64,000 nt of DNA, from positions 2,979,773 through 3,043,772 of the forward strand of contig NZ_LT575468.1 in the NCBI RefSeq assembly GCF_900087055.1, given 5' to 3'. This document shows, one piece after another, positions 1 to 64,000 of the stretch. The notes beneath the pieces are model-generated. The model ran no database searches. It was not told where the DNA came from and worked only from the letters and a program-made list of their open reading frames with translations. Numbering within the stretch: the stretch's first letter is position 1; each line of letters opens with the position of its first letter. The stretch comes from Plesiomonas shigelloides. Lineage in GTDB: Bacteria > Pseudomonadota > Gammaproteobacteria > Enterobacterales > CAMTGL01. Made by a program: the position numbers and the translations under genes.

Positions 1-89
1 AAACGGGGCGCGCGCTGCTTGGGCGCGGCCTTGGCGGGGCGTTTTTTTCCCGGTCTTCCTACCGGTCCGCTATCTGTACGCAGGTCCAC
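1..89 (-). CDS. Partial N-terminus of an unidentified protein running off the left edge
   Basis: An open frame on the minus strand runs to the window edge. The likely start is the GTG at 89, because a GGAG ribosome-binding site lies 5-9 bases upstream; a GTG at 104 in the same frame is possible. The visible 29 or so residues are rich in Lys, Arg, Pro and Ala, as in the cytoplasmic tail of some membrane proteins. The gene is divergent from fklB. In E. coli the fklB neighbour is ytfB, an OapA/LysM-type envelope protein, so that is a plausible identity by position only; no domain is visible in this fragment. Confidence 0.35.
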   Translation of the reverse strand, partial: MDLRTDSGPVGRPGKKRPAKAAPKQRAPR

Positions 90-259
90 TTCATCTCCAT
101 GCACTAGACAAACCGCGATCGATTTATTTTTTCCTTTTCACAGAGAAAAGTCACGGTATTTACTATTAAAAATCGCATTTGCGACGCCTATTTTTGCCGG
201 AATGCACCGGTACTGATATGCTCGCACCTCTGTGAGCAGTTTATCTGTAAGGAAAAGAA

Positions 260-880
260 ATGACAGCCTCAACCCTTAATACTATGGAAGCTCAGGCCAG
301 CTATGGCATCGGTCTGCAAATTGGTCAGCAACTGGCCGAAAGCGGTCTGACCGGACTGGAGCTGGATGCCCTGACTCAGGGTCTGCGCGACTCACTGGAA
401 GGCAATGCTCCGGCTGTTGCTGTCGATGTGGTTCACCGTGCGCTGCGTGAAATGCATGCTCGCGCAGATGAGGCGCGTCAAGCCAAGTATCAAGAAGCCG
501 CGGCAGAAGGCGAAGCGTTCTTGGCGCAAAACTCCTCTCGCGAAGGCGTAACCTGCACCGGTAGCGGCCTGCAGTTCGAAGTGCTGCAGCAAGGCGACGG
601 CCCAATCCCTGCGCGCACTGACCGTGTGCGTGTACATTACACCGGTAGCCTGCTGGACGGTACTGTATTTGATAGCTCGGTACAACGCGGCCAGCCAGCT
701 GAGTTCCCTGTCAACGGCGTGATCGCCGGTTGGATTGAAGCGCTGACCCTGATGCCAGTTGGCTCTAAGTGGCGTTTGTATATCCCGCATCAGCTGGCCT
801 ATGGCGAGCGCGGTGCTGGTCACTCGATTCCACCATGCAGCATGCTGCAGTTTGATGTAGAGCTGCTGGAGATCCTGTAA
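260..880 (+). CDS. fklB: FKBP-type peptidyl-prolyl isomerase FklB (FKBP22)
   Basis: Cis-trans prolyl isomerase of 206 residues that assists protein folding, probably cytoplasmic as no signal peptide is present. The N-terminal ~100 residues are the helical dimerisation region typical of FKBP22/FkpA proteins. The FKBP domain follows from about residue 105, with the hallmark [16 protein letters not shown], a VIAGW binding-pocket motif and YGERGAG near the end. The start is an ATG preceded by AAGGAAAAG. It stands alone between a divergent partial gene and a convergent cold-shock gene, with a shared terminator downstream. The length matches the E. coli protein. Confidence 0.95.
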
Positions 881-920
881 GGATCAGCAAGTGACATCGC
901 TACGCTAAAAGCGATACTGC

Positions 921-952
921 AAAAAAGCCGTGTGACTCACACGGCTTTTTTA
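921..952. terminator. Bidirectional rho-independent terminator (fklB / cold-shock gene)
   Basis: A perfect stem, AGCCGTGTG/CACACGGCT with a short loop, is flanked by an A-run on the left and a T-run on the right. It can therefore end both fklB (+) and the convergent cold-shock gene (-). Confidence 0.85.
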
Positions 953-975
953 TTGGTTTCTTGATTGGGTGTGAG

Positions 976-1185
976 TTACACCACTGGCTCGACGTTTTCG
1001 GCTTTTTTCCCGCGCTGGTCACTGACCTCGGTATAAGTGACCTGCTGACCTTCTTTTAGCGTGCGAAAACCGTTGCCCTGAATCGCAGAAAAGTGCACAA
1101 ACACATCTTCCCCGCCAGCATTTTGAATAAACCCAAACCCTTTACTGTCATTGAACCACTTCACGGTTCCTTGCAACTTCGACAT
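976..1185 (-). CDS. Cold-shock domain protein (CspA/CspE family)
   Basis: Single cold-shock domain of 69 residues that binds single-stranded RNA and DNA. The RNP1 motif (KGFGFI) and RNP2 motif (VFVHFSAI) are both present, giving the five-stranded OB fold that melts RNA structure. The start ATG follows AGGGAAAG. Which E. coli paralogue it equals cannot be decided; CspE/CspC-like is likely because of the short length and lack of a tail. About 240 bases lie upstream before the end of cysH, so a long 5' leader of the kind seen in cspA genes is possible. A bidirectional terminator lies just downstream. Confidence 0.92.
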
Positions 1186-1429
1186 TGTCTTTCCCTATGT
1201 TCAAAACGGTATTTCTAAACGAAAGTGCTAAACGGTGCGCAGACTATCGTGACGCCCTACCATCCCGCAGCCACACCAAGGCTGTCGGATGGGGCGCGCA
1301 AGCTTACATAGCAGCAAAGCGAAGATAGCCAAACAGAGTGTCATCCTAGCAACCTTGGTTAAAAAATACGCCGCGTCGCATCGCGTTTTACCGGTAAGTT
1401 CACTCCCCGCCGCCGAATTTGTGATCGCG

Positions 1430-2239
1430 TTAGATCCCCGAGCCTTGATCTTCCCCTGATTCATGCAGGCCGCACTCACGTTTCAAACCAAAAAAGCGCG
1501 TCTCTTCTTCGCTCATGCCCGACTCCCATTTGCGCGTGGTATGGGTATCGCCCACCGACAAATACCCTTGCTCCCACAGTGGATGATAGGGTAAGCCATG
1601 TTCGGTCAGATAACGGTGCACCTGCCGGTTATCCCAATCGACAATCGGCAAAAACTTAAAGCAGCCACGCTGTACACTCAGCACCGGCAAACTGGCGCGG
1701 CTACTGGCCTGTGCGCGGCGTAAGCCAGCAAACCACGTCCCGGCCTGCAATTGCTCGAGCGCGCGTTGCATCGGTTCGACTTTATTCAGTTGGTTATACT
1801 GCGCTAACCCATCCAAGCCTTGCTCCCACAAGCGGCCATAGCGCGCCTCTTGCCACGCCGGCGATAAGGGGCTGCGAAACACCTGCAAATTCAGCTGCAG
1901 GCGTTCGGTCAGGCTATCAATAAACTGGTATGTTTCAGCAAACAGATAGCCGGTGTCGGTGAGGATTACCGGAATAGTCGGCTGCTGCTGCACCAATAAG
2001 TGCAAACTAACCGCCGCCTGAATACCAAAGCTGGAAGAAAGGACATGCGCTCCCGGCAGATGCTCAAAGGCCCACGCCACTCGCGCCGCTGCGGGTAGCG
2101 CCAATAGAGCCTGATTGAGCGCCGCCAGTGCCAGTTCGCGCTCTGACGGCGTTAAGGCCAGTAACTCAGCCAACGGTGGCACCGTCAGCTCAGTCAGGGT
2201 CGGCTGGCGCTCAGGCGACGTAGAAGATGAGTTAGACAT
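1430..2239 (-). CDS. cysH: Phosphoadenosine phosphosulfate (PAPS) reductase CysH
   Basis: Reduces PAPS to sulfite and adenosine 3',5'-bisphosphate using thioredoxin, in assimilatory sulfate reduction. The adenylyl-sulfate binding signature [10 protein letters not shown], the TDTGYLF segment and the C-terminal KRECGLHE with its catalytic cysteine are all present, so it is the PAPS-type enzyme without the extra iron-sulfur cysteines. The N-terminus is about 25 residues longer than in E. coli and rich in Ser, Thr, Pro and Leu. I prefer the ATG at 2239, which has AGG 5-8 bases upstream; an in-frame ATG at 2263 has no ribosome-binding site. It is the last gene of cysJIH, just after cysI. Confidence 0.95.
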
Positions 2240-2269
2240 AATGACCTGCGTCTCCTCACTCATAAAAAA

Positions 2270-4000
2270 TTAATCATAAAAGTCACGAGCCGGATCGAGC
2301 ACCGGGCGGATGATGCCTGTGCGAACAGTAAAATCGCCGAAACCTTCATCGGGCGTACGCTCAGCCGCCCAACGGGCAATCAACGTATCCAAAATCGTTA
2401 AAATTTCGCTGTCAGTAATATTCTCGCGGTACATGCGCGGAATACGGGTGCCTTCACGATTACCGCCCAGATGCAGGTTATAACGACCCAGTGCTTTACC
2501 CACCAAACCAATTTCGGCCAACAAGGCGCGGCCACAGCCATTCGGGCAACCGGTGACGCGCAGCACAATGCTCTCTTGCGCCACGCCGTGACGGGCCAAA
2601 ATAGCTTCCACATCACCGACCAAGCGCGGTAAGAAACGTTCGGCTTCCGCCATCGCCAATGGGCAGGTCGGGAACGAGACGCACGCCATCGCATTTTGCC
2701 GCAGCGGCGTTAAGCTATCGCTCATCAGGCCATGGCTACGCGCCAACTGCTCAATCTGCGCCTTATCGGCTTCCGCAACCCCCGCCACAATCAAGTTTTG
2801 ATTGGCGGTGAGACGAAAATCACCACGGTGAACGCGGGCAATGGCCGCCAAACCGGTTTTCAGCGGCTTTTGCGGATAATCCAGAATCCGCCCATTTTCG
2901 ATATACAGCGTCAGGTGCCATTTGCCATCAATACCTTGCACCCAACCGATGCGATCGCCACGTCCGGTAAACGCATACTCGCGTGACGGCGCAAACTGCA
3001 CCTGCGCGCGTTTTTCCACTTCGGCGCGAAAGTTATCCACTCCCACACGCTCGATGGTGTACTTGGTTTTGGCATTTTTGCGATTACTGCGGTTACCCCA
3101 ATCGCGTTGGGTGGTCACCACCGCCTCGGCCACCGCTAAGGTTTGCTCAGGAGTGATAAAGCCCAGATCGCTAGCGGTGCGCGCATAGGTTGATTTATCC
3201 CCAAAGGTAATGGATAAACCACCGCCGACCAGCACGTTAAAGCCCACCAGCTTTCCTTGCTCGGCGATCGCCACAAAGCTCAAGTCATTGGCATGCACGT
3301 CCACATCGTTTTGTGGCGGAATGACAACCGCAGTTTTGAATTTCCGCGGCAGATAGGTCGCGCCCAAAATCGGCTCAACATCCGTCGTGGCGACTTTCTC
3401 TTCATCCAGCCAAATCTCGGCATAGGCGCGAGTTTGCGGCAGCAGATGCTCGGAGATTTTACGTGCCCAATCCCACGCCTCTTGATGCAGCTGCGATTCA
3501 ATCGGATTGGAGGTGCACAGCACGTTACGGTTAACGTCATTGGCGGTTGCCAGTGCATCTAGCCCCAGCGCATGCAGCATCTGATGCATCGGTTTGACGT
3601 TCGGTTTTAGCACGCCGTGAAACTGGAAGGTTTGACGGTTGGTCAATCGGATACTGCCGTACAGGGTGCTGTCGACGGCGAAACGATCGATCCCCAGCCA
3701 CTGCTGCGGGGTAATCACGCCGCCCGGCAGACGGCAGCGCAGCATCATGGCATGACGCGGTTCGAGTTTTTGTTCAGCACGCTCGGCGCGGATATCGCGG
3801 TCATCTTGCTGATACATGCCGTGAAAGCGGATCAACAGGAAATTATCGCCGTTAAAGCCACCGGTTAGGCCATCGTGTAAATCGGCGGCAATGCTGCCAC
3901 GCAGGAAATTACTGTCGCGCTTCATGCGCTCAGCATCGCTCAGCGGCCCATCAACCACCAGAGGGCCAGGATGCTTGCTGCTAAATTGATAGTCACTCAT
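2270..4000 (-). CDS. cysI: Sulfite reductase (NADPH) hemoprotein beta subunit CysI
   Basis: Siroheme and [4Fe-4S] subunit that performs the six-electron reduction of sulfite to sulfide. It has 576 residues, the usual length. The C-terminal cofactor cysteines lie in [10 protein letters not shown] and [11 protein letters not shown], and two nitrite/sulfite reductase half-domains are recognisable. Its ATG overlaps the cysJ stop by one base (TGATG), which indicates translational coupling of the two subunits in the alpha8-beta4 enzyme. cysH follows closely. The operon is presumably under CysB, although I did not identify a CysB site. Confidence 0.98.
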
Positions 4001-5811
4001 CAGTATACATCTCGCTGATAACGCTGCGCGGCGCGCAGTTCGTCCAGATACGCTTCACTCTGCGCGGCGTCCATGCCACCGTGCTGAGCCACTATGTCCA
4101 ATAACGCTTGCTGTACATCATGCGCCATCTTGCTGGCATCACCGCACACATACAGGTGCGCGCCTTGTTGTAACCACTGCCAGATCTCAGCACCCTGCTC
4201 GCGCAGGCGATCTTGTACATAAATTTTCTGCGCCTGATCGCGTGACCACGCCAGTGAGATGCGGCTGACGATGCCTTCTTTAACCCAACGCTGCCACTCC
4301 ACCTGATACAAAAAATCTTCCGTAAAATGAGGGTTACCGAAAAAGAGCCAGTTTGGACCGCCGGCCCCCTCCGCCGCACGCTGCTGCATAAAGGCCCGAA
4401 ACGGGGCTATTCCAGTACCAGGGCCTATCATGATCACCGGCGCATTCGGAGAACTGGGTAGGCGAAACTGATCATTGGGTTCGACAAACACCCGCAGGCT
4501 GTCCCCTTCTGATAAACGCTCGCCCAGATAACCGGACGCCGCGCCCGTGCGGGTTTTATCGCCCTCCGCGTAACGCACCACTCCGACGGTCAGGTGCACC
4601 TCTTCCCCGACTTCGGCTTGCGAAGAGGCAATCGAGTACAGACGCGGTGTTAAGCGGCGCAGCAGCTCGACTAATTGCTGGGCGCTCAGCGCGGCAGGAA
4701 TCGTGGCCAGCATGCTCGGCACCGGATGACGCTGGGCATACGCACGCAACGCCGCTTTATCGTCACATAGTGCCAACAAGGTCGCATCGCCACTCAATTC
4801 GGCATAGGCGGCCACTACGGTGGGCGCATTTTGGCTCAGCTCCAGCTTTTCCCGCAGGGCATCGGCCAAGCGCAAAGGTTGTCCATCAAGGGTGACGAGT
4901 GCATCGGCAGGCAAGCCGGTCAGCTGCAAGAGCTCCGCTACCAGCGCCGGATCGTTATGTTGCCAAACACCTAAGGCATCCCCCGGCTGATAAGTCAGTC
5001 CGGTGCCAGCTAAATCCAGCTCGATATGCTGGATATCTTTGCTGGAATTACGCCCAGTGATTTTCTGCCTTGCCAGCAGCGACACCGTGCAAGGATTATC
5101 GCGCTGATAAACCGTACCGACCGCCGCCGCGACCGGTGTTACCACGCTGGACGGCGATTCGCCAGCAGCCGCGGCTAACGGCGCCAAGGCAGCTAGCACC
5201 TCTTGCTGCCAATGGCTGGCGGTGGCAGCAAAATCCACATCCGCATCCACCCTAGCAAGCAACGGCTGAGCACCTAACTCGCTTAAGCGGCGATCAAAGT
5301 CTTTGCCAGTCTGGCAAAAATGCTCGTAAGACGAATCTCCGAGCCCCAGCACCGCATAACGCAGTTGCTCAAGCTTAGGCGCACGCGCCGAGAGTAAAAA
5401 CTTGTGCAATCCCAACGCTTCTTCGGGCGGCTCACCTTCACCATAGGTTGCCGCCACCACCAGCAATACCGACAGCTGCGCCAGCGTTTTGGTTTTCACT
5501 TCGCCACTGCGCCAGTGCTCCACCTGCCAGCCTTGCGCTTGCAGCTGTTGCTGTAACTGCTCGGCCACACGGCGTGCATTGCCAGTTTGTGAGGCTGACC
5601 ACAAGGTGATCAGCGGACGAGCCGCGGCGGTCGTCACTGCACCCTCGGCGGTCAGTGTTACAGAGGAAGATTGGCTGAGCGCCCATGTATAGCCTGACAG
5701 CCATGCCAGCTGCAGAGGAGACGCCTGCGCCAGCGTTTGTTGCAGTCGGCTTAGTTGTTCCGGAGGAAACGGCGCTCCGGTCGTCAGTAAATCCTTGGCA
5801 CTCATGATCAC
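4000..5811 (-). CDS. cysJ: Sulfite reductase (NADPH) flavoprotein alpha subunit CysJ
   Basis: Passes electrons from NADPH through FAD and FMN to CysI. Domains in order: flavodoxin-like FMN domain (about residues 65-205, with [13 protein letters not shown] and [10 protein letters not shown]), a connecting FAD domain (RLYSIASSQ around residue 390) and an NADPH-binding domain ([12 protein letters not shown]), ending in YQRDVY as in E. coli. AAGGA lies 5 bases before a GTG (5811) and 11 before an in-frame ATG (5805), so either may start translation. First gene of cysJIH. The gap upstream to about 5975 is AT-rich and must hold the operon promoter. Confidence 0.97.
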
Positions 5812-5975
5812 GACATTCCTTATGAAGAGATGTCGTCAGATTACTCACTATTTAAAAGCGCGATAAAGAATCGATAGCAATGGTTAATAACCAAAAGAAA
5901 TAAACGCGGAATAAGGAAAGGGAGACAAAGAACAGCGTCGAAGAAGAAGCTGGAGATACCCGTTGCCATGGGCGG

Positions 5976-6012
5976 AAAAAAACAGGGCGCTTGCACCAGC
6001 AAACGCCCTGTT
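5976..6012 (-). terminator. Rho-independent terminator after the outer-membrane barrel gene
   Basis: Inverted repeat AACAGGGCG/CGCCCTGTT. Read on the minus strand it is followed by a run of seven T. It lies about 80 bases past the stop codon at 6091 and isolates that gene from cysJIH. Confidence 0.85.
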
Positions 6013-6090
6013 CACGCCTCTAGCGCCATGGCATCGTTAGAGATAACGGAGCCAGTCGCGACTAGGCGATAAAATTCTCGTGATCGACGA

Positions 6091-6708
6091 TTAGAAGCCG
6101 AAAGTCAGGCCGCCGTACCAACCGTTGGTATCCACGTCGCCCGCTTTGTTGCTTTCGTTGAAGTCCATCTTAGCCCACTGGTAACCGGCTTTCAGGTTGA
6201 TAGCGCCCATGCGCATCGCCAGACCCAGCTGACCGTCGTAGCCCCAGGTGTTGTCGTAGAATGGCATGTTCAGCTCACCAGTCACTGCCAGTGGTGTGCC
6301 AGGAATACGCAGTTCACCGGCAGAGTAAGCCAGGAACATACCGTGCTCAACGTCATAACCACCAACGGTGTTGGTCTGCTTACGCCAGCCGGCACCCAGA
6401 TCCACGTTGATCAGGCCGTTATCCAGCAGCTGGTAGTAGCCGATCGCGTCCAGCTTTTCTTGCTCCAGCACCATGCCATTCGAGCTACCATCCAGATTCT
6501 GGTAGCGCACCAGCGCATTTGGCAGCAATGGAATTGGATGAACCACTTCCAGACCTACACGGTAGCCGTCAGCGCTGTTATCTTTGAAGCCGTGACCAGC
6601 GTCCAATGTCGCACCGGCGATAAATTCGGCACTACCACGAACAGCCAGAGAGTCGGCCATGGCCGGCGCGGCTACCAACATGGCAACCAGAGCTAAACTT
6701 TTTTTCAT
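6091..6708 (-). CDS. Outer-membrane beta-barrel protein (TIGR04219-like)
   Basis: A 205-residue exported protein. The N-terminus MKKSLALVAMLVAAPAMA is a clear signal peptide with an Ala-x-Ala cleavage site. The mature part alternates short hydrophobic and polar strands and ends in Phe (LTFGF), the C-terminal signature for BAM-assembled barrels. The VVHPIPLLPNALVRYQNL segment resembles the TIGR04219 family of small barrels known from Vibrio and relatives, as I remember it; its function is unknown. The start ATG has AAAGGAAG upstream. The gene is followed by a strong terminator. It may share a transcript with the copper chaperone gene 87 bases upstream, but no signal shows this. Confidence 0.75.
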   Translation of the reverse strand: MKKSLALVAMLVAAPAMADSLAVRGSAEFIAGATLDAGHGFKDNSADGYRVGLEVVHPIPLLPNALVRYQNLDGSSNGMVLEQEKLDAIGYYQLLDNGLINVDLGAGWRKQTNTVGGYDVEHGMFLAYSAGELRIPGTPLAVTGELNMPFYDNTWGYDGQLGLAMRMGAINLKAGYQWAKMDFNESNKAGDVDTNGWYGGLTFGF

Positions 6709-6795
6709 TTTACTTCCTTTACCCAACAACCAATCACCGCCACGCCAACACCCCTGTGCCGGCGTTTTTGCGGGAATCACACAAAAGTCCCCAAA

Positions 6796-7242
6796 TTACG
6801 ATTTTGGATGATGATGGCCAGCGGGTTTAACCTCGCGTGCGGTTGCCTGAATCTGAACTTGCTGACCGTTATCGAAGGTCAGGGTCAAGGGAACCTCCGT
6901 TCCCGCCGGCAACGGCTGGGTGAGCTGCAACAGCATGATATGCAAACTGCCCGGTTTGAGCATCAAGGTGCCCTTGGCCGGAATGGTAATTTGCTCCACC
7001 TTTTGCATATTCATCACCCCGTCTGGGCTGACCACCATATCGTGAAGCTCCACCTGTTTCGCAACCGGTGAGCTGACCGCAACCAGATGGCGCTCATCAT
7101 CTTCCGGATTAAACAAGGTGGCAAAGGCCGCCGACATCTGCGCGCCCGGCACCGTCGCACGAACATACGGTTCGGCAACCAGTACCTCGGCCTGCGCAAA
7201 TCCAGCCGCCAGTAATAACAGCGAAATCAGTCCTGCTCGCAT
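6796..7242 (-). CDS. Periplasmic copper chaperone PCu(A)C
   Basis: A 148-residue secreted cupredoxin-like protein that binds Cu(I) and is known to pass copper to the CuA site of cytochrome oxidase or to other periplasmic copper proteins. It has a cleavable signal (MRAGLISLLLLAAGFAQA) and the Met/His copper ligands of the family in HDM, MNM and LHIM. The C-terminus GHHHPKS adds a possible metal-binding histidine cluster. The start ATG at 7242 has AAGGAA upstream; upstream in-frame codons are not needed. No SenC/Sco or oxidase gene lies nearby, so the copper acceptor is unclear. Confidence 0.88.
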   Translation of the reverse strand: MRAGLISLLLLAAGFAQAEVLVAEPYVRATVPGAQMSAAFATLFNPEDDERHLVAVSSPVAKQVELHDMVVSPDGVMNMQKVEQITIPAKGTLMLKPGSLHIMLLQLTQPLPAGTEVPLTLTFDNGQQVQIQATAREVKPAGHHHPKS

Positions 7243-7526
7243 GATGAATTCCTTTTCCAGAATGTACGGTACGGTATTGGCGACGTATTTACCTATCGGT
7301 AGCGCTCTGTCATCGGCCAATCGTCTTCTGCCACTATTTTGTTTGGCAAATCAATGATGTTACAAAATCAATGTTTGTCGTTCTGCATTGCTCGCTCCGT
7401 GTTTACAGAGCTACGTATGATGCCCATAGCCGCAGGGTCGCCATCATGCCATTAATGGTCAACCTCGACTAGCCGTGGCGTGCACAAAAACGGTGAAAAA
7501 ACCACCGCAATCACTGCATTAATCGA

Positions 7527-7754
7527 TTAGCGTCGACGAAAATAGCGCTGGCTGGCCGGAGCTTTACTGCGCAGTAGCCAAACCACCACCACCGCCAGCA
7601 GTAACCACGGCAGCAGTTTCAATGCCAGCGCCAGCATGCCGCCCAGTAGCATCAACGCAAAACCGGCCAGCAACGCCAGTAACGCGCCCAGCACCGATAA
7701 ACCGGTGGCCAGCAACACCACAAAAAAGCCTAAAACAAATAACAGTTCTAACAT
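7527..7754 (-). CDS. pspG: Phage shock protein G, inner-membrane stress effector
   Basis: A 75-residue hydrophobic protein with two or three membrane-spanning stretches and a basic tail (SQRYFRRR). The start MLELLFVLGFF and the run LLGGMLALALKLLPWLLLA match PspG closely. PspG belongs to the Psp regulon that protects the proton-motive force when the inner membrane is damaged. The second of two tandem ATGs is preferred because AAGGGG lies 6 bases before it. In E. coli pspG is sigma-54/PspF dependent and lies next to dusA, as here; I could not find a convincing -24/-12 element upstream. Confidence 0.92.
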   Translation of the reverse strand: MLELLFVLGFFVVLLATGLSVLGALLALLAGFALMLLGGMLALALKLLPWLLLAVVVVWLLRSKAPASQRYFRRR

Positions 7755-7831
7755 CATTGACCCCTTGCTGTACTCACAGCATCACCTGATGACCACGTGG
7801 GAAAGACAGCCTCGACGGCGTGCTTCCCATT

Positions 7832-7861
7832 CTCTTATCCATCTAGCTCTTATCCATCTAG
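7832..7861. repeat. Tandem 15-bp direct repeat
   Basis: CTCTTATCCATCTAG occurs twice back to back in the gap upstream of pspG. The unit contains no recognised binding motif. Confidence 0.8.
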
Positions 7862-7873
7862 GCAATCAAGTTT

Positions 7874-7896
7874 CATGCCAGCTAGAAGCTGGCATG
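7874..7896. other. Perfect hairpin between pspG and dusA
   Basis: CATGCCAGCT/AGCTGGCATG with a 3-base loop, a 10-bp perfect stem. On the minus strand it is followed by AAACTTG, not a T-run, so it would be a poor terminator for dusA, whose stop lies about 150 bases upstream. It could be a transcript-end structure or a dyad for a regulator. Confidence 0.55.
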
Positions 7897-8046
7897 TTAG
7901 TTTATCAATTCAATTAGTAATTCAATCAGTTAGCGTTATTCGCTGCGCACGGTCGCCGCTCGCGCTGCGCAATTTAACCACCTAGCGGTCAACTTGCTGC
8001 GCCATATCGTCAATTTCACCACCGCATAGCGTGTGGCAATCGCAGC

Positions 8047-9048
8047 TTAGCGGCGCACCATCGCCAGCGCTTGCTCCAACACAGGGATACCGGCCCCCGG
8101 CTTATGCGCATTTTCACTTAAGTGACGACGCCACTGACGCGCACCTGGAATGCCTTGGAAAATCCCCAGCATATGGCGGGTAATGTGGCCCAGATAAGTG
8201 CCTTTGCTCAGCTCGCGCTCGATGTACGGGTACATGGCCTCCACCGCGGCAATGCTGTCGGTGATCGCCGCACTCGGGTCAAACAGCTGTTGATCCACTT
8301 GCGTCAGAATGCTCGGGTTTTGGTACGCTTCGCGCCCCATCATCACGCCGTCGAGATGCTGCAGATGCTCGCGCGCCTCATCCAAGGTTTTAATACCGCC
8401 GTTAATGCCGATTTTCAGCTGCGGGAAGTCTTTTTTCAGCTGATAGACACGCGCGTAATCCAATGGCGGGATCTCACGGTTTTCTTTCGGACTCAGCCCT
8501 GACAGCCACGCTTTGCGCGCATGCACGATAAAGTTATCGCACTCGCCCGCACCAGCCACGGTCTGGATAAAGTCCACCAAAAAAGCATAGCTGTCTTGAT
8601 CGTCAATCCCGATCCGAGTTTTGACCGTGACCGGAATCGAGACCTGATCGCGCATCGCTTTCACGCAATCGGCCACCAGCTGTGCATTGCCCATCAAGCA
8701 AGCACCGAACATGCCGTTTTGTACCCGATCCGATGGACAACCCACATTCAGGTTAATCTCATCGTAACCGCGTTGCTCGGCCAAACGTGCACACTGCGCC
8801 AGATCGGCCGGATTACTACCGCCCAACTGCAACACCACCGGATGCTCTTCCTCGTTATAGGCCAGATAGTCGCCCTTGCCATGAATAATGGCGCCCGTGG
8901 TGACCATCTCGGTGTACAGCTGGGTATGCTGACTCAGCTGACGATGGAAATAACGGCAATGACGATCGGTCCAATCCAGCATCGGGGCGACGCTGAAACG
9001 GCCAGCCCAATATTGAGGGTTGCCTTGCGGCTGTTCACGGTTTGACAA
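8047..9048 (-). CDS. dusA: tRNA-dihydrouridine synthase A
   Basis: FMN-dependent enzyme that reduces uridines in the tRNA D-loop (positions 20/20a) with NADPH. The TIM-barrel flavoprotein shows [17 protein letters not shown], the active-site [12 protein letters not shown] with catalytic Cys, KTRIGIDD, and the phosphate-binding INGGI...[12 protein letters not shown]; the sequence is very close to E. coli DusA. The frame stays open to a GTG at 9126, but a TATACT -10-like hexamer lies inside that extension. A TTG at 9048 with AGAGAG upstream gives about 333 residues, near the family length, so I prefer it. It is divergent from zur. Confidence 0.95.
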
Positions 9049-9322
9049 AGTCTGCGGCTCTCTTTCGGGTGGATAAAATAAGCGCGACAGTATAGCCCGA
9101 ATTACCGCCATTGGGGAGGGAAGCACAAGGAAGTCCAGATCACGTCCAGATGTCGCGACCTAGCCGTGCTACACCCTGTCGCAGCAGGCCAGAGCACGCA
9201 CGGTCACAACGTGCCTAACCCCACAAAACTCACGGACTTTTCACCGCTAGCGGTCACTATTGCAGGCAGCGCCGTGCTACACTGGAAAGCGGTATCACTA
9301 GCGCAAATTGCAGATCGCAGGC

Positions 9323-9775
9323 ATGAATCAGCAAGCCATTCAACGTTTACTTCAAAAAGCCCAGCAGTTATGTGAGCAACGCGGGGTGCGTTTGACCGCC
9401 CAGCGCCAGCAAGTGCTGCGCCTGCTCGCCGAGCAACCCGGCGCCATTACCGCTTACGATCTGCTCGACCGCCTGCGCGCCCGCGAGCCGCAAGCCAAAC
9501 CGCCGACCGTGTACCGCGCACTGGATTTTCTACTGGAGCAAGGCTTTGTGCACAAAGTGGAATCGGTGAATGCGTTTGTGCTGTGCAGTGGTTTTGAAGA
9601 GCATGTCCATCACAGTCAGCTGTTTATCTGCGATCAATGCGGCTCGGTGGATGAAAGTCGTGGCGGGGTGATAGAACAGGCCCTGAGCGAAGTGGCCGAC
9701 AGCCTCGGATTTCAAATCAAGCACCGGATCGTCGAGGTGCATGGCACCTGTGCCCGTTGCCGCACACTTGGCTGA
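9323..9775 (+). CDS. zur: Zinc uptake regulator Zur (Fur family)
   Basis: Zinc-sensing repressor of zinc uptake genes, 150 residues. A winged-helix DNA-binding domain (about residues 10-85, including TAQRQQVLRLL and PPTVYRALDFL) is followed by a dimerisation and metal domain. The metal ligands are visible: HVHHSQLFIC with CDQC, and CARC near the end, forming the structural four-cysteine zinc site. The ATG at 9323 fits Zur length; an in-frame TTG at 9308 is less likely. Divergent from dusA, as in E. coli. I saw no Zur box in the shared upstream region. Confidence 0.93.
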   Translation: MNQQAIQRLLQKAQQLCEQRGVRLTAQRQQVLRLLAEQPGAITAYDLLDRLRAREPQAKPPTVYRALDFLLEQGFVHKVESVNAFVLCSGFEEHVHHSQLFICDQCGSVDESRGGVIEQALSEVADSLGFQIKHRIVEVHGTCARCRTLG

Positions 9776-9837
9776 CTCTCTCTGAAATCAGTGTCACCGC
9801 CCGCATATCCACCCGGATCGGCATCACCAGACAGATA

Positions 9838-9866
9838 AAAAAAACCGGTCGACTGACCGGTTTTTT
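9838..9866. terminator. Bidirectional terminator between zur and pgi
   Basis: AAAACCGGTC/GACCGGTTTT with loop GACT, preceded by an A-run and followed by TT. It serves the convergent zur (+) and pgi (-) genes. Confidence 0.9.
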
Positions 9867-9917
9867 GCATCTTACTTCTTGCGCTCGCTTCTTACGTTCA
9901 CAAGCTAAGTGCAGACC

Positions 9918-11623
<1,706 letters not shown>

Positions 11624-11802
11624 TAACAAATTCCGACGGATGACAGCTCAAATCACAGCTATGCAGCCGGGTTTGACGAAAGTTTACTACTCTGAGCGCA
11701 ATCAATAACCAAGATCCCCCCAGACAGAGATTAGGATCACAGTTTTATTACTACAATTCGGTCCCGACCGCTTTGCAGCAGACAGGCGCAGGAGAAAAAA
11801 GC

Positions 11803-12537
11803 ATGGGATCAGAAGACAGCGAGCATTTGCTGGATACCGAAATACAACTCTTTACCGGCAAAAAAACCGAAACCTTGCACGGACTGTGCAGCGCGATTTA
11901 CAAAATGCCCTGCCAAGAGGCGGTTTACCTGAGCGAAACCGGCTTTCAAGGCGATGAACAAGCCGATCTGCGCCATCACGGCGGCCCTGATCGCGCCTTG
12001 CACTATTATCCGGCCGAACATTACGCCTACTGGCAAGCGTGCTACCCCGAAGTGCCGCACTTCCATCCGAGTGGATTTGGCGAAAACCTCTCCGGCATCG
12101 GTCTGACTGAAGAAAACTGCCACGTTGGCGATATCTTTCGGCTCGGCGAAGCGCGCGTGCAAATCAGCCAACCACGCTCACCGTGCTACAAACTGAATCT
12201 GCGCTTTGATGTGGTCGATTTGGCCTGTCAGATGCAAAAAAGTGGCCGTACCGGCTGGCTGCTGCGGGTACTGCAACCGGGTTGGGTCAAACCGGGGGAT
12301 AAACTGATCCTAGAAGCCCATGGCAGCACACCGCTGTCGCTGTATCACATGAACCACATCTTCTTTAATGAGCCGCTCAATCACGTCGGTTTAGTCGCGA
12401 TGGCTGATTGCGCCGAACTGTCGGCCAGTTGGAAAGATAAAGTGGTGCAGCGTCTGCAAACCGGCTGGGTGGAAGATTGGAACCGCCGCTTATTCGGTCA
12501 TGCCCTGTGGGCGCGGGAGCCGCACTCACCGCTCTGA
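11803..12537 (+). CDS. yiiM: MOSC-domain protein YiiM
   Basis: A 244-residue MOSC-domain protein (molybdenum cofactor sulfurase C-terminal domain). The domain covers roughly the first 160 residues, with DLRHHGGPDRALHYYP, GFGENLSGIGLTEENCHVGDIFRLGEA and QPRSPCYKLNLRF, where Cys in SPCYK is the expected sulfur or cofactor ligand. The C-terminal ~60 residues match YiiM's extra helical region. YiiM in E. coli reduces 6-N-hydroxylaminopurine with the molybdenum cofactor, so a detoxifying role is likely. The start is the ATG at 11803, 8 bases after AGGAG. It stands alone between pgi (divergent) and alr (convergent). Confidence 0.88.
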   Translation: MGSEDSEHLLDTEIQLFTGKKTETLHGLCSAIYKMPCQEAVYLSETGFQGDEQADLRHHGGPDRALHYYPAEHYAYWQACYPEVPHFHPSGFGENLSGIGLTEENCHVGDIFRLGEARVQISQPRSPCYKLNLRFDVVDLACQMQKSGRTGWLLRVLQPGWVKPGDKLILEAHGSTPLSLYHMNHIFFNEPLNHVGLVAMADCAELSASWKDKVVQRLQTGWVEDWNRRLFGHALWAREPHSPL

Positions 12538-12575
12538 CGTGCTCAGTGGCACTTGGCATAAACCCTAAGCCACAT

Positions 12576-12624
12576 GGCTCGTGGCTCGTGGCTCGTGGCT
12601 CGTGGCTCGTGGCTCGTGGCTCGT
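12576..12624. repeat. Heptanucleotide tandem repeat (7 copies)
   Basis: GGCTCGT is repeated seven times without error, just after yiiM and before the shared terminator. Because the unit is 7 bp, copy-number change would shift any reading frame, but no supported gene covers it. Confidence 0.95.
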
Positions 12625-12654
12625 AATAACAAAAAAACACGCAGGGACAAAAAC

Positions 12655-12692
12655 AAAAGCGCGCCCCTTGGAACTTGGGACGCGCTTTTTTC
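12655..12692. terminator. Bidirectional terminator between yiiM and alr
   Basis: Stem AAAAGCGCG/CGCGCTTTT, with a loop that can itself pair (CCCCTTGGAACTTGGG), followed by T-rich sequence on both strands. Confidence 0.8.
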
Positions 12693-12719
12693 TCAATATC
12701 TACGCACAGCTATCAGGAA

Positions 12720-13802
12720 TTAGTCACCGACATACTGCATCTGCACCCGTGAGGTCAGCTTGGTCACCAGCTCATAGGTGATCACGCCGGTATGCTCGGC
12801 CACCTTTTCGCACGGTAAGCCTTCGCCCCACAGCGTGGCTTCATCGCCCACTTTGTCTTGCGAATCTGGCCCCAAGTCTACCGTCAGCATATCCATCGAC
12901 ACCCGGCCCACTAACGGCACGATACGGCCATTGAGCAGCACTGGGGTGCCAGTAGCCGCATCACGCGGATAGCCATCACCGTAGCCAATAGCGACCACGC
13001 CAATGCGCGTATCCCGCTCACTGATCCAGCAACCGCCGTAACCGACCGCCTCACCCGCTTTGTGCTCACGCACCGCAATCAGGCTGGATTTCAAGGTCAT
13101 GGCCGGACGCAACCCATAATGCGAGGCATACGGCGTGCTAAATGGCGACACACCGTACATCACGATCCCAGGACGTACCCAGTCGCGATGCGAGTCTGGC
13201 CACAGCAAAATGCCCCCCGATGCAGCAATCGACTGCGCGCCGGGCTTACCGATGGTCAGACTGTCAAAGCAGGCCATCTGATCCAAGGTGGTGCTCACAT
13301 GCGGCTCATCAGCGCGGCTAAAATGGCTCATAAAGCGCACCGGCTGCACCACATTCGGGCAGCGTGACAGGCGCTGATAGAACGCCTCAGCATGCTCTGG
13401 ACGCACGCCTAAGCGGTGCATACCAGTATCGAGCTTCATCCATACAGTCACAGGACGCTCTAACTCAGATTGCTCCAGCGCTTCGAGCTGTTCAATGCTG
13501 TGCACCACGGTATCGATGTTATTGGCGACCAACACCGGCAGGTCTTCGGCCGAGAAGAAACCCTCCAGCATCAAGATAGGTTTGACGATGCCACCAGAGC
13601 GCAGCGCCAGCGCTTCTTCCAGACGCGCCACCCCAAAACAGCCGGCTTGTTCTTTTACCGTATGCGCCACTTCCAGCAGGCCATGCCCGTAACCATTGGC
13701 CTTTACCACCGCAATAATGTTGCTGTTAGGAGCAAACGCTTTCACCTGCTCCAAATTATGTCGCAAAGCGCCGCGGTCAATCACTGCGGTAGCTGCTTTC
13801 AT
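12720..13802 (-). CDS. alr: Alanine racemase
   Basis: PLP-dependent racemase that makes D-alanine for peptidoglycan, 360 residues. The PLP lysine is Lys34 in [11 protein letters not shown] and the second catalytic base is Tyr255 in [10 protein letters not shown]; the N-terminal TIM barrel and C-terminal beta domain have normal length. It lies 12 bases after dnaB on the same strand, so the two are probably co-transcribed, as in E. coli. The start ATG is at 13802 ([17 protein letters not shown]). Confidence 0.97.
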
Positions 13803-13814
13803 CTTGTCTAATCC

Positions 13815-15215
13815 TTAATACTCATCGTCATAGGCTGGGCCGGCATAGTTATCAAACCGCGACCACTGCCCTTGGAAAGCCAGACGTACAGAGCCAATCG
13901 GGCCGTTACGCTGCTTACCGATAATGATCTCGGCCACGCCTTTCAGATCACTGTTCTCGTGATAAACCTCATCACGATAAATAAACATAATCAGGTCGGC
14001 ATCCTGCTCGATGGAGCCTGATTCACGCAAGTCCGAGTTCACCGGGCGCTTATCGGCCCGTTGTTCCAGACTCCGGTTCAGCTGCGACAGTGCCACCACC
14101 GGAACCTGCAACTCTTTCGCCAGCGCTTTGAGGGAGCGGGAAATTTCGGCAATTTCCAGCGTCCGGTTATCCGATAACGACGGTACCCGCATCAACTGCA
14201 AGTAGTCGACCATGATGAGGCTCAGGCCCCCGTGCTCACGGAAAATCCGCCGTGCTCGGGCGCGCAATTCGGTCGGGGTCAGACCGGAGGAATCATCGAT
14301 GTACATGTTGCGTTTTTCCAGCAGCAGCCCCATGGTGCTGGAGATCCGTGCCCAGTCCTCGTCATCGAGCTGACCGGTACGGATCCGGGTTTGATCCACC
14401 CGCGACAATGACGCCAACATACGCATCATGATCTGTTCAGCAGGCATCTCCAGACTGAAAATCAGTACCGGTTTTTCCTGCATCATGGCCGCGTTTTCAC
14501 ACAAGTTCATCGCAAAGGTGGTTTTACCCATCGATGGACGCGCCGCCACGATAATCAAGTCTGACGACTGCAAACCGGCGGTCTTCTTATCCAGATCGGT
14601 AAAGCCGGTCGACACCCCTGTCACCCCGTCATGCGGGCGCTGATACAGCTGCTCGATACGGGATACGGTGTCTTCCAAGATTTGCTCGATGCTCTTCGGG
14701 CCATCATCTTTACTGGCACGGTTTTCGGCAATCTGGAACACTTTGGACTCAGCCAGATCGAGCAGATCTTCGCTGTTACGCCCCTGCGGATCGTAACCGG
14801 CATCGGCAATTTCGTGCGCTACCGCAATCATCTCACGCACAATCGCGCGCTCACGCACGATATCGGCATACGCGCCAATGTTGGCCGCACTCGGGGTGTT
14901 TTTCGACAGCTCCGCCAAATAGGCAAAGCCGCCCACATCTTCCAGCGAGCCTTGTAACTCTAACGATTCCGATAAGGTGATCAAATCGATAGGTCGGCTG
15001 CTCTCCAGCAAACGCTGCATCTGCTCGAAGATCAAACGATGGGGTTTGCTGTAAAAGTCCCGTGCGACCACGCGCTCGGCAACGTTATCCCACCGTTCGT
15101 TATCCAGCATCAATCCGCCAAGTACTGACTGCTCGGCTTCGAGGGAATGAGGTGGCAACTTGATGCCGTCAACCTGTGTATCTTTACGCGAGGGTTTTAT
15201 TTGTTTGACCGCCAT
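13815..15215 (-). CDS. dnaB: Replicative DNA helicase DnaB
   Basis: Hexameric 5'-3' helicase at the replication fork, 466 residues. An N-terminal DnaG/DnaC-interaction domain (about 25-130), a linker helix and a RecA-like motor follow in order. Walker A (ARPSMGKTTFAMN), Walker B (LIMVDYLQLM), the sensor Gln in ALSQLNR and the arginine-finger region SDLRESGSIEQDADLIMF are present. The ATG at 15215 (MAVKQIKPSRKD) is chosen by family comparison; the frame continues 14 codons further. No intein is present. It heads a dnaB-alr unit. Confidence 0.98.
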   Translation of the reverse strand: MAVKQIKPSRKDTQVDGIKLPPHSLEAEQSVLGGLMLDNERWDNVAERVVARDFYSKPHRLIFEQMQRLLESSRPIDLITLSESLELQGSLEDVGGFAYLAELSKNTPSAANIGAYADIVRERAIVREMIAVAHEIADAGYDPQGRNSEDLLDLAESKVFQIAENRASKDDGPKSIEQILEDTVSRIEQLYQRPHDGVTGVSTGFTDLDKKTAGLQSSDLIIVAARPSMGKTTFAMNLCENAAMMQEKPVLIFSLEMPAEQIMMRMLASLSRVDQTRIRTGQLDDEDWARISSTMGLLLEKRNMYIDDSSGLTPTELRARARRIFREHGGLSLIMVDYLQLMRVPSLSDNRTLEIAEISRSLKALAKELQVPVVALSQLNRSLEQRADKRPVNSDLRESGSIEQDADLIMFIYRDEVYHENSDLKGVAEIIIGKQRNGPIGSVRLAFQGQWSRFDNYAGPAYDDEY

Positions 15216-15331
15216 AGACGTTCGCTGTATCTGAGAGCGCCAGCCGCTGGCTGACAAAAATAGACTGAGCCTGCGAGTATAACGCGCGGACGCAGGATAG
15301 AAAATCCGTAATTAATGACGGATTGCAGACA

Positions 15332-15359
15332 AAGAAAAACGCCGGCATAAGCCGGCGTC
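15332..15359 (-). terminator. Terminator of the rpsF-priB-rpsR-rplI operon
   Basis: On the minus strand GACGCCGGC, loop TTAT, GCCGGCGT, then TTTTCTTTG. It lies about 25 bases past the rplI stop. Confidence 0.88.
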
Positions 15360-15384
15360 TTCTTTAAACGAGGGAGCGAAACAA

Positions 15385-15837
15385 TTAAGCTTCAGCTTCT
15401 ACGTTTACAACTACAGTAGCGAATACTTCGCCGTGCAGTTGGAAGCGGATTTCGTGCTCACCAGTGGTACGCAGGGCACCATTGTCCAGACGAACTTCGC
15501 TCTTGCAAACTTCAACGCCTGCTGCGGTTACGGCATCAGCGATATCGCGAGTACCGATAGAACCGAACAGTTTGCCACCGTCGCCAGCTTTAGAAACGAT
15601 GGTTACGCGAGCCAGGTTGGTCAGAGCTTCGGCGCGTGCAGATGCAGCAACCAGAGTCTCAGCCAGTTTGGCTTCCAGTTCAGCGCGACGGGCTTCGAAG
15701 AACTCGATGTTCTTCTTAGTTGCCATCACTGCTTTACCCTGAGGCACCAGGTAGTTACGAGCGTAACCAGCCTTTACGTTTACCTTGTCACCAAGGCTGC
15801 CCAGGTTTGCAATTTTATCAAGCAGAATAACTTCCAT
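15385..15837 (-). CDS. rplI: 50S ribosomal protein L9
   Basis: Large-subunit protein that binds 23S rRNA near the L1 stalk, 150 residues. The N-terminal RNA-binding domain carries the L9 signature [25 protein letters not shown]; a long central helix (residues 40-75, [21 protein letters not shown]) leads to the C-terminal domain with [15 protein letters not shown]. Last gene of the S6 operon, 43 bases after rpsR and followed by a terminator. Confidence 0.98.
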
Positions 15838-15880
15838 TACCGTGTCCTCTTTAGAGTCTCAAAATACAGACAGTCGCCGA

Positions 15881-16430
<550 letters not shown>

Positions 16431-16438
16431 AGCGATAA

Positions 16439-16825
16439 TTACTCAGCAGCTTCCTCTGCGCTGTCATCAGCACCAGCGAAATCTTCACGACGCTCACGAC
16501 GCTCTTCTTTCGCTTTAGCCATTGGAGACGCTTCAGTTACTGCATGCTTAGTACGCATGATCAGGTTACGGATAACAGCGTCGTTGTAGCGGAAGTTGGT
16601 TTCCAGCTCGTCAATCACTTCCTGAGTCGCTTCTACGTTCATCAGAACATAGTGAGCTTTGTGCAGTTTGTTGATTGGGTAAGCCAGCTGACGACGACCC
16701 CAGTCTTCCAGACGGTGGATAGTACCACCAACTGCTTTGATAGAGCCGGTGTAGCGCTCGATCATGCCTGGAACCTGTTCGCTCTGGTCAGGATGAACCA
16801 TAAATACGATTTCGTAATGACGCAT
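16439..16825 (-). CDS. rpsF: 30S ribosomal protein S6
   Basis: Small-subunit protein forming a dimer with S18, 128 residues. [24 protein letters not shown] and [27 protein letters not shown] are typical, and the acidic C-terminus (DDSAEEAAE) is where RimK adds glutamates in E. coli. The ATG at 16825 has AAGGAG 6 bases upstream; a TTG codon immediately before it is not needed. First gene of the operon. Confidence 0.98.
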
Positions 16826-17058
16826 CAATTGCTCCTTACGGATTATTCAGCCTCCGATCCGGGTCAGTCGCCAAGCCCGCGGAAGCAAGGAACGATTTTA
16901 AAGTACGACTGAATTTAAGCCGCAGAAGTGTACTGAACCAGGCGGGGGAATACAAGGATATTCGCGCTGCGCCAACAGAAAAGCGACAAAACAACGGCGG
17001 CGAAAACGTAAACCGACTGCGCAACAGTTGTACCGCGCGGCAGACAGCTACCGATAAA
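16826..17058 (-). promoter_or_regulatory. Promoter and leader region of the S6 operon
   Basis: No gene is visible in this gap. On the minus strand TTGTAT, a 17-bp spacer and TACACT give a weak promoter candidate about 110-140 bases before rpsF. The leader contains the inverted repeat CGGG...CCCG (16860-16879) beside a CCG-rich stretch, in the place where many bacteria carry the S6:S18-binding autoregulatory RNA motif. Whether it is that motif needs a covariance search. Confidence 0.35.
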
Positions 17059-17059
17059 T

Positions 17060-17097
17060 AAAAAATGCCGACGTCACCCTAAGGTCACATCGGCATC
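17060..17097 (-). terminator. Terminator after rlmB
   Basis: On the minus strand ATGCCGA...TCGGCAT with further pairing inside (GACC/GGT), followed by TTTTTTA. It ends the nsrR-rnr-rlmB transcript. Confidence 0.85.
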
Positions 17098-17129
17098 AGT
17101 TCCGGATTTAGCACGTGGCCAAAGACCGA

Positions 17130-17870
17130 TTATTTAGCCGCTAAACGCTGACGCACCGCTTCAAACAGGCATACACCGGTTGCCACGGACACGTTCAGAG
17201 AAGAGACAGTACCAGCCATTGGGATGCTGATCAGCTCATCGCAGTGCTCACGGGTCAGACGGCGCATGCCATCGCCTTCCGCGCCCATCACAATCGCCAG
17301 CGGACCGGTCAGTTTGCTGTGGTACAGGTCATGAGTAGCTTCACCCGCTGTTCCCACCAGCCACACACCGCGCTCTTGCAGCATCCGCATGGTGCGCGCC
17401 AGATTGGTGACGCTAATCAGCGGCACGTGCTCTGCCGCACCACAGGCCACTTTACTAGCAATGGCGTTGAGCTTGGCGGAACGATCACGCGGGGCAATCA
17501 CCGCGTGCACACCGGCCGCATCGGCGCTACGTAAGCAGGCGCCGAGGTTATGCGGATCGGTAACGCCATCCAAGATCAGCAGGAAAGGCACGTCAACGCG
17601 GTCGAGCAAATCACCCAAGTCATGCTCATCATACTGCTTGGCCTCGGTCACGCGCGCCACAATACCTTGGTGCACCGCACCGTCGGATTTGTTGTCCAGC
17701 ACGGCGCGGTTGGCCAGCTGGATGCTGATGCCCAAACGACGCAGCTCGTTGAGCAGTGGACGCATGCGCTCATCTTCACGCCCCTTGAGCACGAATACAT
17801 CGATAAAGCGCTCCGGATCAGACTCCAGCAGGGATTTGACGGCATGAATACCGAAAATAACATCACTCAT
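17130..17870 (-). CDS. rlmB: 23S rRNA (guanosine-2'-O) methyltransferase RlmB
   Basis: SpoU/TrmH-family enzyme that methylates the ribose of G2251 in the 23S rRNA P-loop, 246 residues. An N-terminal L30e-like RNA-binding domain ([15 protein letters not shown]) precedes the knotted SPOUT domain, with [38 protein letters not shown] and [23 protein letters not shown] forming the SAM-binding trefoil knot. It lies 6 bases after rnr, as in E. coli. Confidence 0.97.
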
Positions 17871-17876
17871 GAACGA

Positions 17877-20285
17877 TTATTTCTTCTTCCGGTTAGGTTT
17901 CTTGCTTCCGCCGGTACGGGACGGGCGGGATGACTTGACCACTTTGGACTTTTTCGGTCCGCGGCCTTCCGGTGCCTTGGTCGGTTCAAAGAACGGCGTC
18001 CCTTTGCCACCGCGGCTTTCTGCTTTGCGGTCAGCAATTTTCTTCAAGGCGTCTTTGGCCGCCTTACGGGCGGTCTTTCCAGCACCGCGCGGCTGGCGCT
18101 CAGTCTGGGTTAGCATAAAGTCTATCTTACGTTCATCCAGATGCACAGCCGCCACCTTGACCTGCACCGCATCGCCGAGGCGATAGATGTTGCCAAGGTT
18201 CTCGCCAATCAAGCGCTGACCGATAGCATCGTACTGATAGTAGTCGTTAGCCAGTGACGACACATGCACCAGACCATCGATAAACAGCTCATCCAGACGG
18301 ACAAAGAAGCCAAAGCCGGTCACTGCTGCAATCACGCCGCGGAACTCTTCGCCCACGTGATCTTGCATGTACTCGCACTTGAGCCAATCGGAAACATCAC
18401 GGGTGGCATCATCGGCACGGCGCTCGCACATCGAGCAGTGCTCGCCGAGCACATCCATATCGCTGTCGAGGTAGTGCCAGCCGCCTGTTGGCGTCCAACG
18501 CTCTTTGGCCTGTCCAGCTTGTTTAGCCAGCAGGTACTTGATCCCGCGGTGCAAAGACAAGTCCGGGTAACGGCGAATTGGCGAGGTAAAGTGCGCATAG
18601 GCTTCTAACGCCAAACCGAAGTGACCGCGGTTATCCGGATCGTAAATCGCCTGCTTCATGGAGCGCAGCAGCATGGTCTGGATCAGCTCATGGTCAGTAC
18701 GCTCACGCACATCTTCCATCAGCTTGGCGTAATCGGCCGGCTCCGGTTTGATGCCACCGCCAAGGCTCAGTCCCAGCTCGCTTAAGAAACTGCGAAAACC
18801 GGTCAAACGCTCTTCGCCTGGCAAATCATGCACGCGGTACAACGCCGGCTCTTGGTATTTCTCCATAAAGCGCGCCGCCGAGATGTTGGCCAAGATCATG
18901 CACTCTTCGATGATCTTGTGTGCATCGTTACGCACCAGCGGCACAATGCGCTCAATACGGCGCTCAGCGTTGAAGATGAACTGGGTTTCTTCGGTTTCAA
19001 AATCAATCGCACCGCGTTGGTTGCGGTTTTTGCGCAGCATCTTGTACAGGCCATACAGCTCTTCCAAGTGCGGCACCAACGGCGCGTAATGCTCACGCAG
19101 CTCTTCATCCCCTTCCAGCATGCGCCAAACCTTGTTGTAGGTCAGACGAGCGTGGGAATTCATCACGGCTTCATAGAAGGTGTAAGAAGTGAGCTTACCG
19201 CGTGCAGAGATGGTCATTTCACACACCATACACAGGCGATCGACCTGCGGGTTAAGTGAACACAGACCGTTCGACAGCACTTCCGGCAGCATCGGGATCA
19301 CTTGTGATGGGAAATACACCGAGGTGCCGCGGTTACGCGCTTCGTCATCCAGCGCGGTTTTTGGCCGCACATAGTAGCTGACATCGGCAATCGCGACCCA
19401 CAGACGCCAACCCCCAGACGGGATCTGCTCGCAATAGACCGCGTCATCGAAGTCGCGTGCATCTTCACCATCGATAGTCACCAGTGGCAGCTCACGCAGG
19501 TCGATACGCCCTTGCTTAGCTTCTTCGGGGACTTCTTCGGTCAGCTTGCTGACTTGCTTTTCCACTGCCGCCGGCCAGACATGCGGAATATCGTGGTTAC
19601 GCAAGGCAATTTGGATTTCCATGCCGGGTGCCATGTTCTCCCCCAGCACTTCGACAATTTTACCCACGGCATTGATGCGACGACCTGGACGCTGAGTCAG
19701 CTCGACCACCACCACGTGCCCCATGCGAGCACCGTGACGATCGTCAGGCGGGATCATAATATCTTGGCAGATCCGCTGATCATCCGGCACCACAAAACCG
19801 ATGCCCTGATCCATAAAATAGCGCCCCACGATCTGCGCTTTGCGCGGCTCTAATACCCGCACCACACGCGCTTCGCGGCGACCACGGCGATCCATGCCCA
19901 TCGGTTGGGCCATGATCACATCACCGTGCAACACCTGGCGCATCTGATCGTTAGGCAAGAACAGATCATCGCTCTGTCCTTCAACGCGGACAAAGCCATA
20001 GCCATCGCGGTGGCCAATCACCGTGCCACGCACCATATCCAGCCGCTCAGGCAAGGCATAGCATTGACGACGGGTGAACACCAGTTGTCCATCGCGCTCC
20101 ATAGCGCGCAGACGACGGCGCATAGCTTCTTGTAATTCGTCGTCAGTTAGCCCAAGTTCTGCGCATAACTCATCGCGGGAGGCTGGCGCGGCGCGCTCGG
20201 CAAGGTGGGCCAGAATAAATTCTCGGCTTGGGATCGGATGCTCGTATTTTTCGGCTTCTCGTTCCAGAAATGGATCCTGCGACAT
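17877..20285 (-). CDS. rnr: Ribonuclease R
   Basis: Processive 3'-5' exoribonuclease that degrades structured RNA, rRNA and, with SmpB/tmRNA, faulty mRNA; about 802 residues. Domains in order: N-terminal helix-turn-helix, two cold-shock domains, the RNB catalytic domain (about 255-590) with the metal-binding aspartates in [14 protein letters not shown], an S1 domain ([29 protein letters not shown]), and a Lys/Arg-rich tail ([11 protein letters not shown]). The ATG at 20285 gives the E. coli N-terminus MSQDPF; a GTG two codons upstream is possible. It lies between nsrR and rlmB. Confidence 0.98.
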
Positions 20286-20324
20286 AATCACTGTCCGGTT
20301 GGGGAGGGGTGTTCCGAGTATACC

Positions 20325-20753
20325 CTATTCTGACAAGTGTAACAGCTGACGTAACGGCAAGTTTTGACTGACCAAATCCGCCAACGTGAATTTGTCTAAC
20401 TCAGCTAAAAACGCCGCTGACGCCTGCGCCAACACCTGCTTTAACCGGCACGCTGGGGTGATATGACAAAACTCGCTGCTACAGTTGACCAGCTGCAATG
20501 GCTCTAAACCACGCACCACATCGCCGACCCGAATTTGCTCGGCCGGTAGCCCTAATCTGATCCCGCCATTTTTGCCACGCACCGCTTCAACAATCCCCAA
20601 CCGGCTGAGCTGGTTGATGATCTTCACCATATGGTTACGCGATACCCCATACACCTCGGTCACTTCCGTAATATTGGTCAGCTGGCCTTGTGGCAGCAAC
20701 GCCATGTAAATCAATGCCCGCAAACCGTAATCGGTAAAACTGGTCAGTTGCAC
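20325..20753 (-). CDS. nsrR: Nitric-oxide-sensing repressor NsrR
   Basis: Rrf2-family repressor that loses DNA binding when NO attacks its [2Fe-2S] cluster, about 142 residues. The winged helix ([35 protein letters not shown]) and the three cluster cysteines in [13 protein letters not shown] match E. coli NsrR. I chose the GTG at 20753, which begins the conserved QLTSF sequence and has AGGAG 9 bases upstream. It is divergent from hmp, its classic target, and lies upstream of rnr and rlmB. Two predicted NsrR operators lie between nsrR and hmp. Confidence 0.96.
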
Positions 20754-20831
20754 TGCATTTTTCTCCTGCGGCAAACGCATGTTAACCGGCGCACAAAGTT
20801 GCCCCGTTTCTGCGGATAATGATTGACCTTA

Positions 20832-20854
20832 AAGATATATTTAATATACAACTT
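20832..20854. promoter_or_regulatory. Predicted NsrR operator, site 1
   Basis: A 23-bp near-palindrome running from AAGATATATTT to ACAACTT. It matches 18 of 23 positions of the recalled NsrR consensus (AAGATGCATTT plus its inverted half). It lies between divergent nsrR and hmp. Confidence 0.65.
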
Positions 20855-20863
20855 ACTCAGCAT

Positions 20864-20886
20864 AAGTTGCATTATAACTATACCTT
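20864..20886. promoter_or_regulatory. Predicted NsrR operator, site 2
   Basis: Second 23-bp site running from AAGTTGCATTA to TACCTT, matching 16 of 23 consensus positions. It is centred 32 bp (about three helical turns) from site 1 and about 55 bp upstream of the hmp ATG. Confidence 0.55.
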
Positions 20887-20929
20887 CATTAATTAGCTTC
20901 AATAAACGACACCTGCAGAGACAGACGTT

Positions 20930-22117
20930 ATGTTAGATCCCAACATCATCGCTACCATCAAAGCCACCGCGCCCGCCGTGGCGGCCACCGGCCCAGCCCT
21001 GACGGCACACTTCTATGATCGCATGTTTGCTCACAATCCTGAATTGCAAAATATCTTCAACATGGCGCACCAATCCAGTGGCCGCCAGCGTGAAGCGCTG
21101 TTCAATGCGATTGTGGCCTATGCCAATAATATCGATAATCTGGCCGCCCTGCTGCCCGCGGTAGAGAAAATCGCGCAAAAACATGCCAGTTTCAACATTC
21201 AACCGGCGCAATACCAGATTGTCGGCGAGCATTTGCTGGCGACCATTCGCGAACTGCTCAATCCTAGCCAAGAAGTCTTGGATGCGTGGGGCGCGGCCTA
21301 TCAGCTGCTGGCCGATATTTTTATCCAGCGCGAAAGCGCCATTTATGCCGAGCGCGCCACCGCGCAAGGCGGCTGGCACGGTACCCGAACGTTTCGGATC
21401 AGCCGTAAACACCCGGAAAGTGACGTGATCACCAGCTTGGTGCTGACGCCGGTTGATGGCCTGCCGGTGGTGGATTTCCTGCCAGGTCAGTATCTGGGGA
21501 TTTATCTGCAGCCAGAATCGTTTACTTACCGCGAGATCCGCCAGTATTCGCTGTCGGCGGCGCCAAATGGCCGCGATTACCGCATCGCGGTCAAGCGTGA
21601 GCCGGGCGGCGTGGTCTCCAATTATTTGCATGATCAGGCGCAAGAAGGCGACTGTATCGACGTCGCGCCGCCATACGGCGACTTTTTCCTGCCGGCGCAA
21701 AGTGACACACCAGTGTGCTTGCTCTCGGCCGGTGTCGGACAAACGCCAATGCTGAGCATGTTGCAACATCTGGCGGCACGTGGTCATCAGCAACCGGTGC
21801 ACTGGCTGCATGCGGCGGAAAACGGTGCCCAATTGGCGTTCAACGACGAAAGTCGCGCCCTATGCCACGCGCACGGCTTTTCCCACCATGTCTGGCTACG
21901 TGAGCCACTGGCCAGCGATCGTCAGGCGGAAGATTATCAGCATCAGGGCTTAATGGATCTGCAACCGCTGCGTGCAACACTGGATCAAGCGCAGATGCAC
22001 TACTATTTCTGCGGTCCACTGGGCTTTATGCAGCATGTGGCGGCGCAACTGCAGCAATGGGGCGTGCCAGAAGAACGTATGCATTACGAGTGTTTTGGCC
22101 CGCACAAGGTGCTGTAA
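20930..22117 (+). CDS. hmp: Flavohemoglobin / nitric oxide dioxygenase Hmp
   Basis: Oxidises NO to nitrate with O2 and NAD(P)H, the main aerobic NO defence, 395 residues. Globin domain 1-138 with the distal Tyr29 (HFYDRMF) and proximal heme ligand His85 (QKHASFNI). The ferredoxin-reductase-like FAD domain follows ([12 protein letters not shown] near 205) and the NAD domain has [13 protein letters not shown] and the C-terminal YECFGPH. The gene is single, with its own terminator, and divergent from nsrR; two predicted NsrR sites lie in its promoter region, so NO induction is expected. Confidence 0.98.
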
Positions 22118-22170
22118 CGTAACGCTGACCACGGTGGCGACAACACACTACGCACGACAACCACAGTAAA

Positions 22171-22204
22171 CAAAACGGGAAGCTGCACGCTTCCCGTTGT
22201 TTTA
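22171..22204 (+). terminator. Terminator after hmp
   Basis: Perfect stem AACGGGAAGC/GCTTCCCGTT with a 5-base loop, followed by GTTTTATC. The A-run on the other side may let it also act on the minus strand for motX. Confidence 0.85.
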
Positions 22205-22227
22205 TCTCGGCATTGCTCGTAGAGCGC

Positions 22228-22857
22228 TCACCAAAAACCGTTCTGGCGGGTCGCGCGCTGGACCGCATTGGCCGGCATTCGAGCTGCTAAGGCAGCGCGC
22301 AGACGGCTGATCAGCTGATGCTGCGCTGGGGCTTGTACGATGGTTTCCGACAGCCAGCGGTAGGTATCTTCATAGTCGAGCGGACTGCCCTGATTGGCCA
22401 CCAGCATTTGCGCAAGTTCAATACGCGCATGGGTATTGCCTAAACTTGCCGCTTCGCGGAAAAAACGCACCGCTTTATCGGCGTCGGCCTGCACAAAGCG
22501 CCCCTGTCGGTACAATTGTCCCAAACGCAAGAACGCAGCCGGCAGTGCTTGCTGCGCCGCTTGGCGCAAGTAATAAACGCCTAATTCGGGGTTTTGTGGG
22601 ATGCATACCCCTTCGGTCAGCATGTCGCCCCACAAGAACTGGTAAGCGGGGTATTCGGCCTGACGCGCGCGCAGCTCGATATCCTGCACCAGCTGGCACT
22701 GGTCGGCCTGCACCTGTTTCAAGTGCTGCTCACTGTCAATTTCACGCAGTAATGCCTCTTGCTGATACACCTCAACCGGTGAACCACCATCGGCATACAC
22801 TGCCGTGCTCAGCAGCAAACCTGCTGGCCACAACCACGCTAACCACCTGCGTTTCAT
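22228..22857 (-). CDS. motX: Sel1-repeat protein resembling flagellar motor protein MotX
   Basis: A 209-residue exported protein with signal peptide (MKRRWLAWLWPAGLLLSTAVYA) and two or three Sel1/TPR-like repeats (about residues 68-175: GVYYLRQAAQQALPAAFLRL, AVRFFREAASLGNTHARIEL). The ends YEDTYRWLSE and AVQRATRQNGFW, and the cysteine pair QCQLV/EGVCIPQ, agree with Vibrio MotX as I remember it. MotX forms the periplasmic T-ring that holds the sodium-driven PomA/PomB stator. In Vibrio motX is next to purA, as here. A generic Sel1 protein is the alternative. No other flagellar gene is in the window. Confidence 0.8.
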   Translation of the reverse strand: MKRRWLAWLWPAGLLLSTAVYADGGSPVEVYQQEALLREIDSEQHLKQVQADQCQLVQDIELRARQAEYPAYQFLWGDMLTEGVCIPQNPELGVYYLRQAAQQALPAAFLRLGQLYRQGRFVQADADKAVRFFREAASLGNTHARIELAQMLVANQGSPLDYEDTYRWLSETIVQAPAQHQLISRLRAALAARMPANAVQRATRQNGFW

Positions 22858-22944
22858 GATCTGATCCCGTCACTGTTACTCTTTGCTTGTATCGGCCACT
22901 ACACGCCAAACTTTACTGAACGGGCGCGCAATTCCCCCGCCCCT

Positions 22945-22978
22945 AAAACGCAACAAGCCGACCCGAAGGTCGGCTTGG
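22945..22978 (-). terminator. Probable terminator after purA
   Basis: CAAGCCGACC/GGTCGGCTTG with tetraloop; on the minus strand it is followed by the imperfect T-tract TTGCGTTTT. It lies about 80 bases past the purA stop. Confidence 0.65.
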
Positions 22979-23054
22979 AAACCAGGCAGTCTGTTTTACC
23001 GTGCCCGTTACAGCACGAAGCAAACCACCAACATCCTATTCTGTGAACGGATGA

Positions 23055-24359
<1,305 letters not shown>

Positions 24360-24495
24360 TTATTCACCTGCAGTTAAAAGAGAAGTTTACCAAACTGAAA
24401 ACCGGTATCCAGCATTAAAATACCGCTTCCGCGTTTTTGCACAATGTTTTGTCGACCAGTCACCGCTCGCGGCCATCACCGCAGCCGCGCAGTAC

Positions 24496-24684
24496 TCAAC
24501 GGCTGCACATGACATAAATGACCACGCCAGCCACCACCAGCGCGCCACCAATGCGGCGCAACATGGTCTGCGGCTGTGCCGCCAGCTGGGTCACCATGCT
24601 ACGCCAGCGCTCTGGCCATAACATCGGCCCTAAGCCTTCGATAATCAGCACTAAACCCAAGGCCAACCAGATACTTTGATTCAT
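24496..24684 (-). CDS. yjeT: Small inner-membrane protein YjeT (DUF2065)
   Basis: A 62-residue protein with two membrane helices (about 6-22 and 44-58) around a short basic loop (WPERWRSMVTQLAAQPQTMLRRIG), the DUF2065 pattern. Function is unknown. It sits between hflC and purA in the same orientation, exactly as in E. coli, separated from hflC by a terminator. Confidence 0.88.
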   Translation of the reverse strand: MNQSIWLALGLVLIIEGLGPMLWPERWRSMVTQLAAQPQTMLRRIGGALVVAGVVIYVMCSR

Positions 24685-24756
24685 TGCTCAAGGCTCCTAC
24701 CTACCGGCCACCCCATCTCAATCGGTGACCCATAAGCGCTAAAAAAGAGACATAAA

Positions 24757-24786
24757 AAAGGACAAGACCCTGCGATCTTGTCCCCC
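24757..24786 (-). terminator. Terminator after hflC
   Basis: On the minus strand GGACAAGA...TCTTGTCC followed by TTTTTTATG. It lies about 25 bases past the hflC stop and ends the long miaA-hfq-hflX-hflK-hflC gene run. Confidence 0.88.
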
Positions 24787-24807
24787 TGTTAAGCGCCGTA
24801 TTATGGC

Positions 24808-25707
24808 TTATTTTTGCGGCTGTGGCTGCGGTGACTGCATATATTGGAAGAAGTCACTGCCTGGCTTGATCACCAGCAAATCTTGCTTGCCACGGAAGCT
24901 ATTTTCATACGCTTTCAAGCTACGAATGAAAGAGTAGAACTCCGGATCTTTGCTATACGCATCGGCATAGATCTTGGCGGCAGTAGCATCACCTTGACCG
25001 CGCAGCGTACGGGATTTACTTTCCGCTTCGGCTTGCATAACGGTGACTCGGCGATCCACATCGGCACGAATGATCTCAGCCTGCTCGCGGCCCTGTGAAC
25101 GGTGTTCACGCGCCACGGCAGTACGCTCCGCACGCATCCGCTGATAGATGGAGTTAGAGACTTCAGCCGGCAGGTTAATTTGCTTCACCCGCACGTCTAC
25201 CACCTCAATACCCAGATCTGCGGTGCTGTCAGCGCCGGTATTCAGCGCGGTACGCGCATCATCCATCAACTCGCCACGTGAACCGGAAACGATATCCTTA
25301 ATGGTACGGCTACCGATTTCCGAGCGCAGACGGTCGCTGATTTTGCGTTTCAACAGCGCTTCCGCTTGCAGCATGTTGCCGCCGCCGGTCGCCAGATAGT
25401 AACGGCCAAAATCTTTGATCCGCCATTTGACGTAAGAGTCGACGATCAGATCTTTTTTCTCCGCGGTCACGAAACGATCAGCTTGATCGTCCATGGTTTG
25501 GACCCGCGCATCGAGCAGTTTCACGCTATCGATAAACGGCATCTTCAGATGCAGGCCCGGGTTATACACCTGCACCACATCTTGCCCATCACGCTTGACC
25601 TTGCCAAAGCGCAGCACGATCCCGCGCTCGCCCTCTTTCACCACAAACAGTGAGGAGGAGCCCAACAGCACGGCCACAATGACCGCCGGGATGATAAACT
25701 TCTTCAT
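24808..25707 (-). CDS. hflC: HflC, modulator of FtsH protease
   Basis: Inner-membrane SPFH/prohibitin protein that with HflK forms a large periplasm-facing cage around FtsH and controls its proteolysis of membrane proteins. One N-terminal membrane anchor (FIIPAVIVAVLLGSSSLFVV) is followed by the SPFH domain (EGERGIVLRFGKV...) and a long coiled coil rich in Arg, Glu and Ala (about 180-260). At 299 residues it is somewhat shorter than E. coli HflC. It starts 2 bases after hflK ends, so the two are translationally coupled. Confidence 0.96.
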   Translation of the reverse strand: MKKFIIPAVIVAVLLGSSSLFVVKEGERGIVLRFGKVKRDGQDVVQVYNPGLHLKMPFIDSVKLLDARVQTMDDQADRFVTAEKKDLIVDSYVKWRIKDFGRYYLATGGGNMLQAEALLKRKISDRLRSEIGSRTIKDIVSGSRGELMDDARTALNTGADSTADLGIEVVDVRVKQINLPAEVSNSIYQRMRAERTAVAREHRSQGREQAEIIRADVDRRVTVMQAEAESKSRTLRGQGDATAAKIYADAYSKDPEFYSFIRSLKAYENSFRGKQDLLVIKPGSDFFQYMQSPQPQPQK

Positions 25708-25709
25708 GC

Positions 25710-26909
25710 TTAGAATCTCCCCTGACGGTCTTGGCTGTTGACGTTGGTTCGGCTGTCTTGTCCTTGTCCTTCGGTACTGTTGTAAGTACCGGAGTTACGG
25801 CCGATCTCGTTCAACGACGGGACGCTAACGGCAGCGGCGGCAGCATCAGCTGCGCTTTGAGCACCGTCTTTCTTCATCAGGGAATCCGTTGGCAGCATCA
25901 GCACGTTATTGGCATTGGTATCCACCAACACCTTGTTGCTGTTGCTCAACACTTTTTCCATGGTATCGAGGTACATACGCTCACGGGTTACCTTAGGCGC
26001 CGCCTGATACTCTGGCAGCAGTGCATTGAAGCGATCCGCATCACCCTTGGCTTCCAGAATCACGCGCTCTTTATAAGCTTGTGCTTCTTCTTCAACCCGC
26101 TTCACGTTACCACGCGCTTTTGGCTCAACTTCACGCGCATAGGCTTCCGCTTCGCGGATGAAACGCTGTTCATCTTCTTGCGCCGCGATAGCGTCATCGA
26201 AAGCTTCTTTCACTTCTTCTGGCGGACGCGCTGACTGGAAGTTCACATCCAGCACCTGCAAGCCCATGTTGTATGGCGCGATGATTTGATCCAGCAGCAC
26301 CCAAGTATCTTGACGAACCTTGGCACGGCCTCGGGTCAGCACTTCATCCATTTTGGTGTGACCGACGACATAACGCAGGGCGCTGTCAGTAGCCTGACGC
26401 AAGCTGTCATCAGGGTTGCTGACGCTAAACAGGTATTTGGCTGGGTCGGCGACTTTGTACTGCACGTTCATTTCCACGCGCACCACGTTTTCGTCTTGAG
26501 TCAGCATGAAACCCGATGCCGGTAACTCACGTACCGCCTCCACGTTCACCGGGGTGACCGATTCGATGAAGGTTGGCTTCCAGTTCAGGCCAGGCTGCAC
26601 AATACGGTCATATTTGCCCAAGCGGGTGACTACGCCCCGTTCGGCTTCTTTAATCGTATAGAACCCACTGACGCCCCATACCAAGACCGCAGCGGCTACC
26701 GCCAGACCCACCAAGCGCGGGGTGAACTTAAAGCCCTGACTGCTGCCCGGATTATTCGGGTCATCGTTGTTGTTCTTCCCGCCACCTAATTTCTTGCCAA
26801 GCTTGCGGAATACATCGTCCAGATCCGGAGGACCCTGATCGCGGCCACCACTGCGGTTACCCCAAGGGTCGCGGTCCTGTCCGTTGTTACCGGGCTGATT
26901 CCACGCCAT
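25710..26909 (-). CDS. hflK: HflK, modulator of FtsH protease
   Basis: Partner of HflC in the FtsH-HflKC supercomplex, 399 residues. A glycine- and asparagine-rich cytoplasmic N-terminus (WNQPGNNGQDRDPWGNRSGG), a membrane helix near residues 67-83, the SPFH domain (AERGVVTRLGKYDRIVQPG) and a coiled coil with FIREAEAYAREVEPKARG follow in order. The C-terminal tail is Ser/Gln/Asn-rich and probably disordered. It lies between hflX and hflC. Confidence 0.97.
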   Translation of the reverse strand: MAWNQPGNNGQDRDPWGNRSGGRDQGPPDLDDVFRKLGKKLGGGKNNNDDPNNPGSSQGFKFTPRLVGLAVAAAVLVWGVSGFYTIKEAERGVVTRLGKYDRIVQPGLNWKPTFIESVTPVNVEAVRELPASGFMLTQDENVVRVEMNVQYKVADPAKYLFSVSNPDDSLRQATDSALRYVVGHTKMDEVLTRGRAKVRQDTWVLLDQIIAPYNMGLQVLDVNFQSARPPEEVKEAFDDAIAAQEDEQRFIREAEAYAREVEPKARGNVKRVEEEAQAYKERVILEAKGDADRFNALLPEYQAAPKVTRERMYLDTMEKVLSNSNKVLVDTNANNVLMLPTDSLMKKDGAQSAADAAAAAVSVPSLNEIGRNSGTYNSTEGQGQDSRTNVNSQDRQGRF

Positions 26910-26951
26910 CTCTTACTCCATTAACTAAAACGTGCCGTCAGGCACTACAAT

Positions 26952-28250
26952 TTAAGCAGATACCTCGGTATGAATTGTCGCTTCCAACTCGGTTTCCTGC
27001 TTGCATAAACGACGCCAGTCTACCGCCGGCATTCGGATATTTAACCACAGGCTTCCGTCTTCCTCATCGATACGTTCATCCACTAACGCGTCGAGCTGAT
27101 ACAGACGGCTGCGCAGACGCCACAGGCGCGGCGACAGATGCAGCTGATACTCCACAATATCCTGTGCCAGTAATTCACTGATCGCCTGAAACAGCAAATC
27201 CATACCGGCACCGGTATGGGCTGACACCCAGACGTGGGTTGGAACACCTTCGTCATTACGGGCAATGCGCGGTACGACCTCATCAATCAGGTCAATTTTG
27301 TTCATCACGCGCAAGACCGGAATTTCGTCGGCCTCAATCTCGTGCAGCACATGCTCCACGGCCTGAATGTTATCATCGATCCGCGGGTCGGCCGCATCAA
27401 TCACATGCAGTAACAGTGTAGCTTCCTGCGTCTCTTGTAGCGTAGCTTTAAATGCGGAGACCAGATCGTGCGGCAAGTGACGGATAAAACCCACCGTATC
27501 GGCCAATACCACCGGTCCAACATCGGTCACGTCAATCCGGCGCAACGTCGGATCCAGCGTGGCAAACAGCTGATCCGCTGCGTATACCCCAGCTTCGGTG
27601 ATGGTGTTAAACAGGCTCGATTTACCGGCGTTGGTATAGCCAACTAACGACACCGTAGGGATCTCGGCACGATTTCGTGCGCGACGTCCTTGCTGGCGCT
27701 GCTTAGCGACTTTCTCCAATCGGCTCAAAATCACACGGACCCGCTCTTTAAGCAGACGACGGTCCGTTTCCAGTTGCGTTTCCCCCGGCCCACGTAGACC
27801 GATACCGCCTTTTTGTCGCTCCAGGTGTGTCCAACCGCGTACCAGACGTGTGGCTAAGTGGCGTAGCTGAGCGAGTTCAACTTGCAACTTACCTTCGTGA
27901 GTACGGGCGCGCTGGGCAAAAATATCCAGGATCAGACCGGTGCGATCAATGACGCGGCATTGACACAAACCTTCAAGGTTACGTTCTTGGGCGGGAGAGA
28001 GTGCGTGGTTAAACAGGATGACCGATGCACCAGTGGCGGCTACCGCCGCCGCGATCTCTTCGGCTTTACCTTCGCCGACGAAATACTTGGAATGCGGCGC
28101 ACGGCGGCTACCGGTGATCACCTGCACCGCCGTAACACCCGCAGAGGATACCAGAGTCTCGAACTCTCTGAGATCCTCTACATCCCGCTCTTGCGGGAAA
28201 TTGATGTGCACCAATATCGCCTGTTCACCAGCTTCATAACGATCAAACAA
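26952..28250 (-). CDS. hflX: Ribosome-splitting GTPase HflX
   Basis: Binds stalled 70S/50S ribosomes and splits them under heat stress, 432 residues. The N-terminal HflX domain (ITGSRRAPHSKYFVGEGKAEEI) and the glycine-rich linker RQKGGIGLRGPGETQLETDRRL precede the G domain with G1 GYTNAGKSS, G3 DTVGFIRHLP and G4 NKID. The start is a TTG at 28250 (FDRYEAGEQAI), supported by TAGGAG 9 bases upstream and by the E. coli N-terminus. It lies 23 bases after hfq. Confidence 0.97.
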   Translation of the reverse strand: MFDRYEAGEQAILVHINFPQERDVEDLREFETLVSSAGVTAVQVITGSRRAPHSKYFVGEGKAEEIAAAVAATGASVILFNHALSPAQERNLEGLCQCRVIDRTGLILDIFAQRARTHEGKLQVELAQLRHLATRLVRGWTHLERQKGGIGLRGPGETQLETDRRLLKERVRVILSRLEKVAKQRQQGRRARNRAEIPTVSLVGYTNAGKSSLFNTITEAGVYAADQLFATLDPTLRRIDVTDVGPVVLADTVGFIRHLPHDLVSAFKATLQETQEATLLLHVIDAADPRIDDNIQAVEHVLHEIEADEIPVLRVMNKIDLIDEVVPRIARNDEGVPTHVWVSAHTGAGMDLLFQAISELLAQDIVEYQLHLSPRLWRLRSRLYQLDALVDERIDEEDGSLWLNIRMPAVDWRRLCKQETELEATIHTEVSA

Positions 28251-28273
28251 GCTAATGGCTCCTAAAGCCGGAA

Positions 28274-28579
<306 letters not shown>

Positions 28580-28660
28580 TTATTTGTTTGTTGTTGTAGC
28601 AATTATTCAATTAATTAATAGTGCACATGGGAGCATAGAAGATTGTACACAAACCATTAT

Positions 28661-29587
28661 TCAACCTCTAATAGCTTTGATAACGATTTGTAACGCTTCT
28701 TGTGGCTGATCACTGTCCAGCCACGTTACTTCAGGCCAACCTCGCAACCATGTCATCTGCCGTTTCGCCAGTTGGCGGGTGGCACAAATACCCCGGTACG
28801 CCATTTCCTGTGCATCGTAATCACCGCGCAAATGTTCCCACATCTGCCGATAACCGACGCACCGGATCGATGGCAGATCCGGATTAAGATCGCCGCGCTC
28901 GAACAGCTTCCGTACTTCTTGTTCAAACCCTGCTTCCAGCATGTTCTGAAAGCGTATGGCGATACGTTCATGCAATTGCGCCCGCGTTGCCGGTGCAATT
29001 GCAAATTGCTGAACGCGATACGGGAGTTGATCTCCCTGAATTTGCGTCAGCTCTGTTAAAGTTTTACCTGAAATGGCAAAAACTTCCAATGCCCGACTTA
29101 AACGCTGCGGATCATTGGGATGGATCCGCGCCGCAGAGACCGGATCAATACGTTGCAAATCTTCATGCAATGCGGCCCAACCACGGGTTGCGGCCGCTTG
29201 CTCGATCTCTGCCCGCACCACCGGATCGGCCGACGGTAACGGCGATAACCCTTCTAACAGGGCTTTAAAATATAACATAGTGCCGCCAACCAGCAGCGGG
29301 ATCTTACCCGCGGCAGTGATCTCGGCCATTTCGCGCAGCGCATCGGCACGAAAATCGGCGGCAGAATAAGCCTGCGCCGGATCGCGAATGTCAATCAGAC
29401 GGTGTGGCGCCAGCGCCAACTCGTCAGCTGACGGCTTAGCGGTACCGATATCCATACCGCGATAGATCAGGGCGGAATCCACACTGATCACTTCCACCGG
29501 CAGCTGTTGCCGTAAACGGATCGCCAGATCAGTTTTGCCGGATGCGGTCGGTCCCATCAAAAAGAGGGCTGGTGGTAATTTAGTCAT
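28661..29587 (-). CDS. miaA: tRNA dimethylallyltransferase MiaA
   Basis: Adds a dimethylallyl group to A37 of tRNAs reading UNN codons, 308 residues. P-loop [30 protein letters not shown], the [10 protein letters not shown] motif, [16 protein letters not shown] and the C-terminal [13 protein letters not shown] are typical. The ATG at 29587 overlaps the end of mutL by 8 bases, matching the E. coli arrangement; the frame runs ten codons further upstream without support. Confidence 0.97.
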
Positions 29588-31661
29588 GATGGTCAAATGC
29601 GGCCATCGCCGCCTCAAGTTGTACAGGTTTAATCAGTGTTTGGTATTCCTGCCGCACGCGTTCGGCACACAAGTGCTCGATATCCGCCACCAGGCTCACC
29701 GCCTGCGACAAGCTCCAACGCTCCTGCTCGTCCTTGAGTTGTTCGGCCAACCACGCCACCAGCAACGCTATGTCTATGGTTGGGTCAGCACAGAGTTTAT
29801 TCAATAGATGCGGAATAATTTGTTGTAAGTTGTGATGCCGTAGCGGTAATGGCACTGCGCGTACCAAGACTTTGTTACGCTCAGAGCAGTGTAAATCTAG
29901 CCCTAACTGCTGCAGCAACGCCTGCTGGCTACGAATACAGGTCACGTGCTCAGCGCTGAGCGTCAATTGCAAGGGGATCAGCAGCGGCTGCGCTTTCAGT
30001 GGCTGCCCCTCTGGGGTTAGCTGCGCCTGCACACGCCACAAGGCAGCGCGCGGTAAGCATAACAAGGCTAGCCCTTGGCTTTGCTCCAGCAGTAAAAAAC
30101 GGCCATTGACCACACTCAGCGCTCGCCCCAGCGAGCCTTGCGGCGCTCGGCAATCATTCACCTCTGGGCGCGGCTCTGGGCGCTGAGCCGCGGTCGCCGG
30201 ATGCCCCCCTACCGAATTGGCAGAATCTGAACGGGGATCCGCCCCGGTCGTGGCCACGACAGACGGCGCACTCGGAAACAGCGTCGCGGCGGTTGGCGAG
30301 GCTGCCTCAGTGTCAGAAGTGTCAACTGGCGCAGGCTGCATCAGGCGAGCATAAGCCGCTGCCTGCTCGCGCGACACCGGTGCCGCTCCAGCGTACGAGC
30401 CAGTATAGCTACCATGACCACCATAACCAGCGCTACGCTCGCGCACGCTCGCCGGATGAGCCTCTGCCGACGCCGCACGCGCCGGTGGGGTATCGGTATA
30501 TTCTCGCGGTGCATGCTCTCTCGATACAGAGTCTCGCGGTGCAGAGTCGCTCGGCGTGCTGACCGCCGTAAACTCACTGCTGCCAGCAGCGGCGCGCGGC
30601 GTGGCATCTTGCAGAGCATCACGGGCAAAGTCAGCCGTATCAGAGGCTGCGGTTGCCGCTGGGCTGGCATGTTGTAACGCGGTCAGCACCGCTTGGTAGA
30701 TAAAATCATGTACCAGACGCGCCTGATGGAAACGCACTTCATGTTTAGCCGGATGCACGTTCACATCCACCTGATGCGGGTCTAACTCCAGATACAGCAC
30801 AAAAGCCGGATGCTCAGAGTCTTGCAACAAGGTTTGGTACGCTTGGCGGATCGCATGATGGATCAGCTTATCGCGCATCATACGGCCATTAACATAGCTG
30901 TACGCCATGTCATTTTGCGCTCGCGAGCCTTGTGGCGTACACACCCAACCGCTGATTTTCAGGTCGGCATGCTCCCACTCCACCGCGAGAGCATGTTGCA
31001 AAAACTCTTGTCCACACACCGCGGCTAAACGGCGCTCACGCTGCTCGGCATTCGCGGCGGCCCGATATTGGCGCAGCACTTTGCCGTTATGGCGCAAGAT
31101 AAAGCTGACATCAAAACGCGCTAAGGCGATGCGGCGCACCACCTCATCGATATGCGCCAGCTCGGTCTTTTCGGTACGCAAAAACTTGCGCCGTGCAGGC
31201 GTGTTGAAGAACAGATCCAACACTTCCAGCGTAGTACCCACCGGATGAGCGGCCGGTTTCACCGTCACCTGCATATCTCGCCCTTCGGCGTATGCCTGCC
31301 ACGCTTCGCTTTGCGCCGCGGTACGTGAGGTCAGCGTCAGACGCGATACCGAGCTGATACTGGCCAGCGCTTCGCCGCGAAATCCAAGGCTGACAATCGC
31401 TTCCAGATCGTCGAGTGAGCTGATTTTACTGGTAGCATGGCGCGCCAACGCCAGCGCCAGTTGCTCTTTATCGATACCACAGCCGTCATCACGAATTCGG
31501 ATCAGCCGAGCACCGCCCTTTTCGATGTCGATTTCAATGCGGGTGGCTCCCGCATCCAGACTGTTTTCTACCAGCTCTTTAACCACCGACGACGGGCGCT
31601 CAACCACTTCACCGGCGGCGATCTGGTTGGCTAATTGCGGAGGCAAGATCTGGATAGGCAT
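29580..31661 (-). CDS. mutL: DNA mismatch repair protein MutL
   Basis: Links MutS mismatch recognition to MutH and UvrD, 693 residues. The N-terminal GHKL ATPase (about 1-330) carries [32 protein letters not shown] and [11 protein letters not shown] long linker (about 340-500), rich in Ala, Ser, Pro, Arg and Glu, precedes the C-terminal dimerisation domain. The endonuclease motif DQHA(X)2E(X)4E is absent, as expected where MutH makes the nick. The linker is longer than in E. coli MutL (615 residues). Lies 2 bases after amiB. Confidence 0.96.
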
Positions 31662-31663
31662 AG

Positions 31664-33820
31664 TTACTCCTGCGGAATTTTCAGGCTCTGGCCGACATTC
31701 ACCTGATCCGATTTCAGGTGGTTGTATTTACGCAGCTGCGACAAACCGACGCCATAGCGATCAGCGATGCCAGATAAGGTTTCACCGGCTTTGACCTTAT
31801 GGTGACTTGGCCGCGCGCTTTCTTTGCTCTTACTGCCCGCCTTGCTGTGGTCTTGGTCGCTCACTTTTGGCGCCGCGCCATCTAACGGGATCTTCAGTTT
31901 TTGCCCCACCTGCACCTGATTATTGTGCATCTGGTTGGCAAATTTGATGGTCTCCATCGAAACGGCGTAGCGCGCGGCAATCTTGCCCAGCGTGTCGCCA
32001 CGCTGCACCTGATACACCTCTAACTTGCCACGCGACGGCGCTTTGCTGCTGTCAGGTGCCGATTTACTGCTTACCGGTGCACTGGCTGCTTTGCCGGACG
32101 GCACTTTCAGTTTCTGCCCGACATTGACTTGATCGCGCTTGAGGTTGTTCAAGCTGCGCAGCTCAGCCAATGTGGTGTCGTATTTTTCCGCGATGCGCAG
32201 TAAGGTTTCACCACGCGTGACGGTATGAACGCTCGTGGCACTGGCCGCCGCACGACTTTCGACAACCGGCTCAGGCTGATCGACTACCGGTGGGCGTGGA
32301 CGGCTCTCCGTGACCTCGGCCGAACTGCTGCTGGCCGCTGACGGCAATTTCAACTTCTGGCCGACCAACAGCTCACCGGACTTCATCCGGTTCAAGCGCT
32401 TCAAGGTCACCACATCGGTATCATACTGCTCAGCAATGCGGGTCAAGGTTTCCCCACGTTTCACCACGTGTACCTGCGCTTTTGCCGCGCTACTGCTGGT
32501 TTTGACCGGCGCTTTTTCGACAATCGGCCCCGGCTGATCAATATCGACCACCGGCGCTTTACTGCTGACACTGCTACTGGCACTACTGCGTACTGGCTCT
32601 GGCTGGCTGACGCTGCTGCTCCGTGCTGGCGGCTGTGGCGCTGGAGTACTGCGCGCTGCCGGATGGTCACGGTAGTAACTGCGGATCCCGTGATAAATCG
32701 CGGTCGCCACTTTAGTTTGGTGCGAACTGCTACCTAACAAGCGCTCTTCGGTAGGATTTGAGATAAATCCGGTTTCCACCAGCAATGACGGAATATCCGG
32801 CGAACGCAACACCCCGAGGCTCGCGTGCTCTGGGCGACGCTTGTGCAGTGGCGAAATCCGCCCCATCTCGCGCAGTACCCGAGATGCCACATCGTAGCCG
32901 ACACGCTGCGAATGCCCGAACTGCAGATCCAGTACGGTCTGACTCAGATAGCGGTCATTGTTGTTACCGGAGAGCACTTCACCGGCGCCACCGAGTAATT
33001 CAGACTGCTTTTCATGATCTTCCAGCCAGCGCCCCATCTCAGAGTTAGCACGCCGGTTAGACAGCACCCACACCGAGGCACCTTTGGCACTGCGATTGGG
33101 CGCCGCATCCGCGTGAATAGAGACCAGCAGCTGCGCATCTTTACCGCGCGCAATCTCCGAGCGTCCGCCCACCGAAATAAAGTAATCGCGCTCACGGGTC
33201 ATCACGGCTTTAAAGTTGCCGTCACGGTTAAGTAAGTCGCGCAATTTGGTGGCAATCGCAATCGTCACCTGCTTTTCGCGCAGGCCATTTTTGCCGATCG
33301 CACCGGGGTCTTGTCCACCGTGGCCGGGGTCAATGGCGATCACGATCCGCTCGCTGCTACGCCCTGGCGTGCTGCGCAGCTCCTGACGGCTGTTGGTCGT
33401 CGCGCTGCTGCGGCTACTGCCGCTTTGTGGCTTGATGGTCAACACCACTTGGTATTTGTTGCCACCGCGTGACTCGGTCACCGCCTTGGCGTTGACTCGC
33501 TGCGATAACTCCATCACCAAACGCAATGTGCCGCCTTGTGGCGGCGTGCTGGTGCGGATGGTCTCCACCAATTTGCCGCGATAGCGCTTCGGCAGACTCA
33601 TCTCTTTGCGTGTGTTACGCAGATCCAGCACCAGCCGATCCGGCCCGCTCAAGCTGAAATAGCCATAAGTGGGTTTGCCGGAGAAGCTCAAGGTCACCTG
33701 ATTGCTGCCGCCGCTGCCGTCACGTACCGCAATATCCGTTAATACTGCCGCCCACAGCGGCAAGCCGATACTCCAGAGCAACAGCCCCAGAGCGAGTGGC
33801 CAGCGAGGTTTAATCCACAT
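31664..33820 (-). CDS. amiB: N-acetylmuramoyl-L-alanine amidase AmiB with four LysM domains
   Basis: Periplasmic zinc amidase that cuts septal peptidoglycan during cell separation, 718 residues. Signal peptide (1-24), AMIN domain (about 25-130), Amidase_3 domain (about 158-385) with zinc and catalytic residues His167 (DPGHGG), Glu182, His236 (SIHADA) and Glu349 (LVETGF). The region around 260-300, with [20 protein letters not shown], is the EnvC/NlpD-controlled autoinhibitory helix. Four LysM domains follow (about 450-493, 531-575, 602-645, 673-716), joined by Ser/Pro/Lys-rich linkers. E. coli AmiB is much shorter (about 445 residues). Lies between tsaE and mutL. Confidence 0.96.
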
Positions 33821-33822
33821 CC

Positions 33823-34293
33823 TTATTCGTCACTCAGGTGCTCAACCAGTTGTTGTCCGTATGGCGTGTTGGCCTGTAGCTGGGCTTGGCGTCCTTCACC
33901 GTCATAACGCAGAGTCAGGCTCAGATCCGGTGGCGGCAGGAACCCTTCGCCACGTTGCGGCCATTCCACCAGACACAAGGCGCGCTCGGTGAAATAATCC
34001 CGGATCCCCATGAACTCCAGCTCTTCCGGATCGGCGAGGCGATACAGGTCAAAGTGGTACACATCCCACTGGGGTAAGTTATACGGCTCGACCAGTGTGT
34101 AGGTCGGGCTTTTGACATTGCCAGCATGGCCGAGAGCTTGCAGGAAACCACGGCAAAAAGTGGTTTTACCGGCGCCTAAATCGCCATGCAGATACAACAC
34201 AGTGGCCTGCGAACAGTGCAGTGCCAGACGGCGTCCCAGCTCTACGGTGGCAGCTTCATCCGCCAAATCAAAAGACACAGATTTCATCGTCAT
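33823..34293 (-). CDS. tsaE: tRNA threonylcarbamoyladenosine biosynthesis ATPase TsaE
   Basis: ATPase of the TsaBDE complex that makes t6A at position 37 of ANN-decoding tRNAs, 156 residues. P-loop [21 protein letters not shown], then [17 protein letters not shown] and the Glu/Trp pair LVEWPQRGE are all family marks. Two in-frame ATGs (34293 and 34287) are possible and neither has a clear ribosome-binding site, which fits coupling to nnr, 21 bases upstream. It lies 2 bases before amiB. Confidence 0.96.
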
Positions 34294-34314
34294 TGGTTAT
34301 TAATTCTGATTGGA

Positions 34315-35955
34315 TTATTTCTGGTTGGGATTCCCCAGCTGCCGCAGAACCGGTAATAAATCACTGGCCAGCATTCCGCGCATTCCCTGTAACGCACATT
34401 GGTCAGCCGCCGCGCCATGCAGTAATACTGCCGCGCAAGCCGCATCCTGTAAGGGATCAGCTGTACCTTCCGTAGCTTCGTTATGCAGATCATAGCATTG
34501 CCGCGCGTAAATACAGAGAGTCTGTGCCAAAAGCGCTGCACAAATGCCACACAAAACATCGCCGCTGCCACCGGAAGCCATTCCCGGATTTCCGACATCG
34601 GCTAGCGCAATATGTTCCCGATCCGCAATTAAGGTTCCGGCACCTTTGAGGATCACCACGCCGCCCCAACGCTTTTGTAACTGGCGCACAGCGGCAAAAC
34701 GGTCTTGTTCGATATCCGCAATTGAGCAGCCTAACAGACGCGCAGCCTCCCCTGGATGCGGGGTCAGTATATGGTTAGCGCGATGACGCGGCTCAGTACC
34801 CGCACTGCGCGCGCCGGCTTGATTGGCTTGATCTAAAAAACGTAATGGATTGGAGGCCAGCACATTCAGCGCATCCGCATCCCAGATCGTTGGTTTACCC
34901 GCAGCCTGCACCGCCGCCACGATCTCCTGCGCCCAGGGGCCTTGCCCTAAGCCCGGCCCGCACGCAATCACGTCCGCCCACGCTAACGCTTCTTGCAGCG
35001 AGGCGGGAGTATAAACGTGCGCCATCACTTCTGGGCAGCGGATGAGCAATACCGGCACATGTTCGGCGCGCGTCAGTACCCGCACTAAACCCGCACCGCT
35101 TCGCAGCGCCGCTTCTGCCGCCAAACACACCGCGCCACCGGTTCCCAGCTCACCGCCAAGCACCAACACCTTGCCATGCTCGCCTTTGTGGCTACAGGGT
35201 CTACGCGCCGGTAAATAGCGCGCTAAATCCGTGCGCGATAGGCGCAGCCAAGGCGAAGAGTGAGTCGCCAGCCACGCATCAAGCCCGAGCGCGGCATAAT
35301 ACACCGCGCCGGTATAATCGCGCGCCTGACCGGTAAACAGCCCACGCTTAAGAGCCACCAGTGTTAACGTCGCCTTGGCGCGCACCGCAACACCGGCCAC
35401 CGTGCCGCTGTCGGCCTGTAACCCCGAAGGGATATCTAACGCTAGCACCGGCATAGAGTGAGTATTCACCCACTGGATAACCTTGGCCAATTCAGGGCGC
35501 ACTGCGCCGCGCACACCAATGCCCAGCAGTGCATCCACCACCAAATCGGCTTGGGTGTCTAACCGCGCCAGATCGTGTAGCAGATGGCCGCCTTGCGCCA
35601 ACCACGCCTGCAATGCTTGCTGCGCCGGTTGCACCAGCGTTTGCCCCGCAAAGGGCGGCATATAGACACTGACGCGCACACCCGCTTGGGCAGCCAGCGC
35701 CGCCAAGACCAACCCATCGCCGCCGTTATTGCCGTTGCCGCATACAATCACCAGACTACGCAGGTCAGGGTAATGCTGCTCAATCCACTGCCACGCCGCG
35801 GCACCTGCGCGCTGCATCAGTTGCCACAATGAGATCCCCTGCGCCGCCGCGGCCTGCTGCTCGGCCCGACGGACCCACGCGGTATCGTATAAGGAATGTG
35901 GTAAACTGGACGCTATCTGTGCTGCTGCCTCTTCACAACGAATTGATCTATCCAT
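34315..35955 (-). CDS. nnr: Bifunctional NAD(P)HX epimerase / ADP-dependent NAD(P)HX dehydratase
   Basis: Repairs hydrated NAD(P)H. The N-terminal YjeF_N epimerase domain (about 15-225) has VCGNGNNGGDGLVLA, VVDALLGIG and DIPSGL; the C-terminal YjeF_C dehydratase (about 235-545) has HKGEHGKVLVLGG, GLGQGPWA, WDADALN, TPHPGEAARLL and GNPGMASGGSGDVL for ATP/ADP binding. The start is uncertain: the ATG at 35955 overlaps the start codon of divergent queG, and the frame extends to 35973. First gene of the nnr-tsaE-amiB-mutL-miaA run. Confidence 0.95.
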   Translation of the reverse strand: MDRSIRCEEAAAQIASSLPHSLYDTAWVRRAEQQAAAAQGISLWQLMQRAGAAAWQWIEQHYPDLRSLVIVCGNGNNGGDGLVLAALAAQAGVRVSVYMPPFAGQTLVQPAQQALQAWLAQGGHLLHDLARLDTQADLVVDALLGIGVRGAVRPELAKVIQWVNTHSMPVLALDIPSGLQADSGTVAGVAVRAKATLTLVALKRGLFTGQARDYTGAVYYAALGLDAWLATHSSPWLRLSRTDLARYLPARRPCSHKGEHGKVLVLGGELGTGGAVCLAAEAALRSGAGLVRVLTRAEHVPVLLIRCPEVMAHVYTPASLQEALAWADVIACGPGLGQGPWAQEIVAAVQAAGKPTIWDADALNVLASNPLRFLDQANQAGARSAGTEPRHRANHILTPHPGEAARLLGCSIADIEQDRFAAVRQLQKRWGGVVILKGAGTLIADREHIALADVGNPGMASGGSGDVLCGICAALLAQTLCIYARQCYDLHNEATEGTADPLQDAACAAVLLHGAAADQCALQGMRGMLASDLLPVLRQLGNPNQK

Positions 35956-37150
35956 GACATCATCATCCGCCACGCCTGCGGCCCCTGATTTGGTTCAGTT
36001 GGCCCAATCTATCAAGCAATGGGGTAAATCGCTAGGTTTCCAGCAGGTTGGCATTTGCCTGCCAGACTTGCGTGAACACGAGCCACGCCTACAAGCGTGG
36101 CTGGATAATCACTACCATGGTGAGATGGGGTGGATGGCGAGCCACGGCATGATGCGCGCACGCCCTAGCGAATTGCATCCCGGTACGCTACGGGTGATCA
36201 GTGTGCGGATGAATTATCTCCCGCCCGATGCCCGTTTTGCTAAAGTGCTGCGCGATCCACTGAGCGGCTACATCAGCCGTTATGCGCTGGGGCGCGATTA
36301 CCACAAATTGCTGCGCCAGCGTCTCAAACAGTTGGGCGAAAAAATCCAAGCCGAAGTCGGCGCATTAGGCTTTCGCCCGTTTGTAGACTCCGCCCCCATT
36401 TTGGAGCGGCCACTGGCCGCCAATGCTGGCCTTGGCTGGGTTGGTAAACACTCACTATTGCTTAATCGTGAAGCAGGCTCTTGGTTTTTCTTGGGCGAGT
36501 TATTGGTGGACTTGCCGCTGCCGGTCGACACACCAGTAGAGCAAGAGTGTGGGCGCTGCGTGGCCTGCATGACCACCTGTCCGACCGGCGCGATTGTTGC
36601 GCCCTATGTGGTCGATGCACGGCGCTGTATCAGCTATCTGACTATCGAATCAGACAGCGCTATTCCGCTCGAACTGCGCCGTACGTTGGGTAACCGTATT
36701 TATGGCTGTGATGACTGCCAGCTAATCTGCCCGTGGAGCCGAGTCGCACCGCTGACCGAAGAAGCCGATTTTGCGCCGCGCGCGCCTCTGCATACCCCGC
36801 AATTACTAACGCTATGGCAGTGGGATGAAGCCACCTTCTTGCGCCTGACCGAAGGCTCGCCGATTCGGCGCATCGGGCATCGCCGCTGGCTGCGTAATCT
36901 GGCCGTAGCGCTGGGTAACGCCCCGTATCAGGCCGACATCGTGCTGGCCTTGCAAAGTCGCTTAGGGGCGGATGAATTGGTGGATGAGCACATTCAGTGG
37001 GCGCTGGACGAACAGTGGCAAAAACGCAGTGCCTTAGCCATTAGCGTACAACCTGCAACCGAACAAAACATCAACGCCAGTTCGGTGCAGACAACCCAAC
37101 AGCGCCGTCTGGTGCGCGCCATCGAAAAAGGATTGCCACGCGACGCCTAA
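35954..37150 (+). CDS. queG: Epoxyqueuosine reductase QueG
   Basis: Cobalamin-dependent reductase for the last step of queuosine synthesis in tRNA, 398 residues. Conserved VRMNYLP, RYALGRDYHKLLR and FVDSAPILERPLA lie in the cobalamin-binding part. Two ferredoxin-like [4Fe-4S] cysteine sets follow: CGRCVACMTTCPTGAI and CDDCQLICPW. A C-terminal HEAT-like region ends in IEKGLPRDA as in E. coli. Its ATG overlaps that of divergent nnr, so the promoter must lie inside nnr. Confidence 0.97.
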   Translation: MTSSSATPAAPDLVQLAQSIKQWGKSLGFQQVGICLPDLREHEPRLQAWLDNHYHGEMGWMASHGMMRARPSELHPGTLRVISVRMNYLPPDARFAKVLRDPLSGYISRYALGRDYHKLLRQRLKQLGEKIQAEVGALGFRPFVDSAPILERPLAANAGLGWVGKHSLLLNREAGSWFFLGELLVDLPLPVDTPVEQECGRCVACMTTCPTGAIVAPYVVDARRCISYLTIESDSAIPLELRRTLGNRIYGCDDCQLICPWSRVAPLTEEADFAPRAPLHTPQLLTLWQWDEATFLRLTEGSPIRRIGHRRWLRNLAVALGNAPYQADIVLALQSRLGADELVDEHIQWALDEQWQKRSALAISVQPATEQNINASSVQTTQQRRLVRAIEKGLPRDA

Positions 37151-37570
37151 TTTTCTCTGCAACGCCACCGCCGATAATCCCTACGCTTAGCCACAACCTA
37201 TGCAACGCCCAATCCGCATCGGCGCGAAACGGATCACTAATTATCACAGTCGTGATTGACGGATGCACCGCAAGGCGTTCTTACACTGGGGATATGTGGA
37301 TAACAATTTAAAGCAGGGCGTAAACCGACGCGCAAGCAAGTGGCCAGTTTTAGTGATGCAGCACAGGAAAATCCCGTGATTACGCAGGATTAGCGGCTTC
37401 CACGGGCAAAGTTCAGCATAAAAAGCTGACTTTCTGCAGTGGTTCAGTAGGCGTAAAGCTGTGGATAACTCTGTTTACAGGTGCGGCAACGCCACGCGCC
37501 ACAGCGCATAGACCCGCTTGTGTATAACGGTCTGAACACAGAGGAAAACAGTTAAAGAATCCGCAGACGA
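37151..37570. other. DnaA-box cluster in the position of E. coli datA
   Basis: No gene is visible between queG and the tRNA terminator. Three DnaA boxes in the same orientation are present: TGTGGATAA at 37295-37303, TGTGGATAA at 37460-37468 and TGTGTATAA at 37519-37527 (reverse complements of TTATCCACA and TTATACACA). A one-mismatch box in the opposite orientation, TTAGCCACA, lies at 37187-37195. E. coli datA, the DnaA-ATP hydrolysis and titration locus, lies at the same place beside glyVXY. I saw only weak IHF-like sequences near 37300. Confidence 0.65.
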
Positions 37571-37571
37571 C

Positions 37572-37590
37572 AAAAAGCCCTCGAGGGCTA
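37572..37590 (-). terminator. Terminator of the glycine tRNA operon
   Basis: On the minus strand AGCCCTCGAGGGCT followed by TTTTTG, a short perfect dyad about 50 bases after the last tRNA. Confidence 0.8.
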
Positions 37591-37640
37591 TTCAGATTCG
37601 ATTTTTTGTGACGAAGATAACGTGGAACCGGTGAGACGAT

Positions 37641-37716
<76 letters not shown>

Positions 37717-37751
37717 ACGGTATGTCGGCATGCTCATCTTACACATCAGAT

Positions 37752-37827
<76 letters not shown>

Positions 37828-37871
37828 ATCGCAGAATGTGTAATCTGAGGTTTTACGTCGTGATGGCTGTC

Positions 37872-37947
<76 letters not shown>

Positions 37948-37981
37948 ATTCACAGAGAACAGACATCGGACGGTGTAAGTT

Positions 37982-38057
<76 letters not shown>

Positions 38058-38123
38058 ATCACTTACACGGCGTAACAGCGAAGCACTCGAACAGGTCGAA
38101 TTCATCATTGCTACGGGCTGCGA

Positions 38124-38151
38124 ATTATACGGAGATTCCCCCGCGACGCAA
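38124..38151 (-). promoter_or_regulatory. Promoter of the tRNA-Gly operon
   Basis: On the minus strand TTGCGT, a 16-bp spacer and a perfect TATAAT, followed by a G/C-rich stretch (TCGCAGCCCG) of the kind that makes stable-RNA promoters sensitive to ppGpp and DksA. Confidence 0.75.
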
Positions 38152-38253
38152 CCCCCTAAAGCAAAAAACTTGTCATCGCCAGCGCGTCTGCTGACAAATC
38201 GGCCAATCCGGATAATTTGCCAGCAAATTTTGCCGTCACGGCGCGCAAGTCAC

Positions 38254-38799
38254 TTATAAACGGATGAAATTCTCGCGGTAATAGCGCAGCTCCGCGATAG
38301 ATTCACGGATGTCATCCAACGCCAAATGGGTGCCTTGCTTGCTAAAGCCAGCCAGAATTTCAGGCTTCCAGCGACGCGCCAGCTCTTTTAAGGTACTGAC
38401 ATCCAGATAGCGGTAATGGAAGTACTGCTCCAACTGCGGCATGTGGCGATACAAGAAGCGGCGATCTTGACCGATACTGTTGCCACAAATCGGTGACGCG
38501 CCCGCAGGCACCCACTGCGCCAGAAAATCCAGCGTCTGCGCTTCGGCTTGTGCTTCGCTGCAGGTGCTGGCGCGCACGCGGGCCACCAGACCACTTTCGG
38601 TATGGGTGCGGGTGCACCAGTCATCCATCCCCGCCAGAACATCGTCAGGCTGATGAATGGCAAGTACCGGCCCTTCGGCTAAAATGTTCAAGTGCTTGTC
38701 GGTCACAATGGTGGCGATCTCCAGCACTTTATCGGTATCCGGATTGAGTCCGGTCATTTCCATATCAATCCAGATTAAATTTTCTTTATCAGCGGCCAT
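38254..38799 (-). CDS. orn: Oligoribonuclease
   Basis: DEDDh-family 3'-5' exonuclease that degrades 2-5 nt RNAs to mononucleotides, including pGpG from c-di-GMP turnover; 181 residues. Exo [10 protein letters not shown] with the first Asp and Glu, Exo [14 protein letters not shown] and Exo [14 protein letters not shown] are present. The ATG at 38799 has AGGAG 5 bases upstream; a GTG two codons earlier is ignored. It is divergent from rsgA, as in E. coli. Confidence 0.97.
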
Positions 38800-38885
38800 G
38801 GGCACTCCTGCATTTTTTCTCGCAAACTGCGTGTATGATACAGGGTTTAAACTCCCTGCGTGTAATTACCAAAGAGCAAATCACT

Positions 38886-39929
38886 TTGAGTAAGAAAAAG
38901 CTAACCCTCGGCCAACAACGCCGAGTCAATGCCAACCAGCAACGCCGGTTGAAGCAAAAAGACCAAAATCCGGAATGGGATGATGCCCTGCTCGGCGATG
39001 CCCAAGAAGGGGTAGTCATCAGCCGTTTCGGTATGCATGCCGACATCGAGGCCGCAGACGGCAGCCTGCACCGCTGTAACCTGCGCCGCGCCATCAACAG
39101 CTTGGTGGCCGGTGATAAAGTGGTTTGGCGGCCAGGCAAGGAGCATATTCACGGGATCAGCGGCGTGGTCGAAGCCGTGCATGAACGCCACTCGGTGCTC
39201 ACCCGTCCGGACTTTTATGACGGCGTCAAAGCGGTCGCTGCCAACATCGATCAGATTGTGATCGTCTCGGCGGTAGTCCCAGAGCTGTCTACCGATATTA
39301 TCGACCGTTATCTGGTGGCCTGCGAGCAGGTCAACATCGCGCCGTTGATTGTGCTGAACAAAGTCGATCTGCTGAGCGCCGAAGATCGCTTATGGGCGGT
39401 CGAAGCCCTGGAGCAATACCACAGCATCGGCTATCGCATCTTGTGGGTGTCTTCCCATACCGGCGAAGGCATGGATGAGCTCAATGACGCCCTGCGCGAG
39501 CGCATCAACATTTTCGTGGGTCAATCAGGGGTAGGTAAATCGAGCCTGATCAACGCATTGCTGCCAGAGGCCAATGCCGGTACCGGCGCGGTATCGGATA
39601 ACTCGGGTCTCGGTCAGCACACCACCACCGCCGCGCGTCTGTATCACCTGCTGGAAGGCGGCGACCTGATTGACTCCCCGGGGATCCGCGAATTCGGTCT
39701 GTGGCATTTGGATCCGGAGCAAGTTACCGAATCTTTCATCGAGTTTCGTGACTACCTCGGCCTGTGCAAATTCCGCGACTGCAAGCATGATAACGACCCA
39801 GGCTGCGCGATCCGCGAAGCCGTGGAGGCGGGCAAAATCAGCCAAACCCGTTACGACAGTTATCACCGCATTTTGGAAAGCATGCTGCTGGCCCGTGCCC
39901 GCCGCCACTTCCCACAGCGCGATAATTAA
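38886..39929 (+). CDS. rsgA: Small-ribosomal-subunit biogenesis GTPase RsgA
   Basis: Circularly permuted GTPase that checks late 30S maturation, 347 residues. The N-terminal OB fold ([18 protein letters not shown]) is followed by the permuted G motifs: G4 NKVD, then G1 [11 protein letters not shown]2 and G3 [12 protein letters not shown]-terminal zinc finger [14 protein letters not shown] ends the fold. I chose the TTG at 38886 ([17 protein letters not shown]), which matches the E. coli N-terminus; the frame extends to an ATG at 38835 that overlaps the orn promoter region. Confidence 0.95.
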
Positions 39930-40257
39930 CTCGGTGCGCCTCACCCTGCGCGGTGAGGCCGTCTTCTGCGTACGCTAAGCGGTGCGACACAGCGCTTAGC
40001 TGCGCGCAGTGTTAGTGCTATCGCCTGAGTCGCATGCCATGCGCATCAGCATGACGTGATAAGAGAAATGGCAGGTATGACGCAGCTGACCGGCGCGGTC
40101 AACCTGCATCAACACTGACAAGGCGGCGGATTACGGGTAAAATGCGCGCCTTTTATGCATACGCACTGCGCACGCAGTCAGGCAAACTCGGATACATAAC
40201 GAAGTTTCGCCCCATGACACTGCCCGCACAGACTCTAGGTGAACGGAGAAGCTACAG
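39930..40257 (+). promoter_or_regulatory. rsgA-psd gap with sigma-70 promoter for psd-mscM
   Basis: No gene is visible. Just after rsgA the dyad GCCTCACC/GGTGAGGC lacks a T-run and is at most a weak terminator. At 40115-40143 CTGACA, a 17-bp spacer and TAAAAT form a good promoter (five of six matches in each hexamer) with a GC-rich discriminator, about 105 bases before the psd start. I found no clear sigma-E promoter, although psd has one in E. coli. Confidence 0.6.
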
Positions 40258-41178
40258 GTGTTCAACCAAGTAAAAATTGCACTGCAGTATCTGCTGCCAA
40301 AACAGCGGCTGACCCAACTGGCCGGCTGGGCGGCGGAAAAAAACGCCGGCGCGCTGACACACTGGGTGATCCGGCTGTTTGCCCGTCATTACGGCATCAA
40401 CATGCAAGAAGCGCAAAAGAGCGATCTGAGCGCCTATGCCAGTTTCAACGAATTTTTCACCCGTCCGCTAAAGCACAGCGCGCGTCCAATTGATTTTGCG
40501 CACAACTGCCTGTGCCTGCCCGCTGACGGCATGATCAGCCAGATTGGCCCGCTGCGTGACGATCTGCTGCTGCAAGCCAAAGGCCACTACTATTCACTGG
40601 ATGCGCTGCTGGCCGGCCAAACCGAGTGGGTACGACGTTTTCGTCATGGCGCCTTTGCCACCACCTACCTGTCTCCGCGCGATTATCACCGCGTGCATAT
40701 GCCGTGTGATGGCACTCTGCGCGAGATGATTTACGTGCCGGGTGAGCTGTTTTCCGTGAATCCACTGACCGCGGAAAACGTACCGGGGTTGTTTGCCCGT
40801 AACGAGCGCGTGATCTGCCTGTTTGATACCGCCGCCGGCCCAATGGCGCAGATTCTGGTCGGTGCCACCATCGTCGGCAGCATCGAAACCGTGTGGGCGG
40901 GAACCATTACCCCACCACGCCGTGGCGAGTTGCAGCGCTGGACTTATCCGGCCGCCGGTGACGAGCAAGCGGTACATCTGACCAAAGGTCAGGAAATGGG
41001 CCGTTTCAAGCTCGGATCCACGGTAATCAACCTGTTTCCTGAAGGCAGTGTTGCATTTGAGTGCACATTACAGCAAGGTGTTACCACCCGCATGGGCGAG
41101 CGTTTTGCCCGGCTGCTGAGTGCCCCGATTTCTGTTGAAGGTGACACCACCCTCGCATCCCCGCACTCCGGAGCCTGA
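40258..41178 (+). CDS. psd: Phosphatidylserine decarboxylase proenzyme
   Basis: Inner-membrane enzyme that turns phosphatidylserine into phosphatidylethanolamine, 306 residues. The self-cleavage motif LGST lies at 252-255, so Ser254 becomes the pyruvoyl group, and the catalytic region [14 protein letters not shown] and the Asp of LPADG are intact. The start is the GTG at 40258 with GGAG upstream. mscM follows 77 bases later in the same direction, as in E. coli. Confidence 0.97.
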
Positions 41179-41255
41179 CTAACGCCAGCCTGCGGCTGAA
41201 CGTTAACAGTATTTAGACCGTCGTTCGCGGCGGTCTTTGTTCCGCGAGGTCGCGC

Positions 41256-44200
41256 ATGTCACGACACCCTTTACAGCGTTATTGTTCCCTCTTTTTGCTG
41301 CTGTGTGCCTTACTGGTCAACAGCCTGCCGCTACAGGCAGAGGTGTTGCAACCGGCAGACAAGCTGCAACAATCCATCGACACCACCGAAGCTGGTAATC
41401 TGCCCGATAAAAAAGCGATTTTAGAAAATCTGCAGACGGCACTGACTTGGCTGAAAACCCGTGATGAAGCGCAAAAGCGGCGCACGGAATATCAGGCGGC
41501 GATTGATAACTATCCCAACCTCACCAGCCAATTGCGCCAGCAGTTACAACAGCTACAGCGCAGCGCTAACAGCACCAGCCATACCCACAATGGCGCAGGG
41601 CTGACGACGGCCGAGCTTGAGCAGCAAATTTTGCAAACCAACAGCAAATTGCTGGGGGCGACGCGCGATCTGCAACAAGAAAGCGATCAAATTCAGGCCA
41701 TCATCGATTCGCTGAACGATATTCCGACGCGGCAAAGTGAGGCGCGTACCGCCCTCAATCAAGCCGAGCAACGCTTATCGACGCTGCCGCCAAGCAGCAA
41801 TACCCCGTTGCAGCAATCGCAAGAACAAGCGCTGCGCGCCGAGGTAACTGCGCGCAAGGCGCAAGTAGATACCCTGGAGCTTGAGCAACTGTCGGCCAAC
41901 AACCGGTTGGAATTGGCACGCCTGCGCCAAGAGATCTCGCGCACGGAGCGCGATCAACTCGACAGCCGCCTGCAAGCCCTGCGCAATGCCTTTAACGAGC
42001 AGCGCCAGCAAGAAGCGCAGCAAGCGCTCAAGCAAAGTACCGCCTTAATTGAGCAAAGCGCCGATCTGCCGGCGTTTGTCACCGAGTTGATTAACCAAAA
42101 CCAGCAGTTGTCACAGGCGCTCAATCAGCAGGCCAGCTTTTTAGAGCGCACCGCGGAAGCGCAGCGCAGCACCCAAGCGGACATCAATCAGGTCAAACAA
42201 GCGCTGAGCAGTATCCGTGAACAATCGCAGTGGTTATCGGTTTCCAACGCCCTCGGCGAGAGTTTGCGCTCACAAATTGCCAAACTGCCGAAAATGCCCA
42301 AACCACAGCAATTGGATCGGGAAATGGCGGATATTCGCGCCCAACGGCTGCAATATGATGAGATGCAAAATACGCCCCTGAGCGAAGAGCAGCTCACGCA
42401 AATTGAGGCGCTCCCGAAAAATCTGCGTAACATCTGGAACAGCCAGTATCAGACCCGCCATGACTTACTGACGTCGCTGATCACCGGCACCGATACCAGC
42501 ATACTGGAGCTGGCCAAACTGAAAGTGGCCACGAACCAACAAATCGATGTGCTGCGCGAAATTAAAGTCGCCACCAATCGCTATCTGTTCTGGTTGCCAG
42601 ACTTAAACCCAATTGGCCTCGGCTTCCCACTCGCGGTGCTACACGATGTGCGCCAACTGGTGGCGATGGATGTGTTCGGTCAGATAGCGCAGGGTTTTGT
42701 CGCCAGCTTACATAGCGAAAGCCTCTTGTGGTTGCTGGCCGCTATCGGCGTCAGCATCGCCAGCCGTTACAGCATGGGCAACTACCGCCGTTTTCTGGAC
42801 AAAGCCGCCAGCCGGGTAGGCAAAGTGACCTTAGACAGCTTCGGTCTTACGCTACGCACCTTGCTGTGGTCGGTGTGGGTTTCCCTGCCCGCGCCGGTGC
42901 TGCTGGCCGCGGTAGGTTACAGTCTGCTCAATGCGTGGGCCTATCCGGTGGCCATCGCTTTTGGTGAAAGCCTGATCAATTTGGTTATCGTGATCAGCTT
43001 GTTCGTGATCACCGCCAATTTTGCCCGCGCCAAGGGGCTCTTCATCGTCCATTTTGGTTGGGACAGCAAGAAAGTGGGCCGCGCGATGCGCTATTACGCC
43101 GTGTCGCTGGCCAGCTTTGTGCCGCTGTGGTGTGTCGCCGATACCTTAAGCTCGCTTAACGATCGCCAGTTTAACGATACGCTGGTGCGACTGGCCTTTA
43201 TTGGCCTGTGCATCGTGCTGATGGTGCTGACCGCCAGCTTGCGGCGCACCAAAGTGCCGCTGTACCTCAACGCACAGGGCTCGGGGCAGAACCTGATTAA
43301 CTACTTGCTGTGGGGGGTGGTGTTAGCCACACCGCCACTGGCGATTTTGTTCACCTGCTTAGGCTATCTATCGACCTCACGGGCGCTGCTGGCGCGGGTG
43401 GAGGTCTCATTGGTGGTATGGCTGTTCTTATTGCTGTTCTACTACCTGACCCGTCGCTGGATGTGGATCCAACGTCGGCGCATCGCCTTTGAGCGAGCCA
43501 AGCAGCGCCGCTCTGAAATCTTGGCGCAACGAGCGCGCAATAACGATGATGAGCATGCCACCAGCAATGATGGTGCGCAGGACATGATTGAAGAGCCGGT
43601 GATCGATCTGGATGTGATCAGCGCCAAATCCTTGCAGCTGATGCGCTCGATGATCTCGCTGGCCGCCCTCGGCTCGCTGATGTTGATTTGGTCTGAGCTG
43701 CGCTCGGCGTTTGCCTTCTTGGATAACATCAACCTGTGGAATGTCATCGACATCACTAACGGCGTTGAAAGCGTCCAGCCGATTACGCTGGGCTCGCTGC
43801 TGCTGGCCGGTCTGGCGCTGATCATTACCGCCAAGATCATCCGTAACCTGCCAGCGCTGATGGAGCTGGCACTGTTACAGCATCTGGATCTGACCCCGGG
43901 AACCGGTTATGCCATTACCACTTTAACCAAGTACTCGATCATTTTATTCGGGGTGATGATCACCGCCTCGATGATTGGGGTGGATTGGGCTAAATTGCAG
44001 TGGTTAGTCGCGGCGCTCGGTGTTGGTCTTGGTTTTGGTTTGCAAGAGATCTTCGCCAACTTTATCTCTGGCCTGATTATTTTGTTTGAAAAGCCAATCC
44101 GCATTGGCGATACGGTGACGATTCGCGATCTGACCGGTACGGTGACCAAAATCAACACTCGAGCCACTACTATTGCCGATTGGGATCGCAAAGAGATCAT

Positions 44201-44609
44201 TGTGCCGAACAAGGCCTTTATCACCGAGCAGTTCATCAACTGGTCGCTGTCCGATCCGATCACCCGCATCGTGCTGCGGATCCCCGCCCCGCAACATGCC
44301 GATACGCAACTCGTCACCAGTTTGATTGAGCAAGCCGCGCGAAATACACCGAATGCCTTGGAAACCCCAGCGCCCGAGGTGTATCTGGTCGACTTGCAGC
44401 AAGGGATCCCGCTCTATGAGATCCGCTTGTACGCGGCGGAAATGGGCCATCGGATGCCTATTCGCCATGAGCTGCACAAGCAGATCTTGGCTCTGTTCCA
44501 CGCCCATGAACTGGAACTGCCGTATCCGCCAAGTCAGATTCGGGTTGAGAAGATGCCGGCCAGTGAAGCACTACGCCGCAGCGCGGTGAGTAATGTGATG
44601 ACGATCTAA
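41256..44609 (+). CDS. mscM: Miniconductance mechanosensitive channel MscM (YjeP)
   Basis: Large MscS-family channel that releases solutes on hypo-osmotic shock, 1117 residues. A signal peptide (ending LPLQA near residue 28) precedes a long periplasmic coiled-coil region rich in Gln, Leu and Ala (about 30-430). About eleven membrane helices follow (roughly 485-930), and the MscS core at the C-terminus carries GVGLGFGLQEIFANFISGLI (pore helix), EKPIRIGDTV and RATTIADWDRKEIIVPN. The start ATG has GAGGTC upstream. It is convergent with epmA. Confidence 0.96.
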   Translation: MSRHPLQRYCSLFLLLCALLVNSLPLQAEVLQPADKLQQSIDTTEAGNLPDKKAILENLQTALTWLKTRDEAQKRRTEYQAAIDNYPNLTSQLRQQLQQLQRSANSTSHTHNGAGLTTAELEQQILQTNSKLLGATRDLQQESDQIQAIIDSLNDIPTRQSEARTALNQAEQRLSTLPPSSNTPLQQSQEQALRAEVTARKAQVDTLELEQLSANNRLELARLRQEISRTERDQLDSRLQALRNAFNEQRQQEAQQALKQSTALIEQSADLPAFVTELINQNQQLSQALNQQASFLERTAEAQRSTQADINQVKQALSSIREQSQWLSVSNALGESLRSQIAKLPKMPKPQQLDREMADIRAQRLQYDEMQNTPLSEEQLTQIEALPKNLRNIWNSQYQTRHDLLTSLITGTDTSILELAKLKVATNQQIDVLREIKVATNRYLFWLPDLNPIGLGFPLAVLHDVRQLVAMDVFGQIAQGFVASLHSESLLWLLAAIGVSIASRYSMGNYRRFLDKAASRVGKVTLDSFGLTLRTLLWSVWVSLPAPVLLAAVGYSLLNAWAYPVAIAFGESLINLVIVISLFVITANFARAKGLFIVHFGWDSKKVGRAMRYYAVSLASFVPLWCVADTLSSLNDRQFNDTLVRLAFIGLCIVLMVLTASLRRTKVPLYLNAQGSGQNLINYLLWGVVLATPPLAILFTCLGYLSTSRALLARVEVSLVVWLFLLLFYYLTRRWMWIQRRRIAFERAKQRRSEILAQRARNNDDEHATSNDGAQDMIEEPVIDLDVISAKSLQLMRSMISLAALGSLMLIWSELRSAFAFLDNINLWNVIDITNGVESVQPITLGSLLLAGLALIITAKIIRNLPALMELALLQHLDLTPGTGYAITTLTKYSIILFGVMITASMIGVDWAKLQWLVAALGVGLGFGLQEIFANFISGLIILFEKPIRIGDTVTIRDLTGTVTKINTRATTIADWDRKEIIVPNKAFITEQFINWSLSDPITRIVLRIPAPQHADTQLVTSLIEQAARNTPNALETPAPEVYLVDLQQGIPLYEIRLYAAEMGHRMPIRHELHKQILALFHAHELELPYPPSQIRVEKMPASEALRRSAVSNVMTI

Positions 44610-44647
44610 CGGGTTGCCTTGCTCGCTAATTAGATTCACCAGCAAAT

Positions 44648-44666
44648 GATAATGAGAACTCATTGC
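44648..44666. promoter_or_regulatory. Fur-box-like dyad in the mscM-epmA gap
   Basis: GATAATGAGAACTCATTGC contains the perfect arms AATGAG/CTCATT around AA, similar to the core of Fur boxes. The adjacent GAGAACT...AGTTCTC (44654-44682) is another inverted repeat. Neither flanking gene starts here, so the target would be an unannotated transcript. Confidence 0.35.
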
Positions 44667-44801
44667 ATTTAAGTAAGTTCTCCTTTATTGTACAAGGACT
44701 GCACAGAAATCGGTTTCAGCCCTTCCGTTTTCTGCCACGCTCTCCCCCGCATATTGCAATGCCAGACCACAGGTTTTTGCACCAGCTGGCACGGCAAAAA
44801 T

Positions 44802-44838
44802 AAAAAAAACGGCGGTCCTGATGGACTGCCGTTTTTGT
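44802..44838. terminator. Bidirectional terminator between mscM and epmA
   Basis: AAAACGGCGGTCC/GGACTGCCGTTTT with tetraloop and one mismatch, with A-run left and T-run right. It lies close to the epmA stop but about 200 bases from the mscM stop. Confidence 0.85.
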
Positions 44839-44883
44839 CTGCTCGCTATCAATAAACGATAAATTATCGCGCTTCAGCAACAC

Positions 44884-45858
44884 TCACGCGATCGAAACCG
44901 GAAACGCCATCACTTCGCTGATATCTTCGGCATTTACTGCCACCATCAGCAAACGTTCAACGCCCAGCGCAACCCCTGAGCAATCCGGCATACCGGCGGC
45001 CACGGCGGCCATCAGACGCTCATCAATGGGGTAAGTCGGTAAGTTACGTGCCGCCCGCTTGATATTTTCCTGCTCTAAGCGTTTGCGCAGCTCTTCAATG
45101 TCACTCAGCTCATGGAAGCCGTCTGCCAGCTCCATGGCGTGATAAAACACCTGAAAACGCTCAGCAACGCGGTGATCTTCCGAGCTGATTTGCGCCAGCT
45201 CCGCCTGATTGGCTGGGAAGTGATACACAAAAACCGGTTTCTCTTGGCCCAGATTCGGCACCACTTCGCGCTGGAACAGCACGTGCAGCAGGCAATCGCG
45301 CTCTTCCCCTTCTAGCAGATCTGTTAGCCCTTTAGCTTCAACCAGCTCAGCCAACACCGCTTTATCTGCTGACAGCGGGTCAATATCCAAATGACGCAAG
45401 AAGGCTTGCTGATAAGAAAGACTTTCCGCCGGTTCACAGTCGAGGATCTGCTGCAGCAGATCGTCCACTTCATTCATCAGACGGTACATATCAAAGCACG
45501 GCCGGTACCATTCCAAGATGGTAAATTCCGGATTATGTCGGCTATCGGCATCCTTGTTACGAAATGAGCGACCTAACTGGAAAATCGGACCGCTTCCCGC
45601 GGCCAGCAGGCGTTTCATGTGATATTCAGGATTGGTGACCAGATACAGTTTCTGGCTCTCACAATCATCACAGCCTTGGTATTCCAGTTGAAACGGAAAT
45701 TGGTATACATCCGCTAAGGTAGTCTGACTCATTGCCGGCGTTTCGACTTCCAGCACACCCCGATCAGCAAAGAAACGACGCACATCTGCCAGCATGGAGG
45801 CACGCTTTAGCAGATTGCTCATTGGCGCTGAAGGCTGCCAGTTCACCGATTCGCTCAT
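44884..45858 (-). CDS. epmA: Elongation factor P--(R)-beta-lysine ligase EpmA
   Basis: Lysyl-tRNA-synthetase-like enzyme that attaches beta-lysine to EF-P, which helps ribosomes at polyproline stretches; 324 residues. Class II aaRS core without the anticodon-binding domain: motif 1 region ([10 protein letters not shown]), motif 2 ([26 protein letters not shown]) and motif 3 ([11 protein letters not shown]). It is divergent from frdA, as in E. coli. Its partners efp and epmB, which lie nearby in E. coli, are not in this window. Confidence 0.96.
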
Positions 45859-46250
45859 GATTTCCTCTGGATAAACACTCGTAATTGGTGCCGCAGTCTA
45901 CCCGCGAGTCCGTCATCAGACAAATCCTTGGCGGCATTTCCTCTGTCTGGCCGTCATTTAAATGTAAAAATTCCGCCGTGGGGTTTCGCTTTAGTGAAAA
46001 AATGAAGCACTAATGTAAATTAATTCTTAAATTCACTATTTTTGTGACTCCGTGCGGTTTTTTGCGCTCGATCACGAAATCAAATCTTGCTCACTCTTTC
46101 GAGTGAGTAAACTCTCAAAACAGGTAACTAAATCAAGTTTTGTTACAGGTGCGATGACTACAATAGCCGCGCTGAAACCGAGGATTTCCCCCTTATTTAT
46201 TTTTTTTAATCCCGACGACTATAATTTGTCCAATATTTCGGAGGAATGCT
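45859..46250 (+). promoter_or_regulatory. epmA-frdA divergent control region with possible FNR-dependent promoter
   Basis: No gene is visible. A TACAAT -10 hexamer (46159-46164) predicts a start near 46171. The segment GGTAACTAAATCAA (46123-46136) is centred exactly 41.5 bases upstream; its right half ATCAA is a perfect FNR half-site and its left half is poor. This is the class II activator position. A TCACTC/GAGTGA hairpin lies at 46091-46106. FNR control of frd is known in E. coli. Confidence 0.45.
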
Positions 46251-48044
46251 GTGCAGACCTTTACCGCAGACATCGCTATCATTGGTGCGGGTGGTGCGGG
46301 CTTGCGTGCCGCAATTGCCGCAGCCGAAGCCAACCCTAATCTGAAGATCGCGTTGGTATCCAAGGTATACCCTATGCGCAGTCACACCGTTGCAGCCGAA
46401 GGTGGCTCCGCAGCGGTAGCACTGGATCATGACAGCTACGACAACCACTTCAACGATACCGTATCCGGTGGTGATTGGCTGTGTGAACAAGACGTAGTCG
46501 AATACTTCGTTAAACACTCACCGATTGAGATGACCCAACTGGAGCAGTGGGGTTGTCCGTGGAGCCGTCGTCCGGATGGTTCTGTAAACGTACGTCGCTT
46601 CGGCGGTATGAAAATTGAGCGTACTTGGTTTGCTGCGGATAAGTCCGGCTTCCATATGCTGCATACCCTGTTCCAGACGTCTATCCAATATCCACAAATC
46701 CAGCGCTTTGACGAGCACTTCGTACTGGACCTGCTGGTAGACAACGGCGAAGCCCGTGGTCTGGTCGCAATGAACATGATGGAAGGTACACTGGTACAGA
46801 TCCGCGCCAACAGCGTGATCCTGGCTACCGGTGGTGCCGGCCGTGTTTACCGTTACAACACCAACGGCGGTATCGTAACTGGTGATGGTATGGCGATGGC
46901 TTACCGTCATGGCGTACCTCTGCGTGACATGGAATTCGTTCAGTACCACCCAACCGGTCTGCCGGGCTCAGGTATCCTGATGACCGAAGGCTGCCGTGGT
47001 GAAGGTGGTATTCTGGTGAACAAAGACGGCTACCGTTACCTGCAAGACTACGGTCTGGGACCAGAAACCCCAGTCGGTCAGCCGAAGAACAAGTACATGG
47101 AACTGGGTCCACGTGACAAAGTTTCTCAGGCGTTCTGGCACGAGTGGCGCGCAGGCCGCACCATCTCTACCCCTCTGGGCGATGCGGTACATCTGGACCT
47201 GCGTCACCTGGGTGCTAAGTACCTCAACGAGCGTCTGCCGTTCATCTGTGAACTGGCGAAAGCTTACGTGGGCGTGGATCCGGTTAAAGAGCCAATCCCA
47301 GTACGTCCAGCCGTACACTACACCATGGGTGGTATCGAAACCGATAACCAGTGCGAAACCCGCATCAAGGGTCTGTTCGCAGTGGGTGAGTGTTCTTCTG
47401 TGGGTCTGCACGGTGCGAACCGTCTGGGTTCTAACTCACTGGCTGAAATCGTGGTATTCGGTCGTCTGGCCGGTGAAAATGCCGTGGCACGCGCCGCTGA
47501 AATGGGCGAAGCCAACGATGCAGCTCTGAATGCACAAGCCAAAGACATCGAAAACCGTCTGCACAGCGTTCTGAATCAGGAAGGTAATGAGTCCTGGTCG
47601 AAGATCCGTGACGAGATGGGCATGTCTATGGAAGAAGGTTGCGGTATCTACCGTACCGAAGATCTGATGCAAGCCACCGTTGATAAGCTGGCTGAGCTGA
47701 AAGAACGTATCAAGAAAGTGTCTATCAAAGACCGCTCCAGTGTGTTCAACACTGATCTGCTGTACGCCATCGAAGTGGGTTACAGCCTGGACGTGGCCGA
47801 TGCCATGGCGAACTCTGCGCTGGCGCGTAAAGAGTCTCGTGGTGCGCACCAGCGTCTGGACGAAGGCTATACCGAGCGTGATGACGTGAACTTCCTGAAG
47901 CATACTCTGGCCTTCCGTAGCGAAGACGGCGGCGCGCCGCGTCTGGAATACAGCGATGTATGCATCACCAAGTCCCAGCCTGCCAAGCGTGTATACGGCG
48001 CTGAAGCAGAAGACCAAGAAAAGCAGAAGAAGGAGCAGGCATAA
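46251..48044 (+). CDS. frdA: Fumarate reductase flavoprotein subunit
   Basis: Catalytic subunit that reduces fumarate to succinate in anaerobic respiration, 597 residues. The Rossmann motif [17 protein letters not shown], the covalent FAD histidine (His45 in [10 protein letters not shown]), [21 protein letters not shown] and the active-site Arg region [14 protein letters not shown] are intact. Translation starts at GTG 46251 with GGAGGA 7 bases upstream. Its stop overlaps the frdB start (TAATG). Codon use is more biased than in neighbouring genes, which fits high expression. Confidence 0.98.
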
Positions 48045-48778
48045 TGGCAAGCCGTACTCTGAAGATGGAAGTGATGCGCTACAATCCTGAACAGGATACC
48101 GCGCCTTATTTCCAGACCTTTGATGTACCTTACGACAACGCCACTTCCCTGCTGGATGCGTTAGGCTATATCAAAGACAACCTCGACAGCGATCTGTCTT
48201 ACCGTTGGTCCTGCCGTATGGCCATCTGCGGCTCTTGCGGCATGATGGTTAACAACGTGCCTAAGCTGGCTTGTAAGACTTTCCTGCGTGACTACGCCGA
48301 CGAAGGCATGCGCATCGAAGCGCTGGCCAACTTCCCGATCGAGCGTGACCTGGTGGTTGACATGACTCACTTCATCGAGAGTCTGGAATCCATCAAGCCA
48401 TACATCATCGGTAATGACCGTAAAGTGTCTGAAGGTCCAAACGTTCAGACCCCGGCTCAGCTGGAGAAATACCGTCAGTTCTCTATGTGCATCAACTGTG
48501 GTCTGTGCTACGCAGCTTGCCCACAGTTTGGCCTGAACCCAGAGTTCGTAGGTCCTGGTGTACTGGCACTGGCACAGCGTTACAACACTGACAGCCGTGA
48601 CCACGGTCAAGCTGAGCGTATGCCAGTTCTGAACGGCAAAAACGGTGTGTGGAGCTGTACGTTCGTCGGTTATTGCTCTGAAGTGTGTCCGAAGCACGTT
48701 GACCCAGCCGCTGCTATCCAGCAGGGCAAGGTAGAAAGTGCCAAAGACTTCATGATCGCCATGCTGAAGCCACAGTGA
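48044..48778 (+). CDS. frdB: Fumarate reductase iron-sulfur subunit
   Basis: Carries electrons from menaquinol in FrdCD to FrdA, 244 residues. The plant-ferredoxin-like [2Fe-2S] domain has [14 protein letters not shown] and a distal Cys in KLAC; the [4Fe-4S] and [3Fe-4S] clusters use [12 protein letters not shown] and [17 protein letters not shown]. Overlaps frdA by one base, indicating translational coupling. Confidence 0.98.
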
Positions 48779-48786
48779 GGAAAGAA

Positions 48787-49185
48787 ATGAGCACTATCTC
48801 CAAACGTAAACCTTATGTTCGCGAGATGAAAGCGAACTGGTGGCAGAAACTGGGCTTTTACAAGTTCTACATGATCCGTGAAGGCAGCGCTGTACCAACC
48901 GTATGGTTCGGTCTGGTTCTGCTGTACGGCATGTTTGCTCTGCGCGGTGGTGTAGACAGCTGGTATAGCTTTGTCGGCTTCCTGCAAAACCCTATCGTTC
49001 TGCTGCTGAACCTGATTGCTCTGGGTATGACCCTGCTGCACACCGCAACCTGGTTCAACCTGGCACCGAAGGCACAGATGATCATCATTAATGATGAAAA
49101 ACTGCCTGAGAGCAAAATTGTTAAAGCACTGTGGGCAGTAATGGTGGCATTCACTATTTTTGCCCTGGCTATCGTACTGATTTAA
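48787..49185 (+). CDS. frdC: Fumarate reductase membrane anchor subunit C
   Basis: Menaquinol-binding anchor of 132 residues with three membrane helices (about 30-50, 65-85, 110-130). KRKPYVREMKANWWQKLGFYKFYMIREGSAVPT at the N-terminus matches FrdC. The ATG at 48787 follows GAGGAAAG; an in-frame GTG at 48775 overlapping frdB is less likely. No heme-ligand pattern is expected in this type. Confidence 0.96.
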   Translation: MSTISKRKPYVREMKANWWQKLGFYKFYMIREGSAVPTVWFGLVLLYGMFALRGGVDSWYSFVGFLQNPIVLLLNLIALGMTLLHTATWFNLAPKAQMIIINDEKLPESKIVKALWAVMVAFTIFALAIVLI

Positions 49186-49197
49186 GGAAGGAAGAGG

Positions 49198-49557
49198 ATG
49201 AAACCATCAATCCCTCAGCGTTCTGACGAACCGGTATTTTGGGGCCTGTTCGGTGCGGGCGGTATGTGGAGCGCCATCGTTTCTCCGGTGATCATCCTGC
49301 TGGTCGGCATTATGCTGCCACTGGGTATGCTGCCGGATGGCGCGATGAGCTACGAGCGCGTACTGGGCTTTGCTCAGAGCATCATCGGTCGTCTGTTCAT
49401 GCTGGGTATGCTGATCCTGCCTATCTGGTGTGGTATGCACCGTATCCACCACGCGATGCACGATCTGAAAGTGCACGTACCGGCGGGTAAACTGGTGTTT
49501 TACGGTCTGTCTGCGATCTACAGCCTGCTGGCGCTGATCGTGGTATTCACGCTGTAA
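49198..49557 (+). CDS. frdD: Fumarate reductase membrane anchor subunit D
   Basis: Second membrane anchor, 119 residues with three helices (about 17-45, 58-82, 98-118). [20 protein letters not shown] and [13 protein letters not shown] match FrdD; the latter lies near the quinol site. The start has AAGGAAGGAAGAGG upstream. A terminator ends the operon. Confidence 0.96.
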
Positions 49558-49634
49558 TCCTACTAGCGAGGCGAAACGTGCTGGCCACGGTTCGCCTCGA
49601 CATGCGTTCGATATCCGCGCGATCTCCGTGAGAG

Positions 49635-49670
49635 ATAAAAATACCCGGCATCGCCGGGTATTTTTTTATC
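49635..49670 (+). terminator. Terminator of frdABCD
   Basis: AAAAATACCCGGC, loop ATC, GCCGGGTATTTTTTT. A strong stem with long T-run about 80 bases after frdD. The symmetric A-run could let it act in both directions. Confidence 0.9.
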
Positions 49671-49771
49671 CTTATCCTTGCTATACCTAAACCAGAGATA
49701 CTGAAAGTTGTACGGCACTGATTCTGTGCATGACTCTCATCTTGCTTAGGCATTTTGCTAAGGATAGGCCA

Positions 49772-50344
49772 ATGCTGTCACCTCGCTTCCTGCTCTCCGC
49801 CGCCACCTTGTGGTTAACCGCACTGTTAACCGCTTGTACGCAAGTTCCGCCCGGTGCCAAGCCGATTCAACAACTGGATCTAACGCGCTATCAAGGTACG
49901 TGGTACGAAATTGCGCGCCTCGACCACTCGTTCGAGCGCGGCCTGACTCACGTCACAGCCGACTATCTGCCGCGTGATGATGGCGGGATCCGCGTCATCA
50001 ACCGTGGGTTTGATCCCGCGAAACAGCGCTGGCAAGTTGCCGAGGGCAAAGCCTATTCACTGGCGCCCGATATGCCGGGCTCACTGAAAGTCTCCTTTTT
50101 CGGCCCGTTTTACGGCGGCTACCATATCCTTAAGCTGTCTGACGACTACCGCTATGCGCTGATCAGCGGCCCGAACCATGAATACCTGTGGATCTTGGCC
50201 CGCACGCCAACTCTGCCCGCCGCCGAGCTCGACGCACTCTTACAGCAAGCCAAAGCGGCCGGTTTTGCCACCGACGCCCTGATTTTTACCGACCAGCGCA
50301 CTCCGCGACCACAAAGTGAACCGGCAAGCACACCAGCATCCTAA
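49772..50344 (+). CDS. blc: Outer-membrane lipoprotein Blc (bacterial lipocalin)
   Basis: Lipocalin that binds lysophospholipids or fatty acids at the outer membrane, 190 residues. A lipoprotein signal ends in LLTAC with Cys22 as the lipidated residue. The lipocalin fingerprint YQGTWYEIARLDHSFERG is followed by beta-strands and FFGPFYGGYHILKL. The preferred ATG at 49772 has AAGGATAGG upstream; the frame runs 14 codons earlier. The C-terminal tail (PRPQSEPASTPAS) is longer than in E. coli. Same position beside frd and sugE as in E. coli, but ampC is absent. Confidence 0.93.
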   Translation: MLSPRFLLSAATLWLTALLTACTQVPPGAKPIQQLDLTRYQGTWYEIARLDHSFERGLTHVTADYLPRDDGGIRVINRGFDPAKQRWQVAEGKAYSLAPDMPGSLKVSFFGPFYGGYHILKLSDDYRYALISGPNHEYLWILARTPTLPAAELDALLQQAKAAGFATDALIFTDQRTPRPQSEPASTPAS

Positions 50345-50502
50345 ACCAAGCGACAGCGCCGCGCGCCAGTCATCCCTTGCCAGACAAGGATAAAACAGGC
50401 ATCGCGGCGCACTCACCGACATCAATAATAAAGTTCAGAAATGGTGGCCATCAGCAGTGGGGAATCCACCACCGGACCGGTCAACGAAGATATTCGCGCA
50501 AC

Positions 50503-50817
50503 TCAACTACTGAATTTCAGCCCCAAGATCCCGCACACAATCAGCACCAAACTGCCGACCCGCACCAAAGAGGCGGACTCGCCAAACAAAATGATGCCCA
50601 TGATGGCCGTTCCGACCGCGCCGATACCAGTCCACACCGCATAAGCGCTGCCTGCCGGTAACTGACGCATCGCCATCGCTAGCAACACCATGCTGCCACT
50701 GATGGTTAAGGCAAAAATCACCGTCGGCAACGGACGGCTAAACCCATGGCTGGCTTTTAAGGCCAGCGCCCAACACACTTCAAAGATACCTGCAATCACT
50801 AGGTATACCCACGCCAT
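50503..50817 (-). CDS. sugE: Guanidinium exporter Gdx (SugE), SMR family
   Basis: Four-helix small multidrug resistance protein that exchanges guanidinium for protons, 104 residues. The membrane-embedded Glu13 in [21 protein letters not shown] is the substrate and proton site of SugE/Gdx members. [16 protein letters not shown] is represented by [22 protein letters not shown]. The ATG at 50817 is preceded by GGAGGAG, and upstream lies a guanidine-II riboswitch, which independently supports a guanidinium substrate. Confidence 0.96.
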
Positions 50818-50839
50818 AGTCCTACACTCCTCCATGGCA

Positions 50840-50893
50840 TTCTTCGGGGTCGTCCCCATACGAAAGGCAGTCATACCGGGTCGTCCCGGGACT
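50840..50893 (-). promoter_or_regulatory. Guanidine-II (mini-ykkC) riboswitch of sugE
   Basis: The minus-strand leader holds two hairpins with identical ACGA loops: CCGGG-ACGA-CCCGG (50876-50889) and GGGG-ACGA-CCCC (50846-50857), joined by an 18-base linker. Paired hairpins with ACGR loops define mini-ykkC RNA, which binds guanidine. The second hairpin lies about 12 bases before the GGAGGAG ribosome-binding site, so control is probably translational. Confidence 0.92.
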
Positions 50894-50933
50894 GAATAGA
50901 CAACGTGCGACTCTGGGCCGCACGAGAAAGAAA

Positions 50934-52142
50934 CTAGCAATGCTGACGCGAAGAGTCGAGGTCGCTAGGTAGATTGCGCCGGCGCAGCGCATAAAGCAAG
51001 CCGGGGATCAGTAACAAGGCGGCCACCGCTGCGGCCACTACTGCTGGCCAGTTGCCGCTTCCCCACCAGTACAGCAGATAAAAACCGCCAGCGGCAGAGC
51101 CAAAATAGTAGAACATTAAATACAGCGCGCTGGCCATCGCACGCCCTTCACCGGCATGCTTACCGACCCATGCGCTGGCTAATGAGTGCAGCAGGAAAAA
51201 ACCGATACTATTAATCAACAGTCCGGCAATGATCACCCACAGCTGCAAACTCAACGTCAGCAATGTGCCACCCAGCAAACACCCTACGCCCAGCGCCATC
51301 CCCGCCGGAACTGAATAACGTACGCTCCAATGGCCGGCTAAACTGGCCGACACCGTGCCGCTTAAATAGCATAAAAACAGCAATGACAACGCACTGGCTG
51401 GCAGATGCCACGGCGCGCCGTGTAAGCGAAAAGTCAGTACCGAAAACAGATTGATGAAAATACCAAACGCCAGCATGCTGATTAAAAACACCGGCCACAG
51501 ATAAGGATTGCGTAGGTGGCGCAACAAGGTGCCAAACAGTGCGCGCGGCCGTAAGGCTTGTGCACGAAAATGCTGCGGTTTAGGTAATAACATGGCCACC
51601 AGCGACACGCCAGCCGCGGTGAGTAGCGCCAGAGTCCACACCGTGGCTTCAATGCCAAACCACTGTGACATCCCTCCGCCAATCAAACGCCCCGCAATTC
51701 CGCCCACCGAATTGGCGGCCACATAACTGCCCACCGCCCGCATAAAGGCTTTGGACTCAAACTCTTCGGCCATGTAGGCCACCGCCACGGCAGGAAAACC
51801 GGCCAGCCCAATGCCTTGAATCACCCGCAGCACAATCCAGCTGCTGAGACTCTGCGCCAACAGCAGCGCCAGCGCCGTCCCTAACGACAGCCCTAAGCTA
51901 CACAGCATGATGCGACGCCGACCGAGCGCATCGGCGGCGATCGCCCACGGCAGCAAACTCAGGCTTAACCCGAGCGACGCGCCAGCAAAGATGCCATTCA
52001 CCTCGCTAGCACTGGCACCGAACTGCGCCGCCAGCAGCGGCAACATCGGTTGTGGTGCGTACAAATTACAAAAGACCAGAAAAGAGGATAACGCCAGCGC
52101 GGCGGTGGCGCGCCGGTAATCGCGGCTTCCCTGCGTGATCAT
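50934..52142 (-). CDS. MFS transporter (YnfM/arabinose-efflux-like)
   Basis: A 402-residue major facilitator with twelve predicted membrane helices. The loop 2-3 motif appears as [15 protein letters not shown], with [23 protein letters not shown] in helix 4-5, a pattern of drug- or sugar-efflux DHA1 carriers such as YnfM. Substrate cannot be read from sequence. It ends about 40 bases before the sugE riboswitch and on the same strand, with a CGTGCG/CGCACG hairpin between them (50904-50924). It is divergent from a membrane-protein gene. Confidence 0.85.
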
Positions 52143-52281
52143 GTTGTGTCCTTACCTCGGGGCGACCGATACTTTCAGTGCGCCAAATCACTGCACCCAG
52201 TCCGTCACTATAATGGTTATAATCTCAGCAGAATATGCGTCAGGGCAGATTTTACCGATTCCGCTCTCACCACAAGGAACG

Positions 52282-53358
52282 ATGATGCCACACACGACTC
52301 CCGTGACCACGCCTGAACAAGACGAACGGCCACGTCCGCTCACGCCGCAACTGCTGAGCGCGGCCGAGCAGCAACAGATCCTGCAACCCGGACAAGCCGC
52401 GGCGCTATGGCAGTTTGTCTGCCAACAAGCACCGACGCCGAGCCCGCGTTTTACTATCGCGCAGGTGCTGTACACCTTAGGCGGCTTGCTGGCGATTGGC
52501 GCGATGACCGTCTTTATGCAGCAAAGTTGGTCACGCTTTGGCCCACTGACCTACAGCGCGTTGTCCGCCGCTTTACTGCTGATTGCGTTACTGTTAGCTG
52601 AAGTGCTGCACCGGCGTCGCTACCCATTGCCAGCGGCCTTATGCGCTACGGTCGTGATGCTGACCGCGCCGCTGATTTTACTCGGATTACAAATGCATTG
52701 GGGATGGTGGGATGATCCGCACACCCGTCTACCGCTGTTTTATCTCGATTATCCGGGCATGGCCGATCAGCGTTGGTTATCGTTGGAGGTGCTCGGTTTG
52801 CTGGCCGGCCTTGCGATGGTGTGGCGCTACCGCGCGCCACTGTTGATGCTGCCACTGAGTTTACTGCTGTGGGTCACGCTGCTGCATAACGCGCTCGATC
52901 TGTTGAGTTGGTGGCATAGCGGCTGGCGTCGTCAGTGTCTGCTGTCACTGCTGATTGGCGTGGGTATGTTGGGGATCGCCGGCTGGCTGGATCATCGCTA
53001 TCGGCGTCAGCCCGATTATGCTCACTGGTGGTATGTCAGTGCGCTGACCATCAGTTGGACTAGCCTGACCTTGCTCGACAGTCACAGCGAGCTGGGGCGC
53101 TTTATTTACTGCTTGCTGAATTTAGGCCTGATGCTGCTGGGGCCGCTGTTGAATCGACGGGTATTTACCCTGTATGGCACGCTGGGTGTGTTTGCCTATT
53201 TTGGCTATCTGGCATGGTCACTGTTTGCAGACAGCACGCTGTTCCCGTTTATTCTGTGCGCGGCAGGGCTGTTGGTGATTGGCCTTGGCGTCAAATGGCA
53301 GCAGCATGAGGTGGCGATTGCCAATTGGGTGCGCCGCCGCTTGCATCTGGATGCCTAA
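52282..53358 (+). CDS. Polytopic membrane protein, DUF2157-like
   Basis: A 358-residue integral membrane protein of unknown function. A hydrophilic N-terminus (about 1-65) carrying TPQLLSAAEQQQILQPGQAAALWQFV precedes about nine or ten hydrophobic helices, beginning with FTIAQVLYTLGGLLAIGAMTVF, the start pattern of DUF2157-type proteins. Two tandem ATGs (52282, 52285) follow AAGGA. It is rich in Leu and Trp and ends with a basic tail. Divergent from the MFS gene; no partner suggests a role. Confidence 0.65.
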   Translation: MMPHTTPVTTPEQDERPRPLTPQLLSAAEQQQILQPGQAAALWQFVCQQAPTPSPRFTIAQVLYTLGGLLAIGAMTVFMQQSWSRFGPLTYSALSAALLLIALLLAEVLHRRRYPLPAALCATVVMLTAPLILLGLQMHWGWWDDPHTRLPLFYLDYPGMADQRWLSLEVLGLLAGLAMVWRYRAPLLMLPLSLLLWVTLLHNALDLLSWWHSGWRRQCLLSLLIGVGMLGIAGWLDHRYRRQPDYAHWWYVSALTISWTSLTLLDSHSELGRFIYCLLNLGLMLLGPLLNRRVFTLYGTLGVFAYFGYLAWSLFADSTLFPFILCAAGLLVIGLGVKWQQHEVAIANWVRRRLHLDA

Positions 53359-53400
53359 GCGCGACTAGACCGTAAATTGCTACAGACGCTGCAAAAATTA

Positions 53401-53423
53401 TAGCCCCGCGTATGCGGGGCTAT
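53401..53423. terminator. Strong hairpin between the DUF2157-like gene and ppnP
   Basis: TAGCCCCGC, loop GTAT, GCGGGGCTA. On the minus strand it is followed by TAATTTTT, so it most likely terminates ppnP; on the plus strand the T-tract is missing. Confidence 0.65.
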
Positions 53424-53558
53424 GCAATCGAGCCACTATCGTTTATGCGAATCGGTCTGTATCTCGGCGTGTGTATCTAGACGTATGCCACGCTCATTGG
53501 CGCGGCTTATCAGATGACTAGTGACTCGCTCATGACTTGTTGCATTGCTCAGCTCAGC

Positions 53559-53843
53559 TTAGCCACCAAACTGGCACAAATAGGCAGTATCTTGCGCCAC
53601 TTGCAGATCAAAGGCGCTGTCACCAGGGACATGAAACTCACTGCCGGCCGCAAAGGTCTGCCACACATCGCTACCCGGCAGACGCACCGTCAGCGCGCCA
53701 CGCAGCACCACCATCACTTCCGGCGCGCCGGTATTAAAGCGGTACTCGCCCGGTGCCATCACACCAACGGTAGCCCGACGCTCACCATCTTGAAAACCGA
53801 TGGATTTAACCTGCCCAGCAAAATAGTCGTTCACTTCCAGCAT
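53559..53843 (-). CDS. ppnP: Pyrimidine/purine nucleoside phosphorylase PpnP
   Basis: Small cupin enzyme (formerly YaiE) that phosphorolyses several nucleosides to base and ribose-1-phosphate, 94 residues. The N-terminus [17 protein letters not shown], the [25 protein letters not shown] core and [17 protein letters not shown] match the family closely. Single gene; a hairpin 137 bases downstream may be its terminator. Confidence 0.93.
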
Positions 53844-53957
53844 GTTGTTACTCTCCCTGTCAAAATGGCTCGGCTAATCCCAAGCCTGCAGTCGGCAGCA
53901 TACCGGTGATTTTTTGTTCTGACTAGATAAAAACCACGCCGCAAAACCCGTGTCCGG

Positions 53958-54311
53958 TTAGCCCATAATCTTATCGCGAAACATGAAGAACACCGCCCCC
54001 AGCAGACATAAACCGGCCCAGACAAAGTCCATCCGAAACGGCTCTTTCAGGTAGTACAACGAGAACGGCACAAATACCGACAGCGAAATCACCTCTTGGA
54101 TGATTTTAAGCTGCCCAGGCGATGCGACGGTATAACCAATGCGATTAGCCGGCACTTGCAGCAAATATTCAAACAAGGCAATGCCCCAACTAATCAGTGC
54201 AGCAAACAACCAAGGTTTATGGGCGAAGTTTTTCAGGTGGCCATACCAAGCAAAGGTCATAAAGATATTGCTCAGACACAACAGGCCTATGGTTGTTACC
54301 AGCGGCGGCAT
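53958..54311 (-). CDS. DMT-family membrane protein, DUF486
   Basis: A 117-residue four-helix membrane protein of the drug/metabolite transporter fold. SNIFMTFAWYGHLK, ISWGIALFEYLLQVPANRIGY and KIIQEVISLSVFVPFS...LKEP are the DUF486 marks. Function unknown; it may act as a dimer like SMR proteins. It lies between ppnP and an entericidin gene on the same strand. Confidence 0.88.
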   Translation of the reverse strand: MPPLVTTIGLLCLSNIFMTFAWYGHLKNFAHKPWLFAALISWGIALFEYLLQVPANRIGYTVASPGQLKIIQEVISLSVFVPFSLYYLKEPFRMDFVWAGLCLLGAVFFMFRDKIMG

Positions 54312-54352
54312 AACATTCCTTTTTTAACGGTGTACTTCAACAATTAACGGCC

Positions 54353-54484
54353 TTAATCGACAGCGCGCTGAATAGAGCTACCTAATTTTTGCACATCACG
54401 ACCAAACCCTTTGGTGGTCTCACAACCGGAGGTCAAAAATGCCAGCAGTAACGGTACAACTAGCCAGATCATACGTGGTTTCAT
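54353..54484 (-). CDS. Entericidin-type small lipoprotein (EcnA/EcnB)
   Basis: A 43-residue lipoprotein. Signal MKPRMIWLVVPLLLAFLTSGC gives lipidation at Cys21, and the mature part ETTKGFGRDVQKLGSSIQRAVD is the amphipathic helix of entericidins (compare TARGFGEDIKHLGNSISRAAS in EcnA). The ATG follows GAGGATAACC. Located near sugE and groEL as in E. coli. EcnA and EcnB act as an antidote/toxin pair in E. coli; only one copy is present here, so it cannot be assigned to either. Confidence 0.88.
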   Translation of the reverse strand: MKPRMIWLVVPLLLAFLTSGCETTKGFGRDVQKLGSSIQRAVD

Positions 54485-54932
54485 GGTTATCCTCACGCGT
54501 TCACTCTGGCCGGTGGCCAGATTCAAGCTCTACAGACGTCTGATTTTATTATAACCGACCCCACCTTCCCATCCTGTCGGCGTGAATTTGCTTGGTCTGA
54601 CAATACGCCAGCTTCCAGCAAAAAGCGCAATCGCTGCCACAAAACCGCATAAAACCAGAGGTAACTCGCACAAAATCACAGCGTCGACGCCAAAGATCGA
54701 CTAGCCTCAAAGAAAGGTGTTCACGAAGAACGCCGCCAATAGCCGTGAGCCCAATGCGCTCATCATGCTAACGGCACTTTTCAGGGCGGACGGATTTCTC
54801 CCTGCCAGCGATAGCCGATGCCAGCGTAGATACCCACCCTGGATTCCACAGTGCATCGTCTGTCATACACCGTGATACCGAGCATCAGCAGTGCCTGCCA
54901 GAGCAGGCCGAACCTACACAAGGACGTAGCGC
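54485..54932. promoter_or_regulatory. Gap upstream of the entericidin gene, with its promoter
   Basis: No gene is supported in this 448-base stretch. For the entericidin gene a TATAAT -10 lies on the minus strand at 54548-54553 with no good -35, which would suit sigma-S or an activator. Its leader holds the hairpin CTGGCC/GGCCAG (54506-54520). The rest (54560-54930) shows nothing I can identify. Confidence 0.45.
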
Positions 54933-55265
54933 ATGTTGAACAACCCCGAACAAATTCTGCATCAGATCCAGCACCATCTATGGCAAACCCTGAATCAAGC
55001 CACTACGGTAGACGATTTTATTTTGCGCCAACCTCGCCAGCAGCGTAGCCCACGCCGCGCCCTATTCAGTCTGCCGCAAGGCTTTCACAGCCGTAGCCAG
55101 CGCTTTCGTCCGTATGTGGAAGAGTTATTGTATGAGCTCGATGGTCTGAAAATGCAGGCCGATAGCCCACTGATTGACGTGCACATTTCAACACTGGCGC
55201 ACAAGCTGGAGCTGTTACGTAGCGAGCTGCGCTGTCAGCTGCGGGGAATCCAGCAAGCGAGTTAA
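54933..55265 (+). CDS. Hypothetical small helical protein, faintly PriC-like
   Basis: A 110-residue predominantly helical, basic protein. The ATG has AAGGA 8 bases upstream, which supports it as a real gene. A Gln-rich N-terminal helix, a basic loop (RQPRQQRSPRRALFSLPQGFHSRSQRFR) and a C-terminal coiled-coil (VEELLYELDGLKMQ...LAHKLELLRSELRCQLRG) are visible. The spacing of aromatic, Arg and Leu residues recalls the N-terminal domain of PriC, but the similarity is weak and the protein is shorter. Convergent with groEL. I do not assign a function. Confidence 0.5.
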   Translation: MLNNPEQILHQIQHHLWQTLNQATTVDDFILRQPRQQRSPRRALFSLPQGFHSRSQRFRPYVEELLYELDGLKMQADSPLIDVHISTLAHKLELLRSELRCQLRGIQQAS

Positions 55266-55492
55266 CGCGGTATTGGCTCCATCGCCCGTAAGTGCTTTCT
55301 TGTATACGAAACATGCACGAGAAATAGACGAAGATCCGGCGATAATAAGCTCAGACAGATACAACCATAAACAGTGATAGCAACAGATAGCGCGGCGCAC
55401 CGCAGTAATGACTCTTACGCCGTATTACTGCGCACAGAGCTTCATAAATCACAGAGCACCATAAATAATGGGCTCCATAAAAATAAGCGCCA

Positions 55493-55524
55493 TAAAAAAA
55501 CCCACCTAACGGTGGGTTTTTCTT
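55493..55524. terminator. Terminator after groEL
   Basis: AAACCCACC, loop TAAC, GGTGGGTTT, flanked by A-run and T-run; works in both directions for groEL (-) and the upstream small gene (+). The 55266-55492 stretch before it is AT-rich with nothing recognisable. Confidence 0.88.
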
Positions 55525-55555
55525 TTTTATACACTGAACAGGTCAGGTATAGGCA

Positions 55556-57235
<1,680 letters not shown>

Positions 57236-57255
57236 TTAAAAGCAGTGAGCGATTA

Positions 57256-57699
<444 letters not shown>

Positions 57700-57724
57700 C
57701 AAACAAAAAAATTTTTATTCCGGC

Positions 57725-57767
57725 ATAAAAAAGGGATGAATGGCGAAAGCGATCACATTCATCCCTG
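57725..57767 (-). terminator. Terminator after fxsA
   Basis: AGGGATGAATG/CATTCATCCCT, an 11-bp perfect stem, followed on the minus strand by TTTTTTT. It lies directly before the groE promoter and shields the heat-shock operon. Confidence 0.9.
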
Positions 57768-57861
57768 AGAGCTTTACAGCGTTACATGCCCAGCTTACGC
57801 CTTCATGCACATAGCGATGAAGGCCGCATCACGATGCCGACAGACATGCCTACATTCATGA

Positions 57862-58380
57862 TTAATGTAGGCGTGGCGGCTGATCGTGGTCATCTGGCCC
57901 TTGCTGGCTGTTATCGCCCTGATGAGTCGGCGGGTCTTTACGCTCAAACTCACCATCAAAGGTGCGATGACCGCTGCGGTTATCCTCACCACCAAACGTG
58001 CCAAAGCCTGCACTGCCGGTGCCAATAATTTGCATGCGCGGCAGCACCCAATGCGCCAGCGCCTTTTGTACCCACGGCAGCAGCAGAATCAACGCCACAA
58101 AATCGGTTAAAAAGCCGGGGATAATCAGCAAAATACCGGCGATAACCAGCATACCGGCCTGCACCACTTCTTGGGCCGGCATTTCACCCTGCGCCAGTTT
58201 TTGCTGGATAAGCATCAGCGTCTTGACCCCTTTACTGCGGATCAGCGATACCCCCACCATCGATGCCAGCAAAGCCAGTGCCAGCGTTGTCCAGCCGCCA
58301 ATCTGATCAGCGACCTGAATAAATATCGTTATCTCAATAAACGGCAGAAATAACAGCAACAGCAGAAAGAAAAGACGCAC
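57862..58380 (-). CDS. fxsA: Membrane protein FxsA
   Basis: Cytoplasmic-membrane protein of 172 residues whose overproduction in E. coli suppresses F-factor exclusion of phage T7. Helices are predicted at about 1-20, 28-47, 77-100 and possibly 100-115, with EITIFIQVADQIGGWTTLALAL and GMLVIAGILLIIPGFLTDFVALILLLP as family marks. The C-terminus (about 120-172) is hydrophilic and rich in Asp, Gln, Pro and His. The start is GTG 58380 with GGAG upstream. Divergent from aspA, as in E. coli. Confidence 0.94.
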   Translation of the reverse strand: MRLFFLLLLLFLPFIEITIFIQVADQIGGWTTLALALLASMVGVSLIRSKGVKTLMLIQQKLAQGEMPAQEVVQAGMLVIAGILLIIPGFLTDFVALILLLPWVQKALAHWVLPRMQIIGTGSAGFGTFGGEDNRSGHRTFDGEFERKDPPTHQGDNSQQGPDDHDQPPRLH

Positions 58381-58480
58381 TATGTGCTCCTCGATGCGTA
58401 ATAGCGTTAAATAGTAAGATGGGGGCGATTGACCGTAATTTCAATCCGCCGCTCACTGTAGAGGGATTTCACCCTCGATG

Positions 58481-58502
58481 ACACGTGAGTGGGATCACAT
58501 TT
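58481..58502 (+). promoter_or_regulatory. Predicted CRP site, distal, upstream of aspA
   Basis: ACACGTGAGTGGGATCACAT contains GTGA-N6-TCACA, the core of a CRP site, within an A/T-flanked 22-mer. CRP activates aspA in E. coli. The predicted aspA -10 (TATACT, 58637-58642) puts this site about 157 bases upstream of transcription start. Confidence 0.55.
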
Positions 58503-58530
58503 ATTAACTCTATTTAGGTAACATGCAACA

Positions 58531-58552
58531 AAAAGTGATCTAGGTAAATTTT
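58531..58552 (+). promoter_or_regulatory. Predicted CRP site, proximal, upstream of aspA
   Basis: A 22-mer beginning AAAAGTGATCTAGG matches 17 of 22 positions of the CRP consensus, strong in the left half. It is centred exactly 50 bp from the distal site. Apart from these sites the fxsA-aspA gap holds only the aspA -10 TATACT. Confidence 0.5.
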
Positions 58553-58682
58553 TCCCCCGGCCATTCCAATAAGATCACCTACACTTTCAGGGAAGAACGG
58601 TAATTTTTCCTGCCGTTTTGCATAAAAACGACACACTATACTTTAACAAACTCATTACCCGTACATTCAAGGTTTACCTATT

Positions 58683-60116
58683 ATGGCTAACAATATTCGT
58701 ATCGAAGAAGACCTGCTGGGTACCCGCGAAGTTCCTGCTGATGCTTACTACGGCATCCATACTCTGCGCGCTATCGAGAACTTTAACATCTCCAACACCA
58801 CTATTTCTGACGTACCAGAGTTCGTACGCGGCATGGTGATGGTGAAGAAAGCCACTGCGCTGGCCAACAAAGAACTGGGCGCAATCCCAGCGAATGTCGG
58901 CGACATGATTGTTAAAGCCTGTGATCTGATTCTGACTACTGGCAAGTGCATGGACCAGTTCCCAACTGACGTATATCAGGGCGGCGCCGGTACTTCCGTA
59001 AACATGAACACCAACGAAGTTGTAGCTAACGTTGCGCTGGAACTGATGGGTCTGGAAAAAGGCCGTTACGACGTTATCAACCCATGCGACCACGTAAACG
59101 CCAGCCAGTCTACCAACGACGCTTACCCAACCGGCTTCCGTATCGCTGTGTACAACAGCATCATGCAGCTGATTGAGAAGATCGAATACCTGAAAGTGGG
59201 CTTCGATAACAAAGCGACCGAATTTGCAAAAGTACTGAAGATGGGTCGTACCCAGCTGCAGGACGCGGTTCCAATGACTCTGGGTCAGGAATTCCACGCG
59301 TTCTCCGTACTGATGCAAGAAGAAATCCGCAACCTGAAGCGTACTGCTGAGCTGCTGCTGGAAGTGAACCTGGGCGCGACTGCGATCGGTACCGGTGTGA
59401 ACACGCCAGAAGGTTACTCTTCAACCATCATCGGCCACCTGTCTAACGTGACTGGTCTGCCATGCGTGATCTCTGAAGACCTGATCGAAGCCACCTCTGA
59501 CTGTGGCGCTTACGTCATGGTTCACGGTGCTATCAAGCGTACTGCCGTTAAGCTGTCTAAGATCTGTAACGACCTGCGTCTGCTGTCTTCCGGCCCACGC
59601 GCTGGTCTGAAAGAAATCAACCTGCCAGAACTGCAAGCCGGTTCTTCCATCATGCCAGCTAAAGTTAACCCAGTGATCCCAGAAGTGGTGAACCAGGTTT
59701 GCTTCAAAGTGATCGGTAACGACACCGCTATCACTTTCGCTGCCGAAGCCGGCCAGCTGCAGCTGAACGTAATGGAGCCAGTAATTGGCCAAGCGATGTT
59801 CGAGTCCATCTCTATCATGGCGAACGCGTGCGTGAACCTGCGTGACTTCTGCGTTGATGGCATTACTGCTAACCCAGAAAAATGTGCTGCCTACGTGTTC
59901 AACTCTATCGGGATCGTAACTTACCTGAACCCGTTCATTGGCCACCACAACGGTGACATCGTAGGTAAAATTTGTGCTGAAACCGGCAAGGGCGTACGTG
60001 AAGTCGTTCTGGAGCGCGGTCTGCTGACTGAGGAACAACTGGACGACATCCTGTCCGTTGAAAACCTGATGAACCCTCAGTACAAAGCAAAACGTTTCAC
60101 GGAAGAAGAGGCGTAA
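58683..60116 (+). CDS. aspA: Aspartate ammonia-lyase (aspartase)
   Basis: Deaminates L-aspartate to fumarate and ammonia, 477 residues. The fumarase/aspartase superfamily signature [11 protein letters not shown] carries the catalytic serine; [30 protein letters not shown] and [17 protein letters not shown] form the rest of the active site. It feeds fumarate to FrdABCD and is paired with dcuA downstream. Codon use is strongly biased, suggesting high expression. Confidence 0.98.
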
Positions 60117-60133
60117 TCAGCTCGAACGTACAA

Positions 60134-60160
60134 TAAAGCCGGCTTCTGCCGGCTTTTTGT
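60134..60160 (+). terminator. Terminator between aspA and dcuA
   Basis: AAAGCCGGC, loop TTCT, GCCGGCTTTTTG. It lies right after aspA; since dcuA follows in 70 bases with no obvious promoter, partial read-through is likely. Confidence 0.85.
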
Positions 60161-60230
60161 AGTTCAGTTGGTGTCGTTATTACAAATAAAGGATTCTTGT
60201 CGTCCGACACCTTTTGGAGAAGATATCACT

Positions 60231-61529
60231 ATGATGTGGATGGAGTTAGCCGTTGTTCTCATCGGCATTTTTATTGGTGCGCGTATTGGTGGCATCGGGA
60301 TCGGCTTTGCAGGCGGTCTAGGTGTTCTGGTTCTCGCGTTAATGGGCGTGAAGCCGGGTAATATTCCTTGGGATGTTATCCTGATTATCATGGCGGTAAT
60401 TTCTGCCATCGCAGCAATGCAAATCGCTGGCGGTATGGATTATCTGGTGAGCGAAGCAGAAAAACTGCTGCGTAAGCACCCAAAACAAATCACTTTTTTA
60501 GCACCGCTGGTAACCTATTTCATGACGCTGCTGGCCGGTACCGGTCACACCGCGTTCTCTACTCTGCCGGTCATTGCTGAAGTGGCGAAAGAGCAGGGAA
60601 TTCGTCCGTCTCGTCCACTGTCTATCGCAGTAGTGTCTTCCCAGATTGCAATCACTGCCTCTCCAGTATCCGCTGCCGTGGTGTTCTTCTCTGGCATCAT
60701 GGAGCCGCTGGGTGTGAGCTACCTGCAAATTCTGGGGATCTGTATCTCCACGACGCTGGCAGCGGTGATCCTGACCTCTTTCGTGACCAACTTCTTAGGT
60801 TGTGAACTGAAAGATGACCCGGTATACCAAGAGCGTCTGGCTAAAGGCCAAATCAAACTGCGTGGCACTAAAGAAGTGACCCTGCTGCCAGGTGCCAAGC
60901 TGTCTGTGGGTATCTTCCTGGTCGCTATTCTGGCGGTAATGGCTTACGCCACGGCAATCTCCCCAACTGTGGGCCTGATTGAAACCCCTGTAATGCCACG
61001 TAACGATGCGATCATTGCGTTCATGCTGACTGCAGCAACCGCGATCACCGTACTGTGCAAAGTTGACTCAGGTAAGATTGTTAACGCTGCGACCTTCAAA
61101 TCGGGTATGTCTGCCTGTATCTGTGTGATGGGTGTGGCTTGGCTGGGTGATACCTTCGTTGCTGCGCACTTAGACGGCATCAAGGAAACCGCAAGCTCAA
61201 TCCTGAACCAATATCCTTGGATGCTGGCTGTGGTTCTGTTCTTCGCTGCGATGCTGCTGTACTCCCAAGCGGCAACGGCTAAAGCTCTGCTGCCTGCAGC
61301 GCTGGCGCTGGGCGTAGCACCAGTTACTGCTATCGCCTCTTTCGCGGCAGTTTCTGCTCTGTTCGTTCTGCCAACCTACCCAACCCTGTTGGCGGCGGTA
61401 GAAATGGATGACACTGGTTCGACTCGTATCGGTAAAGCGGTATTCAACCACCCGTTCATGATCCCGGGTGTGCTGTGTATCGGTCTGTCCGTACTGTTCG
61501 GTTTCCTGGTCGGTGGCATGGTGCTGTAA
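60231..61529 (+). CDS. dcuA: Anaerobic C4-dicarboxylate transporter DcuA
   Basis: Inner-membrane carrier exchanging fumarate, aspartate or malate for succinate, 432 residues with about ten to twelve helices. ARIGGIGIGFAGGLGVLVLA, GVKPGNIPWDVILIIMAVI, SGMSACICVMGVAWLGDTF and FVLPTYPTLLAAVEMDDTGSTRIGK match DcuA. Starts at one of two tandem ATGs (60231 or 60234) after TTGGAGA. With aspA it forms the aspartate-to-fumarate supply unit. Confidence 0.97.
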   Translation: MMWMELAVVLIGIFIGARIGGIGIGFAGGLGVLVLALMGVKPGNIPWDVILIIMAVISAIAAMQIAGGMDYLVSEAEKLLRKHPKQITFLAPLVTYFMTLLAGTGHTAFSTLPVIAEVAKEQGIRPSRPLSIAVVSSQIAITASPVSAAVVFFSGIMEPLGVSYLQILGICISTTLAAVILTSFVTNFLGCELKDDPVYQERLAKGQIKLRGTKEVTLLPGAKLSVGIFLVAILAVMAYATAISPTVGLIETPVMPRNDAIIAFMLTAATAITVLCKVDSGKIVNAATFKSGMSACICVMGVAWLGDTFVAAHLDGIKETASSILNQYPWMLAVVLFFAAMLLYSQAATAKALLPAALALGVAPVTAIASFAAVSALFVLPTYPTLLAAVEMDDTGSTRIGKAVFNHPFMIPGVLCIGLSVLFGFLVGGMVL

Positions 61530-61555
61530 TCGCACTTAGCGCCACAGGTTAAACC

Positions 61556-61593
61556 TGACAACAGGCACCCATGCGGTGCCTGTTGTTGTTTTA
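61556..61593 (+). terminator. Terminator after dcuA
   Basis: CAACAGGCACC, short loop, GGTGCCTGTTG followed by TTGTTTT. A perfect 11-bp stem about 30 bases past the dcuA stop. Confidence 0.88.
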
Positions 61594-61787
61594 GCGCCCA
61601 TACGCTGGTTCGCAGTCTTCATCATCTTCTCTTCCCTCCAAATACCATACTGACCACATGCAATACGAAACCGCCTCACGCGACCACGCCGGTAGACCAT
61701 GCCTTCGCCGACATTGGACAGCGGTTTTCGGTATATTTCAGGTATAGTACGCCGGTATATGTTTTATCCACGTGAGAGCCTGATGTG

Positions 61788-62123
61788 ATGAATTCCGTAA
61801 CTGCGGCGGTTTCTGCCCGTCTGGTGCTGTGCACCGCTCCGGATCAGGCCTGCGCCCAGATGCTGGCGCGGACCTTGGTCAACGAACAATGGGTGGCCTG
61901 CGCCAATCTGCTGCCTGGCATGCTGTCGGTCTACCGCTGGCAGGGCGAAGTCCATGAAGATGCGGAAGTGCAACTGATTTTGAAAACCGACCGCCAACAT
62001 CTGGCCGGCATGCAAGCGCGCCTGCGTGAGCTGCATCCGTACCAAACCCCAGAGATCTTGGTGTTAGCAGTCGAGGATGGCGACAAGGAGTATCTGGCAT
62101 GGCTCAGCGCCTCATTACGTTAA
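61788..62123 (+). CDS. cutA: Divalent-cation tolerance protein CutA
   Basis: Small trimeric ferredoxin-fold protein of 111 residues linked to copper tolerance. [43 protein letters not shown] and [28 protein letters not shown] match the family, including the copper-binding Cys in VACANL. The start is an ATG directly after a GTG; either may serve. The 3' end overlaps dsbD by 25 bases, suggesting coupling as in E. coli. Confidence 0.95.
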
Positions 62124-63961
62124 TCAGCCTCCTGCTGCTCAGCACCAGTGCGCTGGCGCTGAATCTGTTTCCCAAAGCCAATCCGCAGGGTTTTGTGCCG
62201 GTGGATGAGGCATTCCCTTTTGATTTTCACCAGCAAGGCAACCAATTAGAGCTGCACTGGCAAATCAAGGATGGCTATTACCTGTATCGCCACCAGCTGA
62301 GTGTCAGCGCCAACGATGCCACGTTAGGTGACTTCACTCTGCCACCCGGTAAAGCTCATCGTGATGAGTTTTTTGGCGAAACCCACATCTTTACCGCGCC
62401 GCTGACCTTGAACATCCCGATTGCAGCCACCGGCCAGCAACCAAGCGTCAGCGTAACCTATCAGGGCTGCGCCGCCGCGGGGCTATGCTACCCGCCAGAA
62501 ACGCGCGTGGTGCCATTAAATGCGTTAGTTGCGCCAACCCCAAATACTGTCGCCAACACACCAAGCGCCACGCTTGCCGAACCGACAGCGGCGAAGTCCG
62601 CACCGTCAACGACTGACACGGCCAACAAGCCGTCGTCAGCTACAAACCAGAGCAACGCCGAAGCCGTGAGCACGGCAAGCTCAGGCGCACGGAATAACAA
62701 CGCACCAGAACAAGAACAACTGGCATCACGGCTGGCCGATAACCGCTGGGCGCCCCTGCTGTTCTTTGTGCTGGGATTAGGGCTGGCCTTTACCCCCTGC
62801 GTACTGCCGATGTTCCCCCTGCTCTCCGGCGTGGTCTTGGGCGGCGGTCAGCGTCACTCGCATGGCCGCGCGCTGGCGTTATCGCTGGCCTATGTGCAGG
62901 GAATGGCACTCACCTACACCTTGCTCGGACTGGTGGTCGCCGCCGCCGGTTTGCAATTTCAAGCCGCGCTACAGCACCCTTACGTACTGATCGGCTTGTC
63001 GGTATTGTTTACCCTGCTGGCGCTATCCATGTTTGGCCTGTTCAGTTTGCAACTGCCTTCGGCGCTGCAAACTCGTCTGAGCTTACTCAGTGGTCAGCAG
63101 CGTGGCGGCAGCTTGCCGGGGGTGTTTTTGATGGGGGCGATTGCCGGTCTGATCTGCTCGCCTTGCACCACCGCGCCGTTATCGGGTGCGCTGCTGTATG
63201 TGGCCGATAGCGGCGATCTGCTGACCGGCGGGCTGACGCTGTATCTGCTGGCCTGCGGGATGGGCTTACCACTGGTCGGCGTCGCCTTATTTGGCAACCG
63301 GCTGCTGCCGAAAAGCGGTCCGTGGATGAATCAAGTCAAAACCGGTTTTGGTTTCCTGCTGCTGGCGATGCCGGTGTTCCTCCTGTCTCGCTTGCTGCCC
63401 GAGGTTTGGACTTTACGCCTGTGGAGCCTGCTGGCGCTGAGCGCGTTAGGGTGGCTGTTCAGCACCCTGCCAGCGCACCGCCGCGGCTTTTTAGTGCTGC
63501 GGATCGCGGCGCTGATTGGCATGATCTTGCTGGCACGCCCGCTGCAAGATTGGGTCTTCCCGCCACAATCGGCCACGGCTGCACGTGAGCTGACATCCAC
63601 ACCGCACTTTATCACTATCCGTAATCAGGCCGAGCTGCAACAAGCGTTGCAGCAAGCGGCCGGTAAACCGGTGATGTTGGATCTGTACGCCGACTGGTGT
63701 GTTGCCTGTAAAGAGTTCACCAAATACACCTTTAGCGATGCCCAGGTACAAAACGCCTTCTCTGAGATGGTGTTACTCAAAGCCGATGTAACGGCTAACA
63801 ATGCCGCCGATCAGGCCTTGCTGCGTGAGCTCAATGTACTGGGTTTACCGACACTGCTGTTCTTTAATCCGCAAGGCCACGAGATCCCGCAAAGCCGAGT
63901 GACCGGCTTTATGCCAGCCAGCCCGTTCTTACAGCATTTGCAGCAGCGGGTACTGCAATAA
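62099..63961 (+). CDS. dsbD: Thiol:disulfide interchange protein DsbD
   Basis: Moves electrons from cytoplasmic thioredoxin to periplasmic DsbC, DsbG and CcmG, 620 residues. Signal peptide (1-20), N-terminal immunoglobulin-like domain with the cysteine pair in [13 protein letters not shown], a Thr/Ala/Ser-rich linker (about 145-205) longer than in E. coli, eight membrane helices with cysteines in [14 protein letters not shown] and [15 protein letters not shown], and a C-terminal thioredoxin domain with WCVACK. AAGGAG lies 8 bases before the ATG. Complete within the window. Confidence 0.97.
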
Positions 63962-64000
63962 TTTTGTTGCGTGCCGCACAGATGGGCACGCAATAGATTG

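Follow-up and report, generated by a model that had tools for sequence, protein, structure and literature searches.

The present locus raises the question of whether a cluster of DnaA boxes beside a glycine tRNA operon of Plesiomonas shigelloides is the datA of this genome and, if so, in which form it has been kept. E. coli datA is the DDAH locus, with a 183-bp minimal region that holds boxes 2, 3 and 7 and the IBS; its requirements are taken here as stated in later papers and reviews. No description of datA outside E. coli was found in the literature searched. P. shigelloides is an early-branching enterobacterium (PMC8826520), and the genome analyzed is a 3.406-Mb single contig of the Enterobacterales (in the GTDB sense), from which a stretch of 64,000 nucleotides (64 kb), termed the window, was examined. 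One other member of its family was found among the relatives searched, the sister species G001, with a QueG that is 77% identical.

The boxes lie in a gene-free gap of exactly 490 bp, bounded by the queG stop (37150) and the first tRNA-Gly gene (37641), as claimed in the preliminary description of this DNA, and the three perfect boxes of the same orientation (37295, 37460 and 37519) and the opposite box with one mismatch (37187) that it listed were all confirmed in the sequence. Its placement of the cluster at the syntenic position of E. coli datA likewise agreed with the gene order. In the window this order is queG - boxes - tRNA-Gly(GCC) array - orn - rsgA - psd, the same as in E. coli MG1655 (orn - glyVXY - gap - queG), such that the cluster is located between queG and the tRNA-Gly genes. 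The array consists of four tRNA-Gly genes in the window compared to three in E. coli. A rho-independent terminator separates the tRNA genes from the boxes, and a terminator-like stem followed by a T-run was detected by eye at the equivalent place of the sister sequence. In E. coli, tRNA-Gly transcription likewise runs toward the datA boxes through a terminator (PMC10950094).

Table. Features of the datA locus and its flanks (positions are those of the window).
Feature	Position	Strand	Sequence	Remarks
queG (epoxyqueuosine reductase)	35954..37150	+		other flank of datA
Opposite-strand DnaA box	37187..37195	+	TTAGCCACA	one mismatch; not kept in sister species
Conserved block with Dam site	37224-37242		GCGAAACRGATCACTAATT	upstream of box 3
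Conserved block	37255-37262		ATTGACGG	upstream of box 3
Weak inverted box	37279..37287	+	TCTTACACT	two mismatches; inside conserved box 3 block
DnaA box 3	37295..37303	-	TTATCCACA	9-mer-perfect; 165 bp from box 2, same direction
Most conserved stretch between boxes	37357..37379			19/23 identical in sister species; permutation P = 0.00035
Weak IHF-like match	37369..37381	-	AATCACGGGATTT	two mismatches; PWM score within shuffled range
DnaA box 2	37460..37468	-	TTATCCACA	9-mer-perfect; part of 21/21 E. coli datA match
Box 7 (low-affinity DnaA box)	37472..37480	-	CTGTAAACA (E. coli TTGTAAACA)	12 bp from box 2, E. coli offset
Box 1 equivalent	37519..37527	-	TTATACACA	9-mer-perfect; not kept in sister species
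Rho-independent terminator of tRNA-Gly operon	37576..37589	-		between tRNAs and boxes (attenuator position)
Four tRNA-Gly(GCC) genes	37641..38057	-		transcribed toward box cluster

Comparison to E. coli datA revealed that box 2 is directly followed by a low-affinity box 7 of the same direction, which had been overlooked in the earlier work, and that positions 37459-37479 are 21/21 identical to box 2 plus box 7 of E. coli, the 21-mer CTGTGGATAACTCTGTTTACA being shared letter for letter. Numbers were assigned to the E. coli boxes by match to the minimal datA, and E. coli box 3 through box 7 corresponds exactly to the published 183 bp. By this numbering, boxes 3-2-7-1 are equal in order and direction in the two genomes, with intervals of 165/12/59 bp in the window compared to 162/12/67 in E. 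coli; the high-affinity boxes 2 and 3, for which a distance of about 161 bp in the same direction is typical of datA, are both on the minus strand. Measured from the queG stop, boxes 3, 2, 7 and 1 lie at 145, 310, 322 and 369 in the window and at +14, +176, +188 and +243 in E. coli. The location of box 3 about 130 bp further from queG (145 bp compared to 14) would favor the earlier suggestion that the cluster is a second, diverged version of datA with a different box order and spacing. This suggestion was not upheld, however, since the functional boxes match E. coli in order, in direction and nearly in spacing. Furthermore, a genome-wide search for the box 2 plus 7 core returned a single exact occurrence and, as the closest other match, one with two mismatches, and thus there is no second datA copy. 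A second diverged cluster was therefore rejected as highly improbable, and by its sequence the locus is the single orthologous datA of the genome.

A chance cluster of DnaA-box-like words was also considered by use of pattern searches of the genome, from which all cluster statistics are derived. The window contains 5 TTWTNCACA sites compared to 4.2 expected, a count that is not above chance and is what such a cluster would predict, but three of the five sites lie within 233 bp. Genome-wide, 106 TTATNCACA sites were detected compared to 42 for the reversed control pattern, and when 106 sites were placed at random, the probability of an equally tight cluster anywhere in the genome was P = 0.0034. 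Position, core and spacing are, in addition, common to dozens of genera, and this conservation is far stronger evidence than the cluster statistic. Based on the clustering and on the conservation across relatives, chance was rejected and is given virtually no credence.

The conservation was followed in QueG-anchored loci of 119 relatives and 80 named genome contigs, in which the DNA after queG was read. Box 3 was found 157-165 bp from box 2 in the Enterobacterales loci with the core (161 bp in most), and one Brenneria locus with the core had no perfect box 3. The core was absent in the loci of Shewanella, Alteromonas, Pseudoalteromonas and several further families. In the sequence examined after queG, tRNA-Gly was not found for loci L070, L076, L078, L079, L081, L086, L088 and L091, and core and spacing were observed to persist without tRNA-Gly after queG in Pectobacterium, Sodalis, Limnobaculum, Pragia, Photorhabdus and two Xenorhabdus. 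With core and spacing retained in such loci, control of datA probably does not involve tRNA read-through in every genome.

A datA-like locus was also observed after queG in the Vibrionales, where its architecture is related but different and uniform. Its likeness to the locus of the window is in the place after queG and in a core similar to boxes 2 and 7. The far box is 262-281 bp away, an opposite box is 18-19 bp from box 2 in most loci, and an IHF-like site is present at -122 to -127 in 28/28 loci (L106, L110, L112-L114, L116, L118-L121, L123, L126, L127, L129, L130, L133, L134, L136, L137, L140, L141, L145 and L146, together with L045, L049, L052, L057 and L064, these five having been assigned to the group by architecture). 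The literature searched contained no account of a Vibrio datA. The far box, the opposite box and the IHF-like site at these distances were looked for in the window and are absent, and a layout of the Vibrionales type was rejected.

The sister species was found to keep boxes 3, 2 and 7, with boxes 3 and 2 separated by exactly 165 bp in both species and no indels. The inter-box DNA is identical at 66/156 bases (42%), and the two species differ by 44 bp in the distance of box 3 from queG and by about 29 bp in that of box 2 from the tRNA. Retention of 165 bp despite diverged inter-box DNA and changed flank distances is what selection on loop length would be expected to leave, and at the level of sequence constraint is evident on boxes 3, 2 and 7 as well as on the length of the loop. 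Box 3 sits in a 32-bp block (37277-37308) that is identical in the sister, and the blocks GCGAAACRGATCACTAATT and ATTGACGG are kept in fixed register with it. Thus, among the boxes of the preliminary description, the two essential ones, at 37295 and 37460, proved to be conserved in the sister and those at 37519 (box 1) and 37187 did not. Box 1 is dispensable in E. coli (PMC10950094). The plus-strand box at 37187 is probably incidental. A clear box 4, the stimulatory box of E. coli datA, was not detected in the window, unlike in E. coli; the sole candidate is the two-mismatch inverted box at 37279, which is possibly a remnant of E. coli box 4 (TCATCCACA), an equation that we infer.

The position of the locus on the chromosome was compared to that of E. 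coli datA. The oriC of this genome corresponds to the mnmG-mioC gap (about 3,384,530-3,384,925), and datA is at a distance of about 368 kb of the 3.406 Mb, or 10.8% of the chromosome, and hence proximal to oriC. E. coli datA is similarly at about 10% of the chromosome, 10.1 min of 100 from oriC (84.6 and 94.7 min) (PMC5742627). Transcription of the tRNA-Gly genes points away from oriC and runs into datA in E. coli and in the present genome alike. With respect to mnmG-oriC-mioC, datA was observed toward mnmG and dnaA toward mioC. E. coli has the reverse arrangement, and both differences would be accounted for by a local inversion of the oriC segment. A DARS2-like cluster of DnaA boxes with one-mismatch IHF-like sites was observed between rppH and mutH (contig about 2844437-2845212). 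DARS1 and DARS2 (DnaA-reactivating sequences) are intergenic DnaA-box clusters like the locus under study but differ in neighboring genes and architecture, and the genome has this separate DARS2-like cluster.

The IHF site, without which E. coli datA is not active (PMC5742627), was examined in the relatives and in both species. In 31 other Enterobacterales loci that adjoin tRNA-Gly, a site resembling WATCAANNNNTTR and bearing an A+T-rich arm lies at a distance of 66-69 bp from box 2; a 50-column IHF profile ranked this site first in 31/31 left-out loci. Eleven further Enterobacterales loci agree, for a total of 42/42 with at least 10/13 at the canonical place. By contrast to E. coli, no recognizable IHF site was detected in the window: at the enterobacterial position (-67) the match was 9/13 in both species of the genus Plesiomonas, the level of shuffled sequence, and at the Vibrionales position (-124) neither the window nor the sister was above shuffled sequence. 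A profile scan of the whole gap gave best PWM scores within the shuffled range for both species, so that no IHF site stood out elsewhere in the gap. The IHF-matrix scan called for in the preliminary description thus revealed the site to be missing from its canonical place in the window and in the sister. As the canonical site is missing, we class the locus as a datA orthologue by descent but, in its build, as a variant rather than a standard datA.

The genome encodes IHF alpha and IHF beta, both above curated cut-offs, and Hda. The inter-box DNA of the window also differs from E. coli datA in having a G+C content of 49%; when all core-bearing loci of the Enterobacterales and Vibrionales are pooled, the median for the 150 bp before box 2 is 32%. 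Serratia, Edwardsiella and Pluralibacter have high-G+C genomes and yet keep, at -66 to -67, an IHF site that is A+T-rich, so that high genomic G+C is unlikely by itself to explain the loss of the site. At oriC of this genome, no match to the IHF consensus with at most one mismatch was observed. Since this oriC also lacks such a match, consensus scans may miss real IHF sites, and the IHF sites at replication loci of the genus may be generally degenerate.

Between the boxes, the stretch at 37357-37379 is unique in the genome and, by its conservation, is a candidate site for a DNA-bending factor. It is roughly the mirror image of the E. coli IHF position, at 69/96 bp from boxes 3/2 compared to 95/67, and it is overlapped by the IHF-like match of the sister (TTTCAAGGGCTTT, two mismatches), which is at the same place as that of the window. 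Sequence comparison thus points, as the most likely case, to a working datA in which the DNA would be bent via a relocated or degenerate IHF site or via another factor. For this bending, an IHF site at 37357-37381, relocated or degenerate, is considered first, the alternatives being another bending protein or a reduction to simple titration. That a datA without canonical IHF site would have its IHF site relocated and inverted (37357-37379), or IHF replaced by another bender, is advanced as a tentative proposal. A datA relic that merely titrates DnaA, its high-affinity boxes still holding DnaA near oriC after loss of IHF-dependent hydrolysis, would account for the disappearance of the canonical IHF site and A+T-rich arm from both species and for the free turnover of box 1 and of the plus-strand box; such a relic would, however, have no need of the low-affinity box 7, the fixed 165-bp spacing or the conserved inter-box block, all of which have been kept, and we regard it as unlikely.

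Taken together, these results argue with considerable confidence for an orthologous datA that would act through DnaA on boxes 3, 2 and 7, a bent loop, ATP hydrolysis and lower initiation at oriC. By analogy to E. coli (PMC5742627), DnaA binding, ATP hydrolysis and an effect on initiation would be expected at this locus. ATP-DnaA would bind in head-to-tail fashion to boxes 3, 2 and 7, bending of the intervening DNA would join the two box clusters, which are 165 bp apart, and the resulting DnaA oligomer would hydrolyze DnaA-bound ATP, which would lower oriC initiation after the datA locus has been copied.

Across several dozen genera, the nearly fixed parts of datA are box 3, the box 2 plus 7 core and the length of the loop, and its changeable parts are box 1, the tRNA neighbor and, in the genus Plesiomonas, the IHF site. 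In the E. coli model, the timed binding of IHF is the switch of datA, and this model is put directly to the test by a naturally occurring datA that lacks the usual IHF site. If true, the relocation or replacement of IHF would separate the needs of datA, namely the boxes and the loop length, from the means by which the loop is formed and timed.
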